Source of the DNA: Bdellovibrio bacteriovorus
GTDB taxonomy: Bacteria; Bdellovibrionota; Bdellovibrionia; Bdellovibrionales; Bdellovibrionaceae
Direction of reading: 5' to 3'
Assembly (NCBI RefSeq): GCF_001592735.1
Contig: NZ_LUKE01000003.1
Span: 372,001-436,000 of the forward strand
DNA length: 64,000 nt
The position numbers were made by a program, and so were the translations under genes. The notes beneath the pieces were generated by a model that did no database searches, had not been told where the DNA came from, and saw only the letters and a list, made by a program, of their open reading frames with translations. Shown one piece after another: positions 1-64,000 of the stretch; position 1 is the stretch's first letter, and every line of letters starts with the position of its first letter.

Positions 1-547
1 AAGTAATCGAAACAAAGAACAACACCCAAAAGCTGGCATTCCCGAAAATAAGCCTAATAATCAAGGAACTTTCAAGGTCCGTGGAAAATCCTAGCCACAG
101 ATAAAAAGCCCCTTTAATCACGAAATACAACGTCCAAAGAAATGTCATAACTTTAAAGAAAAAGGTTTTGTCTTCGGATTGAAAATCAGACGAGATGCGG
201 TTTTGTTGTTCCGCGAATTCCTGAATCAACGGCTTTCCTGAAAACAGACTGTATCCAAAGAAAAAGGCCGTGATCAAACTAGACACACCCGCTTCCATTT
301 TAAAGAAGAAGGCATTTCCCAACCACAGATCTAAAACACCAAACCCGCAGGTCATTAAAACGGAAAACTTAAAAAACCGAGTGATAGGTTTCTTACGAAC
401 CAAATGGACGGCAATTTCTAAACTTGAATAAACAAGCGAAGTAATAAGAGCGGTTTTAAAATCATAGAATCGATTTACGCCATAAAACACAATCAAAGGA
501 CCGAAGTTTAAAAATAGAAATTTTAATATTTCTTTAAACTTCTGCAT
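1..547 (-). CDS. Septation protein A-like (YciB/IspZ) membrane protein, C-terminus outside window
   Basis: Reading from ATG at 547 towards position 1, the frame stays open for about 180 codons and runs off the window. The product starts MQKFKEILKF and has a hydrophobic segment with NFGPLIVFYGVNRFYD, like the PLVVFF...YKIYD start of the YciB/IspZ family. Later it has a SGKPLIQEF block, matching the conserved KPLIQ of that family, then further hydrophobic stretches, giving about five membrane spans. YciB proteins are inner-membrane proteins tied to envelope and division functions. The gene is 5 bp upstream of, and on the same strand as, the next-listed locus order would suggest for an operon: the DUF455 gene ends at 553, so the two are probably co-transcribed. 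Family assignment is by motif memory only. Confidence 0.6.
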   Translation of the reverse strand, partial: MQKFKEILKFLFLNFGPLIVFYGVNRFYDFKTALITSLVYSSLEIAVHLVRKKPITRFFKFSVLMTCGFGVLDLWLGNAFFFKMEAGVSSLITAFFFGYSLFSGKPLIQEFAEQQNRISSDFQSEDKTFFFKVMTFLWTLYFVIKGAFYLWLGFSTDLESSLIIRLIFGNASFWVLFFVSIT

Positions 548-552
548 GTTCT

Positions 553-1347
553 TTACGCCATTCGCTCTGAGGTCGGCTTTAAGAAATCTAAGCGCAAGTT
601 CTCGTAATACTCGATCTCTTGTTCGGTAAAGCCCGCCTTCAGACGCAAAACTTTATTTAAAGGCTCAATACGTTTTGGCAAACGCACACGCAGATCATCC
701 ATGCGCTTTGCAAAGTCGGTATTGGGATCGATTTTTTCCATCTCACAAATACGGCGATACCATTGTGATCCAAAGTCCACGTGCCCGATTTCTTCAAAAT
801 TAATTTGTTTTACAATCGTCTGGATATTGCCTTTGGCAGAAGTACCTTCCAAACGGCGAATAAGCGTGTCACCGGCATCAAGACCACTGCCTTCTAAGTA
901 CCGATGCACGATCAAGATACGATCAAGCAAACTGTCCTCAGCACTCACCGCGCGCCACAAGGCCATATGAATCGGCCAGTCACCCCATTTAAAGCCCAAG
1001 GCATCAATCCCCTCGACACACATGCGTAAGTGATCGGCCTCTTGAATGGTGACGGAAGCTAATTGTTCGCGGAACTCTAACGGAGCATGAGGAAACTCTG
1101 CCAATGTGCGTAATCCAAGCTCCATAGCTTGAAGTTCGATATTGGCAAGGTCATGAAGCATGCGCGCCTGGCCCTCGGGGGTCGAAAAACCCTTTTTCGG
1201 GGGGTGAAATTTGGGATGCAGAACTTCAGCATCGCGGGCAGGCTCTTCGGGAACGGTAAAACGACTGCTTAATTTTAAGGCGTCCCCACAGGATTGTTCG
1301 ATATTTTTGATCTTTTCCCAGATATCGGGGGTGGAAAAACTAAGCAT
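553..1347 (-). CDS. DUF455 family ferritin-like protein
   Basis: The product (264 aa from ATG 1347) carries the DUF455 pattern: a helix with IELQAMELG, then QEADHLRM (ExxH) and FEEIGHVDFG (ExxH). These are the carboxylate/histidine ligands of a ferritin-like four-helix di-iron fold, also seen in MiaE-like hydroxylases. The true substrate of the family is unknown. The frame is open upstream to 1467, but that would overlap the start of the divergent yebC gene, so the ATG at 1347 (first residues MLSFSTPDIW) is preferred; a purine-rich GGGGG lies very close to it, so the start is not certain. It is followed after 5 bp by the septation-protein-like gene. Confidence 0.8.
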   Translation of the reverse strand: MLSFSTPDIWEKIKNIEQSCGDALKLSSRFTVPEEPARDAEVLHPKFHPPKKGFSTPEGQARMLHDLANIELQAMELGLRTLAEFPHAPLEFREQLASVTIQEADHLRMCVEGIDALGFKWGDWPIHMALWRAVSAEDSLLDRILIVHRYLEGSGLDAGDTLIRRLEGTSAKGNIQTIVKQINFEEIGHVDFGSQWYRRICEMEKIDPNTDFAKRMDDLRVRLPKRIEPLNKVLRLKAGFTEQEIEYYENLRLDFLKPTSERMA

Positions 1348-1410
1348 GCCCCCTTTTACATCCCGCACCTGAGGTTGCCAATAGATTCCCTTTTTGGTGG
1401 AATAGATTTT

Positions 1411-2112
1411 ATGGGAAAATCTTGGAAAAACGCAGGCAAAGTAGAGAAGGCTCAACAAAAGGGCCAAATATTCACCAAATTAGCGCGCGAGATCGCGGTT
1501 GCAGCAAAAGCTGGCGGCCCTGACCCCGCGGCGAATGCCCGTCTGCGTTTAGCCATTGATGCGGCTAAAAAAGTATCCTGCCCGAATGACACGATTGAAC
1601 GCGCCATTAAAAAAGGTGCGGGTCTTTTGGACGACGGCAAAGTCATCGAAGAGATCACGTATGAAGGCTACGGTCCTCACGGCGTGGGCGTGATCGTAGA
1701 ATGCCAAACAGATAATAAACACAGAACGGCTCCGGATATGCGCCATGCTTTTAAATCTCATGAAGGCAATATGGGCGAGGTGGGATCCGTGGCGTGGATG
1801 TTTGAACACGTGGGCCTTATCGAAGGAACTAAAGAAGGCAGCTTTGATCCCGATGAAGAAGCGATCGAAGGTGGTGCTAATGAAGTTTCTAAGAACGAGG
1901 ATGGTTCTTATGAGTTCTATACGAATTCTTCAGATCTTGATGCCGTTCGCGAGGCGTTGACAAAACGTGGTTGGAAAATCACGAAAGGTGAACTGTCTTT
2001 CAAAGCAAAAAACATCACCGAACTTACGCCCGAACAACTTAAAGACGTCGAAGAGTTTTTAAATTATCTGGATGATATGGACGACACTCATCGCGTTCAT
2101 GCGACAATCTAA
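1411..2112 (+). CDS. yebC: YebC/PmpR family regulatory protein
   Basis: The 233-aa product starts MGKSWKNAGKVEKAQQKGQI and continues FTKLAREIAVAAKAGG, the hallmark N-terminus of YebC (TACO1) proteins, with VECQTDNKHRTAPDMRHAF and GSVAWMFEHVG further on. YebC proteins have been described as transcriptional regulators and, more recently, as factors that ease ribosome stalling at proline-rich stretches. The frame is open upstream to 1294, but the family N-terminus fixes the ATG at 1411. A clear intrinsic terminator follows. The DUF455 gene is divergent, leaving 63 bp for both promoters. Confidence 0.95.
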   Translation: MGKSWKNAGKVEKAQQKGQIFTKLAREIAVAAKAGGPDPAANARLRLAIDAAKKVSCPNDTIERAIKKGAGLLDDGKVIEEITYEGYGPHGVGVIVECQTDNKHRTAPDMRHAFKSHEGNMGEVGSVAWMFEHVGLIEGTKEGSFDPDEEAIEGGANEVSKNEDGSYEFYTNSSDLDAVREALTKRGWKITKGELSFKAKNITELTPEQLKDVEEFLNYLDDMDDTHRVHATI

Positions 2113-2118
2113 AAGCCA

Positions 2119-2145
2119 AAAGGCGATCGGAAGATCGCCTTTTTT
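2119..2145 (+). terminator. Intrinsic terminator of yebC
   Basis: A perfect 10-bp stem (AAAGGCGATC, pairing with GATCGCCTTT) with a GGAA tetraloop is followed by a T run. It begins seven bases after the yebC stop codon. Confidence 0.9.
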
Positions 2146-2163
2146 ATGTCCCCTTTTTAATCT

Positions 2164-2187
2164 ACCACCGCAGCGGTTCTGCGGCGC
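2164..2187. repeat. 24-bp palindromic REP-like repeat, copy 1
   Basis: This 24-bp element is identical at 22 of 24 positions to the copy at 2970-2993 and lies in the same orientation. Inside it CCGCAG and CTGCGG form an inverted repeat around a 5-base loop. The two copies bracket the nucleotidyltransferase/RHH gene pair. The differences are C/T at 2174 versus 2980 and T/C at 2180 versus 2986. Confidence 0.75.
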
Positions 2188-2246
2188 GAGAGAGTTTTGA
2201 TACTCTGCCCACACAGTTAATTAACATTATGTTACATTAATAATCA

Positions 2247-2275
2247 TTGCATTTGTATATACTTGTATATACAAT
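2247..2275 (+). promoter_or_regulatory. Promoter of the nucleotidyltransferase/RHH operon, probably leaderless
   Basis: A -35 box TTGCAT (2247-2252) is separated by exactly 17 bp from a -10 box TACAAT (2270-2275). The expected transcription start, about 7 nt downstream, falls on the A of the ATG at 2282. No Shine-Dalgarno sequence precedes that ATG, which fits a leaderless mRNA. The spacer is filled by the tandem operator-like repeat described separately. Confidence 0.6.
2253..2272. promoter_or_regulatory. Tandem operator-like repeat between -35 and -10
   Basis: The decamer TTGTATATAC occurs twice head to tail with no gap, and each copy contains the palindrome GTATATAC. Palindromes repeated at about one helical turn are typical of ribbon-helix-helix operators, and the second gene of this operon encodes such a protein. 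A further perfect palindrome, TAACAT-T-ATGTTA, lies at 2222-2234. Autoregulation is an inference. Confidence 0.6.
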
Positions 2276-2281
2276 ATAAAC

Positions 2282-2755
2282 ATGTTGCTCTATGAAATTG
2301 TCGACTCATTTGAATCTCAAAAACTAGATTATGCCCTGGTCGGAGGCTATGCTTTGGCACTCCATGGACTTGTTAGAGCCACCATGGATGTCGACTTTGT
2401 TTTAACACTTCGACAATCCGATTTTGAACTTGCTGAAAAAGCTTTAGGCAATATCGGCTTAAAGTCGCGCCTCCCCATCAGGGCCGAAGACATCATCAAA
2501 ATGCGTAAAGAGTATATCGAGCAAAGAAACCTTATTGCCTGGTCATTTGTGGATTATTCAAATCCCTCTAGGCAAGTCGATATTCTTATCACTAAAGATT
2601 TAAAAAAAATGAAGACTCAAAAGATTTCCGTCGCTGGCAGAAAAATTACCGTAGCGACCTTGCAGGAAATTCTTAAGATGAAAGAGGAAGCCGGACGCCC
2701 TCAAGATTTGATTGATATAACAAATATTAAGGAGAAGCTCAGTGGCAAAAAATAA
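2282..2755 (+). CDS. Nucleotidyltransferase (AbiEii/DUF6036-like), possible toxin component
   Basis: The 157-aa product has VGGYALALHG near residues 20-29 followed by RATMDVDFVL, the GG...(T)xDxD signature of the DNA polymerase beta-type nucleotidyltransferase fold; the two aspartates would bind metal. Proteins of this size and pattern are found in AbiE-type toxin-antitoxin systems and as stand-alone NTases. It overlaps the following RHH-protein gene by 14 bp, so the two are translationally coupled. The ATG at 2282 has no ribosome-binding site and sits at the predicted transcription start. Both genes are enclosed by 24-bp repeats, suggesting a gained cassette. Whether it is a toxin is inferred from context only. 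Confidence 0.75.
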   Translation: MLLYEIVDSFESQKLDYALVGGYALALHGLVRATMDVDFVLTLRQSDFELAEKALGNIGLKSRLPIRAEDIIKMRKEYIEQRNLIAWSFVDYSNPSRQVDILITKDLKKMKTQKISVAGRKITVATLQEILKMKEEAGRPQDLIDITNIKEKLSGKK

Positions 2756-2963
2756 ATCTCCTAAAATATCTCCAGAAGAAGCGGTGCAATTTCTTGATGA
2801 CATGAGAAAGCTTTCCCATGAAGTGGACGAAAAAACTGTCGCCATCTCTATCCGAATTCCAGAGAATGTCTTAAGAGCTGTAAAAACCAAAGCCAAATCT
2901 GAAAATAGAAAATACCAGTCCGTGATGATTGAATACATCCGCAAAGGGCTTAAGGTGCCATAA
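2742..2963 (+). CDS. Ribbon-helix-helix protein, putative antitoxin/repressor
   Basis: The 73-aa product begins at GTG 2742, seven bases after a GGAG Shine-Dalgarno, inside the end of the nucleotidyltransferase gene. Its C-terminal half, KTVAISIRIPENVLRAVKTKAK followed by KYQSVMIEYIRKGL, has the beta-strand / helix / helix layout of CopG/BrnA-type RHH DNA-binding proteins (KYQSxMxxYxRxGL). The N-terminal 30 residues are probably flexible and could contact the partner protein. The likely binding site is the tandem TTGTATATAC repeat in the operon promoter. Pairing with a nucleotidyltransferase is unusual but known in outline for toxin-antitoxin loci. Confidence 0.75.
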   Translation: MAKNKSPKISPEEAVQFLDDMRKLSHEVDEKTVAISIRIPENVLRAVKTKAKSENRKYQSVMIEYIRKGLKVP

Positions 2964-2969
2964 AAACCA

Positions 2970-2993
2970 CCACCGCAGTGGTTCCGCGGCGCA
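2970..2993. repeat. 24-bp palindromic REP-like repeat, copy 2
   Basis: This is the second copy of the element at 2164-2187. It starts seven bases after the RHH gene stop codon and lies in direct orientation with copy 1. In this copy ACCAC and GTGGT form a perfect 5-bp stem around CGCA, whereas in copy 1 the same stem has one mismatch. Confidence 0.75.
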
Positions 2994-3003
2994 TCACCAA
3001 CCC

Positions 3004-4866
3004 TCAACCAATCTTCCCTAAGGCCCCCAACACCAGCTTCTGAAAGAAGATCTCTTTTACACTCTTAGGACTTTTCAAATCCAGACGATCCAACTCTCGA
3101 TCAAAAGACTTCGCTGAAGGCAGTAACCCGCCCAACAAAATCCCGATCCTTTTTCCAAGTGTGGCGTGTTTTAATTTTAACAATGCTTTGCCCACGGCAA
3201 TTTCTTCTTCAGTGTAATCACTGCCAAATGGGAAAGCCGCAAACACCCCTTCTTTTTGGAAACCTTGAATAAAAGATTTCACTTTTGCCGGAGTATTATT
3301 CTTGGCCCTTTCAGGCAATTCATACGACACCGAAAGCTTTTTATTTTTCTTCGCCCACTCGATCAACTCCCCTTGAAACTCACTATCCGAAATTTCAATC
3401 AGGCGCTGGATCACCGTTTCATCCGACTCACCCCTTAAAAAGGCAATGCCATACTCGGTAATCACGATATCACGCAAATGACGTGGAATTGTTAGTTGCC
3501 CATGCATCGGGATGATGTTTGAAAAGCGTTTGCCATTTTTTTCACGCACACTTCGTAACATCAAAATGGATTGCGCGTTTTCAAGTTCATGCGCCATCGC
3601 CACAAAGTTGTACTGCCCGCCTACACCACTGACGACGTTGCCGTCTTCCAACGTGTCTGAGGCCGCGCCACCTAAAAGGGTCACACTCATACAAGTGTTA
3701 AAAAACCTAGCGTCTTTGCGTTGACGACGTAAAGCCATTTCGTGGGGATCGTAAAGGTCATTGATCTTAGAAACTCGAGTCATCGAAAGGCCTTCATGAT
3801 CAGGACCTTTCAGCCCCCGCAACCAGGCATAGAAATCTTTTGAACCCAAATAAAAAGCGCCATGCAAATAACGGCGGGCCTTTTCATCGTGATCAAAGAT
3901 TTCCCGGATCAAAATGCCCGCTTTACGTAAATGCATAAAGCCATCCATTAACATTTCACTGGTGCCGTAAAGACCGGTCTTAAAAGGCTCACGATAAAAG
4001 TCCGTCGCATTCACTGAAGACAAACCCAGCTGCTGACCGATGCGCTTATAAAGATCATTGCGCTCATGGCGCATGATCGTTGAATGCACCAATGCATCTG
4101 AAAGCGATCCAATACCTATTTGCAAAGTCCCGCCGTCTTTGACCAGGTGACTGGCATAAAAGCCGATCATATGTTCAATTTCATCCGCCGAAGTTTTGGG
4201 TAAGGCAAAAAGCTGGTGATTGATTTCATCACTTTCTAAAATCGCATCGAAGAAATCTTCAGCAACTTCGGCGTCCCCGCCCACATAAGGAAGATCGGGA
4301 TGAACAACGCCAATCTTTAAAATAGATTTGCCGTGTTTTTTGTATAGATCTATCACATCTAAAGTCAGGTCCGGGTTGCAACTTAAAGAATATCCAGGCC
4401 CTTTAGCGGATTTAGAAATCAACTGCACCACCACGTTGATATCATGCTGCAAGATCGCTGGGGCCACATGGGTGTAATTCAGGCTGATATAATTTTGCTG
4501 GGCTTGATAGGATTTTAAAAAAGCGCCGGCTTGAAAATAGAACTCATGCAAAGAGATATTTTTCGGCAGTTGGTTTTTTTGAACAGCGCGAACATATTTT
4601 AAATGAGGATAATCATCCCCAAAATGTCTTTTATAAAACGGTCCCAAAAACCGCGCTTCAATATCAGAGGCCGGATCCGCAAAATCGAGCGACAGCGCCG
4701 TAAATATTTTTAAACGAGTTTGTGGGGAACGGGCCGCACGATCAAAGACTTGGTTAATAAGCTGATTGGGCTTCCCCAACCCCAAAGGGGTCGCCATATG
4801 AATGGCGTTTCCTAAGGAGTTAAATATCAGATCTTCAGCTTCGGCGAGAGATTGCAAACGCTTCAT
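3004..4866 (-). CDS. Acetyl-CoA hydrolase/transferase family protein
   Basis: The 620-aa product has the two-domain architecture of acetyl-CoA hydrolase / 4-hydroxybutyrate CoA-transferase proteins. The middle part has GGTLQIGIGSLSDALV, the CoA-binding GIG-S motif, and the C-terminal half has VVSGVGGQYNFVAMAHELENAQ followed by TEYGIAFLRG, both conserved in the family. The product is longer than the usual 430-500 residues because of an extended N-terminal part and an insert of about 80 residues around residues 295-390. The family moves CoA between short-chain acids. No genes of a related pathway are adjacent, so the substrate is not clear. Confidence 0.85.
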   Translation of the reverse strand: MKRLQSLAEAEDLIFNSLGNAIHMATPLGLGKPNQLINQVFDRAARSPQTRLKIFTALSLDFADPASDIEARFLGPFYKRHFGDDYPHLKYVRAVQKNQLPKNISLHEFYFQAGAFLKSYQAQQNYISLNYTHVAPAILQHDINVVVQLISKSAKGPGYSLSCNPDLTLDVIDLYKKHGKSILKIGVVHPDLPYVGGDAEVAEDFFDAILESDEINHQLFALPKTSADEIEHMIGFYASHLVKDGGTLQIGIGSLSDALVHSTIMRHERNDLYKRIGQQLGLSSVNATDFYREPFKTGLYGTSEMLMDGFMHLRKAGILIREIFDHDEKARRYLHGAFYLGSKDFYAWLRGLKGPDHEGLSMTRVSKINDLYDPHEMALRRQRKDARFFNTCMSVTLLGGAASDTLEDGNVVSGVGGQYNFVAMAHELENAQSILMLRSVREKNGKRFSNIIPMHGQLTIPRHLRDIVITEYGIAFLRGESDETVIQRLIEISDSEFQGELIEWAKKNKKLSVSYELPERAKNNTPAKVKSFIQGFQKEGVFAAFPFGSDYTEEEIAVGKALLKLKHATLGKRIGILLGGLLPSAKSFDRELDRLDLKSPKSVKEIFFQKLVLGALGKIG

Positions 4867-4987
4867 CTTGCTAGTTTAATTTCCGCACTATTTTTGTCAA
4901 ATGCAGGTGCATTATCAGGTCATTCGACATCTTTCAGATTATTGGGAGGATTTATTATATATTAATTTTAGCAAATGGAGGTCCCAC

Positions 4988-5281
4988 ATGAAGACTTTGC
5001 TAGCCACTTTAATGCTTATTTCCGTTTCTGCCTATGCCGCCCCTCAGGCCACGGGTCCGCAGCGCACCGAGGTCTTATCTGAATCCGGCACCAAAGCGGT
5101 AGGAAAGGATAAAGTGAATGAGCCTTCGGCCATCCCCTGCCCACCTCAAGAAACTCGCACTGATAAATTAGATAAATTGGCGAAACTCGAAGGTGCCGGA
5201 GAATCTCACAGCACCAATTGCCCCACCCAAGGGGTCATCAAAGAGGCTCCAGATGCGGTGCCCTCTAAAAAAGTAGAATAA
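4988..5281 (+). CDS. Small secreted protein
   Basis: From ATG 4988, eight bases after a GGAGG ribosome-binding site, the 97-aa product has a signal peptide (MKTLLATLMLISVSAYA, cleavage likely after AYA) and a hydrophilic mature part of about 80 residues with two cysteines (IPCPPQ and TNCPTQ) that could form a disulfide. The frame is open upstream to 4901, but no ribosome-binding site supports that start. No family is recognised. It converges on the protease gene with 2 bp between the stop codons. Confidence 0.7.
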   Translation: MKTLLATLMLISVSAYAAPQATGPQRTEVLSESGTKAVGKDKVNEPSAIPCPPQETRTDKLDKLAKLEGAGESHSTNCPTQGVIKEAPDAVPSKKVE

Positions 5282-5283
5282 AC

Positions 5284-6162
5284 CTAGCGCGTTGTTTGAT
5301 TTAAAGCGTCCGCGATATAGCTGATGTTGGTGACATCTTCACCACCGCAGCCATCGTTGTCGCACACATTACTGCGGTAACACATTCTAGCTTGATCATA
5401 TTTGAAATCTTGTGAGCCGCGCACCAAAATACCAACAACTTCGTGGGTGCGCGCATTTAACACAGCCGAACCTGAGTTCCCGCCATAAGAATCAAGATTG
5501 GCACTAAAATAACGTCCTTCTTGTTCCCGCACGGTTGCTCCACCCGCCACTTTCGTTGGCAATCCCGACGGGTGCCCCACAACATAGACTTCATCCCCTT
5601 CTTGAGCTGGGGCCCGTTGTAAAGTCAAAGGGCGGTGGTTTGGAACCTTGCGATTTAAACGCAACAAAGCAAAATCTTCGTCGTTTGTGTATTCGCGCGC
5701 GACGATACCTTTGCAAGTGTAAATTTCTTCCGCCGCAAAAGACTCTGGCGCCGTTTTGCTGTCGGTCATTTGATAACCAAAAACATAGTAATAGTTTTTA
5801 CAAGTCGAATGATTCACACAGTGGCCTGCAGTGGCAATTAAGTCTTCACCCACCAAAGAACCTGAACAGACGGCCGCATCCGGTTGGTTGTAATAAGGCT
5901 CCTCAGAACACATATCTTGACTGCGACCAAAGCGCGTCGACGTGAAAATGTATCGCCCCTGACCGTCAGGTTTTAAGAATTTTTTGTGAATAATCGCAAC
6001 GGTAGAGTTCGCCACTTCGCGAACAACCGGATCTTGAATTTCGTAAACATCGGCACGGTTGTCATCGCCATAAATAACCTTCGGAGTGACATTGACGAAA
6101 CCGACACAAAGAGAGGCTAAAGTTGGAACGAGCAAGGATGTAAGAATGGATTTTTTTGTCAC
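5284..6162 (-). CDS. Secreted trypsin-like serine protease
   Basis: The 292-aa product has a signal-peptide-like N-terminus and the full chymotrypsin-fold triad: His114 in TAGHC, Asp163 in DEDFALLRL and Ser230 in GGNSGSAV. The block VVGHPSGLPTKV is typical of V8/glutamyl-endopeptidase-like enzymes of the S1 group. Several cysteines (about 85, 99, 115, 121, 150) suggest disulfides in the periplasm or outside the cell. Predatory bacteria carry many such proteases for prey digestion, but the target of this one is not visible. Confidence 0.88.
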   Translation of the reverse strand: MTKKSILTSLLVPTLASLCVGFVNVTPKVIYGDDNRADVYEIQDPVVREVANSTVAIIHKKFLKPDGQGRYIFTSTRFGRSQDMCSEEPYYNQPDAAVCSGSLVGEDLIATAGHCVNHSTCKNYYYVFGYQMTDSKTAPESFAAEEIYTCKGIVAREYTNDEDFALLRLNRKVPNHRPLTLQRAPAQEGDEVYVVGHPSGLPTKVAGGATVREQEGRYFSANLDSYGGNSGSAVLNARTHEVVGILVRGSQDFKYDQARMCYRSNVCDNDGCGGEDVTNISYIADALNQTTR

Positions 6163-6210
6163 GCGTTCTCCTTACAGATAATTCTGCGGAGAACGGATTA
6201 AAAAAACAAA

Positions 6211-6648
6211 CTATTTTTTTGTCTTTAACAGGTAATCAAAAGCCGTCGCATACATTTTGATTTGCTTTAGCATTGAGTGCAAACCGTTCGCGCGACTGGG
6301 GGAAAGGTTGCCTTCAAAACCCAAAGCTCGCAAAAATTCCGGCGGTGTTGCTAAAACTTCGGCGGGTGGAGTTCCGGAATACACTTTCAAAAGCAAAGCG
6401 ACCAAGCCCTTCACGATCAAGGCATCACTGTCCCCGTGAATAACCATATTTCCTTGATTATCCAACTGAGCACTAAGCCAGACTTGGGACTGGCAACCTT
6501 TGACAATGTTTTGCTCCGTTCTTAGTTCTTCTGGAAATGGTGGCAATGCCTTGCCAAGCTCAATAATCTTTTTATAGCGATCTTCCCACTGATTGAGGCT
6601 AGAAAAATCTTGGATAACTTGGCTTTGGCGATCTTGAATCAATGACAT
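6211..6648 (-). CDS. sufE: SufE-family sulfur acceptor
   Basis: The 145-aa product matches SufE in length and layout: ...WEDRYKKIIELGKALPPFPEE..., the conserved Cys52 in VKGCQSQVW, and a C-terminal FLRALGFEGNLSPSRANGL block. SufE takes persulfide sulfur from a cysteine desulfurase and passes it to Fe-S assembly. It is the last gene of a three-gene run (App1-like phosphatase, Cys-rich protein, SufE). No sufBCD genes are nearby; a cysteine desulfurase is encoded at about 44.3 kb. Confidence 0.92.
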   Translation of the reverse strand: MSLIQDRQSQVIQDFSSLNQWEDRYKKIIELGKALPPFPEELRTEQNIVKGCQSQVWLSAQLDNQGNMVIHGDSDALIVKGLVALLLKVYSGTPPAEVLATPPEFLRALGFEGNLSPSRANGLHSMLKQIKMYATAFDYLLKTKK

Positions 6649-6670
6649 TGTTTCTAAGTCCTTAACGTCT

Positions 6671-7483
6671 CTATGACAGTTTTAAGCGCGGTAAAATCGC
6701 AAAAAGGTCTTCTTCCAAAGACTGACCTTGCTCTCCGATCAGCTCGTGGAAGGATTTTTTATCAAGGTTTGCCACAACCTCATAGGCTTTTTTGTAAAAA
6801 CCCTCTTGGTCATCATAATACCCATTCCAAAGCTCACGCGACGTTTTTTCGGGGATCACGTTGGACTTAAGCTCGGCCGAAGTTCCCTCATGGCGATTGT
6901 GATAATCTAAAAGCGTCATCACCTGGCGTGGTGAAAAATCAAGCATCGCTAGTGCCTCTTCTAAAAGGGCTAGTTCCACATACCAAAGATAACTGCCTAA
7001 CTTTTCCCAAAAGCTAAGGCCCGTTTTTCCGTAAGAGCTTTTACAGAAAAACGTCGTACACACGACACCCCGATTGCGCCACACATTGCAGTTCTGAGTT
7101 TGCTTATTGTAATACGGGCACAACCAATCTTCGCGTTGACCAAAGTCCCCTTCGTCGCGGTGATTAAACTCGACCTGGTATTTTACTGGCGCCACCATAC
7201 CAATCGGTAAAGCATACTCACGACGTTCAATTTTTCCGCGTAAAAGACGATGGGCTTCGGTAGAGGTCTCCTCTTTTAGCAGGGCTCCGACGAGATAATT
7301 TGGCAAAAACGGATGAAAGGTGCAGCATTTTAAATCCGCCCGGTAATGAATCTTGGCTTTGTTCTGAGGTCTAGACATCGCACAAGCATCACAGGTGGCC
7401 TTCTTCTCTTGAGGTTCAAACTGCAAGATCTCCCGCGGCAGGATGCTTTCATAGATGCGCGGCAGTTGGTATTTTAACATCAT
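6671..7483 (-). CDS. Cysteine-rich protein, putative metal-binding
   Basis: The 270-aa product (from ATG 7483) is not firmly recognised. It has CDAC near the N-terminus, then LKCCTFHPFLPNYLVGALL, CPYYNKQTQNCNVWRNRGVVC and TTFFCKSSYG, a cysteine spacing that resembles the YkgJ-type zinc/iron-chelating domain. The rest is helical and acidic. The ATG at 7483 forms an ATGA overlap with the stop of the upstream phosphatase gene, pointing to translational coupling; an upstream ATG at 7498 is in frame but less likely. The sufE gene follows after 22 bp, so a link to iron or Fe-S handling is possible. Confidence 0.6.
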   Translation of the reverse strand: MMLKYQLPRIYESILPREILQFEPQEKKATCDACAMSRPQNKAKIHYRADLKCCTFHPFLPNYLVGALLKEETSTEAHRLLRGKIERREYALPIGMVAPVKYQVEFNHRDEGDFGQREDWLCPYYNKQTQNCNVWRNRGVVCTTFFCKSSYGKTGLSFWEKLGSYLWYVELALLEEALAMLDFSPRQVMTLLDYHNRHEGTSAELKSNVIPEKTSRELWNGYYDDQEGFYKKAYEVVANLDKKSFHELIGEQGQSLEEDLFAILPRLKLS

Positions 7484-8301
7484 GGATTGAGCCCACAACG
7501 TTTAAAAATGCGTGTTTTTAAGACCAGCAATTCGGCAAATTCAGCCAAGCGTCCATCCCAGCGCCATTGAAAAGAACTGCAATCCACAAAATACGGAAAG
7601 GCATATTCGCCGTTTCGTTCTTTAAGATCGGGGTTGCTAAGATCAGCCCCTTTTGTGGCGAGCAACTTTTCCACCGAAGTCTTATGTAACAGACCTTGGG
7701 ATTCAAGCTCTAAGGAGATTTCAATCGGAGTGACAAAACCGGTTTGCGATGAAATCAAGGTTGCCGGCTTTACTGGTGTGTACACCGATTTTGAATACAC
7801 AATACGAATGAACTGAAAAAACTGAATGCCCGAAGCGCGATATTCTTCCCCGATTTGTGCGTACACGGCAGGATCCGCCTCGCCATTATCCCCAATCAAG
7901 ACGACTTTTTTAGGTTTGAATTCCTCAATCACTTCACGAAGAGCGTCAACTTTATGCGTACTGCGAGAAAGACTGCTGCGACCGATATAGCGCCCTTCTG
8001 GGAAAAGTCCTTTTTTAAGTAAACTTAAATGGCGCTTTTTCATGATCCATGTGGGAGCTCTGGATAAATACACGACCTGCATGTCGGGATTGTCCTGCAC
8101 GATCAGGTTGTACAAATCACTCATGCCCATAAAGCGACTGGAATCATCAAAGGCATAATAGATCATGTCTTTATAACTTTGAACGTGGGCCAGCTTGATG
8201 GTGTCATCGACATCGCTGACCAAAAGCGTTTGCGCGGAAGCAAAGCTGCAAGAGACAGTAACTAAGAAAGCGACTAGGAATGAAAAAAGGCCGTGTTTCA
8301 T
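7480..8301 (-). CDS. App1-like (DUF2183) phosphatase, secreted
   Basis: The 273-aa product has an N-terminal signal sequence (cleavage probably after SFASA) followed by LLVSDVDDTIK, the DxDxT motif of HAD-type phosphatases (Asp30, Asp32, Thr34). The spacing to MQVVYLSRAPTWIM and KVVLIGDNGEADPAVY (motif with GDNGExD) fits the App1 phosphatidate phosphatase catalytic domain found in fungi and many bacteria. A periplasmic location is suggested by the signal peptide. It is the first gene of the run with the Cys-rich protein and SufE; the link between these functions is unclear. Confidence 0.82.
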   Translation of the reverse strand: MKHGLFSFLVAFLVTVSCSFASAQTLLVSDVDDTIKLAHVQSYKDMIYYAFDDSSRFMGMSDLYNLIVQDNPDMQVVYLSRAPTWIMKKRHLSLLKKGLFPEGRYIGRSSLSRSTHKVDALREVIEEFKPKKVVLIGDNGEADPAVYAQIGEEYRASGIQFFQFIRIVYSKSVYTPVKPATLISSQTGFVTPIEISLELESQGLLHKTSVEKLLATKGADLSNPDLKERNGEYAFPYFVDCSSFQWRWDGRLAEFAELLVLKTRIFKRCGLNP

Positions 8302-8360
8302 GGGCCCGCTTATAGCACGAAAAACGACCTTCTTAGAATGAATTTAAGCCTTTAAATCGC

Positions 8361-8831
8361 TTAAACTCCCGAAGTTGAAAAAACGATCAGGAAGCGATCG
8401 GGAGTGGCCTCAATTGCAAACAGATTCTCCTCATCTCTAAAAGAAAAGACCCCATTTTCGGAGTGAAATTCGGCAAAAATCGCTTGAGCTGCGGCCCCGT
8501 GAACCTCAAAAGAGGCTTTATTCGGCGAAATCTGTGAAAACTGGGTTTTATGAATGTTGATCGCACATTGGTAAGCATCTTGCCCGCGGCTGTTGCAGAC
8601 GAAATTGAGAACTCTTTTTTCAGTGCTAAGTGCTTTCCCCGGCCCCATGTTGGATGGTTTTTCAGGAACATTCATCAACTCATAAAGGCGTTTTGGCGTC
8701 CCATCGACCACCCCGTCACTGGTATGAGACGCAAGGCTGATCAACATAAACGGCCCCACCATGCGACCTGAGGTTTTAGCCATAAGGGTTTGAGAAGTAA
8801 GAAGAATTAAAAGCACACTTAAGAGTTTCAT
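8361..8831 (-). CDS. Small secreted protein of unknown function
   Basis: From ATG 8831, eight bases after an AGGA site, the product is 156 aa with a signal peptide (MKLLSVLLILLTSQTLMA). The mature part contains a cysteine pair (NFVCNSRG and AYQCAINIH) and mixed beta-type sequence. An in-frame ATG at 8849 lies inside the sequence that carries the ribosome-binding site and is less likely. No family recognised. Confidence 0.6.
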   Translation of the reverse strand: MKLLSVLLILLTSQTLMAKTSGRMVGPFMLISLASHTSDGVVDGTPKRLYELMNVPEKPSNMGPGKALSTEKRVLNFVCNSRGQDAYQCAINIHKTQFSQISPNKASFEVHGAAAQAIFAEFHSENGVFSFRDEENLFAIEATPDRFLIVFSTSGV

Positions 8832-9012
8832 ACGCACAGTCCTTTGCATTTATTAAGCATAGCCCTGTGTCTAAAGTTTATTCAACCGCATTCCCAAACC
8901 TGTCATGTTAGGCCTATTACAGTCTTTTGACAAAATGACCCGTATTGAGACCGTTTTTGCCTGTATTTACAGTTACTTATGGTCACGAATCAGAGTGAAA
9001 CATCGTAAAAAA

Positions 9013-9028
9013 TGGCCCCCGCTTTGCT
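9013..9028 (+). promoter_or_regulatory. Possible sigma-54 promoter
   Basis: TGGCCCCCGCTTTGCT has GG and GC separated by 10 bases, as required for the -24/-12 elements (consensus TGGCAC-N5-TTGCW). The start of transcription would be about 9040, leaving a leader of about 40 nt before the secreted 87-aa protein gene. The -24 part is imperfect. Confidence 0.4.
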
Positions 9029-9080
9029 CTTAAGGAAGATGAGACTCTGAGAGTCAAAAAACTTTTTAAAGGGGACTATT

Positions 9081-9344
9081 ATGAAAACACTCTTAACGAT
9101 CGCAATCCTAGCTTTCTCTTGCTCTTCATTTGCTTGGAGTTCTAAGGGCGAAACTTCAAAAGAGTACACTTTCAAATACAAACTTAAAGGCGAAACCTTT
9201 GAATACAGCACTTCTAAAGGCAGCTATGAAGACGCTTTCGAAGTAGCCGCACAAAAATGCTTTAATCACTTTAAAGGCGCTGGCAAAGTCTCTGAAGACC
9301 GCGGCCTCGACATCATCGACGTTTGCGCAAACCCAAGATCTTAA
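9081..9344 (+). CDS. Small secreted protein
   Basis: The 87-aa product follows a strong ribosome-binding site (AAAGGGG, spacing 7). It has a signal peptide (MKTLLTIAILAFSCSSFAW) and a mature domain of about 68 residues with two cysteines (QKCFNHF and DVCANPRS) and a repeated K-G-E-T-(F/S) pattern (SKGETSKEY, LKGETFEY). No family recognised. A sigma-54-like element lies 53 bp upstream. Confidence 0.7.
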   Translation: MKTLLTIAILAFSCSSFAWSSKGETSKEYTFKYKLKGETFEYSTSKGSYEDAFEVAAQKCFNHFKGAGKVSEDRGLDIIDVCANPRS

Positions 9345-9419
9345 TCGCTTTGAGCTTAACGCTTGTTTTGACGGCCCGCTCCAGATTATAGTAGGTCTTT
9401 ACTAGGAGCAAAAAAAGAA

Positions 9420-9620
9420 ATGGGAATTCTTAAATCCATTGGTGAATTTTTAGTTGGCAAAGACCCTGACATTTTTGATGAAAAGGGCAACGTCTCGCAC
9501 AAACTTCCAAAGAAAAAATGGGAAGCTTGGCACAATCGCACAAAAGTAGATCCCACTTACAATTGGCGCAACCACACCGGCATCACCGGGGCTGCGAACC
9601 AAAAGAAAAAGCCTAATTAA
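9420..9620 (+). CDS. Small conserved-looking hypothetical protein
   Basis: The 66-aa product MGILKSIGEFLVGKDPDIFD... is basic at its C-terminus and has no signal peptide. An AGGAG site lies 12 bases upstream and a strong terminator follows within one base of the stop codon, supporting a real gene. The tail WEAWHNRTKVDPTYNWRNHTG is rich in aromatic residues. Function unknown. Confidence 0.65.
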   Translation: MGILKSIGEFLVGKDPDIFDEKGNVSHKLPKKKWEAWHNRTKVDPTYNWRNHTGITGAANQKKKPN

Positions 9621-9648
9621 AAAAAGGTCCCAAGCGGGACCTTTTTTT
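9621..9648 (+). terminator. Intrinsic terminator after the 66-aa protein gene
   Basis: GGTCCC and GGGACC pair around an AAGC loop, extended by A5/T7 arms, and end in a run of seven T. It could act in both directions. Confidence 0.9.
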
Positions 9649-9810
9649 ATTTCTGTTTCATCGATTTTAAAATCAGTATGGTCAGCGTTTCTGATCATTA
9701 TTCGGTCAGGAATCTAGGTTTGCAACGCCAGACTTCGTCACCTCCATGAAGCAAAGTTACTTTCTAGGTCATGAAAACTAACCTTCCCTAGTTAAATTTA
9801 AAGAGAGGCA

Positions 9811-9826
9811 TGGCATCCTGCTTGCA
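9811..9826 (+). promoter_or_regulatory. Sigma-54 promoter
   Basis: TGGCATCCTGCTTGCA matches the sigma-54 consensus TGGCAC-N5-TTGCW with one difference, and GG and GC are exactly 10 bases apart. The expected start of transcription is about 9837, 67 nt before the ATG at 9904. No housekeeping promoter is obvious here. The activator is unknown. Confidence 0.65.
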
Positions 9827-9903
9827 CAGTGACACCTCGAATTAATCTGTTTTGTCGATTGAGGGCCACGGTGCCCCTACATGCGCCGATTGGAAGGGTC
9901 ATT

Positions 9904-10590
9904 ATGAAAACAAACTTTCTTATCTACGTGATGATAGCGTTTGCCCAAACTTCGGCCCAAGCTCAGCTCATGGATCTTCCCAATCCTTTTGATGATGCCG
10001 CTAGCACACCTACCTATGAAGTTGAAGCACCTCTATCTATTGGTTCGGAGGTGGTCTTTATTCGAAATAGAAAATACGATATCGGTCTCGTCGTTGATTT
10101 CGCAGGAGATCGAGTTTGGCTAAGATCTTTAAACTCCAACACGATCCATGAAGAATCCCTAGATCGTGTTTCTGTCAAGACCGCTCAGTGTTCATCTCTT
10201 GGTTACTGTCCTAGCGACAGAGTGTTAAGCCGCTACAAAGGCATAGAATCCTCCGGTGGCGCACAGCTAGGAGAAAGGTATTCAACGGGGATTGTTCTTG
10301 GACTTTATAAGCCCAATCTGGTTGCGATAAAAGATAACGAAGATGGTCGAATTGATATTAAAGAACAGAACTCAGTTTACGGCAAAGATGTTCGTTGTGA
10401 CGCATATTCCTCGATTTGTGTTGGCGATAAGATCAACTCGAGCTACGTAAGCGGTCGCCCATACGATTATCCGGGCACCGTCTCCGGGGTCTACTCCAAT
10501 GGCGCAATCTTTATCAAAAACAACGGCCGTGAAATACAGGTATTCCTTGATCGCAACTCGTTCAAATTCAAGCAGAGCTCATCGCAATAG
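9904..10590 (+). CDS. Secreted beta-rich repeat protein of unknown function
   Basis: The 228-aa product has a signal peptide (MKTNFLIYVMIAFAQTSAQA) after a GAAGGG site. The mature part contains three related units of about 60 residues: a G-x-V-xx-(V/I) strand pattern (IGLVVDFAGDRVWL; TGIVLGLYKPNLVAI; PGTVSGVYSNGAIFI). The last two are each preceded by a short cysteine loop (CSSLGYCPSDRVLS; CDAYSSICVGDKINS). This looks like SH3-like beta-barrel repeats with one disulfide each. Expression probably depends on sigma-54. The frame is open upstream to 9829 without support. Confidence 0.7.
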   Translation: MKTNFLIYVMIAFAQTSAQAQLMDLPNPFDDAASTPTYEVEAPLSIGSEVVFIRNRKYDIGLVVDFAGDRVWLRSLNSNTIHEESLDRVSVKTAQCSSLGYCPSDRVLSRYKGIESSGGAQLGERYSTGIVLGLYKPNLVAIKDNEDGRIDIKEQNSVYGKDVRCDAYSSICVGDKINSSYVSGRPYDYPGTVSGVYSNGAIFIKNNGREIQVFLDRNSFKFKQSSSQ

Positions 10591-10818
10591 CTTTGCGCCA
10601 GTCTGATTCTGAGCACTACGTGTATCGGTGTTTATTCCTTATTTAGAAATCCAGCGACATTTTAAACCACCGGGTAATTAGCCCCTCACACCTCGCCAAC
10701 CTCGTGCAATTTGTCTCACGCCCATCGTAATAACCAACCTAGCAAACTTGAGCGACTAAAACCCGTGGCCTCGACTTTGCTTACCTTCCTTGGTTACCCC
10801 GCAACCAAAGGGAAATGA
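10591..10818. other. Intergenic region with an RBS hairpin before recQ
   Basis: This 228-bp gap has no gene. Its only visible structure is CCTTGGTT (10788-10795), which can pair with AACCAAAGG (10803-10811, one bulged A). The right arm covers the AAAGGG ribosome-binding site of the helicase gene. Confidence 0.35.
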
Positions 10819-12312
10819 ATGCGCAATTTAAATGGGTCCACTTCACCACTCCGCTCTGACTCTCCGCTTGTTCAAAAATGTCTACAGGAAGTTTTTGAAC
10901 TTAAATCCCTGCGCGAGGGGCAGGCCGAAGTGATCGATTCGGTTTTTCAAGGAAAACATACGCTCGCGGTCATGCCGACGGGGGCTGGTAAATCTTTGTG
11001 CTTTCAATTGCCCGCGATGGTACTTCCGGGCGTGACCATTGTGATTTCACCTTTGATCGCGCTGATGAAAGATCAAAAAGCCAAACTGTCGGCGTTAGAA
11101 ATCAGCACTTTAGAACTGAATAGCTTTGTCAGAGCTAAAGACCGCGATAAAGAGCGCCAAGAATTTAAAAATGGGAATACCGAGTTTATCTATGTAACGC
11201 CCGAAAAATTCGTTTCCGAAGATTTTTTATTATCAATGAAGAATATTGAGATTGATTTACTGGTGATCGATGAAGCTCACTGCATCAGCCAGTGGGGTCA
11301 TGATTTTAGGCCTGCCTACTTAAAGATTCATGAAAGCTGGAAACAGTTAAAGAAGCCTCAGATTTTAGCCCTCACCGCCACAGCCACCCAGGAAGTGATT
11401 GAAGACATCAAAGAGCAACTGTGCCTGCCGGAGCTGAATATTTTTGCCCAAAACATTTTTCGCGAGAACCTTTTTTATGAAGCTATTGTCTTAGAAAAAG
11501 AAGAAGACAAAATACCGGCATTAGAAAATATTTTAAAACTTAAAACCGGTTCAGGCATTATATATTGCGCCACGATCAAGCAAGCCGAAGCCGTTTATGA
11601 AAAACTTCACGCGGAAAATTTCCCGGTCTATATTTATCACGGAAAAATGAAGCTAGATGATCGCGTCGATCAAAGAACCGCGTTTATGGCCTCAAAAGAC
11701 GGCATCATGGTGGCCACCAATGCATTTGGAATGGGTATTGATAAACCCGACACTCGCTTGGTGGTGCATTTTAACTTCCCCGGATCCTTGGAATCTTATT
11801 ACCAGGAGTCCGGTCGCGCGGGGAGAGATCGCGAACCCGCCCAGTGCATTTTGCTGTATCTTAAAAAAGACAAAGCCACGCAAAGCTTTTTTAATGCTCG
11901 TAAGTATCCCACCTTAGAGCAGCTTCAATCACTTTACAGCGCGCTGAAGGCCATTAAAAACTCTGAAGAATTAAAGTCTTTGCTTCAAAGCCTTTCGATC
12001 CCGAAAACAAAACTGGCGGTTCTTATGGACCTGTTGAAAAAAGAGGGCGTCTTAGGCGGAAAGGGCCCTAAATTATCATTGATGAAAAAAGACCTGACAA
12101 CAGAGGATCTTAAGTCCCTTTTTAACTCTTACGAAGCCAAGAGAATGAAAGACGCCGACAAATTAAAGAAAATGATCCTTTACGCCCAAACGGCGTTATG
12201 TCGCTGGAATTATATCCTGAACTATTTCGGTGAAACAGAGCTGACGACTGTTTGCGGAAATTGCGATAATTGCGTGAAAGGATCTTCTGAACTTAAAGAA
12301 GTTTACTCATGA
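10819..12312 (+). CDS. RecQ-family ATP-dependent DNA helicase
   Basis: The 497-aa product has the RecQ superfamily-2 motifs in order: motif 0 FELKSLREGQ, Walker A MPTGAGKSLCFQLPA, DEAHCISQWGHDFRPAY (motif II and the aromatic-rich loop), TATATQEV (motif III), and ATNAFGMGIDKPDTRLVVHFNFPGS with YYQESGRAGRD (motifs V and VI). A zinc-binding end is present (CRWNYILNYFGE ... CGNCDNC). It stops there, so the winged-helix and HRDC domains of full-length RecQ (about 600 aa) are absent. It is a short RecQ, probably for DNA repair. Start at ATG 10819, 6 bases after AAAGGG. Confidence 0.92.
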   Translation: MRNLNGSTSPLRSDSPLVQKCLQEVFELKSLREGQAEVIDSVFQGKHTLAVMPTGAGKSLCFQLPAMVLPGVTIVISPLIALMKDQKAKLSALEISTLELNSFVRAKDRDKERQEFKNGNTEFIYVTPEKFVSEDFLLSMKNIEIDLLVIDEAHCISQWGHDFRPAYLKIHESWKQLKKPQILALTATATQEVIEDIKEQLCLPELNIFAQNIFRENLFYEAIVLEKEEDKIPALENILKLKTGSGIIYCATIKQAEAVYEKLHAENFPVYIYHGKMKLDDRVDQRTAFMASKDGIMVATNAFGMGIDKPDTRLVVHFNFPGSLESYYQESGRAGRDREPAQCILLYLKKDKATQSFFNARKYPTLEQLQSLYSALKAIKNSEELKSLLQSLSIPKTKLAVLMDLLKKEGVLGGKGPKLSLMKKDLTTEDLKSLFNSYEAKRMKDADKLKKMILYAQTALCRWNYILNYFGETELTTVCGNCDNCVKGSSELKEVYS

Positions 12313-12403
12313 ACCGTACTCATTTTTGCGAATATTTTTTTTTAAAATTCTTGAGAACCAGAATTTACTTTAGAAACAAACTGATTTTCCGAAGTAGAAT
12401 ACT

Positions 12404-15400
12404 ATGGGAAAATTCTGGATCGTTCTTATCATCTTGGCAGTCTTCAAATCCGCTCTGGCAGGCCCCGCTACGCTCACCTATCAAGGCCGAATCATAGATA
12501 CATCCGGCAGACCTCTGGAAAACTCAAATATTTCTTTTGAATTTGCCATCACAAATCCTTCGGGAACCTGCATATTATTTAAAGAACAGCTCAATGGTGT
12601 GGATTTAAGAAATTCCAACGGCGTCTTTGATACTCCCATCGGGGCCGGCACCAAAAGTTTTCCGCCAGACCCTAGCGTGAACCTGGTTGATGTTTTCAGT
12701 AACTCTGCAAGCCTTCAATGTGAAGGCGGCTCAACTTATAACCCGGTCGCCACCGATGGTCGCTTACTTCGTGTCCAGTTTTACGATGGAAAAGGCTGGA
12801 AACTTATTTCACCAGATAACATCATTCGCAGTGTCCCTTACGCAAATCAAGCTTCAAATAGTATGAAGCTGGGTAATAAGCTTGCTGAGGATTTTGTTTT
12901 AAAGACAAACATCCCCACGTGCGCTACGGGTTATTTATTAACCTCCACCACCGCCGGAGTTCTGACCTGCGCGGCGGATACCGGAGGCTCCAGTGGAAGT
13001 GTGAACTCTATTTCTGGTACGGGTCCCATCACTGTTGCCGAAACCGCGCCAAACTCGGGCATCTATCAAGTATCAGCGGCAATTGGAACAACGGCTTCCA
13101 CTCTTGTCGCCGGGAACGATTCTCGCATCTTGAATTCCCTGCAGATCGGCGCCACCGCCGGTGGCGGTCTTGCTGGCACCTACCCCAATCCTTCAATTGC
13201 CGACAACGCCATCACGTCCTCAAAATTAGCGGCGAACTCAGTCACTTCCGACAAGATACTTAATGGCTCCATCTCGCTCGCCGATTTAGCGCCCGGCACA
13301 GATGAGGGCCAAGTCTTTCGCTATAACGGAACGACCTGGAGTTATGCAAAATTAAACTTTGCAGATTTAACAAATGCCACTGGAAACTCCCCATGGCCTT
13401 CTTCTTCCTGCGCTGCCAATCAGTTTATCACCTGGGTGTCGGTGAGTGATGGCTTTTCATGTACCTCTTTAAACTCATCGATGATTACTTCGGCTTTAGG
13501 ATTTACTCCCTTAACAAACGCGCGAACTCTTACGGTGGGCGCGGGATTAAAGGCCGATGGCACATTGGGAGCAACAGTTGATCTTTCGGCAAATCGCACT
13601 TTAGCGATTGATGTCGGAACCGGAGCCAATCAGATTCCTCAGTTAGATGCTTTGGGGAAAATTCCAAATTCGGTTTTACCTAGTGATGCCACACTGTGGA
13701 GCTCCGATTCCGGAAATGTGTATCGATCTACGGGTAAAGTCGGAATCGGAACAACGACCCCCGCAAAAAATTTAGATATCCAAGGAAGCGGTGGAACCGG
13801 AGTGATTATTGGGGACTCTACTGGCGCGGCCGGCCTCTCCGTAAGTGGAGTGACATGGACCGGGGTCGGACTTGAACGCCAAGGCAAACGCCGCTGGCAA
13901 ATATATTCGAACATAAATGATGCAAATGATGGTACCAATGTCGGGACAGATTTTATCATCGGACGATTTAGCGATTCAGGCGCCTGGATTTCAACCCCAT
14001 TGATGATTCAACGCTCTTCCGGCAATGTGGGGATTGGCACTATCACCCCCTCGACCAAAGTTGAAGTCATCGCCGCCGACAACGCAACCGCTGTGCGCGC
14101 GCGAACCAGCGCCAATTTAAACAGTGAATCTGTTTTTTATAGCGTTCAAGATCGCGGAAGATTTGGCTATGATGGCGTTAGAAATTCCGTCGTCATCGAT
14201 GATAAAAACTCCGCCGGCTCAACAACAACAAAACACATCACCATGGATACAGCTGGCAGTGAACGCCTGAGAATCACCAGCGCGGGAGAGGTCGGCATTG
14301 GTACCACAACTCCGTGGGGAAATTTTGAGGTGGTAGCGCCCGATGCCGTGGTGAGAGCTACCGGAAGCGGGGGAAAACCCAGCGCCATTGCGTCTGCCAG
14401 AGACTTTGGCGGTACTTCCATTGCTGCGGGTGACTTGTTAGGGGGTCTTTATTTTCAAGACAAAAATACGTCAGATACAGGTTTTTTAAATAATATCGCG
14501 ACCATCTTAGGCTCTATTGATGCCACCGGTGGAACAACTCGTCACAAAGGACGAATTACTTTCAACACCAGTGACGGCACTAACGTCACGGAAAGACTGC
14601 GAATTGATTCTGGCGGCAATGTGGGGATCGGTACGACCTCCCCTACTTACAAACTTGATGTTAATGGTTCGGCGAACTTTGCAAGTTTGTATATTAATGG
14701 TGTTTTATTTAATGGAGCTTCCAACAGTAATGGAGTGAGCGCGGGCGGTGGGCAGGTTACATCTGTCACGCAAACCTCAACAGATGCAGCATCCGGTGCT
14801 CGATCTGCCATCGTCGTTCAAAATAATGGAACCGGTGGCGCCAATGAGTATAACTTCATCGCAAAAAATGCGGCGGGAACTACGACTTCTTATATACGTC
14901 AAGACGGGACCGCTTGGTTTGGTGGACCCATCACGACCACCGGGTCTTTAAACAGTGCGACTTTGTATACGCCATTTATTTATGGCGGAAATACCTCGTC
15001 CCAAAATCTTACTTTAGAATCTACTTCGCACGCCACCAAAGGATCTATAGTCCTGCAACCCAATGGCGGCAAGGTCGGTATTGGTACGACCACCACTCCG
15101 GACTACAACCTCACCGTCACCACCACGCAGTCGGCACCGCTTAATGGTTTGGCTTTAGGGTTTGCCGTGGATAGAAAACCTGCATCGGGTACTGCCGCTA
15201 ACGGAATAAGTTCGGGGCTCGTCTTCAGAGCCGCAAATGACGCTGGAGCACTTAAAGGTTCGTCGGATATTCACGGTATTCTGACAAATGTCACCGACGG
15301 CAGTGAAACTGGGGATCTTGTCATACGCACAAGAAAAAGCGGGACCCTTAATGAGGTCTTAAGAATCACATCAGATGGAAATTTGGGCGTACATACCTCC

Positions 15401-17479
15401 ACTCCCAAAGCAAAGCTTGATGTTTCCGGCGCAATGGCTATTCGAGGTCGTCTTACGTCAGGCACAACTGCGGTCAGCGATGAGGTTTTACCCACGCAAG
15501 GCGCGTACATCGGCTGGAATGAAAATAACGGAAGTGGACGAACAAATTTCATGAACCACCCAGGTGTTGGAGGCGGAGGATTTGAATGGAATATGTTTGA
15601 TGGCACTGGCGCCTACACCGGCACGCCCATGATGATTAGCAACCTGGGTTTTGTCGGGATCGGCACCAGTACGCCGACAGAACAACTCACTGTATCCGCC
15701 ACCACACCCCGTTTCCGATTAGAAGACAACAATAGCACCTACGATTCGAACTCATTTACGGGGACGATCAAGTGGACCGACTCTTCGAACAATATTGCTT
15801 ACAGCTTGGGCGATAACGATACGGCTTCGAAAACGTTCTCAATCAGTAACAATTCTGGAACCTCCGCGATCACTCAAATAGCGATGAATAACTCACCGGT
15901 CCTGACCGTGCTTGATTCCGGAAATGTCGGGATCGGCACCACCAACCCGGGATATAGTTTGGATATCGTTAAGCCTGATACGGGAACGACCGTTAGAGTT
16001 ATTAATTCTGATTCAACTACGGCGCACTATCCGGGATTTTCAGCTTACAACTATCAAGGGAGCTCAGGTGGCGGCTTTCCGTTTTTGGAATTCCAAAACT
16101 TAGGTGGAACAAGTGCGTCGCCCGCAGCTGTCGCCTCAGGCTCCACCGCCGGAGGCATAGGATTTAAAGCTCACAACGGCACCGCCGTTGTTGACACCGG
16201 CAGGATTTATTCGATTGTGGAGTCGGGATTTGGCAGTTCAAATAGAAGTAGCAGTTTGACGTTCTTAACTGCAGGAACGAGCTCCCTCACCGAAAAAATG
16301 CGAATCACGTCCGGTGGCAATGTCGGCATCGGCACAACCAGCCCCACCTCAAGACTTGAAGTTAAATCTAACTCGGACGCTAGTATTGCGGCGGCTGTCT
16401 TTAATGAAAACGCGACCGCCAATGCTGTGGCCGCAAGCTCTGTTTATTCAGATGGCGCAGGCTTTAGCATGGAAGCCTACAGCACCGCATCCACCGCAAC
16501 CTATTCCGGAGGCAGCTCCTTAGCTGATGCCATCGTTTTAAGAACTCACACCTCACGACCTCCCGCAAGAATGATCGCCGGCACCAGCACAAACATTCCA
16601 TTTCACCTCATGACTGCGAACACCAATCGGCTTACGATTGATGGAACCGGCAATGTAGGCATCGGCACCGCTTCTCCCGGATATGCTCTGCAAGTGAGCT
16701 CTGCAACCAATGGCGTGGGATCCATTGTTGATGTCGCCAAATTCACCCAGGCTGGTGGGGCTCCTTATGATGGTGCGCGAATTTTGTTGGGTGCTGGCGG
16801 CGTCAATGTTCAGTCGGCTATTTCGGGCGATGTCGTTTCGGTAGGAAACACCCGCCTTCAGTTTTGGACTTCCGGCTCTGGAACTTTAGCGGAACGAATG
16901 CGCATTGATACTTTAGGAAGAGTCGGCATCGGCACAACCAGCCCCACCTATACGCTAGATGTGGCGGGTGATGTGAATGCCTCTGGATGTTTGCGGTCTA
17001 GTGCGGGAACAGCCAGCGGAACTTGCGCCTCTGATGAGAGACTAAAAACAGATATTCAAAAATTTGATTTAGGTCTGGACGCGCTATTAGGTATCACCCC
17101 TCACCGCTTTAAATATAACGGCCTAGGAGGAATCACGCCGAGTGGAAAACCCGAGCTTGGCGTGCTGGCCCAGGAAGTTGAAAAAACGGCGCCCGAACTT
17201 ATTGTCAGCAAGGAAGTGAAATTATATCCTGAAGACAGTCACAAGACTCAGATTAAACAGGTGAACTACACGGCGTTTACTTATGTGCTCATAAATTCAG
17301 TGAAGGAGCTTTACCACCGCTGGATGCAAGACAGCCAAGATATTCATCGCGAAATGGCTTCTTTAAAATCAGATAATGCCGAGCTTAAAAAAGAAAATAG
17401 CGAAATTAAGGCCTATCTTTGCGCCAAGGATCCAGGGGCGTCCTTCTGCCGCGGTTCCGTCGTGACGGGAAAAAACTGA
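12404..17479 (+). CDS. Giant secreted fibre protein with VGIGT repeats and S74 chaperone domain (MAT-like adhesin)
   Basis: The 1691-aa product has a signal peptide (MGKFWIVLIILAVFKSALA), an N-terminal domain starting LTYQGRIIDTSGRPLENSNIS, and then 11 copies of a motif like GNVGIGTTSPTYKLDV at residues about 446, 542, 630, 740, 891, 994, 1084, 1175, 1307, 1418 and 1507. Regions of 70-130 residues between the copies differ in sequence. At about 1540 comes CASDERLKTDI, then ALLGITPHRFKYNG and LGVLAQEVEKTAPELI, the peptidase S74 intramolecular chaperone of phage tail fibres and endosialidase; Ser1543 is the likely self-cleavage residue. The end is a coiled coil. The layout suggests a trimeric fibre such as the prey-contact fibres of Bdellovibrio (mosaic adhesive trimers). 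Its last 67 bp overlap the convergent TIGR02147 gene. Confidence 0.88.
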   Translation: MGKFWIVLIILAVFKSALAGPATLTYQGRIIDTSGRPLENSNISFEFAITNPSGTCILFKEQLNGVDLRNSNGVFDTPIGAGTKSFPPDPSVNLVDVFSNSASLQCEGGSTYNPVATDGRLLRVQFYDGKGWKLISPDNIIRSVPYANQASNSMKLGNKLAEDFVLKTNIPTCATGYLLTSTTAGVLTCAADTGGSSGSVNSISGTGPITVAETAPNSGIYQVSAAIGTTASTLVAGNDSRILNSLQIGATAGGGLAGTYPNPSIADNAITSSKLAANSVTSDKILNGSISLADLAPGTDEGQVFRYNGTTWSYAKLNFADLTNATGNSPWPSSSCAANQFITWVSVSDGFSCTSLNSSMITSALGFTPLTNARTLTVGAGLKADGTLGATVDLSANRTLAIDVGTGANQIPQLDALGKIPNSVLPSDATLWSSDSGNVYRSTGKVGIGTTTPAKNLDIQGSGGTGVIIGDSTGAAGLSVSGVTWTGVGLERQGKRRWQIYSNINDANDGTNVGTDFIIGRFSDSGAWISTPLMIQRSSGNVGIGTITPSTKVEVIAADNATAVRARTSANLNSESVFYSVQDRGRFGYDGVRNSVVIDDKNSAGSTTTKHITMDTAGSERLRITSAGEVGIGTTTPWGNFEVVAPDAVVRATGSGGKPSAIASARDFGGTSIAAGDLLGGLYFQDKNTSDTGFLNNIATILGSIDATGGTTRHKGRITFNTSDGTNVTERLRIDSGGNVGIGTTSPTYKLDVNGSANFASLYINGVLFNGASNSNGVSAGGGQVTSVTQTSTDAASGARSAIVVQNNGTGGANEYNFIAKNAAGTTTSYIRQDGTAWFGGPITTTGSLNSATLYTPFIYGGNTSSQNLTLESTSHATKGSIVLQPNGGKVGIGTTTTPDYNLTVTTTQSAPLNGLALGFAVDRKPASGTAANGISSGLVFRAANDAGALKGSSDIHGILTNVTDGSETGDLVIRTRKSGTLNEVLRITSDGNLGVHTSTPKAKLDVSGAMAIRGRLTSGTTAVSDEVLPTQGAYIGWNENNGSGRTNFMNHPGVGGGGFEWNMFDGTGAYTGTPMMISNLGFVGIGTSTPTEQLTVSATTPRFRLEDNNSTYDSNSFTGTIKWTDSSNNIAYSLGDNDTASKTFSISNNSGTSAITQIAMNNSPVLTVLDSGNVGIGTTNPGYSLDIVKPDTGTTVRVINSDSTTAHYPGFSAYNYQGSSGGGFPFLEFQNLGGTSASPAAVASGSTAGGIGFKAHNGTAVVDTGRIYSIVESGFGSSNRSSSLTFLTAGTSSLTEKMRITSGGNVGIGTTSPTSRLEVKSNSDASIAAAVFNENATANAVAASSVYSDGAGFSMEAYSTASTATYSGGSSLADAIVLRTHTSRPPARMIAGTSTNIPFHLMTANTNRLTIDGTGNVGIGTASPGYALQVSSATNGVGSIVDVAKFTQAGGAPYDGARILLGAGGVNVQSAISGDVVSVGNTRLQFWTSGSGTLAERMRIDTLGRVGIGTTSPTYTLDVAGDVNASGCLRSSAGTASGTCASDERLKTDIQKFDLGLDALLGITPHRFKYNGLGGITPSGKPELGVLAQEVEKTAPELIVSKEVKLYPEDSHKTQIKQVNYTAFTYVLINSVKELYHRWMQDSQDIHREMASLKSDNAELKKENSEIKAYLCAKDPGASFCRGSVVTGKN

Positions 17480-18234
17480 ACGGCTAGCTGATAAACATCA
17501 TCTGGCGAAGTGGTCGCACCTTCTTCGATACACTCCTTAAGAAAATCATTAATTTTGATCTTCAGTCTTAAGGCGTTTTCTTTGGAACACGTAAAGGCCC
17601 CCGATACAATGTGGCGGCGCTCTAACGATCGTTCATCAACGGCATGATCCATCAGGTTTCGGGCATAATTCACCACGGACCGATGGTACTTGCGTACGGA
17701 TTGTTTGGATGATTTTGATTGGAACTCAAAATACTTTTCAGAGGCCTTCAAAATTCCGCCAACCTCGATGACAAAACCTTTTTTATGCAAAATATCCAAG
17801 ACGGATTGAATAAAAAAGCGGGGTAATTTTAAGCGCGAAGAAATAAAATCCAGAGACCCGTCATACCCATTAAGACGAGTCACTAAAAGGATCGCCATAG
17901 GTTCCCATCGCGAAATCACATCAAAGTCTTTTAACGATACTAAATTCCAACCGTGAACTCGCACCACCGAAGACTTAGCGCCGGGATTGTAGCCATGAAT
18001 TTTAAAGGTATTTACGTAAATCTCAGAGCGACTTTCGTCGTCAATATCAAGAATCTCACAAAGATCTTCGACCATATCAAATGGAACAGGCCTAGTCCCT
18101 TTGAGGATATAAGACAAATACACATGACTGACGTTGAGCTTACGCGCCATCCACCGGACCGAAAGACGCGGAAAATCTTTCTTCTTTTTCTCGAGGGCTC
18201 TTTGAAAAATACCTGGGGGAAGTTCGATCGACAT
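17413..18234 (-). CDS. TIGR02147 family regulatory protein
   Basis: The product (273 aa from ATG 18234) has an N-terminal helix-turn-helix like the XRE group (LSVRWMARKLNVSHVYLSYILKGTRPVPFDMVEDLCEIL) followed by a DUF4423-type region and the typical family ending KIKINDFLKECIEE...DDVYQLAVQFFPVT. TIGR02147 proteins are expanded in Fibrobacter and Bdellovibrio relatives; their targets are mostly unknown. The 3' end overlaps the fibre gene by 67 bp in antisense, so transcripts of the two genes would be complementary at their ends. The reading frame is open upstream to 18279, but the family N-terminus favours MSIELPPGIF. Confidence 0.85.
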   Translation of the reverse strand: MSIELPPGIFQRALEKKKKDFPRLSVRWMARKLNVSHVYLSYILKGTRPVPFDMVEDLCEILDIDDESRSEIYVNTFKIHGYNPGAKSSVVRVHGWNLVSLKDFDVISRWEPMAILLVTRLNGYDGSLDFISSRLKLPRFFIQSVLDILHKKGFVIEVGGILKASEKYFEFQSKSSKQSVRKYHRSVVNYARNLMDHAVDERSLERRHIVSGAFTCSKENALRLKIKINDFLKECIEEGATTSPDDVYQLAVQFFPVTTEPRQKDAPGSLAQR

Positions 18235-18321
18235 AAGCAAACCATACCAAAGATAGGCAGACGTGACCACGACAGCCACAGCTTACGAAAAAAAGTAAAT
18301 GCGCCCCAGCACCCAATTCAG

Positions 18322-18339
18322 ATTCTGGCTATCCAGAAT
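18322..18339. promoter_or_regulatory. Perfect inverted repeat between two divergent regulators
   Basis: ATTCTGG and CCAGAAT form a perfect 7-bp inverted repeat around CTAT, with half-site centres 11 bp apart. It lies between the TIGR02147 gene and the small HTH gene, whose starts are 186 bp apart. This is typical of a dimeric helix-turn-helix operator. Which protein binds it cannot be told from sequence. Confidence 0.55.
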
Positions 18340-18420
18340 GTTCTCAAAAAGATACCAAAACCCAATTATAAATATCTAATTCTATTGGTAGCTCTCCTTT
18401 TGAGCCTTAGGATGTGAGGC

Positions 18421-18693
18421 ATGGCAACGGTCAAAGATGACTTTATTTTGGCAACCCGATTAAAAAAACTGTGTATTGAAAAAGGCATCTCTATCAAAGA
18501 GCTCAGTTTAGAGACCGAGGTCCCTTTAAAGACCATTTATGGCTGGATCGCGGGAAGTCATCCTCGCAATCTAAGAGACGTAAAAAAGGTGGCAGAAGCC
18601 CTTGGGGTCACCATTGAAAGCCTCTGTTTTGCTTCTCCGTCCAAGACAAAATCCCCTACGGCAAAAAAAGATTCCTTTCGCGATGAAGAGTGA
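18421..18693 (+). CDS. Small XRE-type helix-turn-helix protein
   Basis: The 90-aa product has one HTH domain: FILATRLKKLCIEKGISIKELSLETEVPLKTIYGWIAGSHPRNLRDVKKVAEALGVTIESLCF, with SIKELSLETEVPLKTIYGW as the helix-turn-helix. A short charged tail follows. This is the Cro/CI (XRE) family. An AGGA and a GAGG precede the ATG. It is divergent from the TIGR02147 regulator, with an inverted repeat between them. Confidence 0.85.
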   Translation: MATVKDDFILATRLKKLCIEKGISIKELSLETEVPLKTIYGWIAGSHPRNLRDVKKVAEALGVTIESLCFASPSKTKSPTAKKDSFRDEE

Positions 18694-18778
18694 CGTTATT
18701 AAGTAAAAAATATCTTCCCGGATCGCTCTCTGGAATTCCCCTCGCCTTTTTGCTACAACGGACCGCTACGAGGCGAGA

Positions 18779-19789
18779 ATGTTTAAAGTCTTACTTATTT
18801 TATCCGTATTTAGTTTCGTCCCTGGATTTGCGCTAGCCACAAAGCTAGCTGATACTTATCGCTTTGAGACCCAAAAAATTCTGCGTGACCTTGATAAGCT
18901 AGGAATAGATAAAATAGCGTGTATTTCAAAAGCGGAGAAGAAAAATTGCTTTCATCCTCTGGAACTTTTGAAGATCGCGGATCAGGTAAAGTGGGTGGAA
19001 CTTGAATCTTTCCATAAAGCGGCTGGAACACCTCGCGGAGGCGCCTTTTACTCCCCTATCGAAAACACAATTTATTTGAATAAATCTGTGCCCCACATTC
19101 GACAATTCATTGGTTACGTCGGTCTGCATGAAATTTTAGGCTTGGTCGGGGCGACAGAAACAGATTTTGGAATCAGCCTAGCGGCCTACCGAGCGATTCG
19201 TCTTTTTGACCCCTCGTCCAAAAACCTTCAGCCCACTTGGCGATGGGACATTATAAAAACCGACCTGATGACGACTCCTGAAATTTCAACACTTTCTTAT
19301 TCCGACCCCGAATATAATAAACTTCGCAGAAGCACTGAAGGGGGTGGCGTTTTCGTAGGTGGTGGTGGTGGCGACACCCGAAGCTTTCAGCTGCGTGTTG
19401 AAGTTTTTGAACATATGAGTAAATATGTACCCATTATGATTTTCGTCGATATGCACTTTGCCAATGTGAGTATTGAAGTCATAAACTCCAACAAAAAAGA
19501 GATTTACTATCACACGGTTGGTTCTTTACTCAATCGCATCTTTGTCCCTGAGTCATTATTAAATCTTCGATCCCTTCGAGATCCCCGCGTGAGTTTTGCG
19601 GTGGAGGACATCGCCTGGTTCCTAGCGAGCACATATCCCCAGTTTACAAACATTCCCTATAAAACAACAATGGACGGCCGTGTGGAACCCGTAAGCCTTC
19701 GCGGACTTCATCCTAAGGCGATAAAACAGATCTGGTGTGAAAAGAACAATTTCAGTTCTCCGATCCGGGCCTGCGATCTAGGTTACTGA
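18779..19789 (+). CDS. Secreted protein of unknown function with a glycine-rich loop
   Basis: The 336-aa product has a signal peptide (MFKVLLILSVFSFVPGFALA). At residues 115-122 it has GLHEILGL, which recalls an H-E metal-binding start, but there is no second histidine at the expected spacing, so protease activity is not supported. A glycine-rich stretch (STEGGGVFVGGGGGD) lies at about 186-199. Two cysteine pairs (about 48 and 57; two near the C-terminus) suggest an oxidised protein. It overlaps the convergent glnD-like gene by 12 bp. Arms CTCGCC and GGCGAG bracket its ribosome-binding site with a long loop. Confidence 0.65.
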   Translation: MFKVLLILSVFSFVPGFALATKLADTYRFETQKILRDLDKLGIDKIACISKAEKKNCFHPLELLKIADQVKWVELESFHKAAGTPRGGAFYSPIENTIYLNKSVPHIRQFIGYVGLHEILGLVGATETDFGISLAAYRAIRLFDPSSKNLQPTWRWDIIKTDLMTTPEISTLSYSDPEYNKLRRSTEGGGVFVGGGGGDTRSFQLRVEVFEHMSKYVPIMIFVDMHFANVSIEVINSNKKEIYYHTVGSLLNRIFVPESLLNLRSLRDPRVSFAVEDIAWFLASTYPQFTNIPYKTTMDGRVEPVSLRGLHPKAIKQIWCEKNNFSSPIRACDLGY

Positions 19790-22096
19790 AAATTTATCTT
19801 TAAGACTCTTTAAAACATCCTGCGCTGTTTTTTCGGCCTGCGGTTTCACGATAAAAATATCATCCACTTGCCGACCCCACGTATGCACGCGGGCCGCCCG
19901 GATGCTCACACCCAAATCACTTAGGGATTTCGCGGCTGACGCTAAAAGTCCCGACTGATCCACCGCCTTAAAGCTGTAAACCCATTCGTTTTCATCGGCA
20001 CTCATCAGTTGGATGTCGTCAAACTTCACATCCGGGACGGATTTGGTTGGGAACGAACTGGCTGCAAGAATTTTTTCTAATTGCGCGGCATTTCGAGTCG
20101 TTGAAACTTGGAACCAGTCGTAAACGCCGACTTTCGGCAACGTGTGAATGGAGGCATGCTTAATACCTAAGCCCAATGAAAACAATTGCCCCACGTAATC
20201 ACTTAAAAGTCCCTGACGGTCTTTTTTATGATGAAAGCGAATCCACACATCCCCTTTTTTAGGTGCATACACCCAAGGTTTTAACGAGTCTTCACTGGTT
20301 TCGGTTTTTTTTAAATCACTGACTAAATCTTCAATGCCGATGTTTTCTAATAACACCGGGCCCAGTTCTTCCATGACTTCGGCAGACATTTTTAGTTTTT
20401 TCTTTGCGAGCGTCTTTTCAAAATCAAAAAAGTTTTGGGCTTTTTTAGATTCTAAGCTGACTACCAGGTCTTTTAATAACTTGGCCTTCCATTCGTTCCA
20501 CGCCTCAGGGTTGGTCGCGCGAATATCAATGGCCGTAAATAATGCCAGACGATAAAGCCTAGCGCCTTCAGCGCCCTTATTGCGCAAATCCTGCCACACC
20601 TTCGGGTCTTTGGCATTCTTTCGAAAAGCCGCTTGCGATAGCTCTAAATGGTTTTGCACCATCCACTGCACCTCAGTGATGAAAGCTTTGCTAAAACCAT
20701 AACTTTGAAAATCTCTGGCGACGATTTCAACACCTAGATCGGAATGGTGCTCACTACTCTCAAGACCTTTTGCAAGATCATGATAAAGACAGGACCAAGA
20801 GAGAATCTTCCAATCTTCTTTAGAAAGTTTTTTGTGAAGTGGCTGTAAAGGTCCCAGCTCTTTGGGCTTTTTAAAAATGCGTTTTACTTCGCGACACGCC
20901 TGCATGATGTGCGAATCCGCCGTAAAGCGATGGTACTGGTCATGCTGAACATACCCTACTAAGCGTCCCATCTCAGGCACCAGTTTATCCATGAGGCGTG
21001 ATCTAAAAAAGCTAATGATCGTGCTGTCATCGGCCTTCACATCTAAGGCTTTTTCTAAGATGAGGCCTCTTTTTTTGGCTAAGATTTTTGCTTTGCTGTC
21101 CGGGATGAAAGTGTCGATATTTTCGCGGACTTTCTTTTGCATTAAAACGCTTGAATCATTATGTAACGCAAGCGAAAGATCCTCGAGCTTTTTAAATCTT
21201 TTGTTTTCAATCGCGCGCAGTTCTTTTTCAGAACTTTCTGCGACTTCAACAATCCAGTCTGAATAAAAATGCACGCGCGAAAGACCGCGTTGCAGACTGC
21301 GCATAAAGTCTTTATGTGATTTAAAACCCATCCACTGGCCGATATCAAACTGCACGGCTCCCGTGAGAATGTCACCATAGCCTTCAAGCTGCAGTTTATG
21401 GCGCAGGTTTAAGAAGTAATGACGATAGTAATTTAAAACATTTAAAGCATGACCTGGATGCATGAATTTTTCCGCAAACAGTTCATAAATCTGTAAGCCC
21501 TGTTCCAGATCACGCAACCCCCCGGGACCGTACTTAATGTTTGGTTCCAGATAATTGGTGATCGAATCATAACGGCCCGCACGGGATTTGCGCTCGTCTT
21601 TAACGGCTTTTAGCAAAATCTGGCGATAGTGTTTTTTACGACTCCAGATCTTTTTTTGCTGTTCATACAGCTTGCGGGCGGAATCCGGTGTTGTGGGACG
21701 CGCTTTTAAGAGCGCTAAAATATCAAAGGCTTGAACATTTTCTGTCCAGTCATCTGGATTTTGTGGCATGCGATAGCGCAGCTTAAGGCCTGCTTCATGC
21801 AGTTCATCACTGCAAGCCTTAACATCAGCCTCACTGCCACAGAATAAAATATCGATATCTGATTTGGGGCTTAACTCTCCCCTCGCCCAAGAGCCCAAGA
21901 TGATCGGCTGGGCCTTTTCCCAATGGGGTGAGGCTTTCACGCGGTCTTCTAAGCGCTGACCTAACCAGTTCGAAAAATTTTCGCTTGAAAAACTAAACAC
22001 CTGACGAACATTTCCATCAGGTGTCATTAAAGGAGGGGTTAAGAGGTCTTGAGCTTGCTGCCACTGTTCAGAAGAAAGAAACGACTTCTGAGCCAT
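19778..22096 (-). CDS. glnD: GlnD-like [protein-PII] uridylyltransferase
   Basis: The 772-aa product has the GlnD domain order. The nucleotidyltransferase motif is GSWARGELSPKSDIDILF at residues 68-85. An HD domain (SWSCLYHDLAKGLESSEHHSDLG) lies at about 420, and two C-terminal ACT domains are marked by RQGLLSDYVGQLFSLGLGIKHASIHT and SGLLASAAKSLSDLGVSIRAARVHTWG. GlnD uridylylates PII proteins in response to glutamine. The protein is shorter than E. coli GlnD (about 890 aa), mainly at the N-terminus. It lies 4 bp downstream of mutS in the same direction, probably in one operon. Confidence 0.85.
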   Translation of the reverse strand: MAQKSFLSSEQWQQAQDLLTPPLMTPDGNVRQVFSFSSENFSNWLGQRLEDRVKASPHWEKAQPIILGSWARGELSPKSDIDILFCGSEADVKACSDELHEAGLKLRYRMPQNPDDWTENVQAFDILALLKARPTTPDSARKLYEQQKKIWSRKKHYRQILLKAVKDERKSRAGRYDSITNYLEPNIKYGPGGLRDLEQGLQIYELFAEKFMHPGHALNVLNYYRHYFLNLRHKLQLEGYGDILTGAVQFDIGQWMGFKSHKDFMRSLQRGLSRVHFYSDWIVEVAESSEKELRAIENKRFKKLEDLSLALHNDSSVLMQKKVRENIDTFIPDSKAKILAKKRGLILEKALDVKADDSTIISFFRSRLMDKLVPEMGRLVGYVQHDQYHRFTADSHIMQACREVKRIFKKPKELGPLQPLHKKLSKEDWKILSWSCLYHDLAKGLESSEHHSDLGVEIVARDFQSYGFSKAFITEVQWMVQNHLELSQAAFRKNAKDPKVWQDLRNKGAEGARLYRLALFTAIDIRATNPEAWNEWKAKLLKDLVVSLESKKAQNFFDFEKTLAKKKLKMSAEVMEELGPVLLENIGIEDLVSDLKKTETSEDSLKPWVYAPKKGDVWIRFHHKKDRQGLLSDYVGQLFSLGLGIKHASIHTLPKVGVYDWFQVSTTRNAAQLEKILAASSFPTKSVPDVKFDDIQLMSADENEWVYSFKAVDQSGLLASAAKSLSDLGVSIRAARVHTWGRQVDDIFIVKPQAEKTAQDVLKSLKDKFSVT

Positions 22097-22100
22097 GTCT

Positions 22101-24635
22101 TTAAGCTTCTGTCGTTTGACGAGAATGTTGGCTGACCAATTCTTTCCACTTCGCGATTTGATTCATGGCCTCTAAAGGACTCATTTGCATTAGTGGGTAT
22201 TTTTCCAGCTCAACCATCAAATTTTTAATTTCTGCTGGCACTTCCGTGACTGTTTCCACAATCGGTGCTTGATAAGAAGGCTCTTCTTCCAGAGAATCTA
22301 AAAGCGACAACTGACTTGAAGCCTTGACCCGTTTTGCTTCAATATCCCGGAGCAGGCTTTTAGCTCTTTTAGTCACGCTCACCGGTAAGCCCGCTAATTC
22401 TGCCACCTGAACGCCGTAAGATTTTAAAGCAGGGCCTTTAACTAATGTATGAAGAAAACGGATCTCGCCATTTCTTTCCGCCACAGTCATGTGGGCATTG
22501 GTGATTTGACCAAAACTTTGATCAAGGCTTGTCAGCTCATGATAGTGAGTCGCAAAGAACGTCAATGCTTTCACTTCACTTAAGAGATGCTCTAAAATAC
22601 TTTGCGCTAAGCACATGCCATCAAAAGTACTTGTACCGCGCCCGACCTCATCCAAAATCACTAAAGAATTCGCCGTCGCATTTTTTAACATCGCTGACGT
22701 TTCAGTCATTTCAACCATGAACGTAGAAAGCCCTTCGGAAAGCTGATCGCTCGCCCCTATGCGCGTAAAGATCGCATCAAACACGGGCAAAATCGCTTCA
22801 TCCGCCGGCACGAAAGATCCGGTTTGCGCTAAGATAGAAATCAAAGCCACCTGACGCATCAATGTCGATTTACCGGCCATATTCGGGCCCGTTAATAACA
22901 AACACGAATGCGCCCGCAGATCCATGTCGTTAGCGACAAAGTTCTTTTTCACCGTCTGTTCAACCACCGGATGACGACCGGCTTTGATGGTCAGACTGTT
23001 GTCTTGAGAAAATTTCGGACGAACGTATTTTTCTTCTAAACTTAACCAAGCCAGCGCTGAAACCACGTCCATCTCACTGCATTCGCGAGCCAGCATCAAT
23101 AATGCCGGGCACGTAGCTAAGATTTCTTTTCTTAAGGCTTCAAAGAATTCAAACTCCAAATCGGCGCGTTTGGTATTGGCACTTAGAACTTTACGTTCAA
23201 GCTCGACCAATTCATCTGTGCAGTAACGTTCGGCATTCGTTAAAGTTTGCTTACGCTGATAACGATCTGGGACTTTGTCTTTATGAGTGTTCGTAATTTC
23301 GATGTAATAACCAAAGACGTTATTATAACGAATCTTCAGACTCGAAATACCGGTCTTTTCTTTTTCTTCCGCTTCCATTCGCGCCACCAAGGCCTGCGAG
23401 TGCGTCGAAAGCTCAATCAGCTCGTCAAGTTCAGAAGAAACCCCAGAGCGGATTAAATAGCCTTGTTTGGTTGCAAGCGGTGGATCTTCCACCAAGGTGC
23501 GCTCAATCTTGTAAGCCAACTCACGAAGGTTTGTGAAGTTCGCCGTGCCACCCGAAGCTGAAACTAAAACTTCGAGCGCACTAAGCCCTGCATGCACACT
23601 GCCCGCCAGTGCCAAAAGATCACGCCCATTGCATTGAGGTTGAGAGATTTTGCCTAAGCGACGTTCGATATCACCCATTTGTCCTAAGATTTGGCGCGCG
23701 CGTTTTAACTCTAAAACATGCTGACGCCAAAACTCGACCGAGCTTAAACGTTCTTCAATGGCTTTCACATCACGCAACGGAAAACTCAGCCACTGCCGAA
23801 GCAAACGGCTGCCAGCTGAAGTCTGAGTGCGATTCACCGCATGAAAAAGACTTCCTGGACCTTCCCCTTTGTAAGTCGAAAAAACTTCTAAGTGGCGAAG
23901 AACAGTTCCTGAAATTTCTAAACGATGCTCAAGATCTTTTTCGATAAACGGAGAAAGTGTGGCTAACGCCTCATCCCCGGAAAGGGCCCGCACATAAGAA
24001 ATCAAACGCGCACTTGATAACGGAGCTGCATTTTTTAGCAACTCATTGGCGACCGATTCCGTTTCTTCATGAAAGCTGATCAGCGTGCCTTGCAGATCTT
24101 TCACCAAAGACTCATCAGCTTTAGCTAAAACCACTTCCGCAACGGGAAGGATTTGGATAAAGCGCAAAAGATCTTGGGTGTTTTTAGATCTAAAGAAAAA
24201 GGCTTCCCCTGTCGTGGTGTCTAAGAAGCTGATCGATTCTGAATCAAGGCTCACTAAATAGTGCGGCTTTGTTCCGTCCAAGGTGTCAGAGTCATAGACC
24301 ATACCTGGCGTCAAAACGCGCGTCACCCCGCGCTTTACAATACCTTTGGCCATTTTAGGATCTTCGAGCTGATCACAGATCGCGACTTTAAAACCGGCTG
24401 CTAAAAGCTTATTAATGGGACCTGAGATCGAATGATGAGGCATCCCGCACATCGGCGTTTCATCTTGTGATTTTTTATTTCGTTGGGTCAGCGCGATTCC
24501 AAGTATGGGTGCTGCCGTCACCGCATCGTCATAGAACATTTCAAAGAAATCCCCCATGCGAAAAAGAAGGATTTTATCTTGGTGAACGGACTTGATGTCC
24601 CAGTACTGTTTCATGAGCGGAGTAAGATTCGACAT
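22101..24635 (-). CDS. mutS: DNA mismatch repair protein MutS
   Basis: The 844-aa product has the mismatch-reading N-terminus LLFRMGDFFEMFYDDA (Phe30-x-Glu32 wedge), core and clamp domains, and the ATPase with LTGPNMAGKSTLMRQVALI (Walker A), ILDEVGRGTSTFDGM (Walker B and signature) and FFATHYHELTSL. The length is normal for MutS (about 850). It is transcribed towards glnD with a 4-bp gap. No mutL is near. Confidence 0.97.
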   Translation of the reverse strand: MSNLTPLMKQYWDIKSVHQDKILLFRMGDFFEMFYDDAVTAAPILGIALTQRNKKSQDETPMCGMPHHSISGPINKLLAAGFKVAICDQLEDPKMAKGIVKRGVTRVLTPGMVYDSDTLDGTKPHYLVSLDSESISFLDTTTGEAFFFRSKNTQDLLRFIQILPVAEVVLAKADESLVKDLQGTLISFHEETESVANELLKNAAPLSSARLISYVRALSGDEALATLSPFIEKDLEHRLEISGTVLRHLEVFSTYKGEGPGSLFHAVNRTQTSAGSRLLRQWLSFPLRDVKAIEERLSSVEFWRQHVLELKRARQILGQMGDIERRLGKISQPQCNGRDLLALAGSVHAGLSALEVLVSASGGTANFTNLRELAYKIERTLVEDPPLATKQGYLIRSGVSSELDELIELSTHSQALVARMEAEEKEKTGISSLKIRYNNVFGYYIEITNTHKDKVPDRYQRKQTLTNAERYCTDELVELERKVLSANTKRADLEFEFFEALRKEILATCPALLMLARECSEMDVVSALAWLSLEEKYVRPKFSQDNSLTIKAGRHPVVEQTVKKNFVANDMDLRAHSCLLLTGPNMAGKSTLMRQVALISILAQTGSFVPADEAILPVFDAIFTRIGASDQLSEGLSTFMVEMTETSAMLKNATANSLVILDEVGRGTSTFDGMCLAQSILEHLLSEVKALTFFATHYHELTSLDQSFGQITNAHMTVAERNGEIRFLHTLVKGPALKSYGVQVAELAGLPVSVTKRAKSLLRDIEAKRVKASSQLSLLDSLEEEPSYQAPIVETVTEVPAEIKNLMVELEKYPLMQMSPLEAMNQIAKWKELVSQHSRQTTEA

Positions 24636-24707
24636 AGGCGAAAAAGTTATTCGACCGACCCCACTCTTTCACTCAAAAACGCATTGCATTATGAAGATCA
24701 TTTCACG

Positions 24708-25907
24708 CTAATTTTGTGGAGCTCCGGTTGTCACCCATTTCTCTACAATCGCACGGTAACTGGATGACATTAAGCCTGCTCGAGGCATGGGACTGCCGGA
24801 GTCATTAATCCGAGTTAAAATTTTACTCGCCGCCCCTTTAGCCGCATTGTAATTGCTTAAATCTAAGCCACCTTGAGCACTGCTGCCTTGATGACAACTA
24901 AAGCACTGAGTTCTAAACACATTCAAAGTGCCGGTTGTGGCAGTTAATTGAGCAAAACTGACGGTGGCTGGAGTCGTGTCCGCTCCGCCAGCCGTGTCCG
25001 TGCTGCATGGTTCGGAGGGGTCTGCTTTTTCGATGGCCGCAAATTGCAAAGCAAACTTATCGGTGTTTTTAATGGGTGACATCACTAACAGCTGAGCATT
25101 CCCCGTGGCGGCTAAGTTGATCGCCGTGCCGGGACAGATCACCGCATTGATATTGCGATAAACAGTGGCCGAGTCCATCAAAGAATCATTCATCACAAAG
25201 AACATTCCACGAACACGGTATCTTGCACTGCCCGAAGTCACACCGAATTTGGGATTGCGAACAGCATACCCGACCTCAGACCCCGAAACTTTCGCCACTT
25301 GAACTTCGACGGAAATATTTAAAGGAAATTTTTCGCCGTTACCAGGAATATCTGAATTCAAATTCCAACTTAAACTTGTCCATGTCGACGAGTTATTTTT
25401 AGTCGCAATAATATTTGTGCTTGTTTTATTGGTGGTCACAATCGAGGTATCAACACCCGATCCACCTTGACATTCTAACCACGAATTTTGAGCAGCTTCC
25501 CATTCTTTTTTAAGACTGCTAATAGCGCCATTGTGATGGGACCCCGTTGCAGGAGGATTGTGCGATCCCACGGCATTGTTTGAAATCGCCATATAGCCTT
25601 TGTCTTTAAAGATTTGAAAGGCGGAAGCGACATTATCCGAGGCAAATCCCGGAGCTTCATGTTGACCGTTATGACAGCCAGCACAGTTTTGTTTTAAGAA
25701 ACTATAATAACCCGTTTGGAATTTTGCAAAAAGCACGTCTTCACATTGATCACCGGTGAGCTGCACCACTGAGCTTAGAGCTCTTGAAGAAGCCACTCCG
25801 GTTTCAAGACCTTGCATCGCCATCCCACAATTTTGAAAGGATACAAGCAGGATCAAAGATCCCGCGGTCGCTGTTATAATTTTAAAATGACGTGCAGTTA
25901 GAGTCAT
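24708..25907 (-). CDS. Lipoprotein with two CxxCH heme motifs
   Basis: The 399-aa product has a signal with the lipobox LVSFQNC (Cys27). The N-terminal region has NCAGCHNG (CAGCH at 75-79) followed by several histidines. The middle is a beta-rich region, and a C-terminal unit has QCFSCHQG (CFSCH at 335-339) with SPMPRAG about 35 residues later, giving a plausible Met axial ligand as in PSCyt-type class I cytochromes. It is the last gene of the four-gene operon, 4 bp after the DUF1501-like gene. The likely location is the outer or inner membrane, facing the periplasm or exterior. Heme attachment is inferred. Confidence 0.75.
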   Translation of the reverse strand: MTLTARHFKIITATAGSLILLVSFQNCGMAMQGLETGVASSRALSSVVQLTGDQCEDVLFAKFQTGYYSFLKQNCAGCHNGQHEAPGFASDNVASAFQIFKDKGYMAISNNAVGSHNPPATGSHHNGAISSLKKEWEAAQNSWLECQGGSGVDTSIVTTNKTSTNIIATKNNSSTWTSLSWNLNSDIPGNGEKFPLNISVEVQVAKVSGSEVGYAVRNPKFGVTSGSARYRVRGMFFVMNDSLMDSATVYRNINAVICPGTAINLAATGNAQLLVMSPIKNTDKFALQFAAIEKADPSEPCSTDTAGGADTTPATVSFAQLTATTGTLNVFRTQCFSCHQGSSAQGGLDLSNYNAAKGAASKILTRINDSGSPMPRAGLMSSSYRAIVEKWVTTGAPQN

Positions 25908-25911
25908 ATTT

Positions 25912-27324
25912 TTAAGCCTTATGAAGTTTTACAACTTTATCTAAATCATCCGACTGTAAAGTCGCCGGCGCTAGTTGCTTAAAGAGTCCTAGTTTTTTAT
26001 TCAAATTCAAATAATTTGCTAAGACCGCCGCAGCCACGTAATCGGGACGCGATCCCACAAGTGTGGTCGTATCCACACTTTGATCTTCCAGGTAATGACC
26101 CACCTGCGAACCACTTGAAGTCAATGCCCCGCTTGGATCAAAGGCGATCATGAACTGCAATGAAGAGCTATAATCACTGGACCAGATGCTTGACGAAGTA
26201 TCCGAAGTTTCGGATGAACAGGCTCCATCGGTTGTTACCAAAATGAACAAAGGCTTATTCATTCTGGAAGCAAGCTCTATCATATTTCCAATTTGCACAC
26301 CGGCATTAAAGTCTTTGGTATCCGCGGCCGAACGAAGACCTGGAGCATGATAATCATAACCACCCAACGTGATGCGCCCGTGAGAAATATTTCCGTTGAG
26401 GGCGTTATACACAACACCCGCTGAAACCGCCGTCGTATTGTTCACCGCTGTATTGGCGGCAATTTTATAAACGGCCTGAACGTTCGCGTCCTTACGAGGA
26501 TCTACGCCCGAAGCCCCCCCTGCGGCGATAATATCACCGGACTTGATGCCGGCCTCTTGTAAAACAGTTTTTAAGCCCGTATTTTTCGTATTGATTTTAC
26601 CAATTTGGGATGAAGTCATTTTACCCACAAAACGAGCCAGAGAGTCTTTTTGTGTTTTGCTTAAAAGACCGTTATCCGCTAGCACGCTTGAATAATTTAA
26701 AGCCCCAAACATCGTATCAAGGCTGGCCATGTCCAACATTGAATTCGGCGAACCAAAAACAGGTTTGATATTTTCTTGTCCAGATCCTTGATGAACGCCG
26801 GGAAGAATTTTACCAATAAGTCCCGCCTTTTCTAGCGGGCCGGAAAGATCATAAAAAGGACGAAGTGCCGCCTGTCCTGCGGTGTCGTTGGCGGTATTTG
26901 TACACAAAGCCACCAAGCGAGCCTTTGCGAGTGCTTGAGCTGAAGCCACAGACTGAATGCCTTTATGCAATTGCGATGAAGACGCGAAGTCAGCACCCAT
27001 CACTTTTTCTGTTCCAAATCCCGCTTTACCTAAGCCTAATTTTGAATAAGTACCTAAGAGTCCCCCACCGGCATTTTTAACCACAAAATTCCCGTGCAAG
27101 GCGGCCCCACCGCTTAAGCTTAAGGTCACAAAGGGCATCATCGAGCCCGCCACTTGGGCTTCGGCACGACTGGCCATGGTTAAGATCGAAGTAATAGCCC
27201 CTGGCACCGCGATGCGGGCGGCAAAGGAAATCACGCCTGTCTCTAAAAGCTCACGACGCGAAAGACGAAGACCGGAAAGATCGTTCGGACTTTCTAAGAC
27301 TTTTTTTAGTTTGTCGTTCTTCAT
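25912..27324 (-). CDS. DUF1501-like secreted protein with Tat-type signal
   Basis: The 470-aa product has an N-terminal SRRELLETG (residues 22-30), a hydrophobic stretch and a probable AEA cleavage site near 56, consistent with a Tat signal with a long n-region. The mature part has GGYDYHAPGLRSAADTKDFN and LFILVTTDGACSS, which match the GGWDtH...l and t/sDfGR landmarks of the DUF1501 (sulfatase-like) family only partly. The family is often encoded beside cytochrome-type DUF1585/DUF1592 proteins in other bacteria, as here. The presence of a Tat signal suggests folding or cofactor loading before export. Confidence 0.65.
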   Translation of the reverse strand: MKNDKLKKVLESPNDLSGLRLSRRELLETGVISFAARIAVPGAITSILTMASRAEAQVAGSMMPFVTLSLSGGAALHGNFVVKNAGGGLLGTYSKLGLGKAGFGTEKVMGADFASSSQLHKGIQSVASAQALAKARLVALCTNTANDTAGQAALRPFYDLSGPLEKAGLIGKILPGVHQGSGQENIKPVFGSPNSMLDMASLDTMFGALNYSSVLADNGLLSKTQKDSLARFVGKMTSSQIGKINTKNTGLKTVLQEAGIKSGDIIAAGGASGVDPRKDANVQAVYKIAANTAVNNTTAVSAGVVYNALNGNISHGRITLGGYDYHAPGLRSAADTKDFNAGVQIGNMIELASRMNKPLFILVTTDGACSSETSDTSSSIWSSDYSSSLQFMIAFDPSGALTSSGSQVGHYLEDQSVDTTTLVGSRPDYVAAAVLANYLNLNKKLGLFKQLAPATLQSDDLDKVVKLHKA

Positions 27325-27345
27325 GATCCCCCCAAAAACTAAAAC

Positions 27346-27993
27346 TTACAGCAGATAAGAGTCCGGCACCGCCAGCATCCCGGTGCAAATGAAAATGGCG
27401 AGCTTATCTGTTTCCGTCGCTTTATCTAAGGCGGCGGCGTCTAAAGTTTTAAAGTATTCTTCGACAACCTCACTGAAATAAGCTGATTCTTCCGACGTCG
27501 CTTTGCGCCCCCACAAACGCGACGCCAAAGACTCATAAGACTTCAGTGCGCCCACTTTTCCGTAGGCCTTGGGGCCTTTAGAAAAATCTAAATCTAAAAA
27601 GATCTCTTTTGTCGTGATTCTTTTATCTTTCGCGACAGCTTGCTTACAAACCACGGCCGCTAAAGAGGTGATCGCAATCATCGACGGCGCATTTAAAAGA
27701 GTCATGTCGTTTTGCGGAACTAAAAGATTACGACGATAATTAATCTCGCTATTCACCTCGGACATATTTATGTCTGCCGGCGCAAGGTTTAAAAGCGACA
27801 TCATCGACTCTAAAGTCTGTTTAGCGTCTGTCGGCGCCGTTCCCATGGATTCTTCCGATGAAGCGGCATCAAAGGAACTGACTTCCAGCGTCCCACTTAA
27901 GACCGGCAACTGCTCAGCACAGTTCTGAAATCCCATTGCGATGAAGACGAAAGAAAACGTAAAACCAATGAAAGCTGAAATCTTATGTTTCAT
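27346..27993 (-). CDS. Lipoprotein of unknown function (FQNC lipobox)
   Basis: The 215-aa product has a signal peptide and lipobox FIAMGFQNC (Cys25), the same FQNC form as in the last protein of the operon. The mature part contains two cysteines (VVCKQAV and IFICTGM) and the block ESLASRLWGRKATSEESAYFSEVVEEY, resembling a helix found in cytochrome-linked DUF1592-type proteins. Between the CxxCH protein gene (3-bp gap) and the DUF1501-like gene (21-bp gap). No family firmly recognised. Confidence 0.6.
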   Translation of the reverse strand: MKHKISAFIGFTFSFVFIAMGFQNCAEQLPVLSGTLEVSSFDAASSEESMGTAPTDAKQTLESMMSLLNLAPADINMSEVNSEINYRRNLLVPQNDMTLLNAPSMIAITSLAAVVCKQAVAKDKRITTKEIFLDLDFSKGPKAYGKVGALKSYESLASRLWGRKATSEESAYFSEVVEEYFKTLDAAALDKATETDKLAIFICTGMLAVPDSYLL

Positions 27994-27996
27994 CGT

Positions 27997-29853
27997 CTAG
28001 TTCCCTTTCACGATGCCGCACGAAGGATCTAAAGCCACGGCCTGATAAAGGTTTTTAAGATTGTAATTCAAAGATTCAAAGCGATCGCCTAAGCGCTGCA
28101 ACATCGCTGTGTCCGTCGAGGAAATCTTTTTTAAGCACACGCCCTCGTAGGCCCGTTTAGCCATGCACTGACTAAATCTGCGTGAATCAGCGAGCATGCG
28201 ACCGAAATCATTAAGACCTTTGCCGCCGGATTTGCTAGAACCCCGCCAGCCAAAAAATCCAGCCTTGCTGCCAAGAACCGCGTTATTCACAAACGTGTCG
28301 TCCTTCACCACGAAACCGTAAGCGAAATTCCCCTTATTCATTTTTAAAGCCACGCCCGTTTCAGAATCAAAGGCATTTCTAGGAAAAAGTTTTAATTGCT
28401 CTTTTGCTCGTAAATAAGGAATCACCATGTCCGTATTAGAATCACGGCCCCGATTGATAAGTTTTCCTAAAAGACGATCTTTTTCATTGGCGGCCACGGC
28501 TTTGGCCGTTAAGTCTTGGTTATAGTGAAGGTACAATTCAGACAGTTCTTTTTTGTTGTCTAAGTTACAGCGCAAAAAATTAGTCTCTTGGGTCGCGGCA
28601 CTTAGGGCCGTGTTACTAAAATGATCTAAGCAAGATTTTACATAATTGGTTCTGTAAGTGGCATTATCTTTATTTGTTCTGAAATCCGCGAGTTTTGCCG
28701 CTTTTTTAGTTCGGTAATCTGTCGTTAAACTCACAACCACCGCCGGGTCGCGAATGGTATTTAAAAGACTGTCCATCTGCGATTTGGCCGAAGCCGCAGT
28801 CGCTCCCCGTGCAATCAGATCATCATAGCGGACTTTATAAAGATCAGAATTAGCCTGATTGGTTTCAAGATCTGGAATCAATGTTGCCACGGCAGGGTTT
28901 ACAACCTCGGCTTGATATTTCGTATAACTTGCAGCAATACCTTCGCTGTTAAAAAAATCCCCGTGAACTTGAGAATAAATTGTCGTAGCCGCGCCATTAG
29001 AAAAGTTACCATAATCTGATTTCGCAAAAGCGCCACGCATCCCATCCATCACCGCATGACAGCTCTTACAGCTGGTAAGATATTTATTATGGTCCCCTGC
29101 AGGAAAACGCTCCACATCGCGTCCTACAAACTGATCTGACGCGTTTGAATCTGCGGCTTCGGCCATAGAAACACAAAGAAACTGTTTTAATGAAAACTCC
29201 ACCGCGCGACGGTTCGAGCCTCCACCGAGATTTCTTTCGGCAAAAGTACGCGTGGTTAAAACTCCGGCAGCATCTTTCCTAGGCTTGGTCGTCACGATTT
29301 CATAATTGAGAGCACTTTGGTTTTTTAAAGTATCTGCTGAAACGGTGACTAGCTCTTGAGGAGACTTAAAGACCAAAGCTTTAGCAATATCGGTAAAAGT
29401 GCTTTCTGCCGTTGAATAGTTGTTTTGATTAAAATAACGCGTGCGTTTATCGTCGGCATTAGCTACACCGCTGAGCTCATAATAGTAGTTGCCCGTTAAG
29501 ACGTCGCGAAAATCTCTATTATCCCGAACAATCCCCATGATCAGGGCTGAAAAGTCATTAAAGGGAACTTTGACGGATTCGTCTTTATTAGAAAGACGTA
29601 AAGAAAGATTTTTAATTTGAACGTTTAAGAAATCAGAAGAATTCGCGACGAGCTTTGCCGCTTCTGTATTATTGCCTAAGGAGATCTGCTCGGCGACGGC
29701 TTGAAGCTCTGCTTTTTTCACAGAGACCTTCACCCCCGTCATGCGCTCATAAAGTTTTTTGGCTAAAAGAAGGTCGGACTCCGAAGGTGCCGCAAACGCC
29801 TTCAATGAACACAACAAAAATGAAATAACAAGGACACACATCCTGCTATGCAT
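27997..29853 (-). CDS. Large secreted CxxCH protein, first gene of the envelope operon
   Basis: From ATG 29853, 7 nt after a GGGGGA site, the 618-aa product has a signal peptide (cleavage likely after KAFA). It holds one heme-type motif, TSCKSCHAVMDGMRGAFAKSDYGNF (like the DUF1588 C..CH...MD..G motif of planctomycete and myxobacterial cytochrome-linked proteins). A C-terminal block SGGKGLNDFGRMLADSRRFSQCMAKRAYEGVC resembles the DUF1585-type ending. The TTG at 29859 is also in frame but lies just after the ribosome-binding site. The ribosome-binding site itself is enclosed in a hairpin. Heme binding and role are inferred. Confidence 0.65.
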   Translation of the reverse strand: MHSRMCVLVISFLLCSLKAFAAPSESDLLLAKKLYERMTGVKVSVKKAELQAVAEQISLGNNTEAAKLVANSSDFLNVQIKNLSLRLSNKDESVKVPFNDFSALIMGIVRDNRDFRDVLTGNYYYELSGVANADDKRTRYFNQNNYSTAESTFTDIAKALVFKSPQELVTVSADTLKNQSALNYEIVTTKPRKDAAGVLTTRTFAERNLGGGSNRRAVEFSLKQFLCVSMAEAADSNASDQFVGRDVERFPAGDHNKYLTSCKSCHAVMDGMRGAFAKSDYGNFSNGAATTIYSQVHGDFFNSEGIAASYTKYQAEVVNPAVATLIPDLETNQANSDLYKVRYDDLIARGATAASAKSQMDSLLNTIRDPAVVVSLTTDYRTKKAAKLADFRTNKDNATYRTNYVKSCLDHFSNTALSAATQETNFLRCNLDNKKELSELYLHYNQDLTAKAVAANEKDRLLGKLINRGRDSNTDMVIPYLRAKEQLKLFPRNAFDSETGVALKMNKGNFAYGFVVKDDTFVNNAVLGSKAGFFGWRGSSKSGGKGLNDFGRMLADSRRFSQCMAKRAYEGVCLKKISSTDTAMLQRLGDRFESLNYNLKNLYQAVALDPSCGIVKGN

Positions 29854-29862
29854 TTTCAAATC

Positions 29863-29897
29863 CCCCTGGTCTATTTATTATCGGATAAACCCAGGGG
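29863..29897 (-). promoter_or_regulatory. Hairpin sequestering the Shine-Dalgarno of the envelope operon
   Basis: On the minus strand CCCCTGG (plus 29891-29897) pairs with CCAGGGG (plus 29863-29869), with an inner pairing of TTTAT (29874-29878) and ATAAA (29885-29889). The second arm contains the GGGGGA ribosome-binding site of the first gene. The structure would block translation unless opened. Confidence 0.55.
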
Positions 29898-29958
29898 AAG
29901 CGTTACTTTTTGTATCCATATTCCAGCAATGAGACGCGGAATTCTGTCATGCCGGAAA

Positions 29959-31368
29959 TTAAGCTAGTGATTGTAACAATTTGGTATAAATCCCATCAAA
30001 ACCGCCATTGCTCATGATCAAAATGACATCCCCCCGCTTAGCTCGGGCTTTAAGTGCGGAGACAATAAGATCCGCCGAATCAAAATCTTCCGCCGTCACG
30101 CCTGATTTTTTTAGGTCCTCAATCAGCTCATGAGACGAAAAACGGTTGTCTTCATCAATCTTGGACTGATCAAAAGCCTTCGCTAAGAGAACTTCATGGG
30201 AGCCTTTGAAGGCTTCGACATAGTCTTGTTGAAATACTTTACGACGAGATGTTGCACTTCGCGGTTCAAAAATCGAAAACACTTTACGACCTGGGTACTT
30301 CTTCTGAATCCCTTTAACCGTCTCACGCACGGCTGTTGGATGATGAGCGAAGTCTTCAATTACCAAGATGCCGTTAGGCTCTCCTAAGATTTCTTGACGA
30401 CGTTTTACGCCTTCAAAAGACTCCATGGCGATTTGAATGCGATTTTCCGAAAATCCCAAAAGCTTCGACATTGCGACCACGGCCGTCGCATTAAGGACGT
30501 TATAATCCCCCGTGATTTGCATATTGTAAGGCCCTAAGATTTCACCCTTATGATGAACCTCAAACGCGAGACCTTTTTCATTTTGAAACAATATTTTGGC
30601 TTTAAAATCCGCATGAGCTGCAAAACCATAAGTGAAAGAATTTTTGCATTTTGCAAGCTTACGCAATTCCATGACATTGGCATCTTCCGCGCAAGCAAGC
30701 AAAGTCCCGTTTTCCGGGATTAAATGCATAAGCTTCGCAAAAGAGTCTTTCACCGCCTGCAGATCCTTATAGATGTCCGCGTGGTCAAATTCAACGGAGG
30801 TTAACACCACGTGTTTTGGGCGGTAATGCACAAACTTGGGAACTTTATCAAAAAAGGCCGTGTCATATTCATCACCTTCGATGATAAAATAATTGCCTTC
30901 AGGATTTTTAAAGCTCTGCGCGAAATTTTTCGGAATACCACCGATTAGGAATCCAGGTTTTACACCGGCGTTTTCCGCCACCCAAGCCATCATGGATGTC
31001 GTCGTGGTCTTCCCGTGAGTTCCTGAAATCACCACACTTTCACGATTTTCGATGATGAATTCACCCATCGCCTTAGGAAGGGATGTGTAAGGAATTTTTA
31101 GTTTCATCAATTCTTGAGCTTCTTCGTTATTGGCAGAAATCACGTTCCCCACAATCACAAAATCAGGCTGCGGGTGAAGGTTTTCAGCCTTATAGCCCTT
31201 CATGATCTTAATGCCTAACCCCTCAATTTGCGTCGACATCGGAGGATAAGGATTTGAATCGCTTCCCGTAACTTTAAATCCGCGATCCTTAAGCAATCCC
31301 GCAAGCGACGCCATCGCCGTCCCGCAAATCCCCATCAAATGAACATGACTTCCTGATTTTAAATCCAT
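29959..31368 (-). CDS. mpl: UDP-N-acetylmuramate:L-alanyl-gamma-D-glutamyl-meso-diaminopimelate ligase
   Basis: The 469-aa product is a Mur ligase with the Mpl-type N-terminus HLMGICGTAMASLAGLLKDRGFKVTGSDSNPYPPMST, where MurC differs, and the ATP-binding SGTHGKTTTTSMMAW. Later landmarks are IIEGDEYDTAFFDK, FDHADIY and EDFAHHPTAVRETV. Mpl joins the recycled murein tripeptide back onto UDP-MurNAc. Its neighbours, a serine beta-lactamase-family gene and an LD-carboxypeptidase, belong to the same wall-recycling theme. A predator that degrades prey peptidoglycan would benefit from such salvage. Confidence 0.92.
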   Translation of the reverse strand: MDLKSGSHVHLMGICGTAMASLAGLLKDRGFKVTGSDSNPYPPMSTQIEGLGIKIMKGYKAENLHPQPDFVIVGNVISANNEEAQELMKLKIPYTSLPKAMGEFIIENRESVVISGTHGKTTTTSMMAWVAENAGVKPGFLIGGIPKNFAQSFKNPEGNYFIIEGDEYDTAFFDKVPKFVHYRPKHVVLTSVEFDHADIYKDLQAVKDSFAKLMHLIPENGTLLACAEDANVMELRKLAKCKNSFTYGFAAHADFKAKILFQNEKGLAFEVHHKGEILGPYNMQITGDYNVLNATAVVAMSKLLGFSENRIQIAMESFEGVKRRQEILGEPNGILVIEDFAHHPTAVRETVKGIQKKYPGRKVFSIFEPRSATSRRKVFQQDYVEAFKGSHEVLLAKAFDQSKIDEDNRFSSHELIEDLKKSGVTAEDFDSADLIVSALKARAKRGDVILIMSNGGFDGIYTKLLQSLA

Positions 31369-31390
31369 TTAAAATTTCCTATTCCGGCTT

Positions 31391-32452
31391 TTAAAGGCCT
31401 GAGCGACGATAATTTTCTACAATCCAATTGTGAATGTCTGGGCGCAATTTTCCAAATGCTTTATTATCTGAACCATAAAGAACGCGATTCGAAAGAACAA
31501 TCACGCTCATGTCCATCTTCGGATCATACCAAACCGATGTTCCGGTAAATCCCGTGTGACCAATAGATTCCAAAGAAAAATAACTTCCACAGCTTGCCGA
31601 CCCCGGAGTCGGCATCATATACCCCATCGCCCAATCGCCGTGACCTTCCGGTAAAGCACGCTTGGTAAACATCTGCATTGTTTTTTGGCGAATAGAGTAA
31701 CGAGCTATCCCCAAAAGATGTGAGCGCAAATGAAGCGAAAACCAACCCACATCATCAATACTTCCAAAAAGTCCCGCATGAGTTGAAACCCCACCTAAAG
31801 ACCAACAGTTCAAATCATGCACTTCACCCTGGATCAGCTTACGGCGCACGGGACATTCTTCTGTTGGCGCAAAAAGCTGGGTTTTGATATTGGTTTGATT
31901 GTGAGGATGAAACTCTAAAGTCGTTCCTTGGTAAAACCGAGTTTTAACATCATTCCAAATATCAATCAGCGGACGGTCGTACATTTTTTCTAAAACAAAT
32001 CCTAAAACTAAAAACCCGACGTCGGAATAAACCGCCATTTCTTGTTTTTCAACTTTAAGGCCTTGCAGAATTTCCCGCAGTTGCTCCCGGCGCTTTTCTT
32101 CGGAAAGCTGCATATTGATCTCTTGATAAAGCGGCAACCACCAAGCAAGCCCCGAACTGTGAGTCAGGAGCTCGGTTAATTTGGTTTCTTTATGCGGAAA
32201 CCACGGCAAAAACTCGGAAACTTTGGATTAAAAAGTCCACTTACCCGCCTCAAACGATGCAATCATCGCTTGCGTCGTAAAAAGGACCTTGGTGAGGCTT
32301 GCTAGATCATAATAAGCATAGGTATTTCCTACGGCGACGTCGCAAATAATACGTCCGCCTTGATAAGCCCGCACCATCACACCCGGCGTGGTATCGCGAA
32401 TACGTTCTTCCAAATTTTTAATAATATTTTTTTCTAAGACTGAAAATTTCAT
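31391..32452 (-). pseudogene. Serine beta-lactamase-family hydrolase interrupted by an in-frame stop
   Basis: Codons 1-74 (from ATG 32452) encode DLASLTKVLFTT, with the SxxK catalytic Ser and Lys. A TAA at 32228-32230 follows GKWTF, and in the same frame the sequence goes on with SKVSEFLPWFPHKETKLTELLTHSSGLAWW, AVYSDVGFLVLG (the YxN-position motif) and SIGHTGFTGTSVWYDP (the HTG motif), ending at 31391. The two halves together make the normal 354-codon protein of the class C beta-lactamase / esterase family. The stop could come from one base change. A second-half protein from the TTG at 32209 would lack the catalytic Ser-Lys. It lies between ldcA (ATGA overlap) and mpl. Confidence 0.75.
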
Positions 32453-33384
32453 AAAACCTTCCCTCCGGTTTGCACTGTTAGCACTCCGTGAGATTTTTCC
32501 ATTTCAAGGACACAGGGCGTATTAAACGGGACAGGACGCTGAATCGCCGCATGTCCTGACTGAATGCCTTGGAAAAGCGGGATTTCTAAATCAGCCGCCC
32601 AACGCTTAAACACCAATGCAAAATTATTTTTGCCGGTCGATGGTTCTTCCCCACCGATAAAATCACCCAAAATAATACCATGGCATTTTTTAAAAACACC
32701 GGCCTGACGAAACTGTTCTAACATGCGATCAATTTTATAACCGCGCTCACCGATATCTTCCAAAAATAACAAACTTTTCGTTGCATCAATCTGCCACGGT
32801 GTTCCCACGTGCGATTGCAACGTGGCTAAATTTCCACCCACAATGCGTGACTTCAAAGCTGTCACTTCTTTAGCCGCGACATTTAAAGGTTTTAACTTTT
32901 TAAACTGAACTTCTTTGACCTTGCCAAATAATACGTCATGAATTTCTTTAACGTTTTTATTGCTTAAAGTGCCGCTCCCCATACGAGTTAGAATCGGCGC
33001 ATGCAGTGTCGACCAGCCCCATTCTTGAGTCACAAATGAATGCAAAGACGTAATGTCACTAAGGCCAATCAACAATTTGGCTTCTTTCGGTTTTTTGATC
33101 TTGGCTAACAGCGGAAGCATACGATTGCTACCGTATCCCCCGCGGACACACCAAATCACTCGCGAATCCTTAGACTCAATCGCCGCCCTCAAAAAGGAAA
33201 AACGCTCTTCATCGTCATGCGCATGAATAAAATGCGGCTTAATCATGTTTTTAGGCATACGCGGCTGAAGTTTCCACTTTAAAAGAAAATCATATCCCGC
33301 CTGCACTTCCTGTGCGGGCGCCGGATATCCCGGAGCCACGATATCAATGACATCTCCTTCTTGGAGAAACGACCACTTTGTCAC
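32449..33384 (-). CDS. ldcA: LD-carboxypeptidase (S66 family)
   Basis: The 311-aa product has the S66 motifs: VIWCVRGGYGSNRMLPLL, then LLIGLSDITSLHSF (nucleophile serine region), GGNLATLQSHVGTPW, FLEDIGERGYKIDRML (catalytic Glu region) and GIQSGHAAIQRPVPF (catalytic His). LdcA removes the terminal D-Ala from murein tetrapeptides in the cytoplasm during recycling, producing the tripeptide used by Mpl, which is encoded two genes on. It overlaps purB upstream and the broken hydrolase downstream by 4 bp each. Confidence 0.93.
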   Translation of the reverse strand: MTKWSFLQEGDVIDIVAPGYPAPAQEVQAGYDFLLKWKLQPRMPKNMIKPHFIHAHDDEERFSFLRAAIESKDSRVIWCVRGGYGSNRMLPLLAKIKKPKEAKLLIGLSDITSLHSFVTQEWGWSTLHAPILTRMGSGTLSNKNVKEIHDVLFGKVKEVQFKKLKPLNVAAKEVTALKSRIVGGNLATLQSHVGTPWQIDATKSLLFLEDIGERGYKIDRMLEQFRQAGVFKKCHGIILGDFIGGEEPSTGKNNFALVFKRWAADLEIPLFQGIQSGHAAIQRPVPFNTPCVLEMEKSHGVLTVQTGGKVL

Positions 33385-34670
33385 GTCGTCACTCGCTTAA
33401 TAATCTCTTTAATAGATTTTTTATGCTTCTTACCTGTAAAGATCTCTTCAATTTCTTTAGGCTTCAAAAGTTTGCGAACTTCCGAAGATTCTAAAAGCTT
33501 CTTACGCAGATGTTCTCCCACCCCCAAAGAATGACAAAGGCGTTGCACTAATGCATAGGCCTCTTCGCGAATCATTCCTTTTTGAATGAGGGACAATAAA
33601 ACATGCGAACTAAAGATCTGTCCTTGAGAGCGATCAATATTGAGAAGCATCTGACGTTTATCCACATCTAGACCGTCAAGCAAGATGCTCATACGATTTA
33701 AAGCATAATCAGCCACAATAAAGGCATCTGGAAAAACCACACGTTCCACTGACGAGTGACTGATATCGCGTTCATGCCACAAGGCCACGTTTTCCATCCC
33801 AGCAATCGCATAGCTGCGAAGCAAGCGAGAAAGTCCCGAGATATTTTCTGCGCTGATCGGGTTTTTCTTATGTGGCATCGCCGAAGAGCCTTTTTGACCT
33901 TTGGTGAAGCCCTCAGTCACTTCTGCCACATCACTGCGCTGAAGATGTCTTAACTCAATCGCCAAACGCTCTAAGCCCGTCCCTAGCAAAGCTAAAGAGT
34001 TTAGCATTTCCGCATGACGATCCCGGGGGATGACTTGGGTGGCAATAGTTTCGCTTTTAAGTTTTAATTTTTTAGCTACCGCCGCTTCCACTCGCGGAGC
34101 TTGACTTGAGTATGTTCCGACAGCACCGCTCAGTTTGCAGATCATCATATTTTCAAGCGCTTCTTTAACACGCTTATGATTGCGCTGAGCCTCTGCCAAG
34201 AACCCCGCCATCTTAAAGCCGAAAGTCGTCGGTTCGGCAAACATACCATGCGTGCGGCCCGCGCATAAGGTTTCGGCGTGCTTTACCGCGAGGGACTTTA
34301 GGGATTTCTCTAAGGCCTCCATGGATTTTTTTAAAACTTCGCCGGCCTCACGCACTTGCAAGCTAAACGCGGTATCCAGGACATCGGATGAAGTCATACC
34401 GTAATGAATAAATTTTCCGTCCGGCCCCACATTTTCTGCCAAATTGGAAACAAACGCGATCACGTCATGCTTAGTTTCTTTTTCGATTTCAGAAATTCTT
34501 TTGACGTTAAATCGAGATTTTTGCGCAATGGATTTAGCGGCTCTTGCGGGAATAATCCCCATGCCCGCTTGCACTTGGGCGACGGCAATTTCTACTTGCA
34601 TCATTTTACCAAATCGTTGATCGGCATGCCACAAAAGCCCCATCTCTGGTCGCGTGTAACGTTCAATCAC
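33381..34670 (-). CDS. purB: Adenylosuccinate lyase
   Basis: The 429-aa product carries the fumarase/aspartase-superfamily signature SSAMPHKKNPISAENISGLSRLLR at about 260-283, and HYGMTSSDVLDTAFSLQ and AGRTHGMFAEPTTFGFKM earlier, which identify PurB. The enzyme splits adenylosuccinate and SAICAR in purine synthesis. It overlaps both neighbours by 4 bp (ATGA type), so it sits in the middle of a coupled operon of unrelated wall genes. Confidence 0.95.
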   Translation of the reverse strand: MIERYTRPEMGLLWHADQRFGKMMQVEIAVAQVQAGMGIIPARAAKSIAQKSRFNVKRISEIEKETKHDVIAFVSNLAENVGPDGKFIHYGMTSSDVLDTAFSLQVREAGEVLKKSMEALEKSLKSLAVKHAETLCAGRTHGMFAEPTTFGFKMAGFLAEAQRNHKRVKEALENMMICKLSGAVGTYSSQAPRVEAAVAKKLKLKSETIATQVIPRDRHAEMLNSLALLGTGLERLAIELRHLQRSDVAEVTEGFTKGQKGSSAMPHKKNPISAENISGLSRLLRSYAIAGMENVALWHERDISHSSVERVVFPDAFIVADYALNRMSILLDGLDVDKRQMLLNIDRSQGQIFSSHVLLSLIQKGMIREEAYALVQRLCHSLGVGEHLRKKLLESSEVRKLLKPKEIEEIFTGKKHKKSIKEIIKRVTT

Positions 34671-35959
34671 TTCTGTGCTTCCTTTCTTTTTTCATTTTGC
34701 TCTTTAAAAAGCTTTTCTTTCCACCAAGTCGTCAAACGATCTAAAATCGCCTCATGACGAGCAAAGTAAGCCCCCCAAGCATAGTGGGGCCATTCTTCTG
34801 GGCCATCCAGGTACAAATTATTAAATAAAACTTTTCCGCGACGCTTATCCTGTTTTGGATCAAAAACCGGGAAGCGCGAAGCCCCCAGTTGCGCATAAGT
34901 ATAATAGTACTCTTGCGGGAAACTTAAAATCTGCGGCTCCGACAAAGACATTCTTTGCACGAAAAGCCGCTTCATCTTTTCACTGCGCGAAGTCAGGTAT
35001 TCTTTGTTAAAACGTTGCACGGTCGGCAAACGCATCCACACATCAAACTGATCGGGCAAACTGGTTCTTTGCAAAACCATCATATTCTCATGCGTCCATG
35101 GCGAATTCACATCATCAATCAAAAGAGCATGCGACGGCAAATGATCGCGCTCAAAGCATTCTTTTAAACCCACGCGATAGCGCACCCAGCACCACTCAGG
35201 CTCTAAAGCGCCTTCCGGATAAAAATATTTCCCCAAACGTTCATTCAGGAAATAGCTTTCTTCACTTGAAAGCATCCACACCACTTGCTCAACACGGTAA
35301 AGACCTTGTTTTTCACCCAAGAGTTCAAGACCTGAAATGGTTTTACGAGAACTAAAAGAGATATCTTCAATTTGTGGTCTTAAAACTTCAACACCTTTGG
35401 AGGACAACCACTCTAAGGATTTTTCTAAACCTGCTCGTGTTGCCTGGCGAACTAAGAAAGAAGAAAACACGGGCAAGGCCTCGCCACTTTCTGCCGCTTG
35501 CGCGTTCGGACGATAGGTCGTTCCCGCCCATTGATGCGCTAAATGCAAAAGCCAGCTTTGTTCAAACTGAAAAGCATCCAGGTTTTTATAAAGAGGGCGC
35601 GCGTTTTTCATGGTGCCATCTAAAGTCTCTTTCACGTGGGACGAAAGACGTGAACGATCTAACTTGTATTTAGTCAAAGGACCTTTGAATTCAAAAGGAC
35701 CTTCTTTTAACCACAGAGTAAATCCGTTAGGAACTTCCGTGTAGTGGTCGTCGGAATAAAGGCGTTCCATTTGCGATTCAGAAATTCTTTCGTTACGAAA
35801 AAAACCAAACGGACCTTCAACATCTTCTGATGGCCACACACCTAATTTGGCAGAGACATCAATCAAGGTTGTTTTGATCCCTTCTTTAGCCAATGCCGCC
35901 GCCAACCAATGACCGCGACCAAATGCTGAAACTAAGATAACGGGATGACCCAACTCCAT
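34667..35959 (-). CDS. Putative FAD/NAD-binding protein, unknown function
   Basis: The 430-aa product begins MELGHPVILVSAFGRGHWLAAALAKEGIKTTLIDVSAKLGVW, a dinucleotide-binding beta-alpha-beta start with a variant glycine pattern (VSAFGRGHWLAAALA in place of GxGxxG). The C-terminal part has SRFPVFDPKQD and GPEEWPHYAWGAYFARHEAILDRL, like the end of amine-oxidase/flavoprotein domains. No substrate can be inferred. It is first in the run leading to purB and has no gene on the upstream side for 166 bp. Confidence 0.5.
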   Translation of the reverse strand: MELGHPVILVSAFGRGHWLAAALAKEGIKTTLIDVSAKLGVWPSEDVEGPFGFFRNERISESQMERLYSDDHYTEVPNGFTLWLKEGPFEFKGPLTKYKLDRSRLSSHVKETLDGTMKNARPLYKNLDAFQFEQSWLLHLAHQWAGTTYRPNAQAAESGEALPVFSSFLVRQATRAGLEKSLEWLSSKGVEVLRPQIEDISFSSRKTISGLELLGEKQGLYRVEQVVWMLSSEESYFLNERLGKYFYPEGALEPEWCWVRYRVGLKECFERDHLPSHALLIDDVNSPWTHENMMVLQRTSLPDQFDVWMRLPTVQRFNKEYLTSRSEKMKRLFVQRMSLSEPQILSFPQEYYYTYAQLGASRFPVFDPKQDKRRGKVLFNNLYLDGPEEWPHYAWGAYFARHEAILDRLTTWWKEKLFKEQNEKRKEAQK

Positions 35960-36125
35960 GATTTTACTTCCTTGGATTTTTAACCTAAGACTGCTTAATG
36001 ATTAGAAAATCAGGACTTCCTAAAGTCAAAGCCGCGCACCGCATCCAAATGAGCGGAAACTCGTTTTTCTTGCCGAACATGCTAGCTTAAATCTAAGATC
36101 CCACTCACTTCCAAAGGAACTCCTC

Positions 36126-36689
36126 GTGCGTCTTTTTTTAGCATTTTCGGCCCTTCTTTTCTCGATAAGCACTTTCGCCGCCTCCCCCACATCAGCTCCG
36201 GATCTTTTCTATGAGCTTTCTGCTCAAGATATCAATGGCCGTAAGGTGAATTTCTCGACTTACCGAGGCAAAGTGGTGCTGGTCGTAAACACCGCTTCTG
36301 AATGTGGTTTCACACCACAGCTCGCGGAACTAGAAGCCCTGTACAAAAAACACGCAAATCAAGGGTTCGTGGTCCTCGCCTTTCCGTCGAATGATTTCAA
36401 ACAAGAAAAAGCTGACAATAAAGAGATCCAAGCTTTTGCCACTAAAGAGTACCACACGACCTTTCCATTTTTTGAAAAAGCCCCGGTTCGCGGCGATGAC
36501 AAGCAGCCAGTCTATCAGTTTTTGACTGAAAAAAAGCCCGGTATCTTGTTTAAGGATGTTGGTTGGAATTTTGAAAAGTTTCTGATCAATCGCAAGGGCG
36601 AAGTGGTGGACCGCTGGAGTTCGATCACAAAACCCTCCTCTGGATCAATCACCAAGGCCATTGAAAAAGCCCTTTCTGAACCTTTATAG
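36126..36689 (+). CDS. Periplasmic glutathione peroxidase-like thiol peroxidase
   Basis: Starts at GTG 36126 after AAGGA. The 187-aa product has a signal peptide (MRLFLAFSALLFSISTFA) and NTASECGFTPQLAELEALYKK with Cys60 in place of selenocysteine, and DVGWNFEKFLI with Trp147 and Asn148. The family Gln of FPCNQF is replaced: the sequence is FPSNDF (Asp90). It uses cysteine, so probably thioredoxin-type reductants. No second redox cysteine is obvious. Periplasmic peroxide defence is likely. Confidence 0.88.
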   Translation: MRLFLAFSALLFSISTFAASPTSAPDLFYELSAQDINGRKVNFSTYRGKVVLVVNTASECGFTPQLAELEALYKKHANQGFVVLAFPSNDFKQEKADNKEIQAFATKEYHTTFPFFEKAPVRGDDKQPVYQFLTEKKPGILFKDVGWNFEKFLINRKGEVVDRWSSITKPSSGSITKAIEKALSEPL

Positions 36690-36749
36690 TCGTCTTTGTC
36701 TCAATAAGGTACAGATCAAGAGATTCCTTGTGGGTTTTGTCACTTTCTT

Positions 36750-36779
36750 TTGAAGTTTTAGGCTCTTTCATTCGATAAT
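36750..36779 (+). promoter_or_regulatory. Promoter of the outer-membrane beta-barrel gene
   Basis: A -35 box TTGAAG (36750-36755) lies 18 bp from a -10 box GATAAT (36774-36779). The transcription start would be near 36786, just before the GAGGGGG ribosome-binding site of the gene starting at 36797. Confidence 0.5.
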
Positions 36780-36796
36780 AACTAGAGGGGGATCTT

Positions 36797-37585
36797 GTGA
36801 AAACCACAGTATCTTTTAGCCATATTGCGCTGATCGCATTTTTGGTCGGCGTCGTTTTTTCTCCAGATCAAAGCTCTGCCAGTTATTTAACCGGGTCTTC
36901 TTCGGATCAAAAACCTTATCTGCTTGCGCAAGTCGATCCAGATGAAGCTTACGATCCGTTTACGGACTATAGCGAATTTGATGAAGAGTCTGATGAAGAA
37001 GCAGATATTAACTTTTTCCGTAACGGTCGTTTCTTTACGATTGGTCTTGCGGGAGGAACTCGCGGATTCACCGGAAACTTTGCCGACGCTTACGGCAGCG
37101 GTCCTACTTTCGGGATCTTTCTTTCTTACTTCTTTGACCTTCGTTTAGCGTTAAGTTTGGGCTTTCAAACTGGCGACCATGGTGTTGGATTTACTGTGAA
37201 TAACGGTTCTAAAACCTATACCGGCAATGTCTCTTTAACGGCTATTAACTTTGACTTAAAGTATTACTTGAACACGCAAAACGTGACCCGAGGCTTAGCA
37301 GACTTGAATCCTTACTTGCTTGCAGGTCTAGGACAATTCTATCGCACTTACACGATCTCAGGCCTTGATGGCTTTAGCCGCGACTCGACCATGGGCTTTG
37401 ATGTCGGTGCGGGTTTAGAGATTCCCCTGATGCGTAAAAAAGCTTATTTAGGAATTCAAGCGGCTTATCATTACGTTAATTTCAGCGATGAAAACAAATC
37501 CTTCATCGATGGAACTGAAAAGTTAGATAAGAACTTGGCCGGGGACTTTTACGACTTCCTCGTGATTCTAGGGATGAATTTCTAA
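36797..37585 (+). CDS. Outer-membrane beta-barrel protein
   Basis: The 262-aa product (GTG start after GAGGGGG) has a signal-like N-terminus, an acidic spacer (DEAYDPFTDYSEFDEESDEEAD) and about eight alternating hydrophobic strands (FFTIGLAGG, FGIFLSYFF, LALSLGFQTG, AINFDLKYYL, PYLLAGLGQFY, GFDVGAGLEI, YLGIQAAYHYVNF, FYDFLVILGMNF). It ends in Phe, the usual outer-membrane assembly signal. It looks like an OmpA/OmpW-size 8-strand barrel. The gene converges on the symporter gene with a 4-bp overlap. Confidence 0.8.
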   Translation: MKTTVSFSHIALIAFLVGVVFSPDQSSASYLTGSSSDQKPYLLAQVDPDEAYDPFTDYSEFDEESDEEADINFFRNGRFFTIGLAGGTRGFTGNFADAYGSGPTFGIFLSYFFDLRLALSLGFQTGDHGVGFTVNNGSKTYTGNVSLTAINFDLKYYLNTQNVTRGLADLNPYLLAGLGQFYRTYTISGLDGFSRDSTMGFDVGAGLEIPLMRKKAYLGIQAAYHYVNFSDENKSFIDGTEKLDKNLAGDFYDFLVILGMNF

Positions 37586-38952
37586 AAAAACAAATCCAAT
37601 ACTTGCATTAAAAGGCCCAGGATAATCACTCCTGGCGCCACCCATCTAGAAATAAAATACCAATGTGGATACATCGTATAGCTGACAAATTTGTCCTTAT
37701 CGACAAAGTTCAGCTCTTTTTCTTTATCCGTCGTGCCCCAGTTGTAGGCCATCAAGATTCCTAAAGCGATCAATGGCAACATCCAGTTGATCAACAAGCT
37801 GTCTAAAGCCTCGATCAAAGAACGCCCCCCTAAACGCACCTCTTTAAACACGGAGCTTGAAAGTGCTGGCAAAATAGCAAAACTTAAAGCCGCTAGTCCC
37901 GAATACCAAGTGGCCGGTCCCCGTTGCATTTTCTTTTGCACGTCCACCCAATTAGAGACAACGACCTCTAAAAGACCGATACTGGCGTTTAAAGCCGCCA
38001 TATAAAGACAGACGAAGAACGCCAGACCAAAAAGCGTTCCCCCGCGGATCCCCAAAAGATAACGCGGTAAAACTTCAAACATCAACGCGGGATCAGTGAG
38101 TGGAACATTGGACGCCTGAAACGCCAAAGGGAAGATCATCACGACCGCAATAAGAGAAATGACCGTATCCACCACCGTTACGCGAAAACCCGCCGTCGGT
38201 GCATGATCGTCTTCTTTCATATAGGAACCAAAGGTCACCATGGTTCCAAAACCCACCGACAAGGTGAAAAACACGTGTCCAATGGCATGATTTAAAGAGG
38301 ACCACGTCAGTTTTGAAAAGTCGGGATAAAAAAGAAACCGCAAAACTTCCGGCGTCGAAGGCAAAGAAAAACTGCGTAAAACCAAAAGCAAGACCAGCGT
38401 GGCAAAAAGCGGCATGGTGTAAGAGATAAACTTCTCTAATCCCTCTTGCACGCCTTTAACCACGACCACAATCGTAATTAACAAATGCGCACTGGCCAAC
38501 ATAAACTGCAGCCAACCGTTAGACATTAAAGCGGCAAGATTGGTTTTGGCCGTCACGATCTCCGGCGGACTAAAAAATGAGATCAAAAATTGAGTGAGGA
38601 AATGCAGAACCCAACCACTGATCACCGCATAATATGAAAGCACGATAATACTTAAGATGACCGAAAATCGCCCCGCCCAACGGAATCCGCGACCGGCTTT
38701 CTCACTTAAGCGCTGGGTGGCCACTAAAACGGAACGACGACTGGTTTTCCCCATGATCAATTCATTGATCAACATCGGCGCCCCGATCGCCAAAGACATA
38801 AACACGTAAATCAAAACAAAGGCGCCGCCACCGTTTTCACCTACCACGTAAGGAAAACGCCATAAGTTCCCTAAACCACAGGCTGAACCGATGGCTAAGA
38901 GATAAAACCCGAACCGGGTTCTCCAGGCTCCGCGACGCACGTTTGACGACAT
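37582..38952 (-). CDS. Sodium-dependent transporter of the SNF (NSS) family
   Basis: The 456-aa product (ATG 38952) has the SNF motif RFGFYLLAIGSACGLGNLWRFPYVVGENGGGAFVLIY at TM1-TM2, and about 11-12 hydrophobic segments in all. The family carries amino acids or amines with Na+. The ATG overlaps the der stop codon (TAATG), so it is the last gene of the cysteine desulfurase/mnmA/mtaB/rnc/era/der operon. The reading frame is open to 39009, but that would lie inside der. Substrate unknown. Confidence 0.93.
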   Translation of the reverse strand: MSSNVRRGAWRTRFGFYLLAIGSACGLGNLWRFPYVVGENGGGAFVLIYVFMSLAIGAPMLINELIMGKTSRRSVLVATQRLSEKAGRGFRWAGRFSVILSIIVLSYYAVISGWVLHFLTQFLISFFSPPEIVTAKTNLAALMSNGWLQFMLASAHLLITIVVVVKGVQEGLEKFISYTMPLFATLVLLLVLRSFSLPSTPEVLRFLFYPDFSKLTWSSLNHAIGHVFFTLSVGFGTMVTFGSYMKEDDHAPTAGFRVTVVDTVISLIAVVMIFPLAFQASNVPLTDPALMFEVLPRYLLGIRGGTLFGLAFFVCLYMAALNASIGLLEVVVSNWVDVQKKMQRGPATWYSGLAALSFAILPALSSSVFKEVRLGGRSLIEALDSLLINWMLPLIALGILMAYNWGTTDKEKELNFVDKDKFVSYTMYPHWYFISRWVAPGVIILGLLMQVLDLFF

Positions 38953-40295
38953 TACTTCTGCCCCGCTCCTCGACTCTTCATACAGAAGATCCTGATTGGC
39001 ATACCCCAAAGATCAAAACGCTCTTTCATATTCTTAATCAAGAAACGACGATACGCATTGGTCACGCCATCCGGGCTGTTTGCAAACGCAATAAATGCCG
39101 GCGGACGCTGATAGGTCTGGGTGACATAATAAAATTTCACATTTGTTGTTCCCCAGACCGGAGCCGGAGCTTTGCGAATGGTTTCAAAGAAGAAGTCATT
39201 GAGCTCTGCCGTTGGGATGCGGAACGCCAACTGGTTCCCCACATGCTCGATCATTTCAAAAAGATCTTCGATCCCTTGATTGGTTTTTGCACTTGTAAAC
39301 ACCACGTGCACATCGGTAAAGAAATGGAACACGCGCTCCACTTGTTCACGGAATGTTTTGCGGTATTCCGGAACTTCTTTATTTCCTAAGTCGGATTTAT
39401 TGGCGACCACAATCACCCCTTTGTGATCTTCTAAGATTGCCTGCATGATGCGCGCATCTTGATCCGTGGGACCAATCGTACCATCGACCATCAAAATCAC
39501 GATATTCGCACGGCGAATGGCTTCTTGAGATTTAAAAGCCGAAATGATTTCTAAATCATCTTCGCGCTTAGCCGACTTACGCAAACCCGCGGTGTCCACC
39601 AAATTATAACGTTTCCCGTTGAAAACTAACGGCGTATCTACCGAGTCAATGGTCGTACCTGCAATATCAGACACGATCATGCGGTTAGAACCTAAGATCG
39701 CGTTACAGATAGAACTTTTACCAACATTCGGTTTTCCGACGATGGCGATATTAAGTCCCTCTTGAATAACAACCTGGTTTTCTGGAGTGTTGTTGGTAAT
39801 CCACTCCAAAACATCTGAAACGCCCCGACGCTGTTCAAACGAGGCTGAAACGATATCCACACCGAACTCATAAAAGTCGGCTTTGAACATGTCATCATCT
39901 TGAACGCGATCCACCTTATTGATCACCAACAAGAAAGGTTTCCCCGTTTGTTTGGCCACGCGGATAATGTCGCGATCTTCAGGCAAAAGGCCTGAACGAC
40001 CATCCATCACCGCCACGATCAAATCCACGGAATGCAAAAAGTCAGTGACTTGTTCTTTGATCAGTTTAGAAAAAATATCGCCGGCTTCGGTGATTCCACC
40101 GGTGTCGATCAAGTCAAACTGCTTACCCCAAACTTCAACCGGCGCAATCATAATATCGCGAGTCACCCCGGCCTGGTCTTTAACCACCGCCTTACGAGTT
40201 CCGGTAATAATATTAAATAAAGTCGATTTCCCTACGTTGGGCCGACCAATAATCGCCACTTTGGGCGCAAATTCAGTCGTCATTTCTTGTGACAT
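38952..40295 (-). CDS. der: Ribosome-associated GTPase Der (EngA)
   Basis: The 447-aa product has two GTPase domains: AIIGRPNVGKSTLFN with LIDTGG and NKVD, and then IVGKPNVGKSSICNAI with DTAGLR and NKSD. A KH-like C-terminus follows (FYYVTQTYQRPPAFIAFANSPDGV). Der acts in 50S subunit assembly. The ATG 40295 has an AAGGAG site 7 bases upstream. Its start overlaps the era gene by 23 bp. Confidence 0.96.
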   Translation of the reverse strand: MSQEMTTEFAPKVAIIGRPNVGKSTLFNIITGTRKAVVKDQAGVTRDIMIAPVEVWGKQFDLIDTGGITEAGDIFSKLIKEQVTDFLHSVDLIVAVMDGRSGLLPEDRDIIRVAKQTGKPFLLVINKVDRVQDDDMFKADFYEFGVDIVSASFEQRRGVSDVLEWITNNTPENQVVIQEGLNIAIVGKPNVGKSSICNAILGSNRMIVSDIAGTTIDSVDTPLVFNGKRYNLVDTAGLRKSAKREDDLEIISAFKSQEAIRRANIVILMVDGTIGPTDQDARIMQAILEDHKGVIVVANKSDLGNKEVPEYRKTFREQVERVFHFFTDVHVVFTSAKTNQGIEDLFEMIEHVGNQLAFRIPTAELNDFFFETIRKAPAPVWGTTNVKFYYVTQTYQRPPAFIAFANSPDGVTNAYRRFLIKNMKERFDLWGMPIRIFCMKSRGAGQK

Positions 40296-41190
40296 ATCCC
40301 AACTCCTTCATCATTCTTTTATTATCTGCCCATTCAGGCTTACAGTTTACTTTCAGATCTAAAAAGACCTTTTCGCCCATGATCTTTTCAATTTCTTTAC
40401 GCGCTTCCATACCGATGCGCTTGATCACTTGGGCATTTTTACCGATCACGATGGGCTTATGACTTTCGCGCCCCACCAAGATCTCCGCATAGATCTTAGG
40501 CATGGGACCTTCTTCATCAAACTTCACAATGCGAATTGCCAGAGAGTATGGGATCTCGTGATGAAGAATCTCAAAACATTTTTCACGAATCACTTCCGAA
40601 ACCATTTCACGCACATTTTCGTTCGTGAAAAGTTCAATATCATATAACGGTGCCGGCGATTGCGGCATCATCTCTAAGAACTCAATCAACATAGCTTCGC
40701 GATCTTCCGCCGCTTCTTTGCCTTTTGAAACGGTGCTGACTGAAATGGAGAGTGCTTTCCCGTTACGTTCTTCGATCATTTTTTTAAGGATCATCAAACG
40801 GTGAGCTTTTTCAATGATATCTGTTTTTGTGATCACGCCAATCCAAGGCTTACCACTTTTAGAAACCATATCTAAAACGCGCTCCGCATCTTCAGGCTTT
40901 CCTTCATCAACACTGACCACCGCTAAAAGCGCGTCAGAGTTCTTGATCACGTCTTCCGCTTCTTGGGCTAAGAATCCATTAAGACCTTTTTCTGCGTGAA
41001 TGATTCCCGGAGCGTCAACGAATACAATTTGTCCTGCTTCATTGCTCCAGATACCTAAAATACGACGGCGAGTGGTCTGAGGTTTAGCTGATACGATAGA
41101 GACTTTTTCTGAAACCAGAAAATTCATCAGCGTACTTTTACCCGCATTAGGTTGACCAATCAGACCTAAAAATCCAGCTTTATAAGACAT
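40273..41190 (-). CDS. era: GTPase Era
   Basis: The 305-aa product has LIGQPNAGKSTLMNFLV (G1), VDAPGIIHAEKGLN (G3), TKTDI (G4) and the C-terminal KH domain (IGKNAQVIKRIGMEARKEIEKIMGEKVFLDLKV). Era binds 16S rRNA near its 3' end and helps 30S maturation. It starts on the TAATG overlap with the rnc stop, so the pair is coupled, as in many bacteria. Confidence 0.96.
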   Translation of the reverse strand: MSYKAGFLGLIGQPNAGKSTLMNFLVSEKVSIVSAKPQTTRRRILGIWSNEAGQIVFVDAPGIIHAEKGLNGFLAQEAEDVIKNSDALLAVVSVDEGKPEDAERVLDMVSKSGKPWIGVITKTDIIEKAHRLMILKKMIEERNGKALSISVSTVSKGKEAAEDREAMLIEFLEMMPQSPAPLYDIELFTNENVREMVSEVIREKCFEILHHEIPYSLAIRIVKFDEEGPMPKIYAEILVGRESHKPIVIGKNAQVIKRIGMEARKEIEKIMGEKVFLDLKVNCKPEWADNKRMMKELGYVTRNDD

Positions 41191-41879
41191 TAGTTCGTTT
41201 CCTTATACTTTGCTTCTAGCGCACATTTGGCGGCCGCTTGTTCGGCGTTTTTCTTACTGCGTCCGCGCCCTTGTGCCCAGACATCTTCATTTACTTTTAC
41301 ACACACTAAAAACTCCCGATCATGAGGGGGCCCTTCTTCGGCCAAGACCTCATAGCGAGGAGTTTCGCGTTGATGTTTCTGCACAAGCTCCTGCAGACGA
41401 GTTTTATAATCCTTTTCAAAATCTTCATGACCACAGACTTTGTCCGTCAGGCATGAAAACTCCTGACGAATAAATTTCTTAGCCGATTCAAAGCCGCCAT
41501 CTAAGTATAAAGCCCCAATCACGGCTTCTAAAGCGGAGGCCACCAAACGAGGTTTCGTCGCCCCGCCAGTTTGTGCTTCGCCCTTACCCAGCTTCATAAG
41601 GTCATTGAGCTTCATTTCAATCGCGAGCTCTGAAAGTACTTCTTCGTTCACGATGCTGGCTCTTTTTTTAGAAAGTCCCCCCTCGGTATCCGCCGGGAAC
41701 TTTTCAAATAAGAACTCTCCCACGACCAGGTCTAAAACGGCATCGCCCAAAAATTCTAACTTTTCGTTGTGCTCAACGGTGTTTTTAAGTTCATTGGCAT
41801 AACTTTTATGCGTGAGTGCGCGTTCAAGTGTTAAAAGATTTTTAAACTGATACCCCAGGCGTTTTTGCAGTTCGATCAT
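41190..41879 (-). CDS. rnc: Ribonuclease III
   Basis: The 229-aa product has the RNase III signature HNEKLEFLGDAVLDLVV with the acidic catalytic residues, a further EAVIGALYLDGGFE region, and a C-terminal double-stranded RNA-binding domain (DYKTRLQELVQKHQRETPRYEVLAEEGPPHDREF). It matures rRNA and cleaves double-stranded RNA. Overlaps mtaB upstream by 4 bp (ATGA). Confidence 0.97.
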   Translation of the reverse strand: MIELQKRLGYQFKNLLTLERALTHKSYANELKNTVEHNEKLEFLGDAVLDLVVGEFLFEKFPADTEGGLSKKRASIVNEEVLSELAIEMKLNDLMKLGKGEAQTGGATKPRLVASALEAVIGALYLDGGFESAKKFIRQEFSCLTDKVCGHEDFEKDYKTRLQELVQKHQRETPRYEVLAEEGPPHDREFLVCVKVNEDVWAQGRGRSKKNAEQAAAKCALEAKYKETN

Positions 41880-43219
41880 AAAATGACTTCGCCTCGCAAG
41901 TGACCTTCCATGTGTTGTTTATTGGAATGATCATAACCGGTGATACGGACATCAATTTCTTGTCCCGACCAGTGATCAATAAAGCTTTCCGCCCCTTCGA
42001 TCTCTACCGGCCAATAATCATGACTTAAACCTTGGCCACCTTTCGCCGCATTTTTTAAGATCAACGTCTTTTTAACTGATCCCAACTGCTTTTGCGCCTC
42101 TTGTGTGTAACGTGAGATACTTAACTCTCGCAAACGCGCGGCACGCTCGGCACGCACGTGAGGATAGACAGAAGCCTCCATCGCGGCCGCTCTTGTCCCT
42201 TGACGTTCACTATAAGGAAAAACATGCAGCTTCGTCCAAGGAAGGGACGCTAACGTATCATAGGTGTCTTGGAATTGTTCTTCCGTTTCCGTAGGGAAAC
42301 CGACGATCACATCCATTCCCACAAAAGAGTTCGGAACACGTTGGGCAATCGCATTTAAAGATTTACGCACATCTTCTTGGGTGTATTTACGTTTCATATG
42401 GAAAAGCACATCCGTATTAGCACTTTGGATGCTCATATGAAAATGGGGGCACAGACGTGGATCTTGATACAATTCCAGAAGTCTTTCTGAAACTTCCACC
42501 GGCTCTAAGCTCGCTAAACGAAAGCGCGGGACCTTGGTACGCGCTAAAAGATTTTCGATTAAATCTTCCATCACGTACTTTTTTTCGCCCACGGTATCTT
42601 CATAATCACCGATATGAACACCCGTTAAAACGACTTCGCGAGCGCCTTCGGCATACAGATCATTGATTCTTTGAACCAAATCCATCACCGGGATAGAACG
42701 ACTTTTCCCCCGCGCATATGGGATAATACAATACGTGCAAAAACTATTGCAGCCGTCTTGGATTTTTAAAAACGCCCGCGTATGGCTTTTTTCAATTCCA
42801 CCACCGGCTTCCAAATCTTCTTTTTTAAAGATATTGGACTTAAATACTTTTTCGGTCAGCTCGCCACGGAAGTGTTTTGATAGAAGATCGGGCAACGAGC
42901 CTTTATGAGAGTTCGCCACGATAAGATCAGCCCCTGGCAAGCCAGAAAAAGATCCCGTATCGACTTGCGCGGCACATCCGGTAACAACCACTGTGCAAAA
43001 TGGATCTTTCACCTTAAGGCGTCGAATATAGCGAACCGCTTCTTTGGTCGCCTCTGCCGTCACCGCACAGGTGTTTAAAACGTGAATGCGCGCCTCTTTT
43101 TGCCCCGAAACAACCGGAGCAAAACCATGCGCATTCAGATTCTTTTGAATCAGTCCGGCGTCGTAGGTATTGACCTTACAACCAAAGGTATGGACTTGAT
43201 ACTTTAAAGTGTGATCCAT
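41876..43219 (-). CDS. mtaB: MtaB-like tRNA methylthiotransferase (radical SAM)
   Basis: The 447-aa product has the UPF0004 N-terminal domain with three cysteines ([27 protein letters not shown]) that bind an extra Fe-S cluster. The radical-SAM motif [19 protein letters not shown] follows at about 150-168, and a C-terminal TRAM domain comes last. The KVNTYD version and the NTCAVT order fit MtaB, which makes ms2t6A at position 37 of tRNAs reading ANN codons. The ATG has a GGAGG site. Overlaps mnmA by 16 bp; the thiolation enzymes therefore cluster with a sulfur donor. Confidence 0.92.
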
Positions 43220-44286
43220 CCGCCGCCTACTAATTCCCGTTCACGGTAAAACACCGCTGCTTGACCGGGAGTCACCGCTCTTTGTGGTTCCATAAATTTT
43301 AATTTAAATCCGTTTTCCGTTTTAAATACTTTTGCCGGCGATCCTTTGTGTTGATAGCGAATTTTGACATTCATCAGTTCGCCATCCTCTAAATCACGCA
43401 ACAAGTGCGGATCGACCACATCCACTTCGTGAGCAAAAAGATGCGATTCATCCCCCACCCACACGGTGTTGTCATGGGCATCAATCTTAAGCACGAATAA
43501 TTTTTCGTGATAATCCATACCAAGACCTTTGCTTTGCCCAATGGTGTAATTATGAATTCCCTCATGAGGTGCCATCACCTCGCCTTGCGGGAAGCGCTTG
43601 ATAAAACCTTTTTTGGTCGCAAGCACCGCACTGCTGACTTGGCTTTTGATAAAGTTTTGATAACCTTGGTTCCCCACAAAACAGATTCCTTGAGAATCTT
43701 TTTTCTTGGCGGTTACCAGGCCTCGACTTTCAGAATAAGCACGGACCTCAGGCTTTTTCATATCCCCTACAGGGAATAATAATTTCGGCACTAATTCTGG
43801 ATCAATGGTAAACAGGAAATAAGTTTGGTCTTTCCAATCATCCGTTGAGGTGTGAATCGCGGCCTTGCCGTTATCGTCATAAACGATCTTTGCATAGTGA
43901 CCGGTCGCAAGATAATCACAATCAAGTTCTTTCATCTTTTTAACAAGATGATCAAATTTTAAATAGGTATTGCAGTTCACGCATGGAAGTGGCGTTTGCC
44001 CGTCAAGGTAAGCCTTTAAAAATGGATCAATAACCGCGGCACGGAATTTTGCTTCGCAGTTAAGAACATAAAATGGAATACCCAGACGATCCGCAACCGA
44101 ACGCGCATCATCCACATCTATCGAAGAACAGCAGGTGCCGTTTCCTTCTTCGATATCGCAAGTGGAATAATCCCACACTTGCATCGTCGCCCCGATAACT
44201 TCATATCCCTGTTCGACTAAGAGCGCAGCCGCGGCAGAACTGTCCACGCCTCCGCTCATAGCAACAAGGACCCTTCCCTTAGACAT
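43204..44286 (-). CDS. mnmA: tRNA-specific 2-thiouridylase MnmA
   Basis: The 360-aa product has the PP-loop [16 protein letters not shown] at 8-23, Cys102 in [12 protein letters not shown], and the catalytic cysteine of [11 protein letters not shown] near 200. The C-terminal [11 protein letters not shown] block is typical. MnmA thiolates U34 of tRNA Lys, Glu and Gln, using sulfur from a cysteine desulfurase. That enzyme is encoded just upstream with an 8-bp overlap. Confidence 0.96.
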
Positions 44287-45487
44287 GGCAAGAATCTCCT
44301 TCTTCTTCGTTATTGATAGATCGCAATCTTGCGACCACTGTCTTTAATGCTTCAACAAACCCATCCACTTCTTCGCGCGTGGTGTCCCAACCAAGACTTA
44401 AACGTAAACTGTTTTGCGCTTCGGCGCGCGAAAGCCCCATTGCTAACAACACGGGGCTGGGCTCGGGATTACCACTGGAGCAAGCGGCCCCCGTAGAAAC
44501 CGCATAACCCATAATATCTAAGGACATCAGCATGGTTTCGCCGTCAGCACCCTTGACCACCAAAGAACTCGTGTTGGGTAAACGCAAATTTTCCCCGGCG
44601 GTGAGGGTGACTTCAGAAATTTCCGAAAGAATGCGGCTTTCCATATGATCACGCAAAATTTCTAACTGTTTGGCTTTATCGGCCACAAGCGCAAGTCTTT
44701 TTGCCATCACGCCTAAAGCCCCAATGCCCAATGTATTTTCAGTTCCCCCACGACGGTGTCTTTCTTGACCACCACCATGAATCAGCGAACTCAAATAAGA
44801 CCCTTTGCGAGAATATAAAAATCCAGATCCCTTCACCGAATAAAACTTATGACCCGAGAAAGACGCGAAATCCACGCCTAGGTCTTGCAAATTCAAAGGA
44901 ATTTTCCCAAAGGCCTGAACCGCGTCGGTATGAAAAAGCGCGCCCTTTTCATGAGCGATACGCGCCATCTCTTTCACCGGAAACAACGTGCCCGTTTCGT
45001 TATTGGCCAACATCACCGACACCAAAGCCGTTTCGTGGCTCAAGTGAGCTTTATAAAATTCCATATCGATTTCACCTTGGCGATTCACCGGGATGAAATC
45101 AACGCGCGCACCTAAAGCTTTTAGATGCTGCATGGTTTTAATAACGCTGGGATGCTCAACCTCAGAACACATGAAATGCGTGCGACCCGCTTGTTCCGCG
45201 GATACAAAAGGAGCCGTTTGACGGTAATCAAAAACACCTTTCAGCACGGTATTGTTGGCTTCACTGCCACCCGAAGTAAATACGATTTCTAAAGGACTTA
45301 CACCCAAGGCATCAGCCAGATTTTTTCGCGCATCACGCAGAATATTTTTCGGACTTCGACCACCCCAGTGAATAGAACTAGGATTCCCCCAACTCTGTGC
45401 AAGTTCGGGCAAGGCCGCAATGACTTCTGCACAAACAGGAGTCGTGGCGTTGTGATCAAAATAATGAAAGACCTTGGTCGGGATCAT
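44279..45487 (-). CDS. Cysteine desulfurase (NifS/IscS family)
   Basis: The 402-aa product is a PLP enzyme. [10 protein letters not shown] and [15 protein letters not shown] hold the conserved His and PLP-binding Lys, and [13 protein letters not shown] lies near the N-terminus. [15 protein letters not shown] carries the active-site Cys on a short loop, as in class I (NifS/IscS-type) enzymes. It supplies persulfide sulfur to Fe-S clusters and tRNA thiolation. It is the first gene of the operon leading to mnmA and mtaB. A palindrome lies 20 bp upstream of the start. Confidence 0.93.
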
Positions 45488-45506
45488 GGTGGCGCGACCC
45501 TATCAC

Positions 45507-45527
45507 AGTTCTTAAGTATTGAGAACT
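45507..45527. promoter_or_regulatory. 21-bp dyad upstream of the cysteine desulfurase operon
   Basis: The arms AGTTCTTAA and TTGAGAACT are complementary at 8 of 9 positions and separated by GTA. On the minus strand the element is 20 bp before the cysteine desulfurase start codon, where it could cover the promoter. The form is unlike the known IscR type 1 site. Confidence 0.45.
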
Positions 45528-45651
45528 CTTATGAATATTTACCGTATTAAGGGGGTCTAGGTTTTAGCCAGAAGATGAAGAAACTTCACCCAAGCGACTA
45601 GACCTCATGATTTTACTCAGGTTTTAAGGGATTTGGCCGATAGGAAGACTG

Positions 45652-47082
45652 ATGAGTCAAAATACCTGGTTTGAACATTTTAAAGAACAACTTCAAGGAC
45701 TTACCGAAGCTTACGAGAGTTCAGGCTCTGCATTAAGCCTCTTGGGTTATGCTTTGAAAGAAAAACGCCTCAGCTCTGAAGAATATCTCAAATGGGCCGT
45801 GACTCATCATCAACTACCAAAGCTTCAGTCACGATTTTTTACAGAAACTCAGCTATCCCAGGAAATGTTCGCGAAGTGGGCGACCCATTACCGATGGTCA
45901 GCGGAGTGTCTGCCTGTGGCGGAGTGGGACGGATCCCTCATCGTAGTATGTCTTCAACCGCCACAGGATTTTCCTTCTTTTCCCACGGCAGCCTTAGTTT
46001 TAACTGAGCTTGAAAACATCGAAAAAGCTTGGGACCTTTTTCACCCTAAAGCCGCGGCAGCCCCTGCCGAAGCGACGGTCGTTGCGCCAACCCAAATTCC
46101 TAAAAAATCTTCAGATAGCTTCTCTTTTGAAGACCTGGGTGTGACCCCCGACAGTGAAGTTTCTGAAACTACAAACTCGGGCGTTGAACTTTCAAGCGAA
46201 GATGGCGAAGGCAAAGAAGAAAGCAATCCTGATGATGCTTTAGCAGGTCTTTTTGATGGTCCCACCGTTGTAAAACTCGAGGCCGTCGGAGGATCTCCAC
46301 TAGAAAAAACGGTGGTCTTAGAAAAAACCGCCGCTCCGGCTCCGGCGCCCGCCCCCGTTCCTGTCGCTGAAGCGACAGTTTCTGGCTTGACCGGACTTTC
46401 TAAAATTGTTCCGCCAGAACCTCCTCCGTCGACAGTTCCAAAACTTGAAGCCACTCAACCGACTATATCCGTGGCGAAAACTCCTGCTGGTCCTCCGCCA
46501 CCACCAAAGCAATCAGAAGTTGATCTTTCTGATGACAGCTTTGCCAATAAAAAAATTCCGATTGTGGCACGCCCTGCGGGTGTCGCGAAGCCCATTGTTA
46601 ATCCGGTGGCTTCGGGTCATTTTTCATTAGAAAAAATAAAAAAGAAAAACTCTGGCACCATCAATGATCGCATTAAAGAAGTTTTAAGCGAAATGAAGAT
46701 CTATTTTGAAAAATCGATGATCTTAACTTTGGATGAACAAGAAACCCAACTTGTGGCTTTCGCATGGGATGAAAACTTCAAAGGTATTAAAGACACAAGC
46801 ATGCGTTTTCCTCTGAAAACTCCAAGCATCTTTAATATCGTGGCTTCAACACAAAAGCCTTACCACGGCTATGTTTCTTTAAACGAAATTAATGAAAGAT
46901 TTTTTGATGACTGGAATCAAGGTGTGGTTCCGGATCACGTCACCATCACCCCACTCATGGTTCAAGAAAAAATGGTGGGAATGCTTATCGGATTTGCGGA
47001 TAAAACAGCTTACAACAAGGTCTCTTTAACACTGGCCGAAAAACTTTCTGGCGAGTTTGTTAAAGACCTTCAAGCCGCTTAA
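45652..47082 (+). CDS. Two-domain protein with Pro/Ala-rich linker
   Basis: The 476-aa product has an N-terminal part (1-140) resembling the small helical GspE/PilB N-terminal domain (TEAYESSGSALSLLGYALKEKRLSSEEYLKWAVTHHQLPKL). A long low-complexity linker (about 140-330) is rich in Pro, Ala, Ser and acidic residues. A C-terminal part (about 335-476) with beta strands and helices resembles a GAF-type sensor domain. There is no signal peptide or ATPase motif. It could be a scaffold or signalling protein for a polar machine; this is inference. Converges on the glycerophosphodiesterase gene with a 4-bp overlap. Confidence 0.5.
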   Translation: MSQNTWFEHFKEQLQGLTEAYESSGSALSLLGYALKEKRLSSEEYLKWAVTHHQLPKLQSRFFTETQLSQEMFAKWATHYRWSAECLPVAEWDGSLIVVCLQPPQDFPSFPTAALVLTELENIEKAWDLFHPKAAAAPAEATVVAPTQIPKKSSDSFSFEDLGVTPDSEVSETTNSGVELSSEDGEGKEESNPDDALAGLFDGPTVVKLEAVGGSPLEKTVVLEKTAAPAPAPAPVPVAEATVSGLTGLSKIVPPEPPPSTVPKLEATQPTISVAKTPAGPPPPPKQSEVDLSDDSFANKKIPIVARPAGVAKPIVNPVASGHFSLEKIKKKNSGTINDRIKEVLSEMKIYFEKSMILTLDEQETQLVAFAWDENFKGIKDTSMRFPLKTPSIFNIVASTQKPYHGYVSLNEINERFFDDWNQGVVPDHVTITPLMVQEKMVGMLIGFADKTAYNKVSLTLAEKLSGEFVKDLQAA

Positions 47083-48017
47083 TTACAAAAACTTTTAGCG
47101 AATTGAAACCACTCTGGGTTGTCGGTGATAACTCCGTCTACGCCGATCTCCATAAGCATTTTAGCTTTGTCTGGCTCATTCACTGTCCAAGGAACCACTT
47201 TAATCCCAAGTGGATGAATAGAGGTCGATGCATGGAAGTCGGCTAACATTTGCGGAGTGACCTGACTAAAATGGGGCGTCACCAGCTCCGCTCGCAGTTC
47301 TTGGGCAATCTTCACCCCGCCGCGAGCATCACTTAAAAGAGGCGATAAACGCAAATCCCTGCGCTGAGACCGAACGACACGCAAAGTATCTATATCAAAG
47401 GATTGAATCATCACTCTTGCCGGATCGATACCTGATCTATCAATCACAGATAAAATACGGTCGACGTAAAACTCACGGTCCGGATAATATTCTGGCTGAG
47501 TCGGGTTGTATTTGATTTCAATATTGAGTTTTAATGGTTTTCCCCGGAGCGTCGTTTTATTTTTTAAAACATCTAAAACTTCAGCCAAGGTCGAAATTTT
47601 TTCGCCCGGAACTGGAGACCCGCGAGTGACAAATGAGCCGCAGTTGTAGGTTTTGATTTTTTCTAAAGTCATTTTGCGATAAAAAATCTGGCCAGGAATT
47701 TCTCGCCCCTCGGAATCACGACATTCTTTTTTCATAAAGGCATCGTGAGCGACCACAACCTGATCGTCTTTGCTTATTTGCAAGTCCATTTCGATAAAAT
47801 CGGCCCCTTGCTCAACCCCCCGCAAAAACGCCGTCATCATATTTTCAGGACGATCCCACGCCCCGCGATGAGAATGGATTTCCATGGTTTGAAGCTTCTG
47901 ACATAACCGCGCAGACTCAACTGAAGACGGCTGGCGATCTAAATCAGCCACCTTGGAATTTGAGGTCACGCAACCCGCTACCATCAAACTTAATCCCGCT
48001 AACCAAATGCTTTTCAT
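47079..48017 (-). CDS. Glycerophosphodiester phosphodiesterase lipoprotein
   Basis: The 312-aa product has a lipobox LMVAGC (Cys16) and the GDPD fold landmarks: HSHRGAWDRPENMMTAFLRGVEQGADFIEMDLQISKDDQVVVAHD, LKLNIEIKY, VMIQSFDIDTLRVVR and VVPWTVNEPDKAKMLMEIGVDGVITDNPEWF. HRG and the E-D pair bind metal. The enzyme releases glycerol-3-phosphate from glycerophosphodiesters, useful after digestion of prey phospholipids. Divergent from the thermonuclease gene. Confidence 0.92.
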   Translation of the reverse strand: MKSIWLAGLSLMVAGCVTSNSKVADLDRQPSSVESARLCQKLQTMEIHSHRGAWDRPENMMTAFLRGVEQGADFIEMDLQISKDDQVVVAHDAFMKKECRDSEGREIPGQIFYRKMTLEKIKTYNCGSFVTRGSPVPGEKISTLAEVLDVLKNKTTLRGKPLKLNIEIKYNPTQPEYYPDREFYVDRILSVIDRSGIDPARVMIQSFDIDTLRVVRSQRRDLRLSPLLSDARGGVKIAQELRAELVTPHFSQVTPQMLADFHASTSIHPLGIKVVPWTVNEPDKAKMLMEIGVDGVITDNPEWFQFAKSFCN

Positions 48018-48134
48018 GTCTTATCCCTCGCGGTTAGAACCTCTATTATCTAGGAAGTCATAGCGCCTTGTCTAGGGGGTGTAAAATTTATTGCTCGGCT
48101 TGTATCCCCACTCAATCAGATTTAAAAATGGGTC

Positions 48135-48779
48135 ATGCCACACACACTTCGTCTTTTCGCCGTCTGCTTAGCCCTTTTAATCCCATTGAGCGCCTTTTCA
48201 TTAGAAGTACGGATTTTGGACGTCCATGACGGTGACACCGTGACCGCAGTAGGAATTACAGATTCTCAGAAATACAAAATCCGCCTGATGGGCGTCGACA
48301 CCCCCGAAGTCGATTTCTTTCAACACGGTCAAGGTGAAGGCGCGATTCAAGCTCGGGATGCTTTGCGAGAACTGCTACCTAAAGGGACCATCGTCAAGAT
48401 CAGTAACGACAGCGATGTGGATAAGCATGGTCGTATTTTAGGTCGCATCCTTAAAGGATCCCTTGATATCAATGAAGAGATGCTCCGCCAGGGCTGGGGT
48501 TTTATTTACTTTATTGCGCCTTTTGATAAACGCCTGGTTAATGAATACAGTGACGCCTTTGAAGAGGCGATTGAAAATCGCCGGGGACTTTTTGTCACTT
48601 CTTTTGAAGAGCCCTACTTATTTCGCCTGCGCGTGCGCAAACAAGTGGGCCGAAATTTAGTGGGAGATTTAGAAACCAAGCAGCTTTTTAGTCCCGAAAA
48701 CATCGCCCAAATTCCACTCTGGCGCCGTGTTTTCTTTGCCGACGAAATGGCCGCTCATAATTTAGGTTATCGTTATTAA
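48135..48779 (+). CDS. Staphylococcal-nuclease-like secreted nuclease
   Basis: The 214-aa product has a signal peptide (MPHTLRLFAVCLALLIPLSAFS) and the SNase core VRILDVHDGDTVTAV (Asp), YKIRLMGVDTPEVDF (catalytic Arg and Asp) and DKHGRILGRILKGSLDINEEMLRQGW (Arg). SNase-type enzymes cut DNA and RNA with Ca2+. The C-terminal 60 residues are an extension. A prey-nucleic-acid digestion role fits a predator, as inference. Confidence 0.88.
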   Translation: MPHTLRLFAVCLALLIPLSAFSLEVRILDVHDGDTVTAVGITDSQKYKIRLMGVDTPEVDFFQHGQGEGAIQARDALRELLPKGTIVKISNDSDVDKHGRILGRILKGSLDINEEMLRQGWGFIYFIAPFDKRLVNEYSDAFEEAIENRRGLFVTSFEEPYLFRLRVRKQVGRNLVGDLETKQLFSPENIAQIPLWRRVFFADEMAAHNLGYRY

Positions 48780-49225
48780 GCCAGTGTTTCCGTCGTAATA
48801 AGACGGACCGCTTCAGATTTCTTTTGAAGTGTTACTTTCACTTTTTGCCAGTTCATCGGCAAAAATTCTGAGTTTAAGCGATCCGCCCACTCAATGATCA
48901 TCAAAGAATTATGCTGCGCAAATAAATCCCAAAACCCAGAGCTTTCTAAGTCATCGTCATCTTTTAAACGATAAAGATCTAAATGATCTAAGGCTTTCCC
49001 TTCTGAATTTTCATAGCGCAAGTGAATGGCAAAAGACGGTGACTGCACATCGCGCATTCCTAAGATCGAGGCGATCATTTGTACCGAGGTGGTCTTACCC
49101 GCCCCTACTTCACCGCTCATAAGTAAAATACACCGACTAGAAAGATGCGGAAGAACTTCCGCCCAAAAGCTTTTTAATTCTTCAAGATTTCTGATTTCTC
49201 TTTGCGAATTCAGAACATCAGACAT
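48776..49225 (-). CDS. tsaE: tRNA threonylcarbamoyladenosine biosynthesis ATPase TsaE
   Basis: The 149-aa product has Walker A GEVGAGKTT at 38-46 and the family pattern RDVQSPSFAIHLRYE and HLDLYRLKDDDDLESSGFWDLF. TsaE acts with TsaB/TsaD in making t6A37, the substrate modified further by MtaB. Its ATG overlaps the pdxJ stop (TAATG). The stop overlaps the convergent nuclease gene by 4 bp. Confidence 0.93.
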   Translation of the reverse strand: MSDVLNSQREIRNLEELKSFWAEVLPHLSSRCILLMSGEVGAGKTTSVQMIASILGMRDVQSPSFAIHLRYENSEGKALDHLDLYRLKDDDDLESSGFWDLFAQHNSLMIIEWADRLNSEFLPMNWQKVKVTLQKKSEAVRLITTETLA

Positions 49226-49950
49226 TACTTTAAGATCTTTCGCATCTTACGCACGGAAGCTTCAAGCCCATCTTCAAGCGCATAACAAACTAAAGAATGT
49301 CCAATATTTACTTCCTGCAAATGCGGAAGCTTATTGATCAGTTTTGAATGCGCATAATCAAGCCCATGCCCAGCATGAACATTTAAACCCAGGTAATGAG
49401 CCCATTCGGCGGCTTCCACCAGGCGCTTCCACTCTTTGGTTTTTTTTGCCCCTTTTAGATGAACCCATTTACCCGTGTGAAATTCAACAGCATCGGCACC
49501 AATCTCATAACTGGCTTCAACTTGTTCGATCGACGGCTCAATAAACATCGAAATTTCAATACCGATGCGCTGAAGCTTTTCAACCATCGGGAACATTTTC
49601 TTAAAGCCTTTTTTTACATCCAAGCCACCTTCGGTGGTGAGTTCCGCACGTTTTTCCGGAACAAAACACACCCAATCAGGGCGATACTTTTTAGCAAAGC
49701 TGACCATTTGCGAGGTCGCGGCCATTTCTAAATTCAAGGCCACCGGGCACGATTTAGAAAGTGTTTTTAAATCGTGCAACTGAATATGACGACGGTCTTC
49801 GCGTAAGTGGATCGTGATTTGCTCAGCCCCCCCTTTAACGGATCTTTTTACCATATCCAGAACGCTAGGATAAGATGTTGTGCCACCACGAACTTGACGC
49901 AAAGTCGCCACGTGATCCACATTCACACCCAAACGAATTTTGTGTTTCAT
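49225..49950 (-). CDS. pdxJ: Pyridoxine 5'-phosphate synthase PdxJ
   Basis: The 241-aa product starts RLGVNVDHVATLRQVRGG, and continues ITIHLREDRRHIQ and EIGADAVEFHTGKW, with GHGLDYAH towards the end: all PdxJ landmarks. It condenses 1-deoxy-xylulose-5-phosphate with a 3-amino-ketone phosphate to make pyridoxine 5'-phosphate, the precursor of PLP. It follows glmM by 4 bp. Confidence 0.97.
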   Translation of the reverse strand: MKHKIRLGVNVDHVATLRQVRGGTTSYPSVLDMVKRSVKGGAEQITIHLREDRRHIQLHDLKTLSKSCPVALNLEMAATSQMVSFAKKYRPDWVCFVPEKRAELTTEGGLDVKKGFKKMFPMVEKLQRIGIEISMFIEPSIEQVEASYEIGADAVEFHTGKWVHLKGAKKTKEWKRLVEAAEWAHYLGLNVHAGHGLDYAHSKLINKLPHLQEVNIGHSLVCYALEDGLEASVRKMRKILK

Positions 49951-49954
49951 ATTT

Positions 49955-51352
49955 TTAGCTCAATTCTTTTTCTAAGAAAGAGGCGATCTCTTCCGCGTAT
50001 TGACTGATAAGTTCTTTATTCGCGCCCTCTACCAAAACGCGAATCACGGGCTCAGTACCCGAAAAACGCACAAACACCCGGCCTTCGCCTTTGAGTTTAG
50101 ATTCAGTGCTAGCAATCAACTTTTCATATCCTGGAATATCGCTCAGGTTCATACGTTTTTTCACGCGGCAGTTAATAAGAACTTGCGGCACGTCTTCAAA
50201 AACGTGATTCAACTCACTCATCTTCTTGCCGGTTTGCTTCATCACGGCAAGAACCGCTAAAGCGGCCACACAGCCATCACCCGTTGTCGTATGATCTAAG
50301 AAAATGATATGACCTGATTGTTCACCGCCCAGGTTGTAACCGTTTTTCTTCATCTCTTCGACAACGTATTTATCACCCACATCGGTTTTAACTAATTTAA
50401 TACCGGCATCGTTCATGCATTTTTCAAGACCGAAGTTCGACATCTGGGTCGCCACCAGCGTGTCCCCTTTTAAAAGGCCTCGGGATTTCATATGAAGAGC
50501 ACAAATAGCTAAGATACGATCGCCATTTACGATCTCACCTTTTTCATCCACCATGATCACGCGATCTGCGTCACCATCAAGGCTGATCCCCACGTCCGCC
50601 CGATACTGCACAACCGCTTCAGAAAGTTTTTGGGGGTATAAAGCGCCGACCTTGTCGTTAATGTTAATTCCATTTGGATCATCACCCAATTGAATGACTT
50701 CAGCACCCAGCTCTTGAAACACCGAAGGCGCGACTTTGTAAGCCGCACCATTGGCTGTATCTAGCACGATCCGCATTCCATCCAAAGTATACTCCAAAGG
50801 GAATGTCCCTTTAACGTAGACAATGTAGCGACCTTGAGAGTCATCAATGCGACGAGTGCGACCGATGTCTTTACTTGGTGGCAATAACGCCATCAAGTCT
50901 TCTTCTAAAACCAAGCGCTCAATTTCGCGCTCCATAGAAGCTGAAATTTTATAACCATCGGGCCCAAAAACTTTAATCCCATTGTCATGGAAAGGATTGT
51001 GACTGGCAGAAATAACAATCCCCGCCGCCGCCCGCATCGTGCGAGTTAAATAACCAATACCCGGTGTCGGCAATGGGCCTACCAATTGCACGAAAATACC
51101 CATGGAGTTAAGACCACTCGCCAAGGCCTGTTCAATCATGTAACCAGAAAGACGCGTGTCCTTGCCGATAACGACTTTTCGAGTGGGCGTTTGTTTATCA
51201 AGGGCTTCTTTACGTAAAAGATATCCAATGGCTTGACCGATTTTTACGACTGTTTCAGGAGTCATGGGCCACTGATTTGCCGTGCCACGAATCCCATCGG
51301 TACCAAAAAGTTTAGTGGATTGTTTTTCTGCCTTACTGGCCTTCTTTTCCAT
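49955..51352 (-). CDS. glmM: Phosphoglucosamine mutase
   Basis: The 465-aa product starts with STKLFGTDGIRGTAN and has the phosphoserine loop GIVISASHNPFHDNGIKVFG, SLDGDADRVIMVDEKG (metal loop) and GEQSGHIIF, RFSGTEPVIRV: a complete GlmM. It turns glucosamine-6-P into glucosamine-1-P for peptidoglycan. In Firmicutes GlmM is also a brake on CdaA; here it is encoded next to cdaR and cdaA, as in that conserved cluster. Confidence 0.97.
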   Translation of the reverse strand: MEKKASKAEKQSTKLFGTDGIRGTANQWPMTPETVVKIGQAIGYLLRKEALDKQTPTRKVVIGKDTRLSGYMIEQALASGLNSMGIFVQLVGPLPTPGIGYLTRTMRAAAGIVISASHNPFHDNGIKVFGPDGYKISASMEREIERLVLEEDLMALLPPSKDIGRTRRIDDSQGRYIVYVKGTFPLEYTLDGMRIVLDTANGAAYKVAPSVFQELGAEVIQLGDDPNGININDKVGALYPQKLSEAVVQYRADVGISLDGDADRVIMVDEKGEIVNGDRILAICALHMKSRGLLKGDTLVATQMSNFGLEKCMNDAGIKLVKTDVGDKYVVEEMKKNGYNLGGEQSGHIIFLDHTTTGDGCVAALAVLAVMKQTGKKMSELNHVFEDVPQVLINCRVKKRMNLSDIPGYEKLIASTESKLKGEGRVFVRFSGTEPVIRVLVEGANKELISQYAEEIASFLEKELS

Positions 51353-51761
51353 CGACGGGCTGACCTTTCAATTTAACGACTTCGGCCTGAATCTGATTAG
51401 GGCGAACTCCAAGAATTCGCACACCCAGAGGAACCTCAATTTTATTCATCGGAATATCAACATAAATAACGCCCTCGCCTCGCTGAGAAATATCCAGCGA
51501 GATGTTTTGCGAAAGCGAGCTTTCCAAAAACTTCTTTAAAGAACTGCGGGGACCTGAAACTTTCACCTTAATATGGTCTGTCGTCTGCGCCACGACTTGC
51601 GTGCCCGGCGAGGTGATCAGATCAATATCAATGTTTTTGCTTAAAACGAAATCTCGTCGCCCCAGGATTGTAAGCCATAAGATTAACGAAATAAAAAGCG
51701 CGACAATCTTGTAACTAAAGTTTTCAGTGATAATACGTGACCAGGAAGAAGAGCGCTTCAT
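51333..51761 (-). CDS. cdaR: YbbR-domain protein, CdaR-like regulator of the diadenylate cyclase
   Basis: From ATG 51761, six bases after GGAGG inside the end of cdaA, the 142-aa product has an N-terminal transmembrane segment (FSYKIVALFISLILWLTIL) and a single periplasmic YbbR-like repeat (VSGPRSSLKKFLESS...ISLDISQRGEGVIYVDIPMNK). CdaR proteins bind CdaA in the membrane; here only one YbbR unit is seen, instead of the usual three or four, so it is shorter than the Bacillus protein. A frame to 51785 is open but overlaps cdaA. Confidence 0.78.
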   Translation of the reverse strand: MKRSSSWSRIITENFSYKIVALFISLILWLTILGRRDFVLSKNIDIDLITSPGTQVVAQTTDHIKVKVSGPRSSLKKFLESSLSQNISLDISQRGEGVIYVDIPMNKIEVPLGVRILGVRPNQIQAEVVKLKGQPVDGKEGQ

Positions 51762-51762
51762 C

Positions 51763-52572
51763 TTAAGCCTCCCCTTGTTGCGCAAAGGCTTTGTATTTTA
51801 AACCAAAGGTTTCATAGAGGGCTTTACGAATATCACCCAGCTCAACATTCGGACTTAAATGTCCACCTTGCACAATACCAATAGATTTATTTTCCTCAGA
51901 AACCACAAACACCAGGGCATCTGTTTCTTCTGTCAATCCAATGGCCGCGCGATGACGAGTCCCGAGATTTTTATCTAATGCCGGATTTTTACTTAACGGC
52001 AAAAAACATCCGGCCGAGTGGATTTTACCATTGCGGATTAAAACCGCCCCATCATGCATCGGGCTTTCAGGGTGAAAGATCGATGCCAAAAGCTCTGCCG
52101 AAACTTTCGAGTCCATCTCAGTCCCGAACTCAATGTGATAGTCGATAACGATTTCACGTTCAACCACCACCAAAGCACCGAAACCTTTTTGCGCGGTAAG
52201 AATAATTCCCTTCGCAATTTCTTCGATGACTTGGGTTTCTTGAATGTTAGAGGCATCATTAAAAAACGGATTGCTCCCGATATGTGCCAGAGCCCGACGA
52301 ATCTCGGCCTGGAATAAAACCACCACAATCACAAAGAGGTTTGAAAAGAATTTTTCTAAGATCCAATTGAAGGTGAAAAGTTCGAGCCAGATACTTAAGA
52401 TATACCCTATGGCTAAAACGCCCAGCCCTGAAAGCATTTGAATGGTGCCCGTGCGCTTAATGAGCACCAAGATACGGTAAACCACCATCCAAACCAGAAG
52501 CATGTCGATTGCATCCTGCACACGCAGATGCTGAATGATAAAGATCAAATTATCGACAAACTGCTGCAACAT
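51763..52572 (-). CDS. cdaA: Diadenylate cyclase CdaA (c-di-AMP synthase)
   Basis: The 269-aa product has three N-terminal membrane helices (ML...IDMLLVWMVVYRIL, LSGLGVLAIGYILSIWL, FFSNLFVIVVVLFQAEI) and the DAC domain with MHDGAVLI (DGA) and LGTRHRAAIGL (RHR), the two catalytic motifs. It makes c-di-AMP from two ATP. The order cdaA-cdaR-glmM is conserved in many bacteria. Its presence in this probable Gram-negative predator is noted as of interest. Confidence 0.94.
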   Translation of the reverse strand: MLQQFVDNLIFIIQHLRVQDAIDMLLVWMVVYRILVLIKRTGTIQMLSGLGVLAIGYILSIWLELFTFNWILEKFFSNLFVIVVVLFQAEIRRALAHIGSNPFFNDASNIQETQVIEEIAKGIILTAQKGFGALVVVEREIVIDYHIEFGTEMDSKVSAELLASIFHPESPMHDGAVLIRNGKIHSAGCFLPLSKNPALDKNLGTRHRAAIGLTEETDALVFVVSEENKSIGIVQGGHLSPNVELGDIRKALYETFGLKYKAFAQQGEA

Positions 52573-52601
52573 TCTAAAAAGCCTTCATCCCTATCGATAT
52601 T

Positions 52602-52634
52602 TTTAAAGCAAGATCCCGTTAGATTGTAACGGGA
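52602..52634 (-). terminator. Hairpin at the ftsH stop, possible terminator
   Basis: On the minus strand TCCCGTTA and TAACGGGA pair perfectly around CAATC, overlapping the ftsH stop codon. The following T run is poor (TCTTGCTTT), so termination may be partial, letting cdaA be read from ftsH. Confidence 0.45.
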
Positions 52635-54559
52635 CCGGTGTTTCCTACTGGATCGTTTCCAGAGTCATTTTTTTTCATATTTGAAGCGGCGATCAAATTC
52701 GCCTCTTTGCGATTAGCACGGTATTTTTCAATTTCCGCAACCGCCGCACCGTTGACCAACATCTCAACTTCTGTGCCGTCGATCGTTTCGTATTCAAGCA
52801 AGGCTTGCGCTAAACGCTCTAACGCATCTTTATAATCAGTCAAGATTTGCACCGCTACACGATACCCCTCATTGATGATCTTAGAAACTTCCGAGTCGAT
52901 CTCTTGAGCTTTCGACTCGGAGTAATCTTTTTCTTTATTGCCGTAACCCATGCCCATAAAAACCGGGTTGTCACGTTTTTCAAAAGCCAAAGGCCCTAGT
53001 TTAGACATACCCCATTCACAGACCATGCGGCGAGCGATCTCGGTCGCGCGCTCGATATCATTACCCGCACCCGTGGTGATGTCTTTGAAGACCACTTCTT
53101 CAGCCGCACGCCCACCGAATAGGAAAGCGATCATGTTTTCTGCGGTCGTTTTTGAAAGCGATACGCTTTCTTTTTCTGGCAATGTTTGAGTCACACCCAA
53201 TGCCATCCCACGAGGGATGATTGTTACCTTATGAATAGGATCAAGGCCTTTTAACTTACGACCCACCAGCGTATGACCCGCTTCATGGTAAGCAGTGACT
53301 TTTTTATCTTCATCCGAAATAACCATGGATTTTCTTTCCGCACCCATGATGACTTTGTCTTTAGCTTTTTCAAAGTCTTCCATCTCTAAGTATTTTTTAT
53401 CATTGCGAGCGGCTACCAAGGCGGCCTCATTCACCAGATTTTCTAAATCAGCGCCCGAGAAACCCGGAGTTCCACGCGCAATGCGCACGATTTCAACGTC
53501 AGGCCCAAGGGGTGTCTTACGCGTGTGCACGCCCAAGATCTGCTCGCGACCTTTAAGATCAGGTTTATTTACGATCACGCGACGGTCAAAACGACCTGGG
53601 CGCAACAAGGCCGGATCAAGAACGTCGGGACGATTCGTCGCCGCGATCATGATCACACCCTCAGAAGATTCAAAACCATCCATCTCAACCAGAAGCTGAT
53701 TCAGGGTTTGTTCACGTTCATCATGACCACCGCCCATGCCAGCCCCACGATGACGTCCGACCGCATCGATCTCGTCAATAAAGATCAAGCAAGGAGCATT
53801 CTTTTTACCTTGTTCAAAGAGATCGCGAACGCGGCTCGCACCGACACCCACAAACATCTCAACGAAGTCTGAACCAGAAATTGTAAAGAACGGAACACCG
53901 GCTTCACCCGCGACAGCGCGTGCAAGCAAAGTTTTACCAGTACCCGGAGAACCCACAAGCAAGACACCCTTAGGGATACGCCCCCCAAGTTTTGTATACT
54001 TTTTTGGATCCTTTAAGAAGCTTACGATCTCTTGCAAGTCGTCTTTGGCTTCATCCACACCCGCAACCTCTTTAAACGTCACACGATTTTTGTGCTCTGT
54101 TAAAAGACGCGCACGCGATTTACCAAAAGACATCGCTTTACCACCGCCGACTTGAATTTGGCGCATAATAAATAAAAACATCGCCACGATCAGAATCAAT
54201 GGCAACCAGTTCACCACGAGGGACTGAAAGAACCCACCGTTATCAGCACGTTCATAGTTTGGCGTGATACCGTTGCTTTGAAGAAATTTATAACCTTCAT
54301 CTTGCGTGTTACCCACGATCGCAAAATGAGTGCCCGAGTATTTCTTTTCAAACTCCGGTTTCATTTCACCCACGATTTCACTCGTGTCTTGGCGGAAGGT
54401 GACCGTCGCCACTTCATTGGCTTTTACCGCCTCGGTGAATTTTGAATAGTTAAAATCAGCAATCGATTTTTGATGCTTGCTCTCATAGGCCTGGAACAAG
54501 AACACGGCCATAATGATGAGGAAAAACCAAAGAGCCAGCGTTTTCTGAGTAGAGCGCAT
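52619..54559 (-). CDS. ftsH: ATP-dependent zinc metalloprotease FtsH
   Basis: The 646-aa product has two membrane helices ([17 protein letters not shown] near the N-terminus and [18 protein letters not shown]), the AAA domain with [21 protein letters not shown] and [15 protein letters not shown], and the protease motif [10 protein letters not shown] (HEAGH). It degrades membrane and some soluble proteins. A 14-bp palindrome (TTGAC-TTAG-GTCAA, 54573-54586) lies in its leader. tilS is upstream on the same strand. Confidence 0.97.
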
Positions 54560-54685
54560 TTCAGTCCTTTCATTGACTTAGGTCAAGACGCCTTCCGTGG
54601 GCGCAGTACAAGGGTAACATGGTTAGGGTTTCAGACAAAGAAATTCGCACAGTAAAATAAGGGTCTTTTCCTCTCGTAAAAACGA

Positions 54686-55612
54686 TCAGGACTGGACCTT
54701 AATTTGCTGCGCGTTAATCTCCCAATTCAAACCTGCCACCTGAAATGTGATCACTTTTTGGGAGTTGTCCAGGCGCTTTTGTATTTCTTCAATATGAGAT
54801 TGTGAAAAATCTCGTTTTCCTAAGGCAAAAAGGTACTGTGCTAAAAGACGTTTTTGCTCTGAAAGAGTCAATGTCAGATAGAAACTTCTTTGGAGGCCTT
54901 GCGATCCGAAGTCCTCTTGAGACGAAAGCAGATCCCCGCGAGTGCTTATTTCATCAACAATCGTCTCTAAAGAACGAGCTAAAACGCCGACAGATCCGAC
55001 AGAGCGCACCTCTAATTGCGGCAGCCATTCTTTCCGCAACCAATTGCGCAGAGGGTCCAAGTCATTGTTTGAGGGATCCGCCAAGAAAGGAGCATTTTCA
55101 TCGGCCACATAGGCTTCCAATTCTAACTTTGCCCGACTTAACAGGGGGCGGAACATCCCTTGGTCCCACTCTCGCATTGCGGCCAAACCTTGACCTCCGG
55201 TGCCACGAATCAGACGCATCATTCGAGTTTCTAAAAGGTCGTCACGGTGATGCCCCAAAGCCACAACCGCAAAGTTATGCTGATTTTTTACGCTTTCAAT
55301 AGCAGCAAAGCGAGCTTCCCTAAAATCCGCTTCCGATTTAAGCGCCCCTTTGGCTTTTTCAAAGAAAAAAGGAACCTCATGCCGACCCGTCAGTTTTTCA
55401 CAAAATAATAAAGCTTCATCGCGGTAAATCTGATTTCCGCCAATGCCGTGGTGAAAGTGAAAAACCCCCAGCAAAGATTTATCATGAGTTTTTAAGAGTG
55501 ATAAAAATAGAGCGACGGAGTCTACCCCACCGGACAAAGACACCAGGATTTTTTTCTCTAAAAGCCCATAGTGCTTTAAGAGTTTCCAAACATGGTGATC
55601 TAAGTCTTTCAT
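54686..55612 (-). CDS. tilS: tRNA(Ile)-lysidine synthase, short form
   Basis: The 308-aa product has the PP-loop LVSLSGGVDSVALFLSLL at about 23-40 and GHHRDDLLETRMMRLIRGTG, the TilS signature. It makes lysidine at C34 of tRNA Ile2. The length is well below the about 430 residues of the E. coli enzyme; the C-terminal domains are reduced. An AAGGAG ribosome-binding site precedes the ATG. Downstream is ftsH, in the order tilS-ftsH common in bacteria. Confidence 0.9.
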   Translation of the reverse strand: MKDLDHHVWKLLKHYGLLEKKILVSLSGGVDSVALFLSLLKTHDKSLLGVFHFHHGIGGNQIYRDEALLFCEKLTGRHEVPFFFEKAKGALKSEADFREARFAAIESVKNQHNFAVVALGHHRDDLLETRMMRLIRGTGGQGLAAMREWDQGMFRPLLSRAKLELEAYVADENAPFLADPSNNDLDPLRNWLRKEWLPQLEVRSVGSVGVLARSLETIVDEISTRGDLLSSQEDFGSQGLQRSFYLTLTLSEQKRLLAQYLFALGKRDFSQSHIEEIQKRLDNSQKVITFQVAGLNWEINAQQIKVQS

Positions 55613-55631
55613 GAGCTCCTTAAGCTTCTAT

Positions 55632-55657
55632 TTTAAATTTCTAATTTAAATTTCTAA
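55632..55657. repeat. 13-bp tandem duplication at the end of the aldehyde dehydrogenase gene
   Basis: TTTAAATTTCTAA occurs twice in tandem. The gene's stop codon (TAG on the minus strand, plus 55654-55656) lies in the second copy, so the duplication extends the untranslated tail only. Confidence 0.8.
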
Positions 55658-57006
55658 TTTTCTCTAGCGACCGCCACAGTTTTGATATTTACGAATTCTA
55701 AAATACCAAATTCGCCAAGCTCCCGTCCATATCCGGACTCTTTCACTCCACCAAAGGGGATGTGCGGATCTGACTTTACGTAATCATTTACTACAACAAA
55801 GCCCGCCTGCAATTCTTTTTCAACTAAGGCTTTGCCTTTTTCTTCATTCTTAGTAAATACGCCGCCCCCCAGGCCATAGGGCGACGAGTTAGCCATTCGA
55901 ACGGCTTCCTCTGTGTTTTCCGCAAGAACAATGATAGCGACCGGTCCGAAAACTTCTTCGGCATGAATTTCGGGACGATCTTTTTCGAAAACGACCACCG
56001 TTGCTGGGTAATAAGCCCCCGCTCCTTGCGGAGCCGTACCGCCTAAAACGACTTTTCCGCCCCAACTTTTAAGTTTTTCCACTTGCTCCACAATGGTCTT
56101 TTGAAAACGCGCCGAGGCTAGTGGCGCAAGTTCGGCTTGTTTCATTTCTTTCACATACGCGTTTATATATTGATCGGAAATCTTTTTATCGACGATGAAT
56201 CGTTTGCCCGCAACGCAACTTTGACCGCAGTTCACCAGACGCGCTTTGACCGTGCGGGCAGCTGCTTTTTCGACGTCTGCATCCGCCAAAATCAGGTACG
56301 CATCACTGCCGCCCAATTCCAAAACAATCTTTTTTAAATTTTTCGCAGCTTCTATCGCCACCGACTTTCCACCCTTGGTACTTCCCGTGAATGTCACGCC
56401 ATGAACCAACGGATGAGCAATCATTTGTGCCGCAATGTCGTGATCGACTTGAGTATTACGCAATAGTTGATATTCACTCGAAAGATCGGCAAAGATTTTT
56501 CCGATGAGTTCAGCCGTTCCTGCCGTCAAATCCGCGTGTTTTAAAACAATCACGTTTCCCGCCATCAAAGCGGGCGCTGCAAATCTTAAGGTCTGCCAAA
56601 GTGGGAAATTCCACGGCATGATACTAAAAATCACACCCAAGGGCTGAAAGCTGACTTCGGCTCGAGCATAAGGAGAGTTTTGGACCTGACGATTTTGTAA
56701 AATTCCTTGCGCTGATTTTGCGTAAAACTCACAAGTCACCGCGCACTTTTCAACTTCCGCTTTGCCTTCAGCAATAGATTTACCCATTTCATTTTGCATC
56801 AGACTTGCAAGTTCTGCCTTATGCTCGCGCAGAGCAGCCGCGAGGCGATTTAAAGTTTGGGAACGAACTTCCCATGAAGTCTTACGCCATTTTTGAAAAT
56901 CACGATCGGCCGCTTCAATAGATTTTTGGGCGTCTTCCCAAGAAATATGACTGTAAGTTTTAAGAATTTCGCCCGTGGCAGGATTTTGGGTCGTGAATTG
57001 AGACAT
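55654..57006 (-). CDS. Aldehyde dehydrogenase, succinate-semialdehyde type
   Basis: The 450-aa product has the ALDH motifs: MPWNFPLWQTLRFAAPALMAGN, VTFTGSTKGG, KIVLELGGSDAYLIL (catalytic Glu), NCGQSCVAGKRF (catalytic Cys) and EVFGPVAI. The length and the N-terminal FTTQNPATGEILKTY favour the short Sad/GabD-like succinate-semialdehyde dehydrogenase branch. Oxidises an aldehyde with NAD(P)+; exact substrate is inferred from similarity. Confidence 0.9.
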   Translation of the reverse strand: MSQFTTQNPATGEILKTYSHISWEDAQKSIEAADRDFQKWRKTSWEVRSQTLNRLAAALREHKAELASLMQNEMGKSIAEGKAEVEKCAVTCEFYAKSAQGILQNRQVQNSPYARAEVSFQPLGVIFSIMPWNFPLWQTLRFAAPALMAGNVIVLKHADLTAGTAELIGKIFADLSSEYQLLRNTQVDHDIAAQMIAHPLVHGVTFTGSTKGGKSVAIEAAKNLKKIVLELGGSDAYLILADADVEKAAARTVKARLVNCGQSCVAGKRFIVDKKISDQYINAYVKEMKQAELAPLASARFQKTIVEQVEKLKSWGGKVVLGGTAPQGAGAYYPATVVVFEKDRPEIHAEEVFGPVAIIVLAENTEEAVRMANSSPYGLGGGVFTKNEEKGKALVEKELQAGFVVVNDYVKSDPHIPFGGVKESGYGRELGEFGILEFVNIKTVAVAREN

Positions 57007-57051
57007 GAAAGACCTCCATCTTAGGAAGCCTTATCCATCCTTATTTAAGAG

Positions 57052-57282
57052 TCAAAGTGTTTGGAAAACTTGTTGGAACGAAAAAACCAGGCCCATTAAA
57101 AACGCCGCGGTCATCGCACCCCAAGCTAAAGACTTATAAAACTTGCCAAGCTGCATAGCTGCTCGCGCATAAGGTCTTTCCGAGGCCAACAAAGGAATTG
57201 GACGGACCACTGTTTTAATCAGCTGATGAGAACAAAGACAAAAAAAGATCACCGATAAGAGGCTTAAGATTTCTAATTCCAT
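57052..57282 (-). CDS. Small membrane protein
   Basis: The 76-aa product has two hydrophobic segments (ILSLLSVIFFCLCSHQL and SLAWGAMTAAFLMGLVFSF) and a basic loop between them. No family recognised. Separate from the aldehyde dehydrogenase gene by 45 bp. Confidence 0.5.
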   Translation of the reverse strand: MELEILSLLSVIFFCLCSHQLIKTVVRPIPLLASERPYARAAMQLGKFYKSLAWGAMTAAFLMGLVFSFQQVFQTL

Positions 57283-57333
57283 AAGCTACTTATCGGTGGT
57301 TTTAGTCTCAACTTGAGACTCCCTAAGGTCTAG

Positions 57334-57687
57334 TTATTCAGACTTATTGTCCTTTTTGATGATATCAATTTCGGCCGTGATTTTAAATTTGTGTGTTTCC
57401 ACGAAGCGCGAGGCTTCTTTCACGAAATCGATTTTATGAATGATGCCGACGATCTCATTGGTAACACGCTTGGTGATTTCTTCTTTGGATTTATTGGCAC
57501 CTTGCAAAAGCAGATTCAAAGCTTCTTTGGGAAGTTTTAATTCAGAGACATAAGCGCGCAAACTTTCTTCCGTCATGAAAGCCGCACTCACCCCGGCAGT
57601 GAAAACCTTTTTCATGGTCTCACCCAAGAGACCTTTTACGTCTTTGGCTCCATCGTCATCGGGATTTTTCTTATCATCAGACGCCAT
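57334..57687 (-). CDS. Helical acidic/basic protein, phasin-like
   Basis: The 117-aa product has no signal or membrane helix. After an acidic N-terminus it is a mostly helical protein (EESLRAYVSELKLPKEALNLLLQGANKSKEEITKRVTNEIVGIIHKIDFVKEASRFVETHKFKITAEIDI), a pattern like phasins or other coiled coil surface proteins. Its start overlaps the RatA-like gene by 11 bp, suggesting co-expression. Function unknown. Confidence 0.6.
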   Translation of the reverse strand: MASDDKKNPDDDGAKDVKGLLGETMKKVFTAGVSAAFMTEESLRAYVSELKLPKEALNLLLQGANKSKEEITKRVTNEIVGIIHKIDFVKEASRFVETHKFKITAEIDIIKKDNKSE

Positions 57688-58108
57688 AAACTTGTTTGAC
57701 CCTTTTATGATAGCTGCTAATCATATTCGGTAAATTCACACTGACTAATGCGTTGGCAATAGGCCCCGGAACAAACATACTGAACGTCGCTTCAACCGTG
57801 TAAGTCGCACGCGTTTTTCCCGCCTCGTTTTCTAATTTCCAAGAGCCCACCGACGTTTTAAAGATATCCCCAGAAGCAAATTCCCAGGTGATGCTGTTGG
57901 GTGCATTTTCGGTCATCCACAGATTGTATTTAAAAGATTTCATCACTTGCACTTGATATTCGACAAGCTTGCGATGGCCTTCGGTTTTCATCACCGTGCA
58001 CTTTTTTACTTCAGGAAGAAATTCGTGATACTTTTCGTAATCAGAAATGATTTTAAAGAATTGTTCAGGAGTACAGTTGAAAACTTCAGTGGTCGATGCT
58101 TTTGCCAT
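57677..58108 (-). CDS. START-domain protein of the COQ10/RatA family
   Basis: The 143-aa product matches the Polyketide_cyc/COQ10 lipid-binding fold: TTEVFNCTPEQFFKIISDYEKYHEFLPEVKKCTVMK at the start, then WEFASGDIFKTSVGSWKLENEAG and NLPNMISSYHKRVKQVYG. Homologues have been described as ubiquinone-binding proteins or as the RatA ribosome-association factor. No RatB is adjacent, so the toxin role is not supported. Confidence 0.85.
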   Translation of the reverse strand: MAKASTTEVFNCTPEQFFKIISDYEKYHEFLPEVKKCTVMKTEGHRKLVEYQVQVMKSFKYNLWMTENAPNSITWEFASGDIFKTSVGSWKLENEAGKTRATYTVEATFSMFVPGPIANALVSVNLPNMISSYHKRVKQVYGV

Positions 58109-58166
58109 AGACCTTGAGTGTCGCTTTTACACGACACTCAAGTCAATATTTGTCTAGACTAAAGAC

Positions 58167-59021
58167 TTAGAAACCAAAACGAGCGGCTACTGACAATGTG
58201 ATATCGTCGTATTTGCTGTAGTGGCTGCGAGAGAAATCGTAATCCAAGCGAGGAATCAATGCCCACGTCTCCATTGGGATGCGAGTGTACAAAGAAATCC
58301 CTGTCGTTGTGTGAGAATCTTCCTCTTGTGCACCAGTGTCAGAGTTTTTAACTTTGTCAGCTGAAAGATAGTTGATCGATCCACCGATAAGCATGTCTGC
58401 GAAGAAGTATTCATAGAACGCGCTTAAGCCCAACTCATGACCGTCTTTAACTTTAAGATCTGTACCCGATCCGTCGTCAATTGTGCGCTCCATGCGGTAT
58501 TCATACAATGCGCGAGCACCGACAATGCCGCCACCCAGATTCATATCCGCACCGATGTAAGGAGCTAGTGAATATCCACCTGAAGCTAAATTTCCGTCGC
58601 TCGTCGCAGACGCATATTTACGCTTTTCAAAACCAAGACCTAGCATGGCGCCATAACGAAGGTTGCCCCACGCCATTGGCGAAGTGCCTTTCAAGGTAAT
58701 TTCTGGATCTTGAAGACCGTTGGTTTTTGTTTTCGGTGTGCCGTCAGTTTCTAACGACCCGTAATACAAAGCTCCTTCGATGGCGAACATCTCGTTGATG
58801 CCGTATTCGTAAGAAACGCCGGTATTAAATAGACCATTTAATTTAGTGTCTGACGTCGCGCCATCGGGCTTGATGGTCATCATTTTATAACCAATTCTTG
58901 GCGTTACTTCGCTCTTACCAGCTTCTGACTGAAAAAAGAATTCGCTTTGATTGCTTGATGTATTTGCATGAGCAGCAACGCCTAATACCAGCACTGCAGC
59001 CATCACCATTTTGTTCAACAT
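58167..59021 (-). CDS. Outer-membrane beta-barrel protein
   Basis: The 284-aa product has a signal peptide (MLNKMVMAAVLVLGVAAHA) and a series of about ten amphipathic beta strands, ending DITLSVAARFGF with a terminal Phe. This is a porin-like or OmpW-size barrel of unknown cargo. Its ATG follows AAAGGAG. Confidence 0.8.
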   Translation of the reverse strand: MLNKMVMAAVLVLGVAAHANTSSNQSEFFFQSEAGKSEVTPRIGYKMMTIKPDGATSDTKLNGLFNTGVSYEYGINEMFAIEGALYYGSLETDGTPKTKTNGLQDPEITLKGTSPMAWGNLRYGAMLGLGFEKRKYASATSDGNLASGGYSLAPYIGADMNLGGGIVGARALYEYRMERTIDDGSGTDLKVKDGHELGLSAFYEYFFADMLIGGSINYLSADKVKNSDTGAQEEDSHTTTGISLYTRIPMETWALIPRLDYDFSRSHYSKYDDITLSVAARFGF

Positions 59022-59049
59022 AGGTTGCTCCTTTTAGTTTGTGGATGAA

Positions 59050-59078
59050 ATCTCATCGCAAACCAAAAACAGAGTCAA
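59050..59078 (-). promoter_or_regulatory. Possible promoter of the beta-barrel gene
   Basis: On the minus strand TTGACT (plus 59073-59078) is 17 bp from TGAGAT (plus 59050-59055). The -35 is close to consensus, the -10 weak. The expected start is near 59043, about 22 nt before the ATG. Confidence 0.4.
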
Positions 59079-59096
59079 GAGCAGTCACAGAACGTT

Positions 59097-59118
59097 AAAA
59101 AAGAGTCTTCGAGACTGT
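59097..59118 (-). terminator. Intrinsic terminator of the thioesterase/glpX/zinc-ribbon operon
   Basis: On the minus strand AGTCT and AGACT pair around CGA and are followed by C and a run of six T. It is just after the zinc-ribbon gene stop codon. Confidence 0.7.
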
Positions 59119-59121
59119 TTA

Positions 59122-59415
59122 TTAGGATTTTTTGAATAACGCTTCAGCCGCGGCACGCAGAGCCGCTTTTTTATCAATGCCGCCAGCTCCACCCTTTCGG
59201 GGTGTAAAGTAATCACAAAAATTCGCGCGATCTTTTTCACGCACCACATCGGCTTGTGTTTCACGACATTCATTATACACTTTAGCATCGTAAAAGTCGC
59301 AGTTCTTACACACATGAACATCCGCACGACAATGCGGGCATTCATCACGGCGACCGATGTGACCAGCCACGGGAATTTCTTTACTGCAACTAAAACAAAT
59401 CAGTTTTACTTCCAT
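59122..59415 (-). CDS. Zinc-ribbon protein
   Basis: The 97-aa product has CFSCSKEIPVAGHIGRRDECPHCRADVHVCKNCDFYD: four CxxC pairs, i.e. two zinc-ribbon or a rubredoxin-like pattern, with a further CRET and FCDYF. The C-terminal tail is basic (FTPRKGGAGGIDKKAALRAAAEALFKKS). The ATG overlaps the glpX stop (TAATG), so it is coupled to glpX. Function unknown. Confidence 0.7.
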   Translation of the reverse strand: MEVKLICFSCSKEIPVAGHIGRRDECPHCRADVHVCKNCDFYDAKVYNECRETQADVVREKDRANFCDYFTPRKGGAGGIDKKAALRAAAEALFKKS

Positions 59416-60389
59416 TAGCGAGGAACAGCCACCGGCGGCTTGTGATCAAGATCATGGTAAGCCTCAATTGTGCGGATGGTTCCTGTCTGTGAGCGCATCA
59501 CCACAGAGTTTGTTTTTGCCTTACCGTCGGAACCAAAACGAACACCTTTTAATAAAGCACCATCGGTCACGCCGGTCGCGATAAACATCACAGAACCCGT
59601 CGCCAAATCATCAATCGTGAATTTTTTAAGTGGATCTTTGATACCCATTTTCTTAGCGCGCTCGATTTCTTCATCGTTGCGGTATTTCAAACGACCTTGG
59701 AAATCGCCACCCAGACATTGCATGGCCGCGGCCGAAATAACTCCTTCCGGAGCGCCCCCCACACCTAAAAGCAAATCAATACCTGAATCACCCCAAGCCG
59801 TGGCCACCGCGGCAGAAACGTCACCATCACCGATCAAGTTGATACGAGCACCTGTCGCACGCACTTCCGCGATTAATTTTTCATGACGAGGACGATTTAA
59901 GATCACCACGGTCACATCTTCAACGTCTTTATCTAAAGCTTTAGCCACCGCACGGATATTTTCAGCCGGTGTTTTATCTAAATCAATTTGTCCCTTAGCT
60001 CTTGGACCACAAGCAATTTTATCCATGTACGTATCTGGCGCATGCAGGAAGTTTCCTTTTTCGGCCACCGCGATAACGGCAATGGCCCCCACACCTCCGT
60101 GGGCACAGATGGTGGTCCCTTCTAAAGGATCTAAAGCGATATCAAGCTTTGGTGCATCCGCCCCGGCTTGACCGACTTTTTCACCGATATAAAGCATCGG
60201 CGCCTCGTCCCGCTCCCCTTCACCGATCACAACCGTTCCATCCATTCGAAGAACATCGAAAGCTTTTCTCATGGCATCCACGGCCGCTGCGTCAGCCTTT
60301 TTTTCATCTCCGCGACCCATCCAACGAGAACAAGCCAAAGCCGCCGCTTCAGTTACGCGCACAAATTCTAGAGCCAGGTTTCTGTCCAT
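59415..60389 (-). CDS. glpX: Class II fructose-1,6-bisphosphatase
   Basis: The 324-aa product has the GlpX signatures VVIGEGERDEAPMLYIGE, LDIALDPLEGTTICAHG, DLLLGVGGAPEGVISAAAMQCLGG and GSVMFIATGVTDG. The enzyme removes phosphate from fructose-1,6-bisphosphate in gluconeogenesis. It overlaps the thioesterase gene by 22 bp and the zinc-ribbon gene by one base. Confidence 0.95.
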   Translation of the reverse strand: MDRNLALEFVRVTEAAALACSRWMGRGDEKKADAAAVDAMRKAFDVLRMDGTVVIGEGERDEAPMLYIGEKVGQAGADAPKLDIALDPLEGTTICAHGGVGAIAVIAVAEKGNFLHAPDTYMDKIACGPRAKGQIDLDKTPAENIRAVAKALDKDVEDVTVVILNRPRHEKLIAEVRATGARINLIGDGDVSAAVATAWGDSGIDLLLGVGGAPEGVISAAAMQCLGGDFQGRLKYRNDEEIERAKKMGIKDPLKKFTIDDLATGSVMFIATGVTDGALLKGVRFGSDGKAKTNSVVMRSQTGTIRTIEAYHDLDHKPPVAVPR

Positions 60390-60778
60390 GTTTCTTTCTC
60401 CGTCACGGCTTTAATCTCTGCCGAAAGTCGTTTGAGTTTTAAATCAGGTCCCAAGGACACGTGCACGGTTTGTCCAAGTGCACAGATCTCCCCTTTGCGA
60501 CCATGCAATCGGTACTGAAAAATCAACCGATTGCCATCCGTCTTGGCTTGAACCTCTACTTGTAAATCATCGCCGAAAAAGGTGGGTTTGACATGACGCA
60601 CTTGCGTCTCTAAGACCGCAAAGTGACTGGCGGTTCCGGGCTGCTGATAGTCTAAAAGCCCTTTAGAATGAGCCCAGGCCACCCGCGCACCTTCAAAGAA
60701 GCGCAGGTAGTTGCTGTGATGGACAATTCCCATCAAATCGGTTTCGTAAAACTGCACTTTGTGACGATGAATAAACAT
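60368..60778 (-). CDS. YbgC-type acyl-CoA thioesterase
   Basis: The 136-aa product has the hot-dog motif VQFYETDLMGIVHHSNYLRFFEGARVAW, with the catalytic Asp of the 4-hydroxybenzoyl-CoA thioesterase/YbgC family. It hydrolyses acyl-CoA or acyl-ACP. Its start is divergent from pgsA. Confidence 0.88.
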   Translation of the reverse strand: MFIHRHKVQFYETDLMGIVHHSNYLRFFEGARVAWAHSKGLLDYQQPGTASHFAVLETQVRHVKPTFFGDDLQVEVQAKTDGNRLIFQYRLHGRKGEICALGQTVHVSLGPDLKLKRLSAEIKAVTEKETWTETWL

Positions 60779-60837
60779 TGATTATTTCTAGTCTAAACTG
60801 GTACTTTGAGTCAGCTTGCAGCGCGATAAGGATGATC

Positions 60838-61404
60838 ATGACCACCACCCCTACGGCCTTCCAAAAATCTCTTCCAACTAAGATTACGATGAGTCGTATC
60901 GTGATGGTGCCTTTTATTGTGGCATTGATGTGGCCAGACACGCTTTGGTGGAACGTAGCTGCGGCCGTCTGTTTCATTTTAGCTTCGATCACCGACTATT
61001 ACGATGGCTATTTCGCCCGAAAATACCAAGCGGTTTCTAGTTTCGGAAAGTTCATGGATCCGATCGCCGATAAAATTCTGGTGACCAGTATTCTCACCAT
61101 GCTTTTAGCCCATGATAAAATCGACGTGTGGATGGTGATCGTGATCCTAGCCCGGGACAATTTTATCGGGGGTATCCGCTCGGTTGCCGCGGCAGATCAA
61201 ATCATTATCGACGCCAAACCAGCCGGAAAATGGAAAACGGCCATGCAAATGATCGCCATCCCCATTGTAATTATTGGAAATATGGACCCTTATATCCCTT
61301 ATCTCGACAAAGTCGGCTACGGGGTCTTGTGGGTCAGCGTCATTTTGAGTATAACCAGTGGTATTGAGTACTATTTAGGATATTTAAAGAGCCGAAAGGC
61401 CTAA
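60838..61404 (+). CDS. pgsA: CDP-diacylglycerol--glycerol-3-phosphate 3-phosphatidyltransferase
   Basis: From ATG 60838, five bases after AAGGA (60828-60832), the 188-aa product has about five membrane helices and the CDP-alcohol motif DYYDGYFARKYQAVSSFGKF followed by MDPIADK. It makes phosphatidylglycerol phosphate. The frame is open to 60778, where there is no ribosome-binding site, so the later start is chosen. Confidence 0.92.
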   Translation: MTTTPTAFQKSLPTKITMSRIVMVPFIVALMWPDTLWWNVAAAVCFILASITDYYDGYFARKYQAVSSFGKFMDPIADKILVTSILTMLLAHDKIDVWMVIVILARDNFIGGIRSVAAADQIIIDAKPAGKWKTAMQMIAIPIVIIGNMDPYIPYLDKVGYGVLWVSVILSITSGIEYYLGYLKSRKA

Positions 61405-61413
61405 CGGACAAAT

Positions 61414-61554
61414 ATGTTGCTGCACTTATCACCTAGCAATTGGTTTATGATTTTTTTAGCTCTGCTTCTGTGCAGCTATATCAAAATCGCGTCCGCTAAA
61501 TCTCAAAAGCCCGTTTTTTTTGCGGGATCTTCTTTTAGTTCTATCGTACGCTAA
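61414..61554 (+). CDS. Possible 46-aa membrane peptide
   Basis: An ATG at 61414 opens a 46-aa frame (MLLHLSPSNWFMIFLALLLC...) with one hydrophobic segment. It lies in the gap between pgsA and the next gene and stops 3 bp before that gene's ATG, which has no ribosome-binding site of its own, so it may serve translational coupling. No ribosome-binding site is visible for the peptide either. Confidence 0.3.
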   Translation: MLLHLSPSNWFMIFLALLLCSYIKIASAKSQKPVFFAGSSFSSIVR

Positions 61555-61557
61555 ATC

Positions 61558-62436
61558 ATGACTAAAATTTTAGTTCCGATCACCATCGCTTTTGTTGTTG
61601 GTTTTTTGTCTCATCGATTTCTCACTGGCCCCCAGGTCGTTTCAATCCCAACGGTCGACGCCAAATGTGAAGACCTGTCCCGGGCCAAATCAAATCTGGT
61701 CGCGCTCAGCCAAAGCGAATATTTGGAATATACCAAAATCAAAGATTTAAAAGAAAAATACGAAAAAGCAGATGAGCTCTTGGGCAAAGTCATGCTTTTG
61801 TTTTTAGCTGATGTGGGATTTAAAACCATTAAATCCGCCGCGCCAGAACTTGCGACTTCGGCTTCACCCTCTCCAGCGACGACACCCCCTTCGGTTTCGA
61901 CAGAAAAACTCGTTCCGGAACCAGCGCCTTCTAAGCCTCCGATAAATAGGGCCGGCCGTGGTGGGCGTATTCACTACTTAAATGATGAAAGAAGTATTCA
62001 GGAAGTTCTGGCAAACACGATCATCGAAGACCCCAAAGTTTCATTAGCGCAAGGGAGTGCTTTAACCCGCCGTCAAATTCGTTTACTCGCAGGAAGATAC
62101 ACAGGGGCGGTCAAGTTTTTAGATCGCAAACGCGGCGACCTTTCGGTGGTATGGGAACTATCCCCTGATTATTCTAAACGTGATTTTTCGGGCACTTTTT
62201 TCTTAAGCATCCACGGCCCTGGGGTAAACAGTGACTCTCGCGGACGGGGCAACATCGACAATATTGCGACCCTCGCGGACGACAAAGAGGGATTTTTAGT
62301 AAGCGCTTGTGGCGATCGCTGCTATTTACAGCTTTATTACAATTCCCCGTCGGACCAGTTTTACGGAAACTATTATGAAACGGCTGAAGGCACTAAAAAA
62401 TCTGTGCGCTCAGGCACCGTGGAGCTCAGAAAATAA
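61558..62436 (+). CDS. Membrane-anchored protein with coiled coil and unknown C-terminal domain
   Basis: The 292-aa product has an N-terminal membrane anchor (KILVPITIAFVVGFLSHRFL), a coiled coil (about 35-80), a Pro/Ser/Thr-rich linker (about 97-135) and a C-terminal globular domain (about 135-292) with LLAGRYTGAVKFLDRKRGDLSVVWEL and ACGDRCYLQLYYN. It likely faces the periplasm. No family recognised. Confidence 0.55.
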   Translation: MTKILVPITIAFVVGFLSHRFLTGPQVVSIPTVDAKCEDLSRAKSNLVALSQSEYLEYTKIKDLKEKYEKADELLGKVMLLFLADVGFKTIKSAAPELATSASPSPATTPPSVSTEKLVPEPAPSKPPINRAGRGGRIHYLNDERSIQEVLANTIIEDPKVSLAQGSALTRRQIRLLAGRYTGAVKFLDRKRGDLSVVWELSPDYSKRDFSGTFFLSIHGPGVNSDSRGRGNIDNIATLADDKEGFLVSACGDRCYLQLYYNSPSDQFYGNYYETAEGTKKSVRSGTVELRK

Positions 62437-62439
62437 CTT

Positions 62440-62467
62440 AAAGAACCAAGAGGAAGCTTGGTTCTTT
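62440..62467. terminator. Bidirectional intrinsic terminator
   Basis: AAAGAACCAAG pairs perfectly with CTTGGTTCTTT around AGGAAG, giving T runs on both sides. It lies between the convergent membrane-anchored protein gene and the transporter gene. Confidence 0.85.
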
Positions 62468-62471
62468 TCAT

Positions 62472-64000
62472 CTAGTGCGAATCCACCACCACATTGGTTT
62501 TTTCTTTGTACTTTAAGAAGTATAAAGGAATGAACGAAATCGCAAAAATGATCATCATCGTCCACATCAACTGCTGAAAGCTGAGCATAAAAACCTGATT
62601 TTGAATGCGCCCGTAAAGACTTCTTAAGGCGACATCCTGGCCACTGGCCATACCAATCGCATCACTCATTTTCATCCCCATGCCCGCAGCCCCCGAAGAA
62701 AACTGACTTTGCACGTTCGGATTTAACAACGAAATATTGCCACTCAGATCCAAATAATTCTGATGGGATTTTTTTGTTAGCAAAGTCCCAATCAACGCAA
62801 TCCCAATACTGCCCCCGATTTGCCGAGCCAGGTTTAATAAACCTGATACTTGGCCCATCTCGATTCCATGGAATTGACTTAAAATGGATGAATTGATTGG
62901 CACAAATAAGAAGGCCATTCCCAAACCCCTTACAAAGAGCATGCGCAAGACCTCACCCTCCGCCGACAAGGGTGAAAGCAACGTCATCAGATACAAACAC
63001 ACTTCTAACGACATCAGTCCCACAAAGATGAGCCATTTCGGATTCACCCCTTTGTACATCATATTCCCCACAAAAGGCATCAGGGCCGCAGTTAGAAGCG
63101 ATCCGGGAATAAAGAGCATCCCCGTCTGGGTCGCATCAAAATGCAAGGTGCGGGCAACATAGATCGGCAAAATAAATACGACCCCGTAAAGGAAGAATCC
63201 TACCATCCCCATCAACAACACACCATTACTGACCAAAGGCTTTAAGAACAGGCGCACATTGATGATCGGATTTTTCACCCGCAATTCCCACCACACAAAA
63301 AGTGGCAGACTGACGGCCGAGATCATAGAAAGAAACAAAATCGTGCGCGAAGCAAACCAGTCATCCGCCTCACCGCGCTCAAGCACGTATTGCAGACACC
63401 CAATGCCCATCACCAAGAAGGTCAGACCCCAAATATCTAAGGGCGGTTTTCCATCAGTTTCTGCCGTTTCTTTCGGACGATCAAAAATCACCATCATCCC
63501 GATAAAAAGCGCAATCAAACCTAGCGGAAGATTGATATTAAAAATCGAGCGCCAGCCAAAGTTATCCGTCAGATAACCACCCATCACCGGCCCGAGTGTT
63601 GGTCCAATCATCACACTCATCCCAAAAATCGCGCCCGCAATGCCGGCTTTTTCTTTAGGGAATTGCTCGTAAATCAACGTCTGTGAGGTTGGCAAAAGAG
63701 CCCCGCCCATCAAACCTTGTAAAACCCGAAAGACAATCAAGCTTTCTAAGTTGGGTGCAAGGCCGCAGGCCACCGAAGTCAGGGTAAATAAAAGAATACA
63801 ACCCAAAAAATAAACTCGACGACCAATGCGCTCCCCCAGCCATGCCGACACGGGTAAGACCACCGCGTTGGCAATGGCGTAACCGGTGATCACCATACTG
63901 ATGTCTTCTAACGTGGCGCCCAGATTTCCCATCATCGTGGGTAAGGCCACATTGACAATGGAAGTATCAATGATCTCTAGCAGCGATGCCATGACCGCCA
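62472..64000 (-). CDS. DHA2-family multidrug MFS transporter (EmrB-like), N-terminus outside window
   Basis: The frame is open to the window edge, and AVMASLLEIIDTSIVNVALPTMMGNLG, the first-helix motif of 14-helix DHA2/EmrB drug-proton antiporters, starts within a few codons of it, so the N-terminus is probably just beyond the edge. At least 13 hydrophobic segments follow, with GYxxxNAVVLPVSAWLGERIGRR (motif A) and GPTLGPVMGGYLTDNFGWRSIFNINLPLG. It pumps drugs or lipids across the inner membrane. Confidence 0.9.
   Translation of the reverse strand, partial: AVMASLLEIIDTSIVNVALPTMMGNLGATLEDISMVITGYAIANAVVLPVSAWLGERIGRRVYFLGCILLFTLTSVACGLAPNLESLIVFRVLQGLMGGALLPTSQTLIYEQFPKEKAGIAGAIFGMSVMIGPTLGPVMGGYLTDNFGWRSIFNINLPLGLIALFIGMMVIFDRPKETAETDGKPPLDIWGLTFLVMGIGCLQYVLERGEADDWFASRTILFLSMISAVSLPLFVWWELRVKNPIINVRLFLKPLVSNGVLLMGMVGFFLYGVVFILPIYVARTLHFDATQTGMLFIPGSLLTAALMPFVGNMMYKGVNPKWLIFVGLMSLEVCLYLMTLLSPLSAEGEVLRMLFVRGLGMAFLFVPINSSILSQFHGIEMGQVSGLLNLARQIGGSIGIALIGTLLTKKSHQNYLDLSGNISLLNPNVQSQFSSGAAGMGMKMSDAIGMASGQDVALRSLYGRIQNQVFMLSFQQLMWTMMIIFAISFIPLYFLKYKEKTNVVVDSH

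Follow-up and report, generated by a model that had tools for sequence, protein, structure and literature searches.

A very likely mosaic adhesive trimer fibre of a Bdellovibrio species, with eleven capping-loop repeats and different histories of anchor and tip

The closest described systems to the fibre considered here are the mosaic adhesive trimers (MATs) of Bdellovibrio, homotrimers that are displayed on the predator surface and bind prey glycans (PMC10769870). A beta-rich domain of ~130 aa situated after the signal peptide is a feature of the family, and the capping loops follow the published consensus V-G-G/N-pi-X-X-P-X-X-X-L (PMC10769870). MAT tips were crystallised by Caulton et al. 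2024, giving structures of Bd2133 (8ond), Bd2439 (8ol4), Bd1334 (8oml/8on4) and Bd3182 (8ojn), and 21 MATs were counted in strain HD100 (PMC10769870). Bd3182 has two capping loops 96 residues apart and self-cleaves at S782, an S782A substitution blocking its processing; surface display is published for the family, and glycan binding for Bd2439, whose tip was examined on an O-antigen array (PMC10769870). The MAT family explains how prey of various kinds are recognised and handled by a predatory bacterium, and that answer, with the family itself, the capping-loop motif, S74 autocleavage and prey-glycan binding, was already published in 2024 (PMC10769870), such that the preliminary description of the locus overrated its novelty.

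We have described here a MAT fibre gene in a Bdellovibrio window, the whole stretch of 64,000 nucleotides that was analysed. The gene is an open frame with an ATG start at 12404..17479 on the forward strand, as are all parts of the fibre given below, and the exported product of 1691 aa proposed previously is confirmed as an open frame, with the signal peptide recognised by inspection. The protein begins MGKFWIVLIILAVFKSALA|G, where residues 1–19 (12404..12460) show a K, a hydrophobic core and an A-x-A type cleavage site (A-L-A), and a helix is placed at residues 2–13 by the AlphaFold model of the N-terminal part. Directly after this signal peptide is the conserved beta-rich domain characteristic of MATs (approximately residues 20–189, 12461..12970), and NCBIfam NF053851 (Bdello_MAT_N), described as ‘mosaic adhesive trimer family chimeric fiber protein’, matches residues 10–168 (E 1.5e-65, 219.9 bits against a cut-off of 60). 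The structural model of this domain is rich in beta strands, with the strand pattern of a beta-sandwich (AlphaFold pLDDT 86.8), and Cys56, Cys106, Cys173 and Cys189 are invariant or nearly so in an alignment of 69 proteins. No known fold was matched under E 0.001 by Foldseek, and VIA-align recovered generic Ig-like sandwiches only (best Z 6.3) with no specific relative; this is a weak result that does not constitute evidence of a new fold. A neck or linker (approximately residues 190–445, 12971..13738) has its nearest relatives among MATs of the same genome, and it is followed by a shaft (residues 446–1542, 13739..17029) and an S74 intramolecular chaperone/protease (residues 1543–1691, 17030..17476).

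Membership of the family is well supported by several comparisons. At E <= 0.01 the only PDB matches are the MAT structures 8ond, 8ol4, 8oml/8on4 and 8ojn, and separate parts of the fibre match separate solved MATs, with unit S1 (residues 442–559) corresponding to Bd3182, S8 to Bd2439, S9–S11 to Bd2133 and the last units to Bd1334. The N-terminal domain occurs in 24 copies in the window's own genome, together with 14 S74 domains, and in another genome of the genus has 21 matches; all 30 of the loci located in a collection of named genomes come from records named as Bdellovibrio or as members of its family. The earlier assignment to the genus Bdellovibrio and to this fibre family is thus borne out by both the NCBIfam match and the restriction of PDB matches to Bdellovibrio MATs, and we found no full-length ortholog of the fibre among 23 other genomes of the genus.

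The S74 domain suggested previously, with Ser1543 at its catalytic position, is likewise supported. Pfam Peptidase_S74 matches residues 1543–1599 (E 9e-11, 42.3 bits against a cut-off of 22), and an intact catalytic motif, SDERLK, starts at Ser1543 and includes Lys1548; the S, D and K of SDxxxK are invariant in 68 aligned MAT C-termini. Fold matches of a C-terminal model (residues 1405–1691) include the MyRF ICA domain (7dc3), MAT tips, and the intramolecular chaperones of K1F (3gw6) and T5 (4uw8), placing the fibre in the S74 subgroup of MATs. The model has a pLDDT above 90 across most of the S74 part, and a long C-terminal helix (model residues 218–271, about 1622–1675 of the protein) is predicted with high confidence. 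Confidence in the beta-helix of this monomer model is low (pLDDT 42–52 around model residues 31–90), as expected for an intertwined fold, yet this is no proof of intertwining.

We consider it very likely that the fibre is an S74-subgroup MAT of a Bdellovibrio species, encoded by a composite gene, and sharing with solved MATs their trimeric state, cleavage, surface display and glycan binding, these four properties being proposed by analogy. A plausible working model is that the signal peptide would export the fibre and the conserved N-terminal domain would hold it at the predator surface, with folding as a homotrimer whose long shaft consists of stacked beta-helix units with capping loops between them. 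Scaled from the 550 A of Bd3182, the mature fibre (residues 20–1542) would be about 0.1 micrometre in length. The C-terminal S74 domain would nucleate trimerisation and then cleave itself before Ser1543, and its release could expose the distal face of the beta-helix, in units S9–S11 (residues 1307–1542, 16322..17029), to form the cleft in which a prey surface glycan would bind.

Where such a fibre would act is less certain, as certain MATs function at a different stage or site, for instance in the vesicle within the prey (PMC10769870). It is possible, if rather unlikely, that this is a MAT-built protein acting inside prey, in a vesicle, in sealing of the entry pore or in positioning, with no part in first prey recognition; deposition in the vesicle or bdelloplast is published for several MATs, the S74 member Bd3182 among them (PMC10769870), but the localisation of HD100 MATs varies, and family membership therefore settles no site for the window fibre. 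We also note that deletion of single MATs in HD100 seldom affects predation (PMC10769870), and a role of the window fibre in prey recognition may therefore be hard to show.

The shaft contains eleven capping-loop repeats of the type V-G-I-G-T-x-x-P-x-x-x-L, the motif of PMC10769870, starting at residues 446, 542, 630, 740, 891, 994, 1084, 1175, 1307, 1418 and 1507, with spacings of 96, 88, 110, 151, 103, 90, 91, 132, 111 and 89 residues. The number and the 88–151 residue range of these VGIGT-type repeats agree with the preliminary description, and the pattern [VL]G[VIGN][GH][TSN], found 11 times, has a mean of 0.37 occurrences in composition shuffles. The first spacing of 96 residues equals that of the Bd3182 loops, and unit S1 (446–541, 13739..14026) is homologous along its length to the crystallised Bd3182 tip, both capping loops included (phmmer, 442–559 to 8ojn 23–140, E 1.4e-8); at the level of sequence, these repeats and this match identify the shaft as a capping-loop beta-helix. 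Among 104 MATs from seven genomes, the window fibre has more capping loops than any other by the strict pattern (11, the next having 7). Its length is unexceptional, ranking ninth in the same sample (median 1327 aa, maximum 2758 aa). One relative encodes MATs of 2758 aa (L116, 8283-16559 (-)) and 2503 aa (L121, 2535-10046 (-)), both far longer than those characterised in PMC10769870, and the 2758-aa protein has a tip in common with the window fibre.

The segments between repeats are not uniform copies of one another, and they are not unrelated domains either. When the repeat is kept, they align with one another at about 20–40%; with it removed, four of the ten (S3, S5, S8 and S10) still fit one unit profile derived from other MATs. 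Specific relatives were found for S4 and S9, and none among the sampled MATs for S1, S2, S6 and S7, although S1 matches Bd3182 when its repeat is present. A single profile for all of the segments was rejected, fitting only these four after motif removal. The variability proposed previously holds in that the segments differ and have their nearest relatives in different MATs, which argues against uniform copies, but it does not extend to unrelated domains, since four of ten share a profile. Similarly, the suggested set of ‘tip or shaft domains’ is better described as divergent beta-helix units and one tip than as eleven independent receptor-binding domains.

Pieces of the fibre differ in where their nearest relatives lie. 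The N-terminal domain and neck are nearest to paralogs in the same genome, at up to about 64% identity (45% for the N3 piece of the neck, to a 645-aa paralog), and the shaft units are nearest to many different MATs, mostly at 25–46%, while the S74 domain and S11 are 66% and 75% identical to the 2758-aa MAT of another species (L116). In trees of 69 proteins that have both ends, the fibre groups with five own-genome paralogs by N-terminal domain (support 94) and with MATs of other species by S74 domain (97 and 99, the latter for a group of four). In AU tests the own-genome group fails on the S74 data (delta lnL 288, p 1.3e-9) and the S74 group on the N-terminal data (delta lnL 109, p 2.3e-6), and although these p-values are optimistic because the groups were picked after seeing the trees, the log-likelihood gaps are nevertheless large. 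Clustering of the own-genome labels is seen on the N-domain tree, which needs 4 changes against 10.4 when shuffled (reached in 0/500), and is not seen on the S74 tree (10 against 10.3).

The incongruence of the two trees upholds the mosaic build suggested earlier, and demonstrates that the gene is composite, its anchor evolving together with the other fibres of the genome, and its tip and chaperone being common to fibres of other species. We consider it highly unlikely that the mosaic reflects only a difference in rate, a single gene having been inherited whole with a shaft that changes fast and two ends that change slowly. Conservation of the shaft is indeed much lower than that of either end, but both ends carry phylogenetic signal and conflict, one grouping with an own-genome and the other with an other-species clade, and only the N-domain tree shows own-genome clustering. 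No long stretch of high DNA identity to other MATs indicative of recent gene conversion was seen, the best being 71% over 444 bp at the tip, which suggests that the exchanges are old. The fibre thereby adds to the published account a clear phylogenetic test, in which anchor and tip have different histories.

That the gene is a prophage or phage tail fibre present by chance in the chromosome is exceedingly improbable and largely refuted, for although the shaft has matches among the tail-fibre families of PHROGs (phrog_9942, E 3e-47), and fibres of cyanophage, Pelagibacter phage and Thermus phage were recovered by tblastn, these phage matches are under 60% identical and exclude the N-terminal domain, the fibre has a signal peptide and a MAT N-domain that occurs in 58/61 family genomes and in one of 2.9 million viral contigs, and the PHROGs scan of the neighbours showed a helicase, HTH regulators and unknowns but no genes for a tail or head. 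The sole IMG/VR contig with a MAT N-domain (L190) encodes a 1031-aa MAT beside phage-like genes, and is probably a prophage call that has run into a host fibre gene; Bd2133 is likewise 1031 aa.

The composite MAT gene lies in a species-specific insert of ~10 kb (about 9612..19845, unstranded, with edges good to about 100 bp) together with a 253-aa ORF, a RecQ-like helicase, DUF4423 and XRE genes, and a 336-aa ORF. The flanking DNA is contiguous in relatives, and the flanking genes (8361-8849, or its neighbour in one genome, and a glnD-like gene at 19778-22096) adjoin in ten related genomes, from which the insert is therefore absent. The DNA edges, at about 9612 and 19845 of the window, are separated by only about 65–120 nt in six of these genomes, and in the other four there are different genes at the site, such as an MFS transporter and a 482-aa ORF (L222); the site beside the glnD-like gene is an insertion hot spot. 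No tRNA was found at the insert, and direct repeats of at least 18 bp are mainly within the fibre gene, with none at the insert edges. The RecQ-like helicase (10819-12312) is present in one other genome of the genus at 54%, and scores well against the PADLOC DpdF and PsyrT models, which may be mere helicase homology. The 336-aa (18779-19789) and 253-aa (9829-10590) ORFs are unmatched in Pfam, NCBIfam, PHROGs and PADLOC, and a hydrophobic, signal-like stretch occurs close to the start of each. The presence of a fibre gene in an insert missing from relatives offers a possible route for change in prey repertoire between species.

Convergent to the fibre gene, and overlapping its 3' end by 67 bp, is a regulator with HTH and DUF4423 domains (TIGR02147 family; 17413..18279, reverse strand), with no copy in other genomes of the genus at E 1e-25. 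The window's own genome (G000) has 41 TIGR02147/DUF4423 matches, and a DUF4423 gene lies within 1.5 kb of seven of its 20 MAT loci, where 0.63 are expected by random placement and seven were never reached in 20,000 trials. Replication elsewhere is weak: of 60 MAT regions in six other genomes, five (L106, L110, L111, L116 and L155) have Pfam-confirmed DUF4423 neighbours, against about one expected by our estimate from genome sizes and DUF4423 counts, and two of the six genomes have no such neighbour by local profile. The copy nearest to that of the window (C1:213822-214619) is likewise adjacent to a MAT, and each of the two is convergent to the 3' end of a MAT gene. The MAT-linked DUF4423 genes were also considered as one subfamily, which was unsupported (6 changes against 7.5 when shuffled, 39/500 being as low). 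We think it quite unlikely that MAT genes travel as cassettes and often come with a dedicated TIGR02147/DUF4423 regulator, by which each fibre would be under locus-specific control, and the linkage may instead reflect shared accessory regions. If such control were true, predators could switch which prey-recognition fibres are displayed, and the linkage is interesting, if unproven. Regulators of MAT genes are not discussed in the Caulton text (PMC10769870), and no description of a MAT–DUF4423 pairing was found in the literature searched.

Among known systems, Bd3182 of HD100 (S74 subgroup; PDB 8OJN, 8ONB and 8ONC) has the same succession of signal peptide, N-terminal domain, capping-loop beta-helix and S74 domain with SDxxxK, and its crystallised tip is aligned over by S1 of the fibre, although it is 922 aa long whereas the window fibre has 1691 aa and eleven capping-loop repeats. 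The NS74 MATs Bd2133, Bd1334 and Bd2439 (8OND, 8OML and 8OL4) have beta-helices matched by S8–S11 (E 4e-11 to 1e-8), but end in beta-sandwich or TNF-like tips where the window fibre ends in S74. The ICA domain of myelin regulatory factor (7DC3), the best Foldseek match of the C-terminal model (E 2.3e-6), belongs to an animal membrane transcription factor. The phage S74 fibres, K1F endosialidase (3GW6) and the T5 L-shaped tail fibre (4UW8), have the same intramolecular chaperone by fold search, but the window fibre is without the phage N-terminal virion-binding part, and has a signal peptide and MAT anchor in its place.
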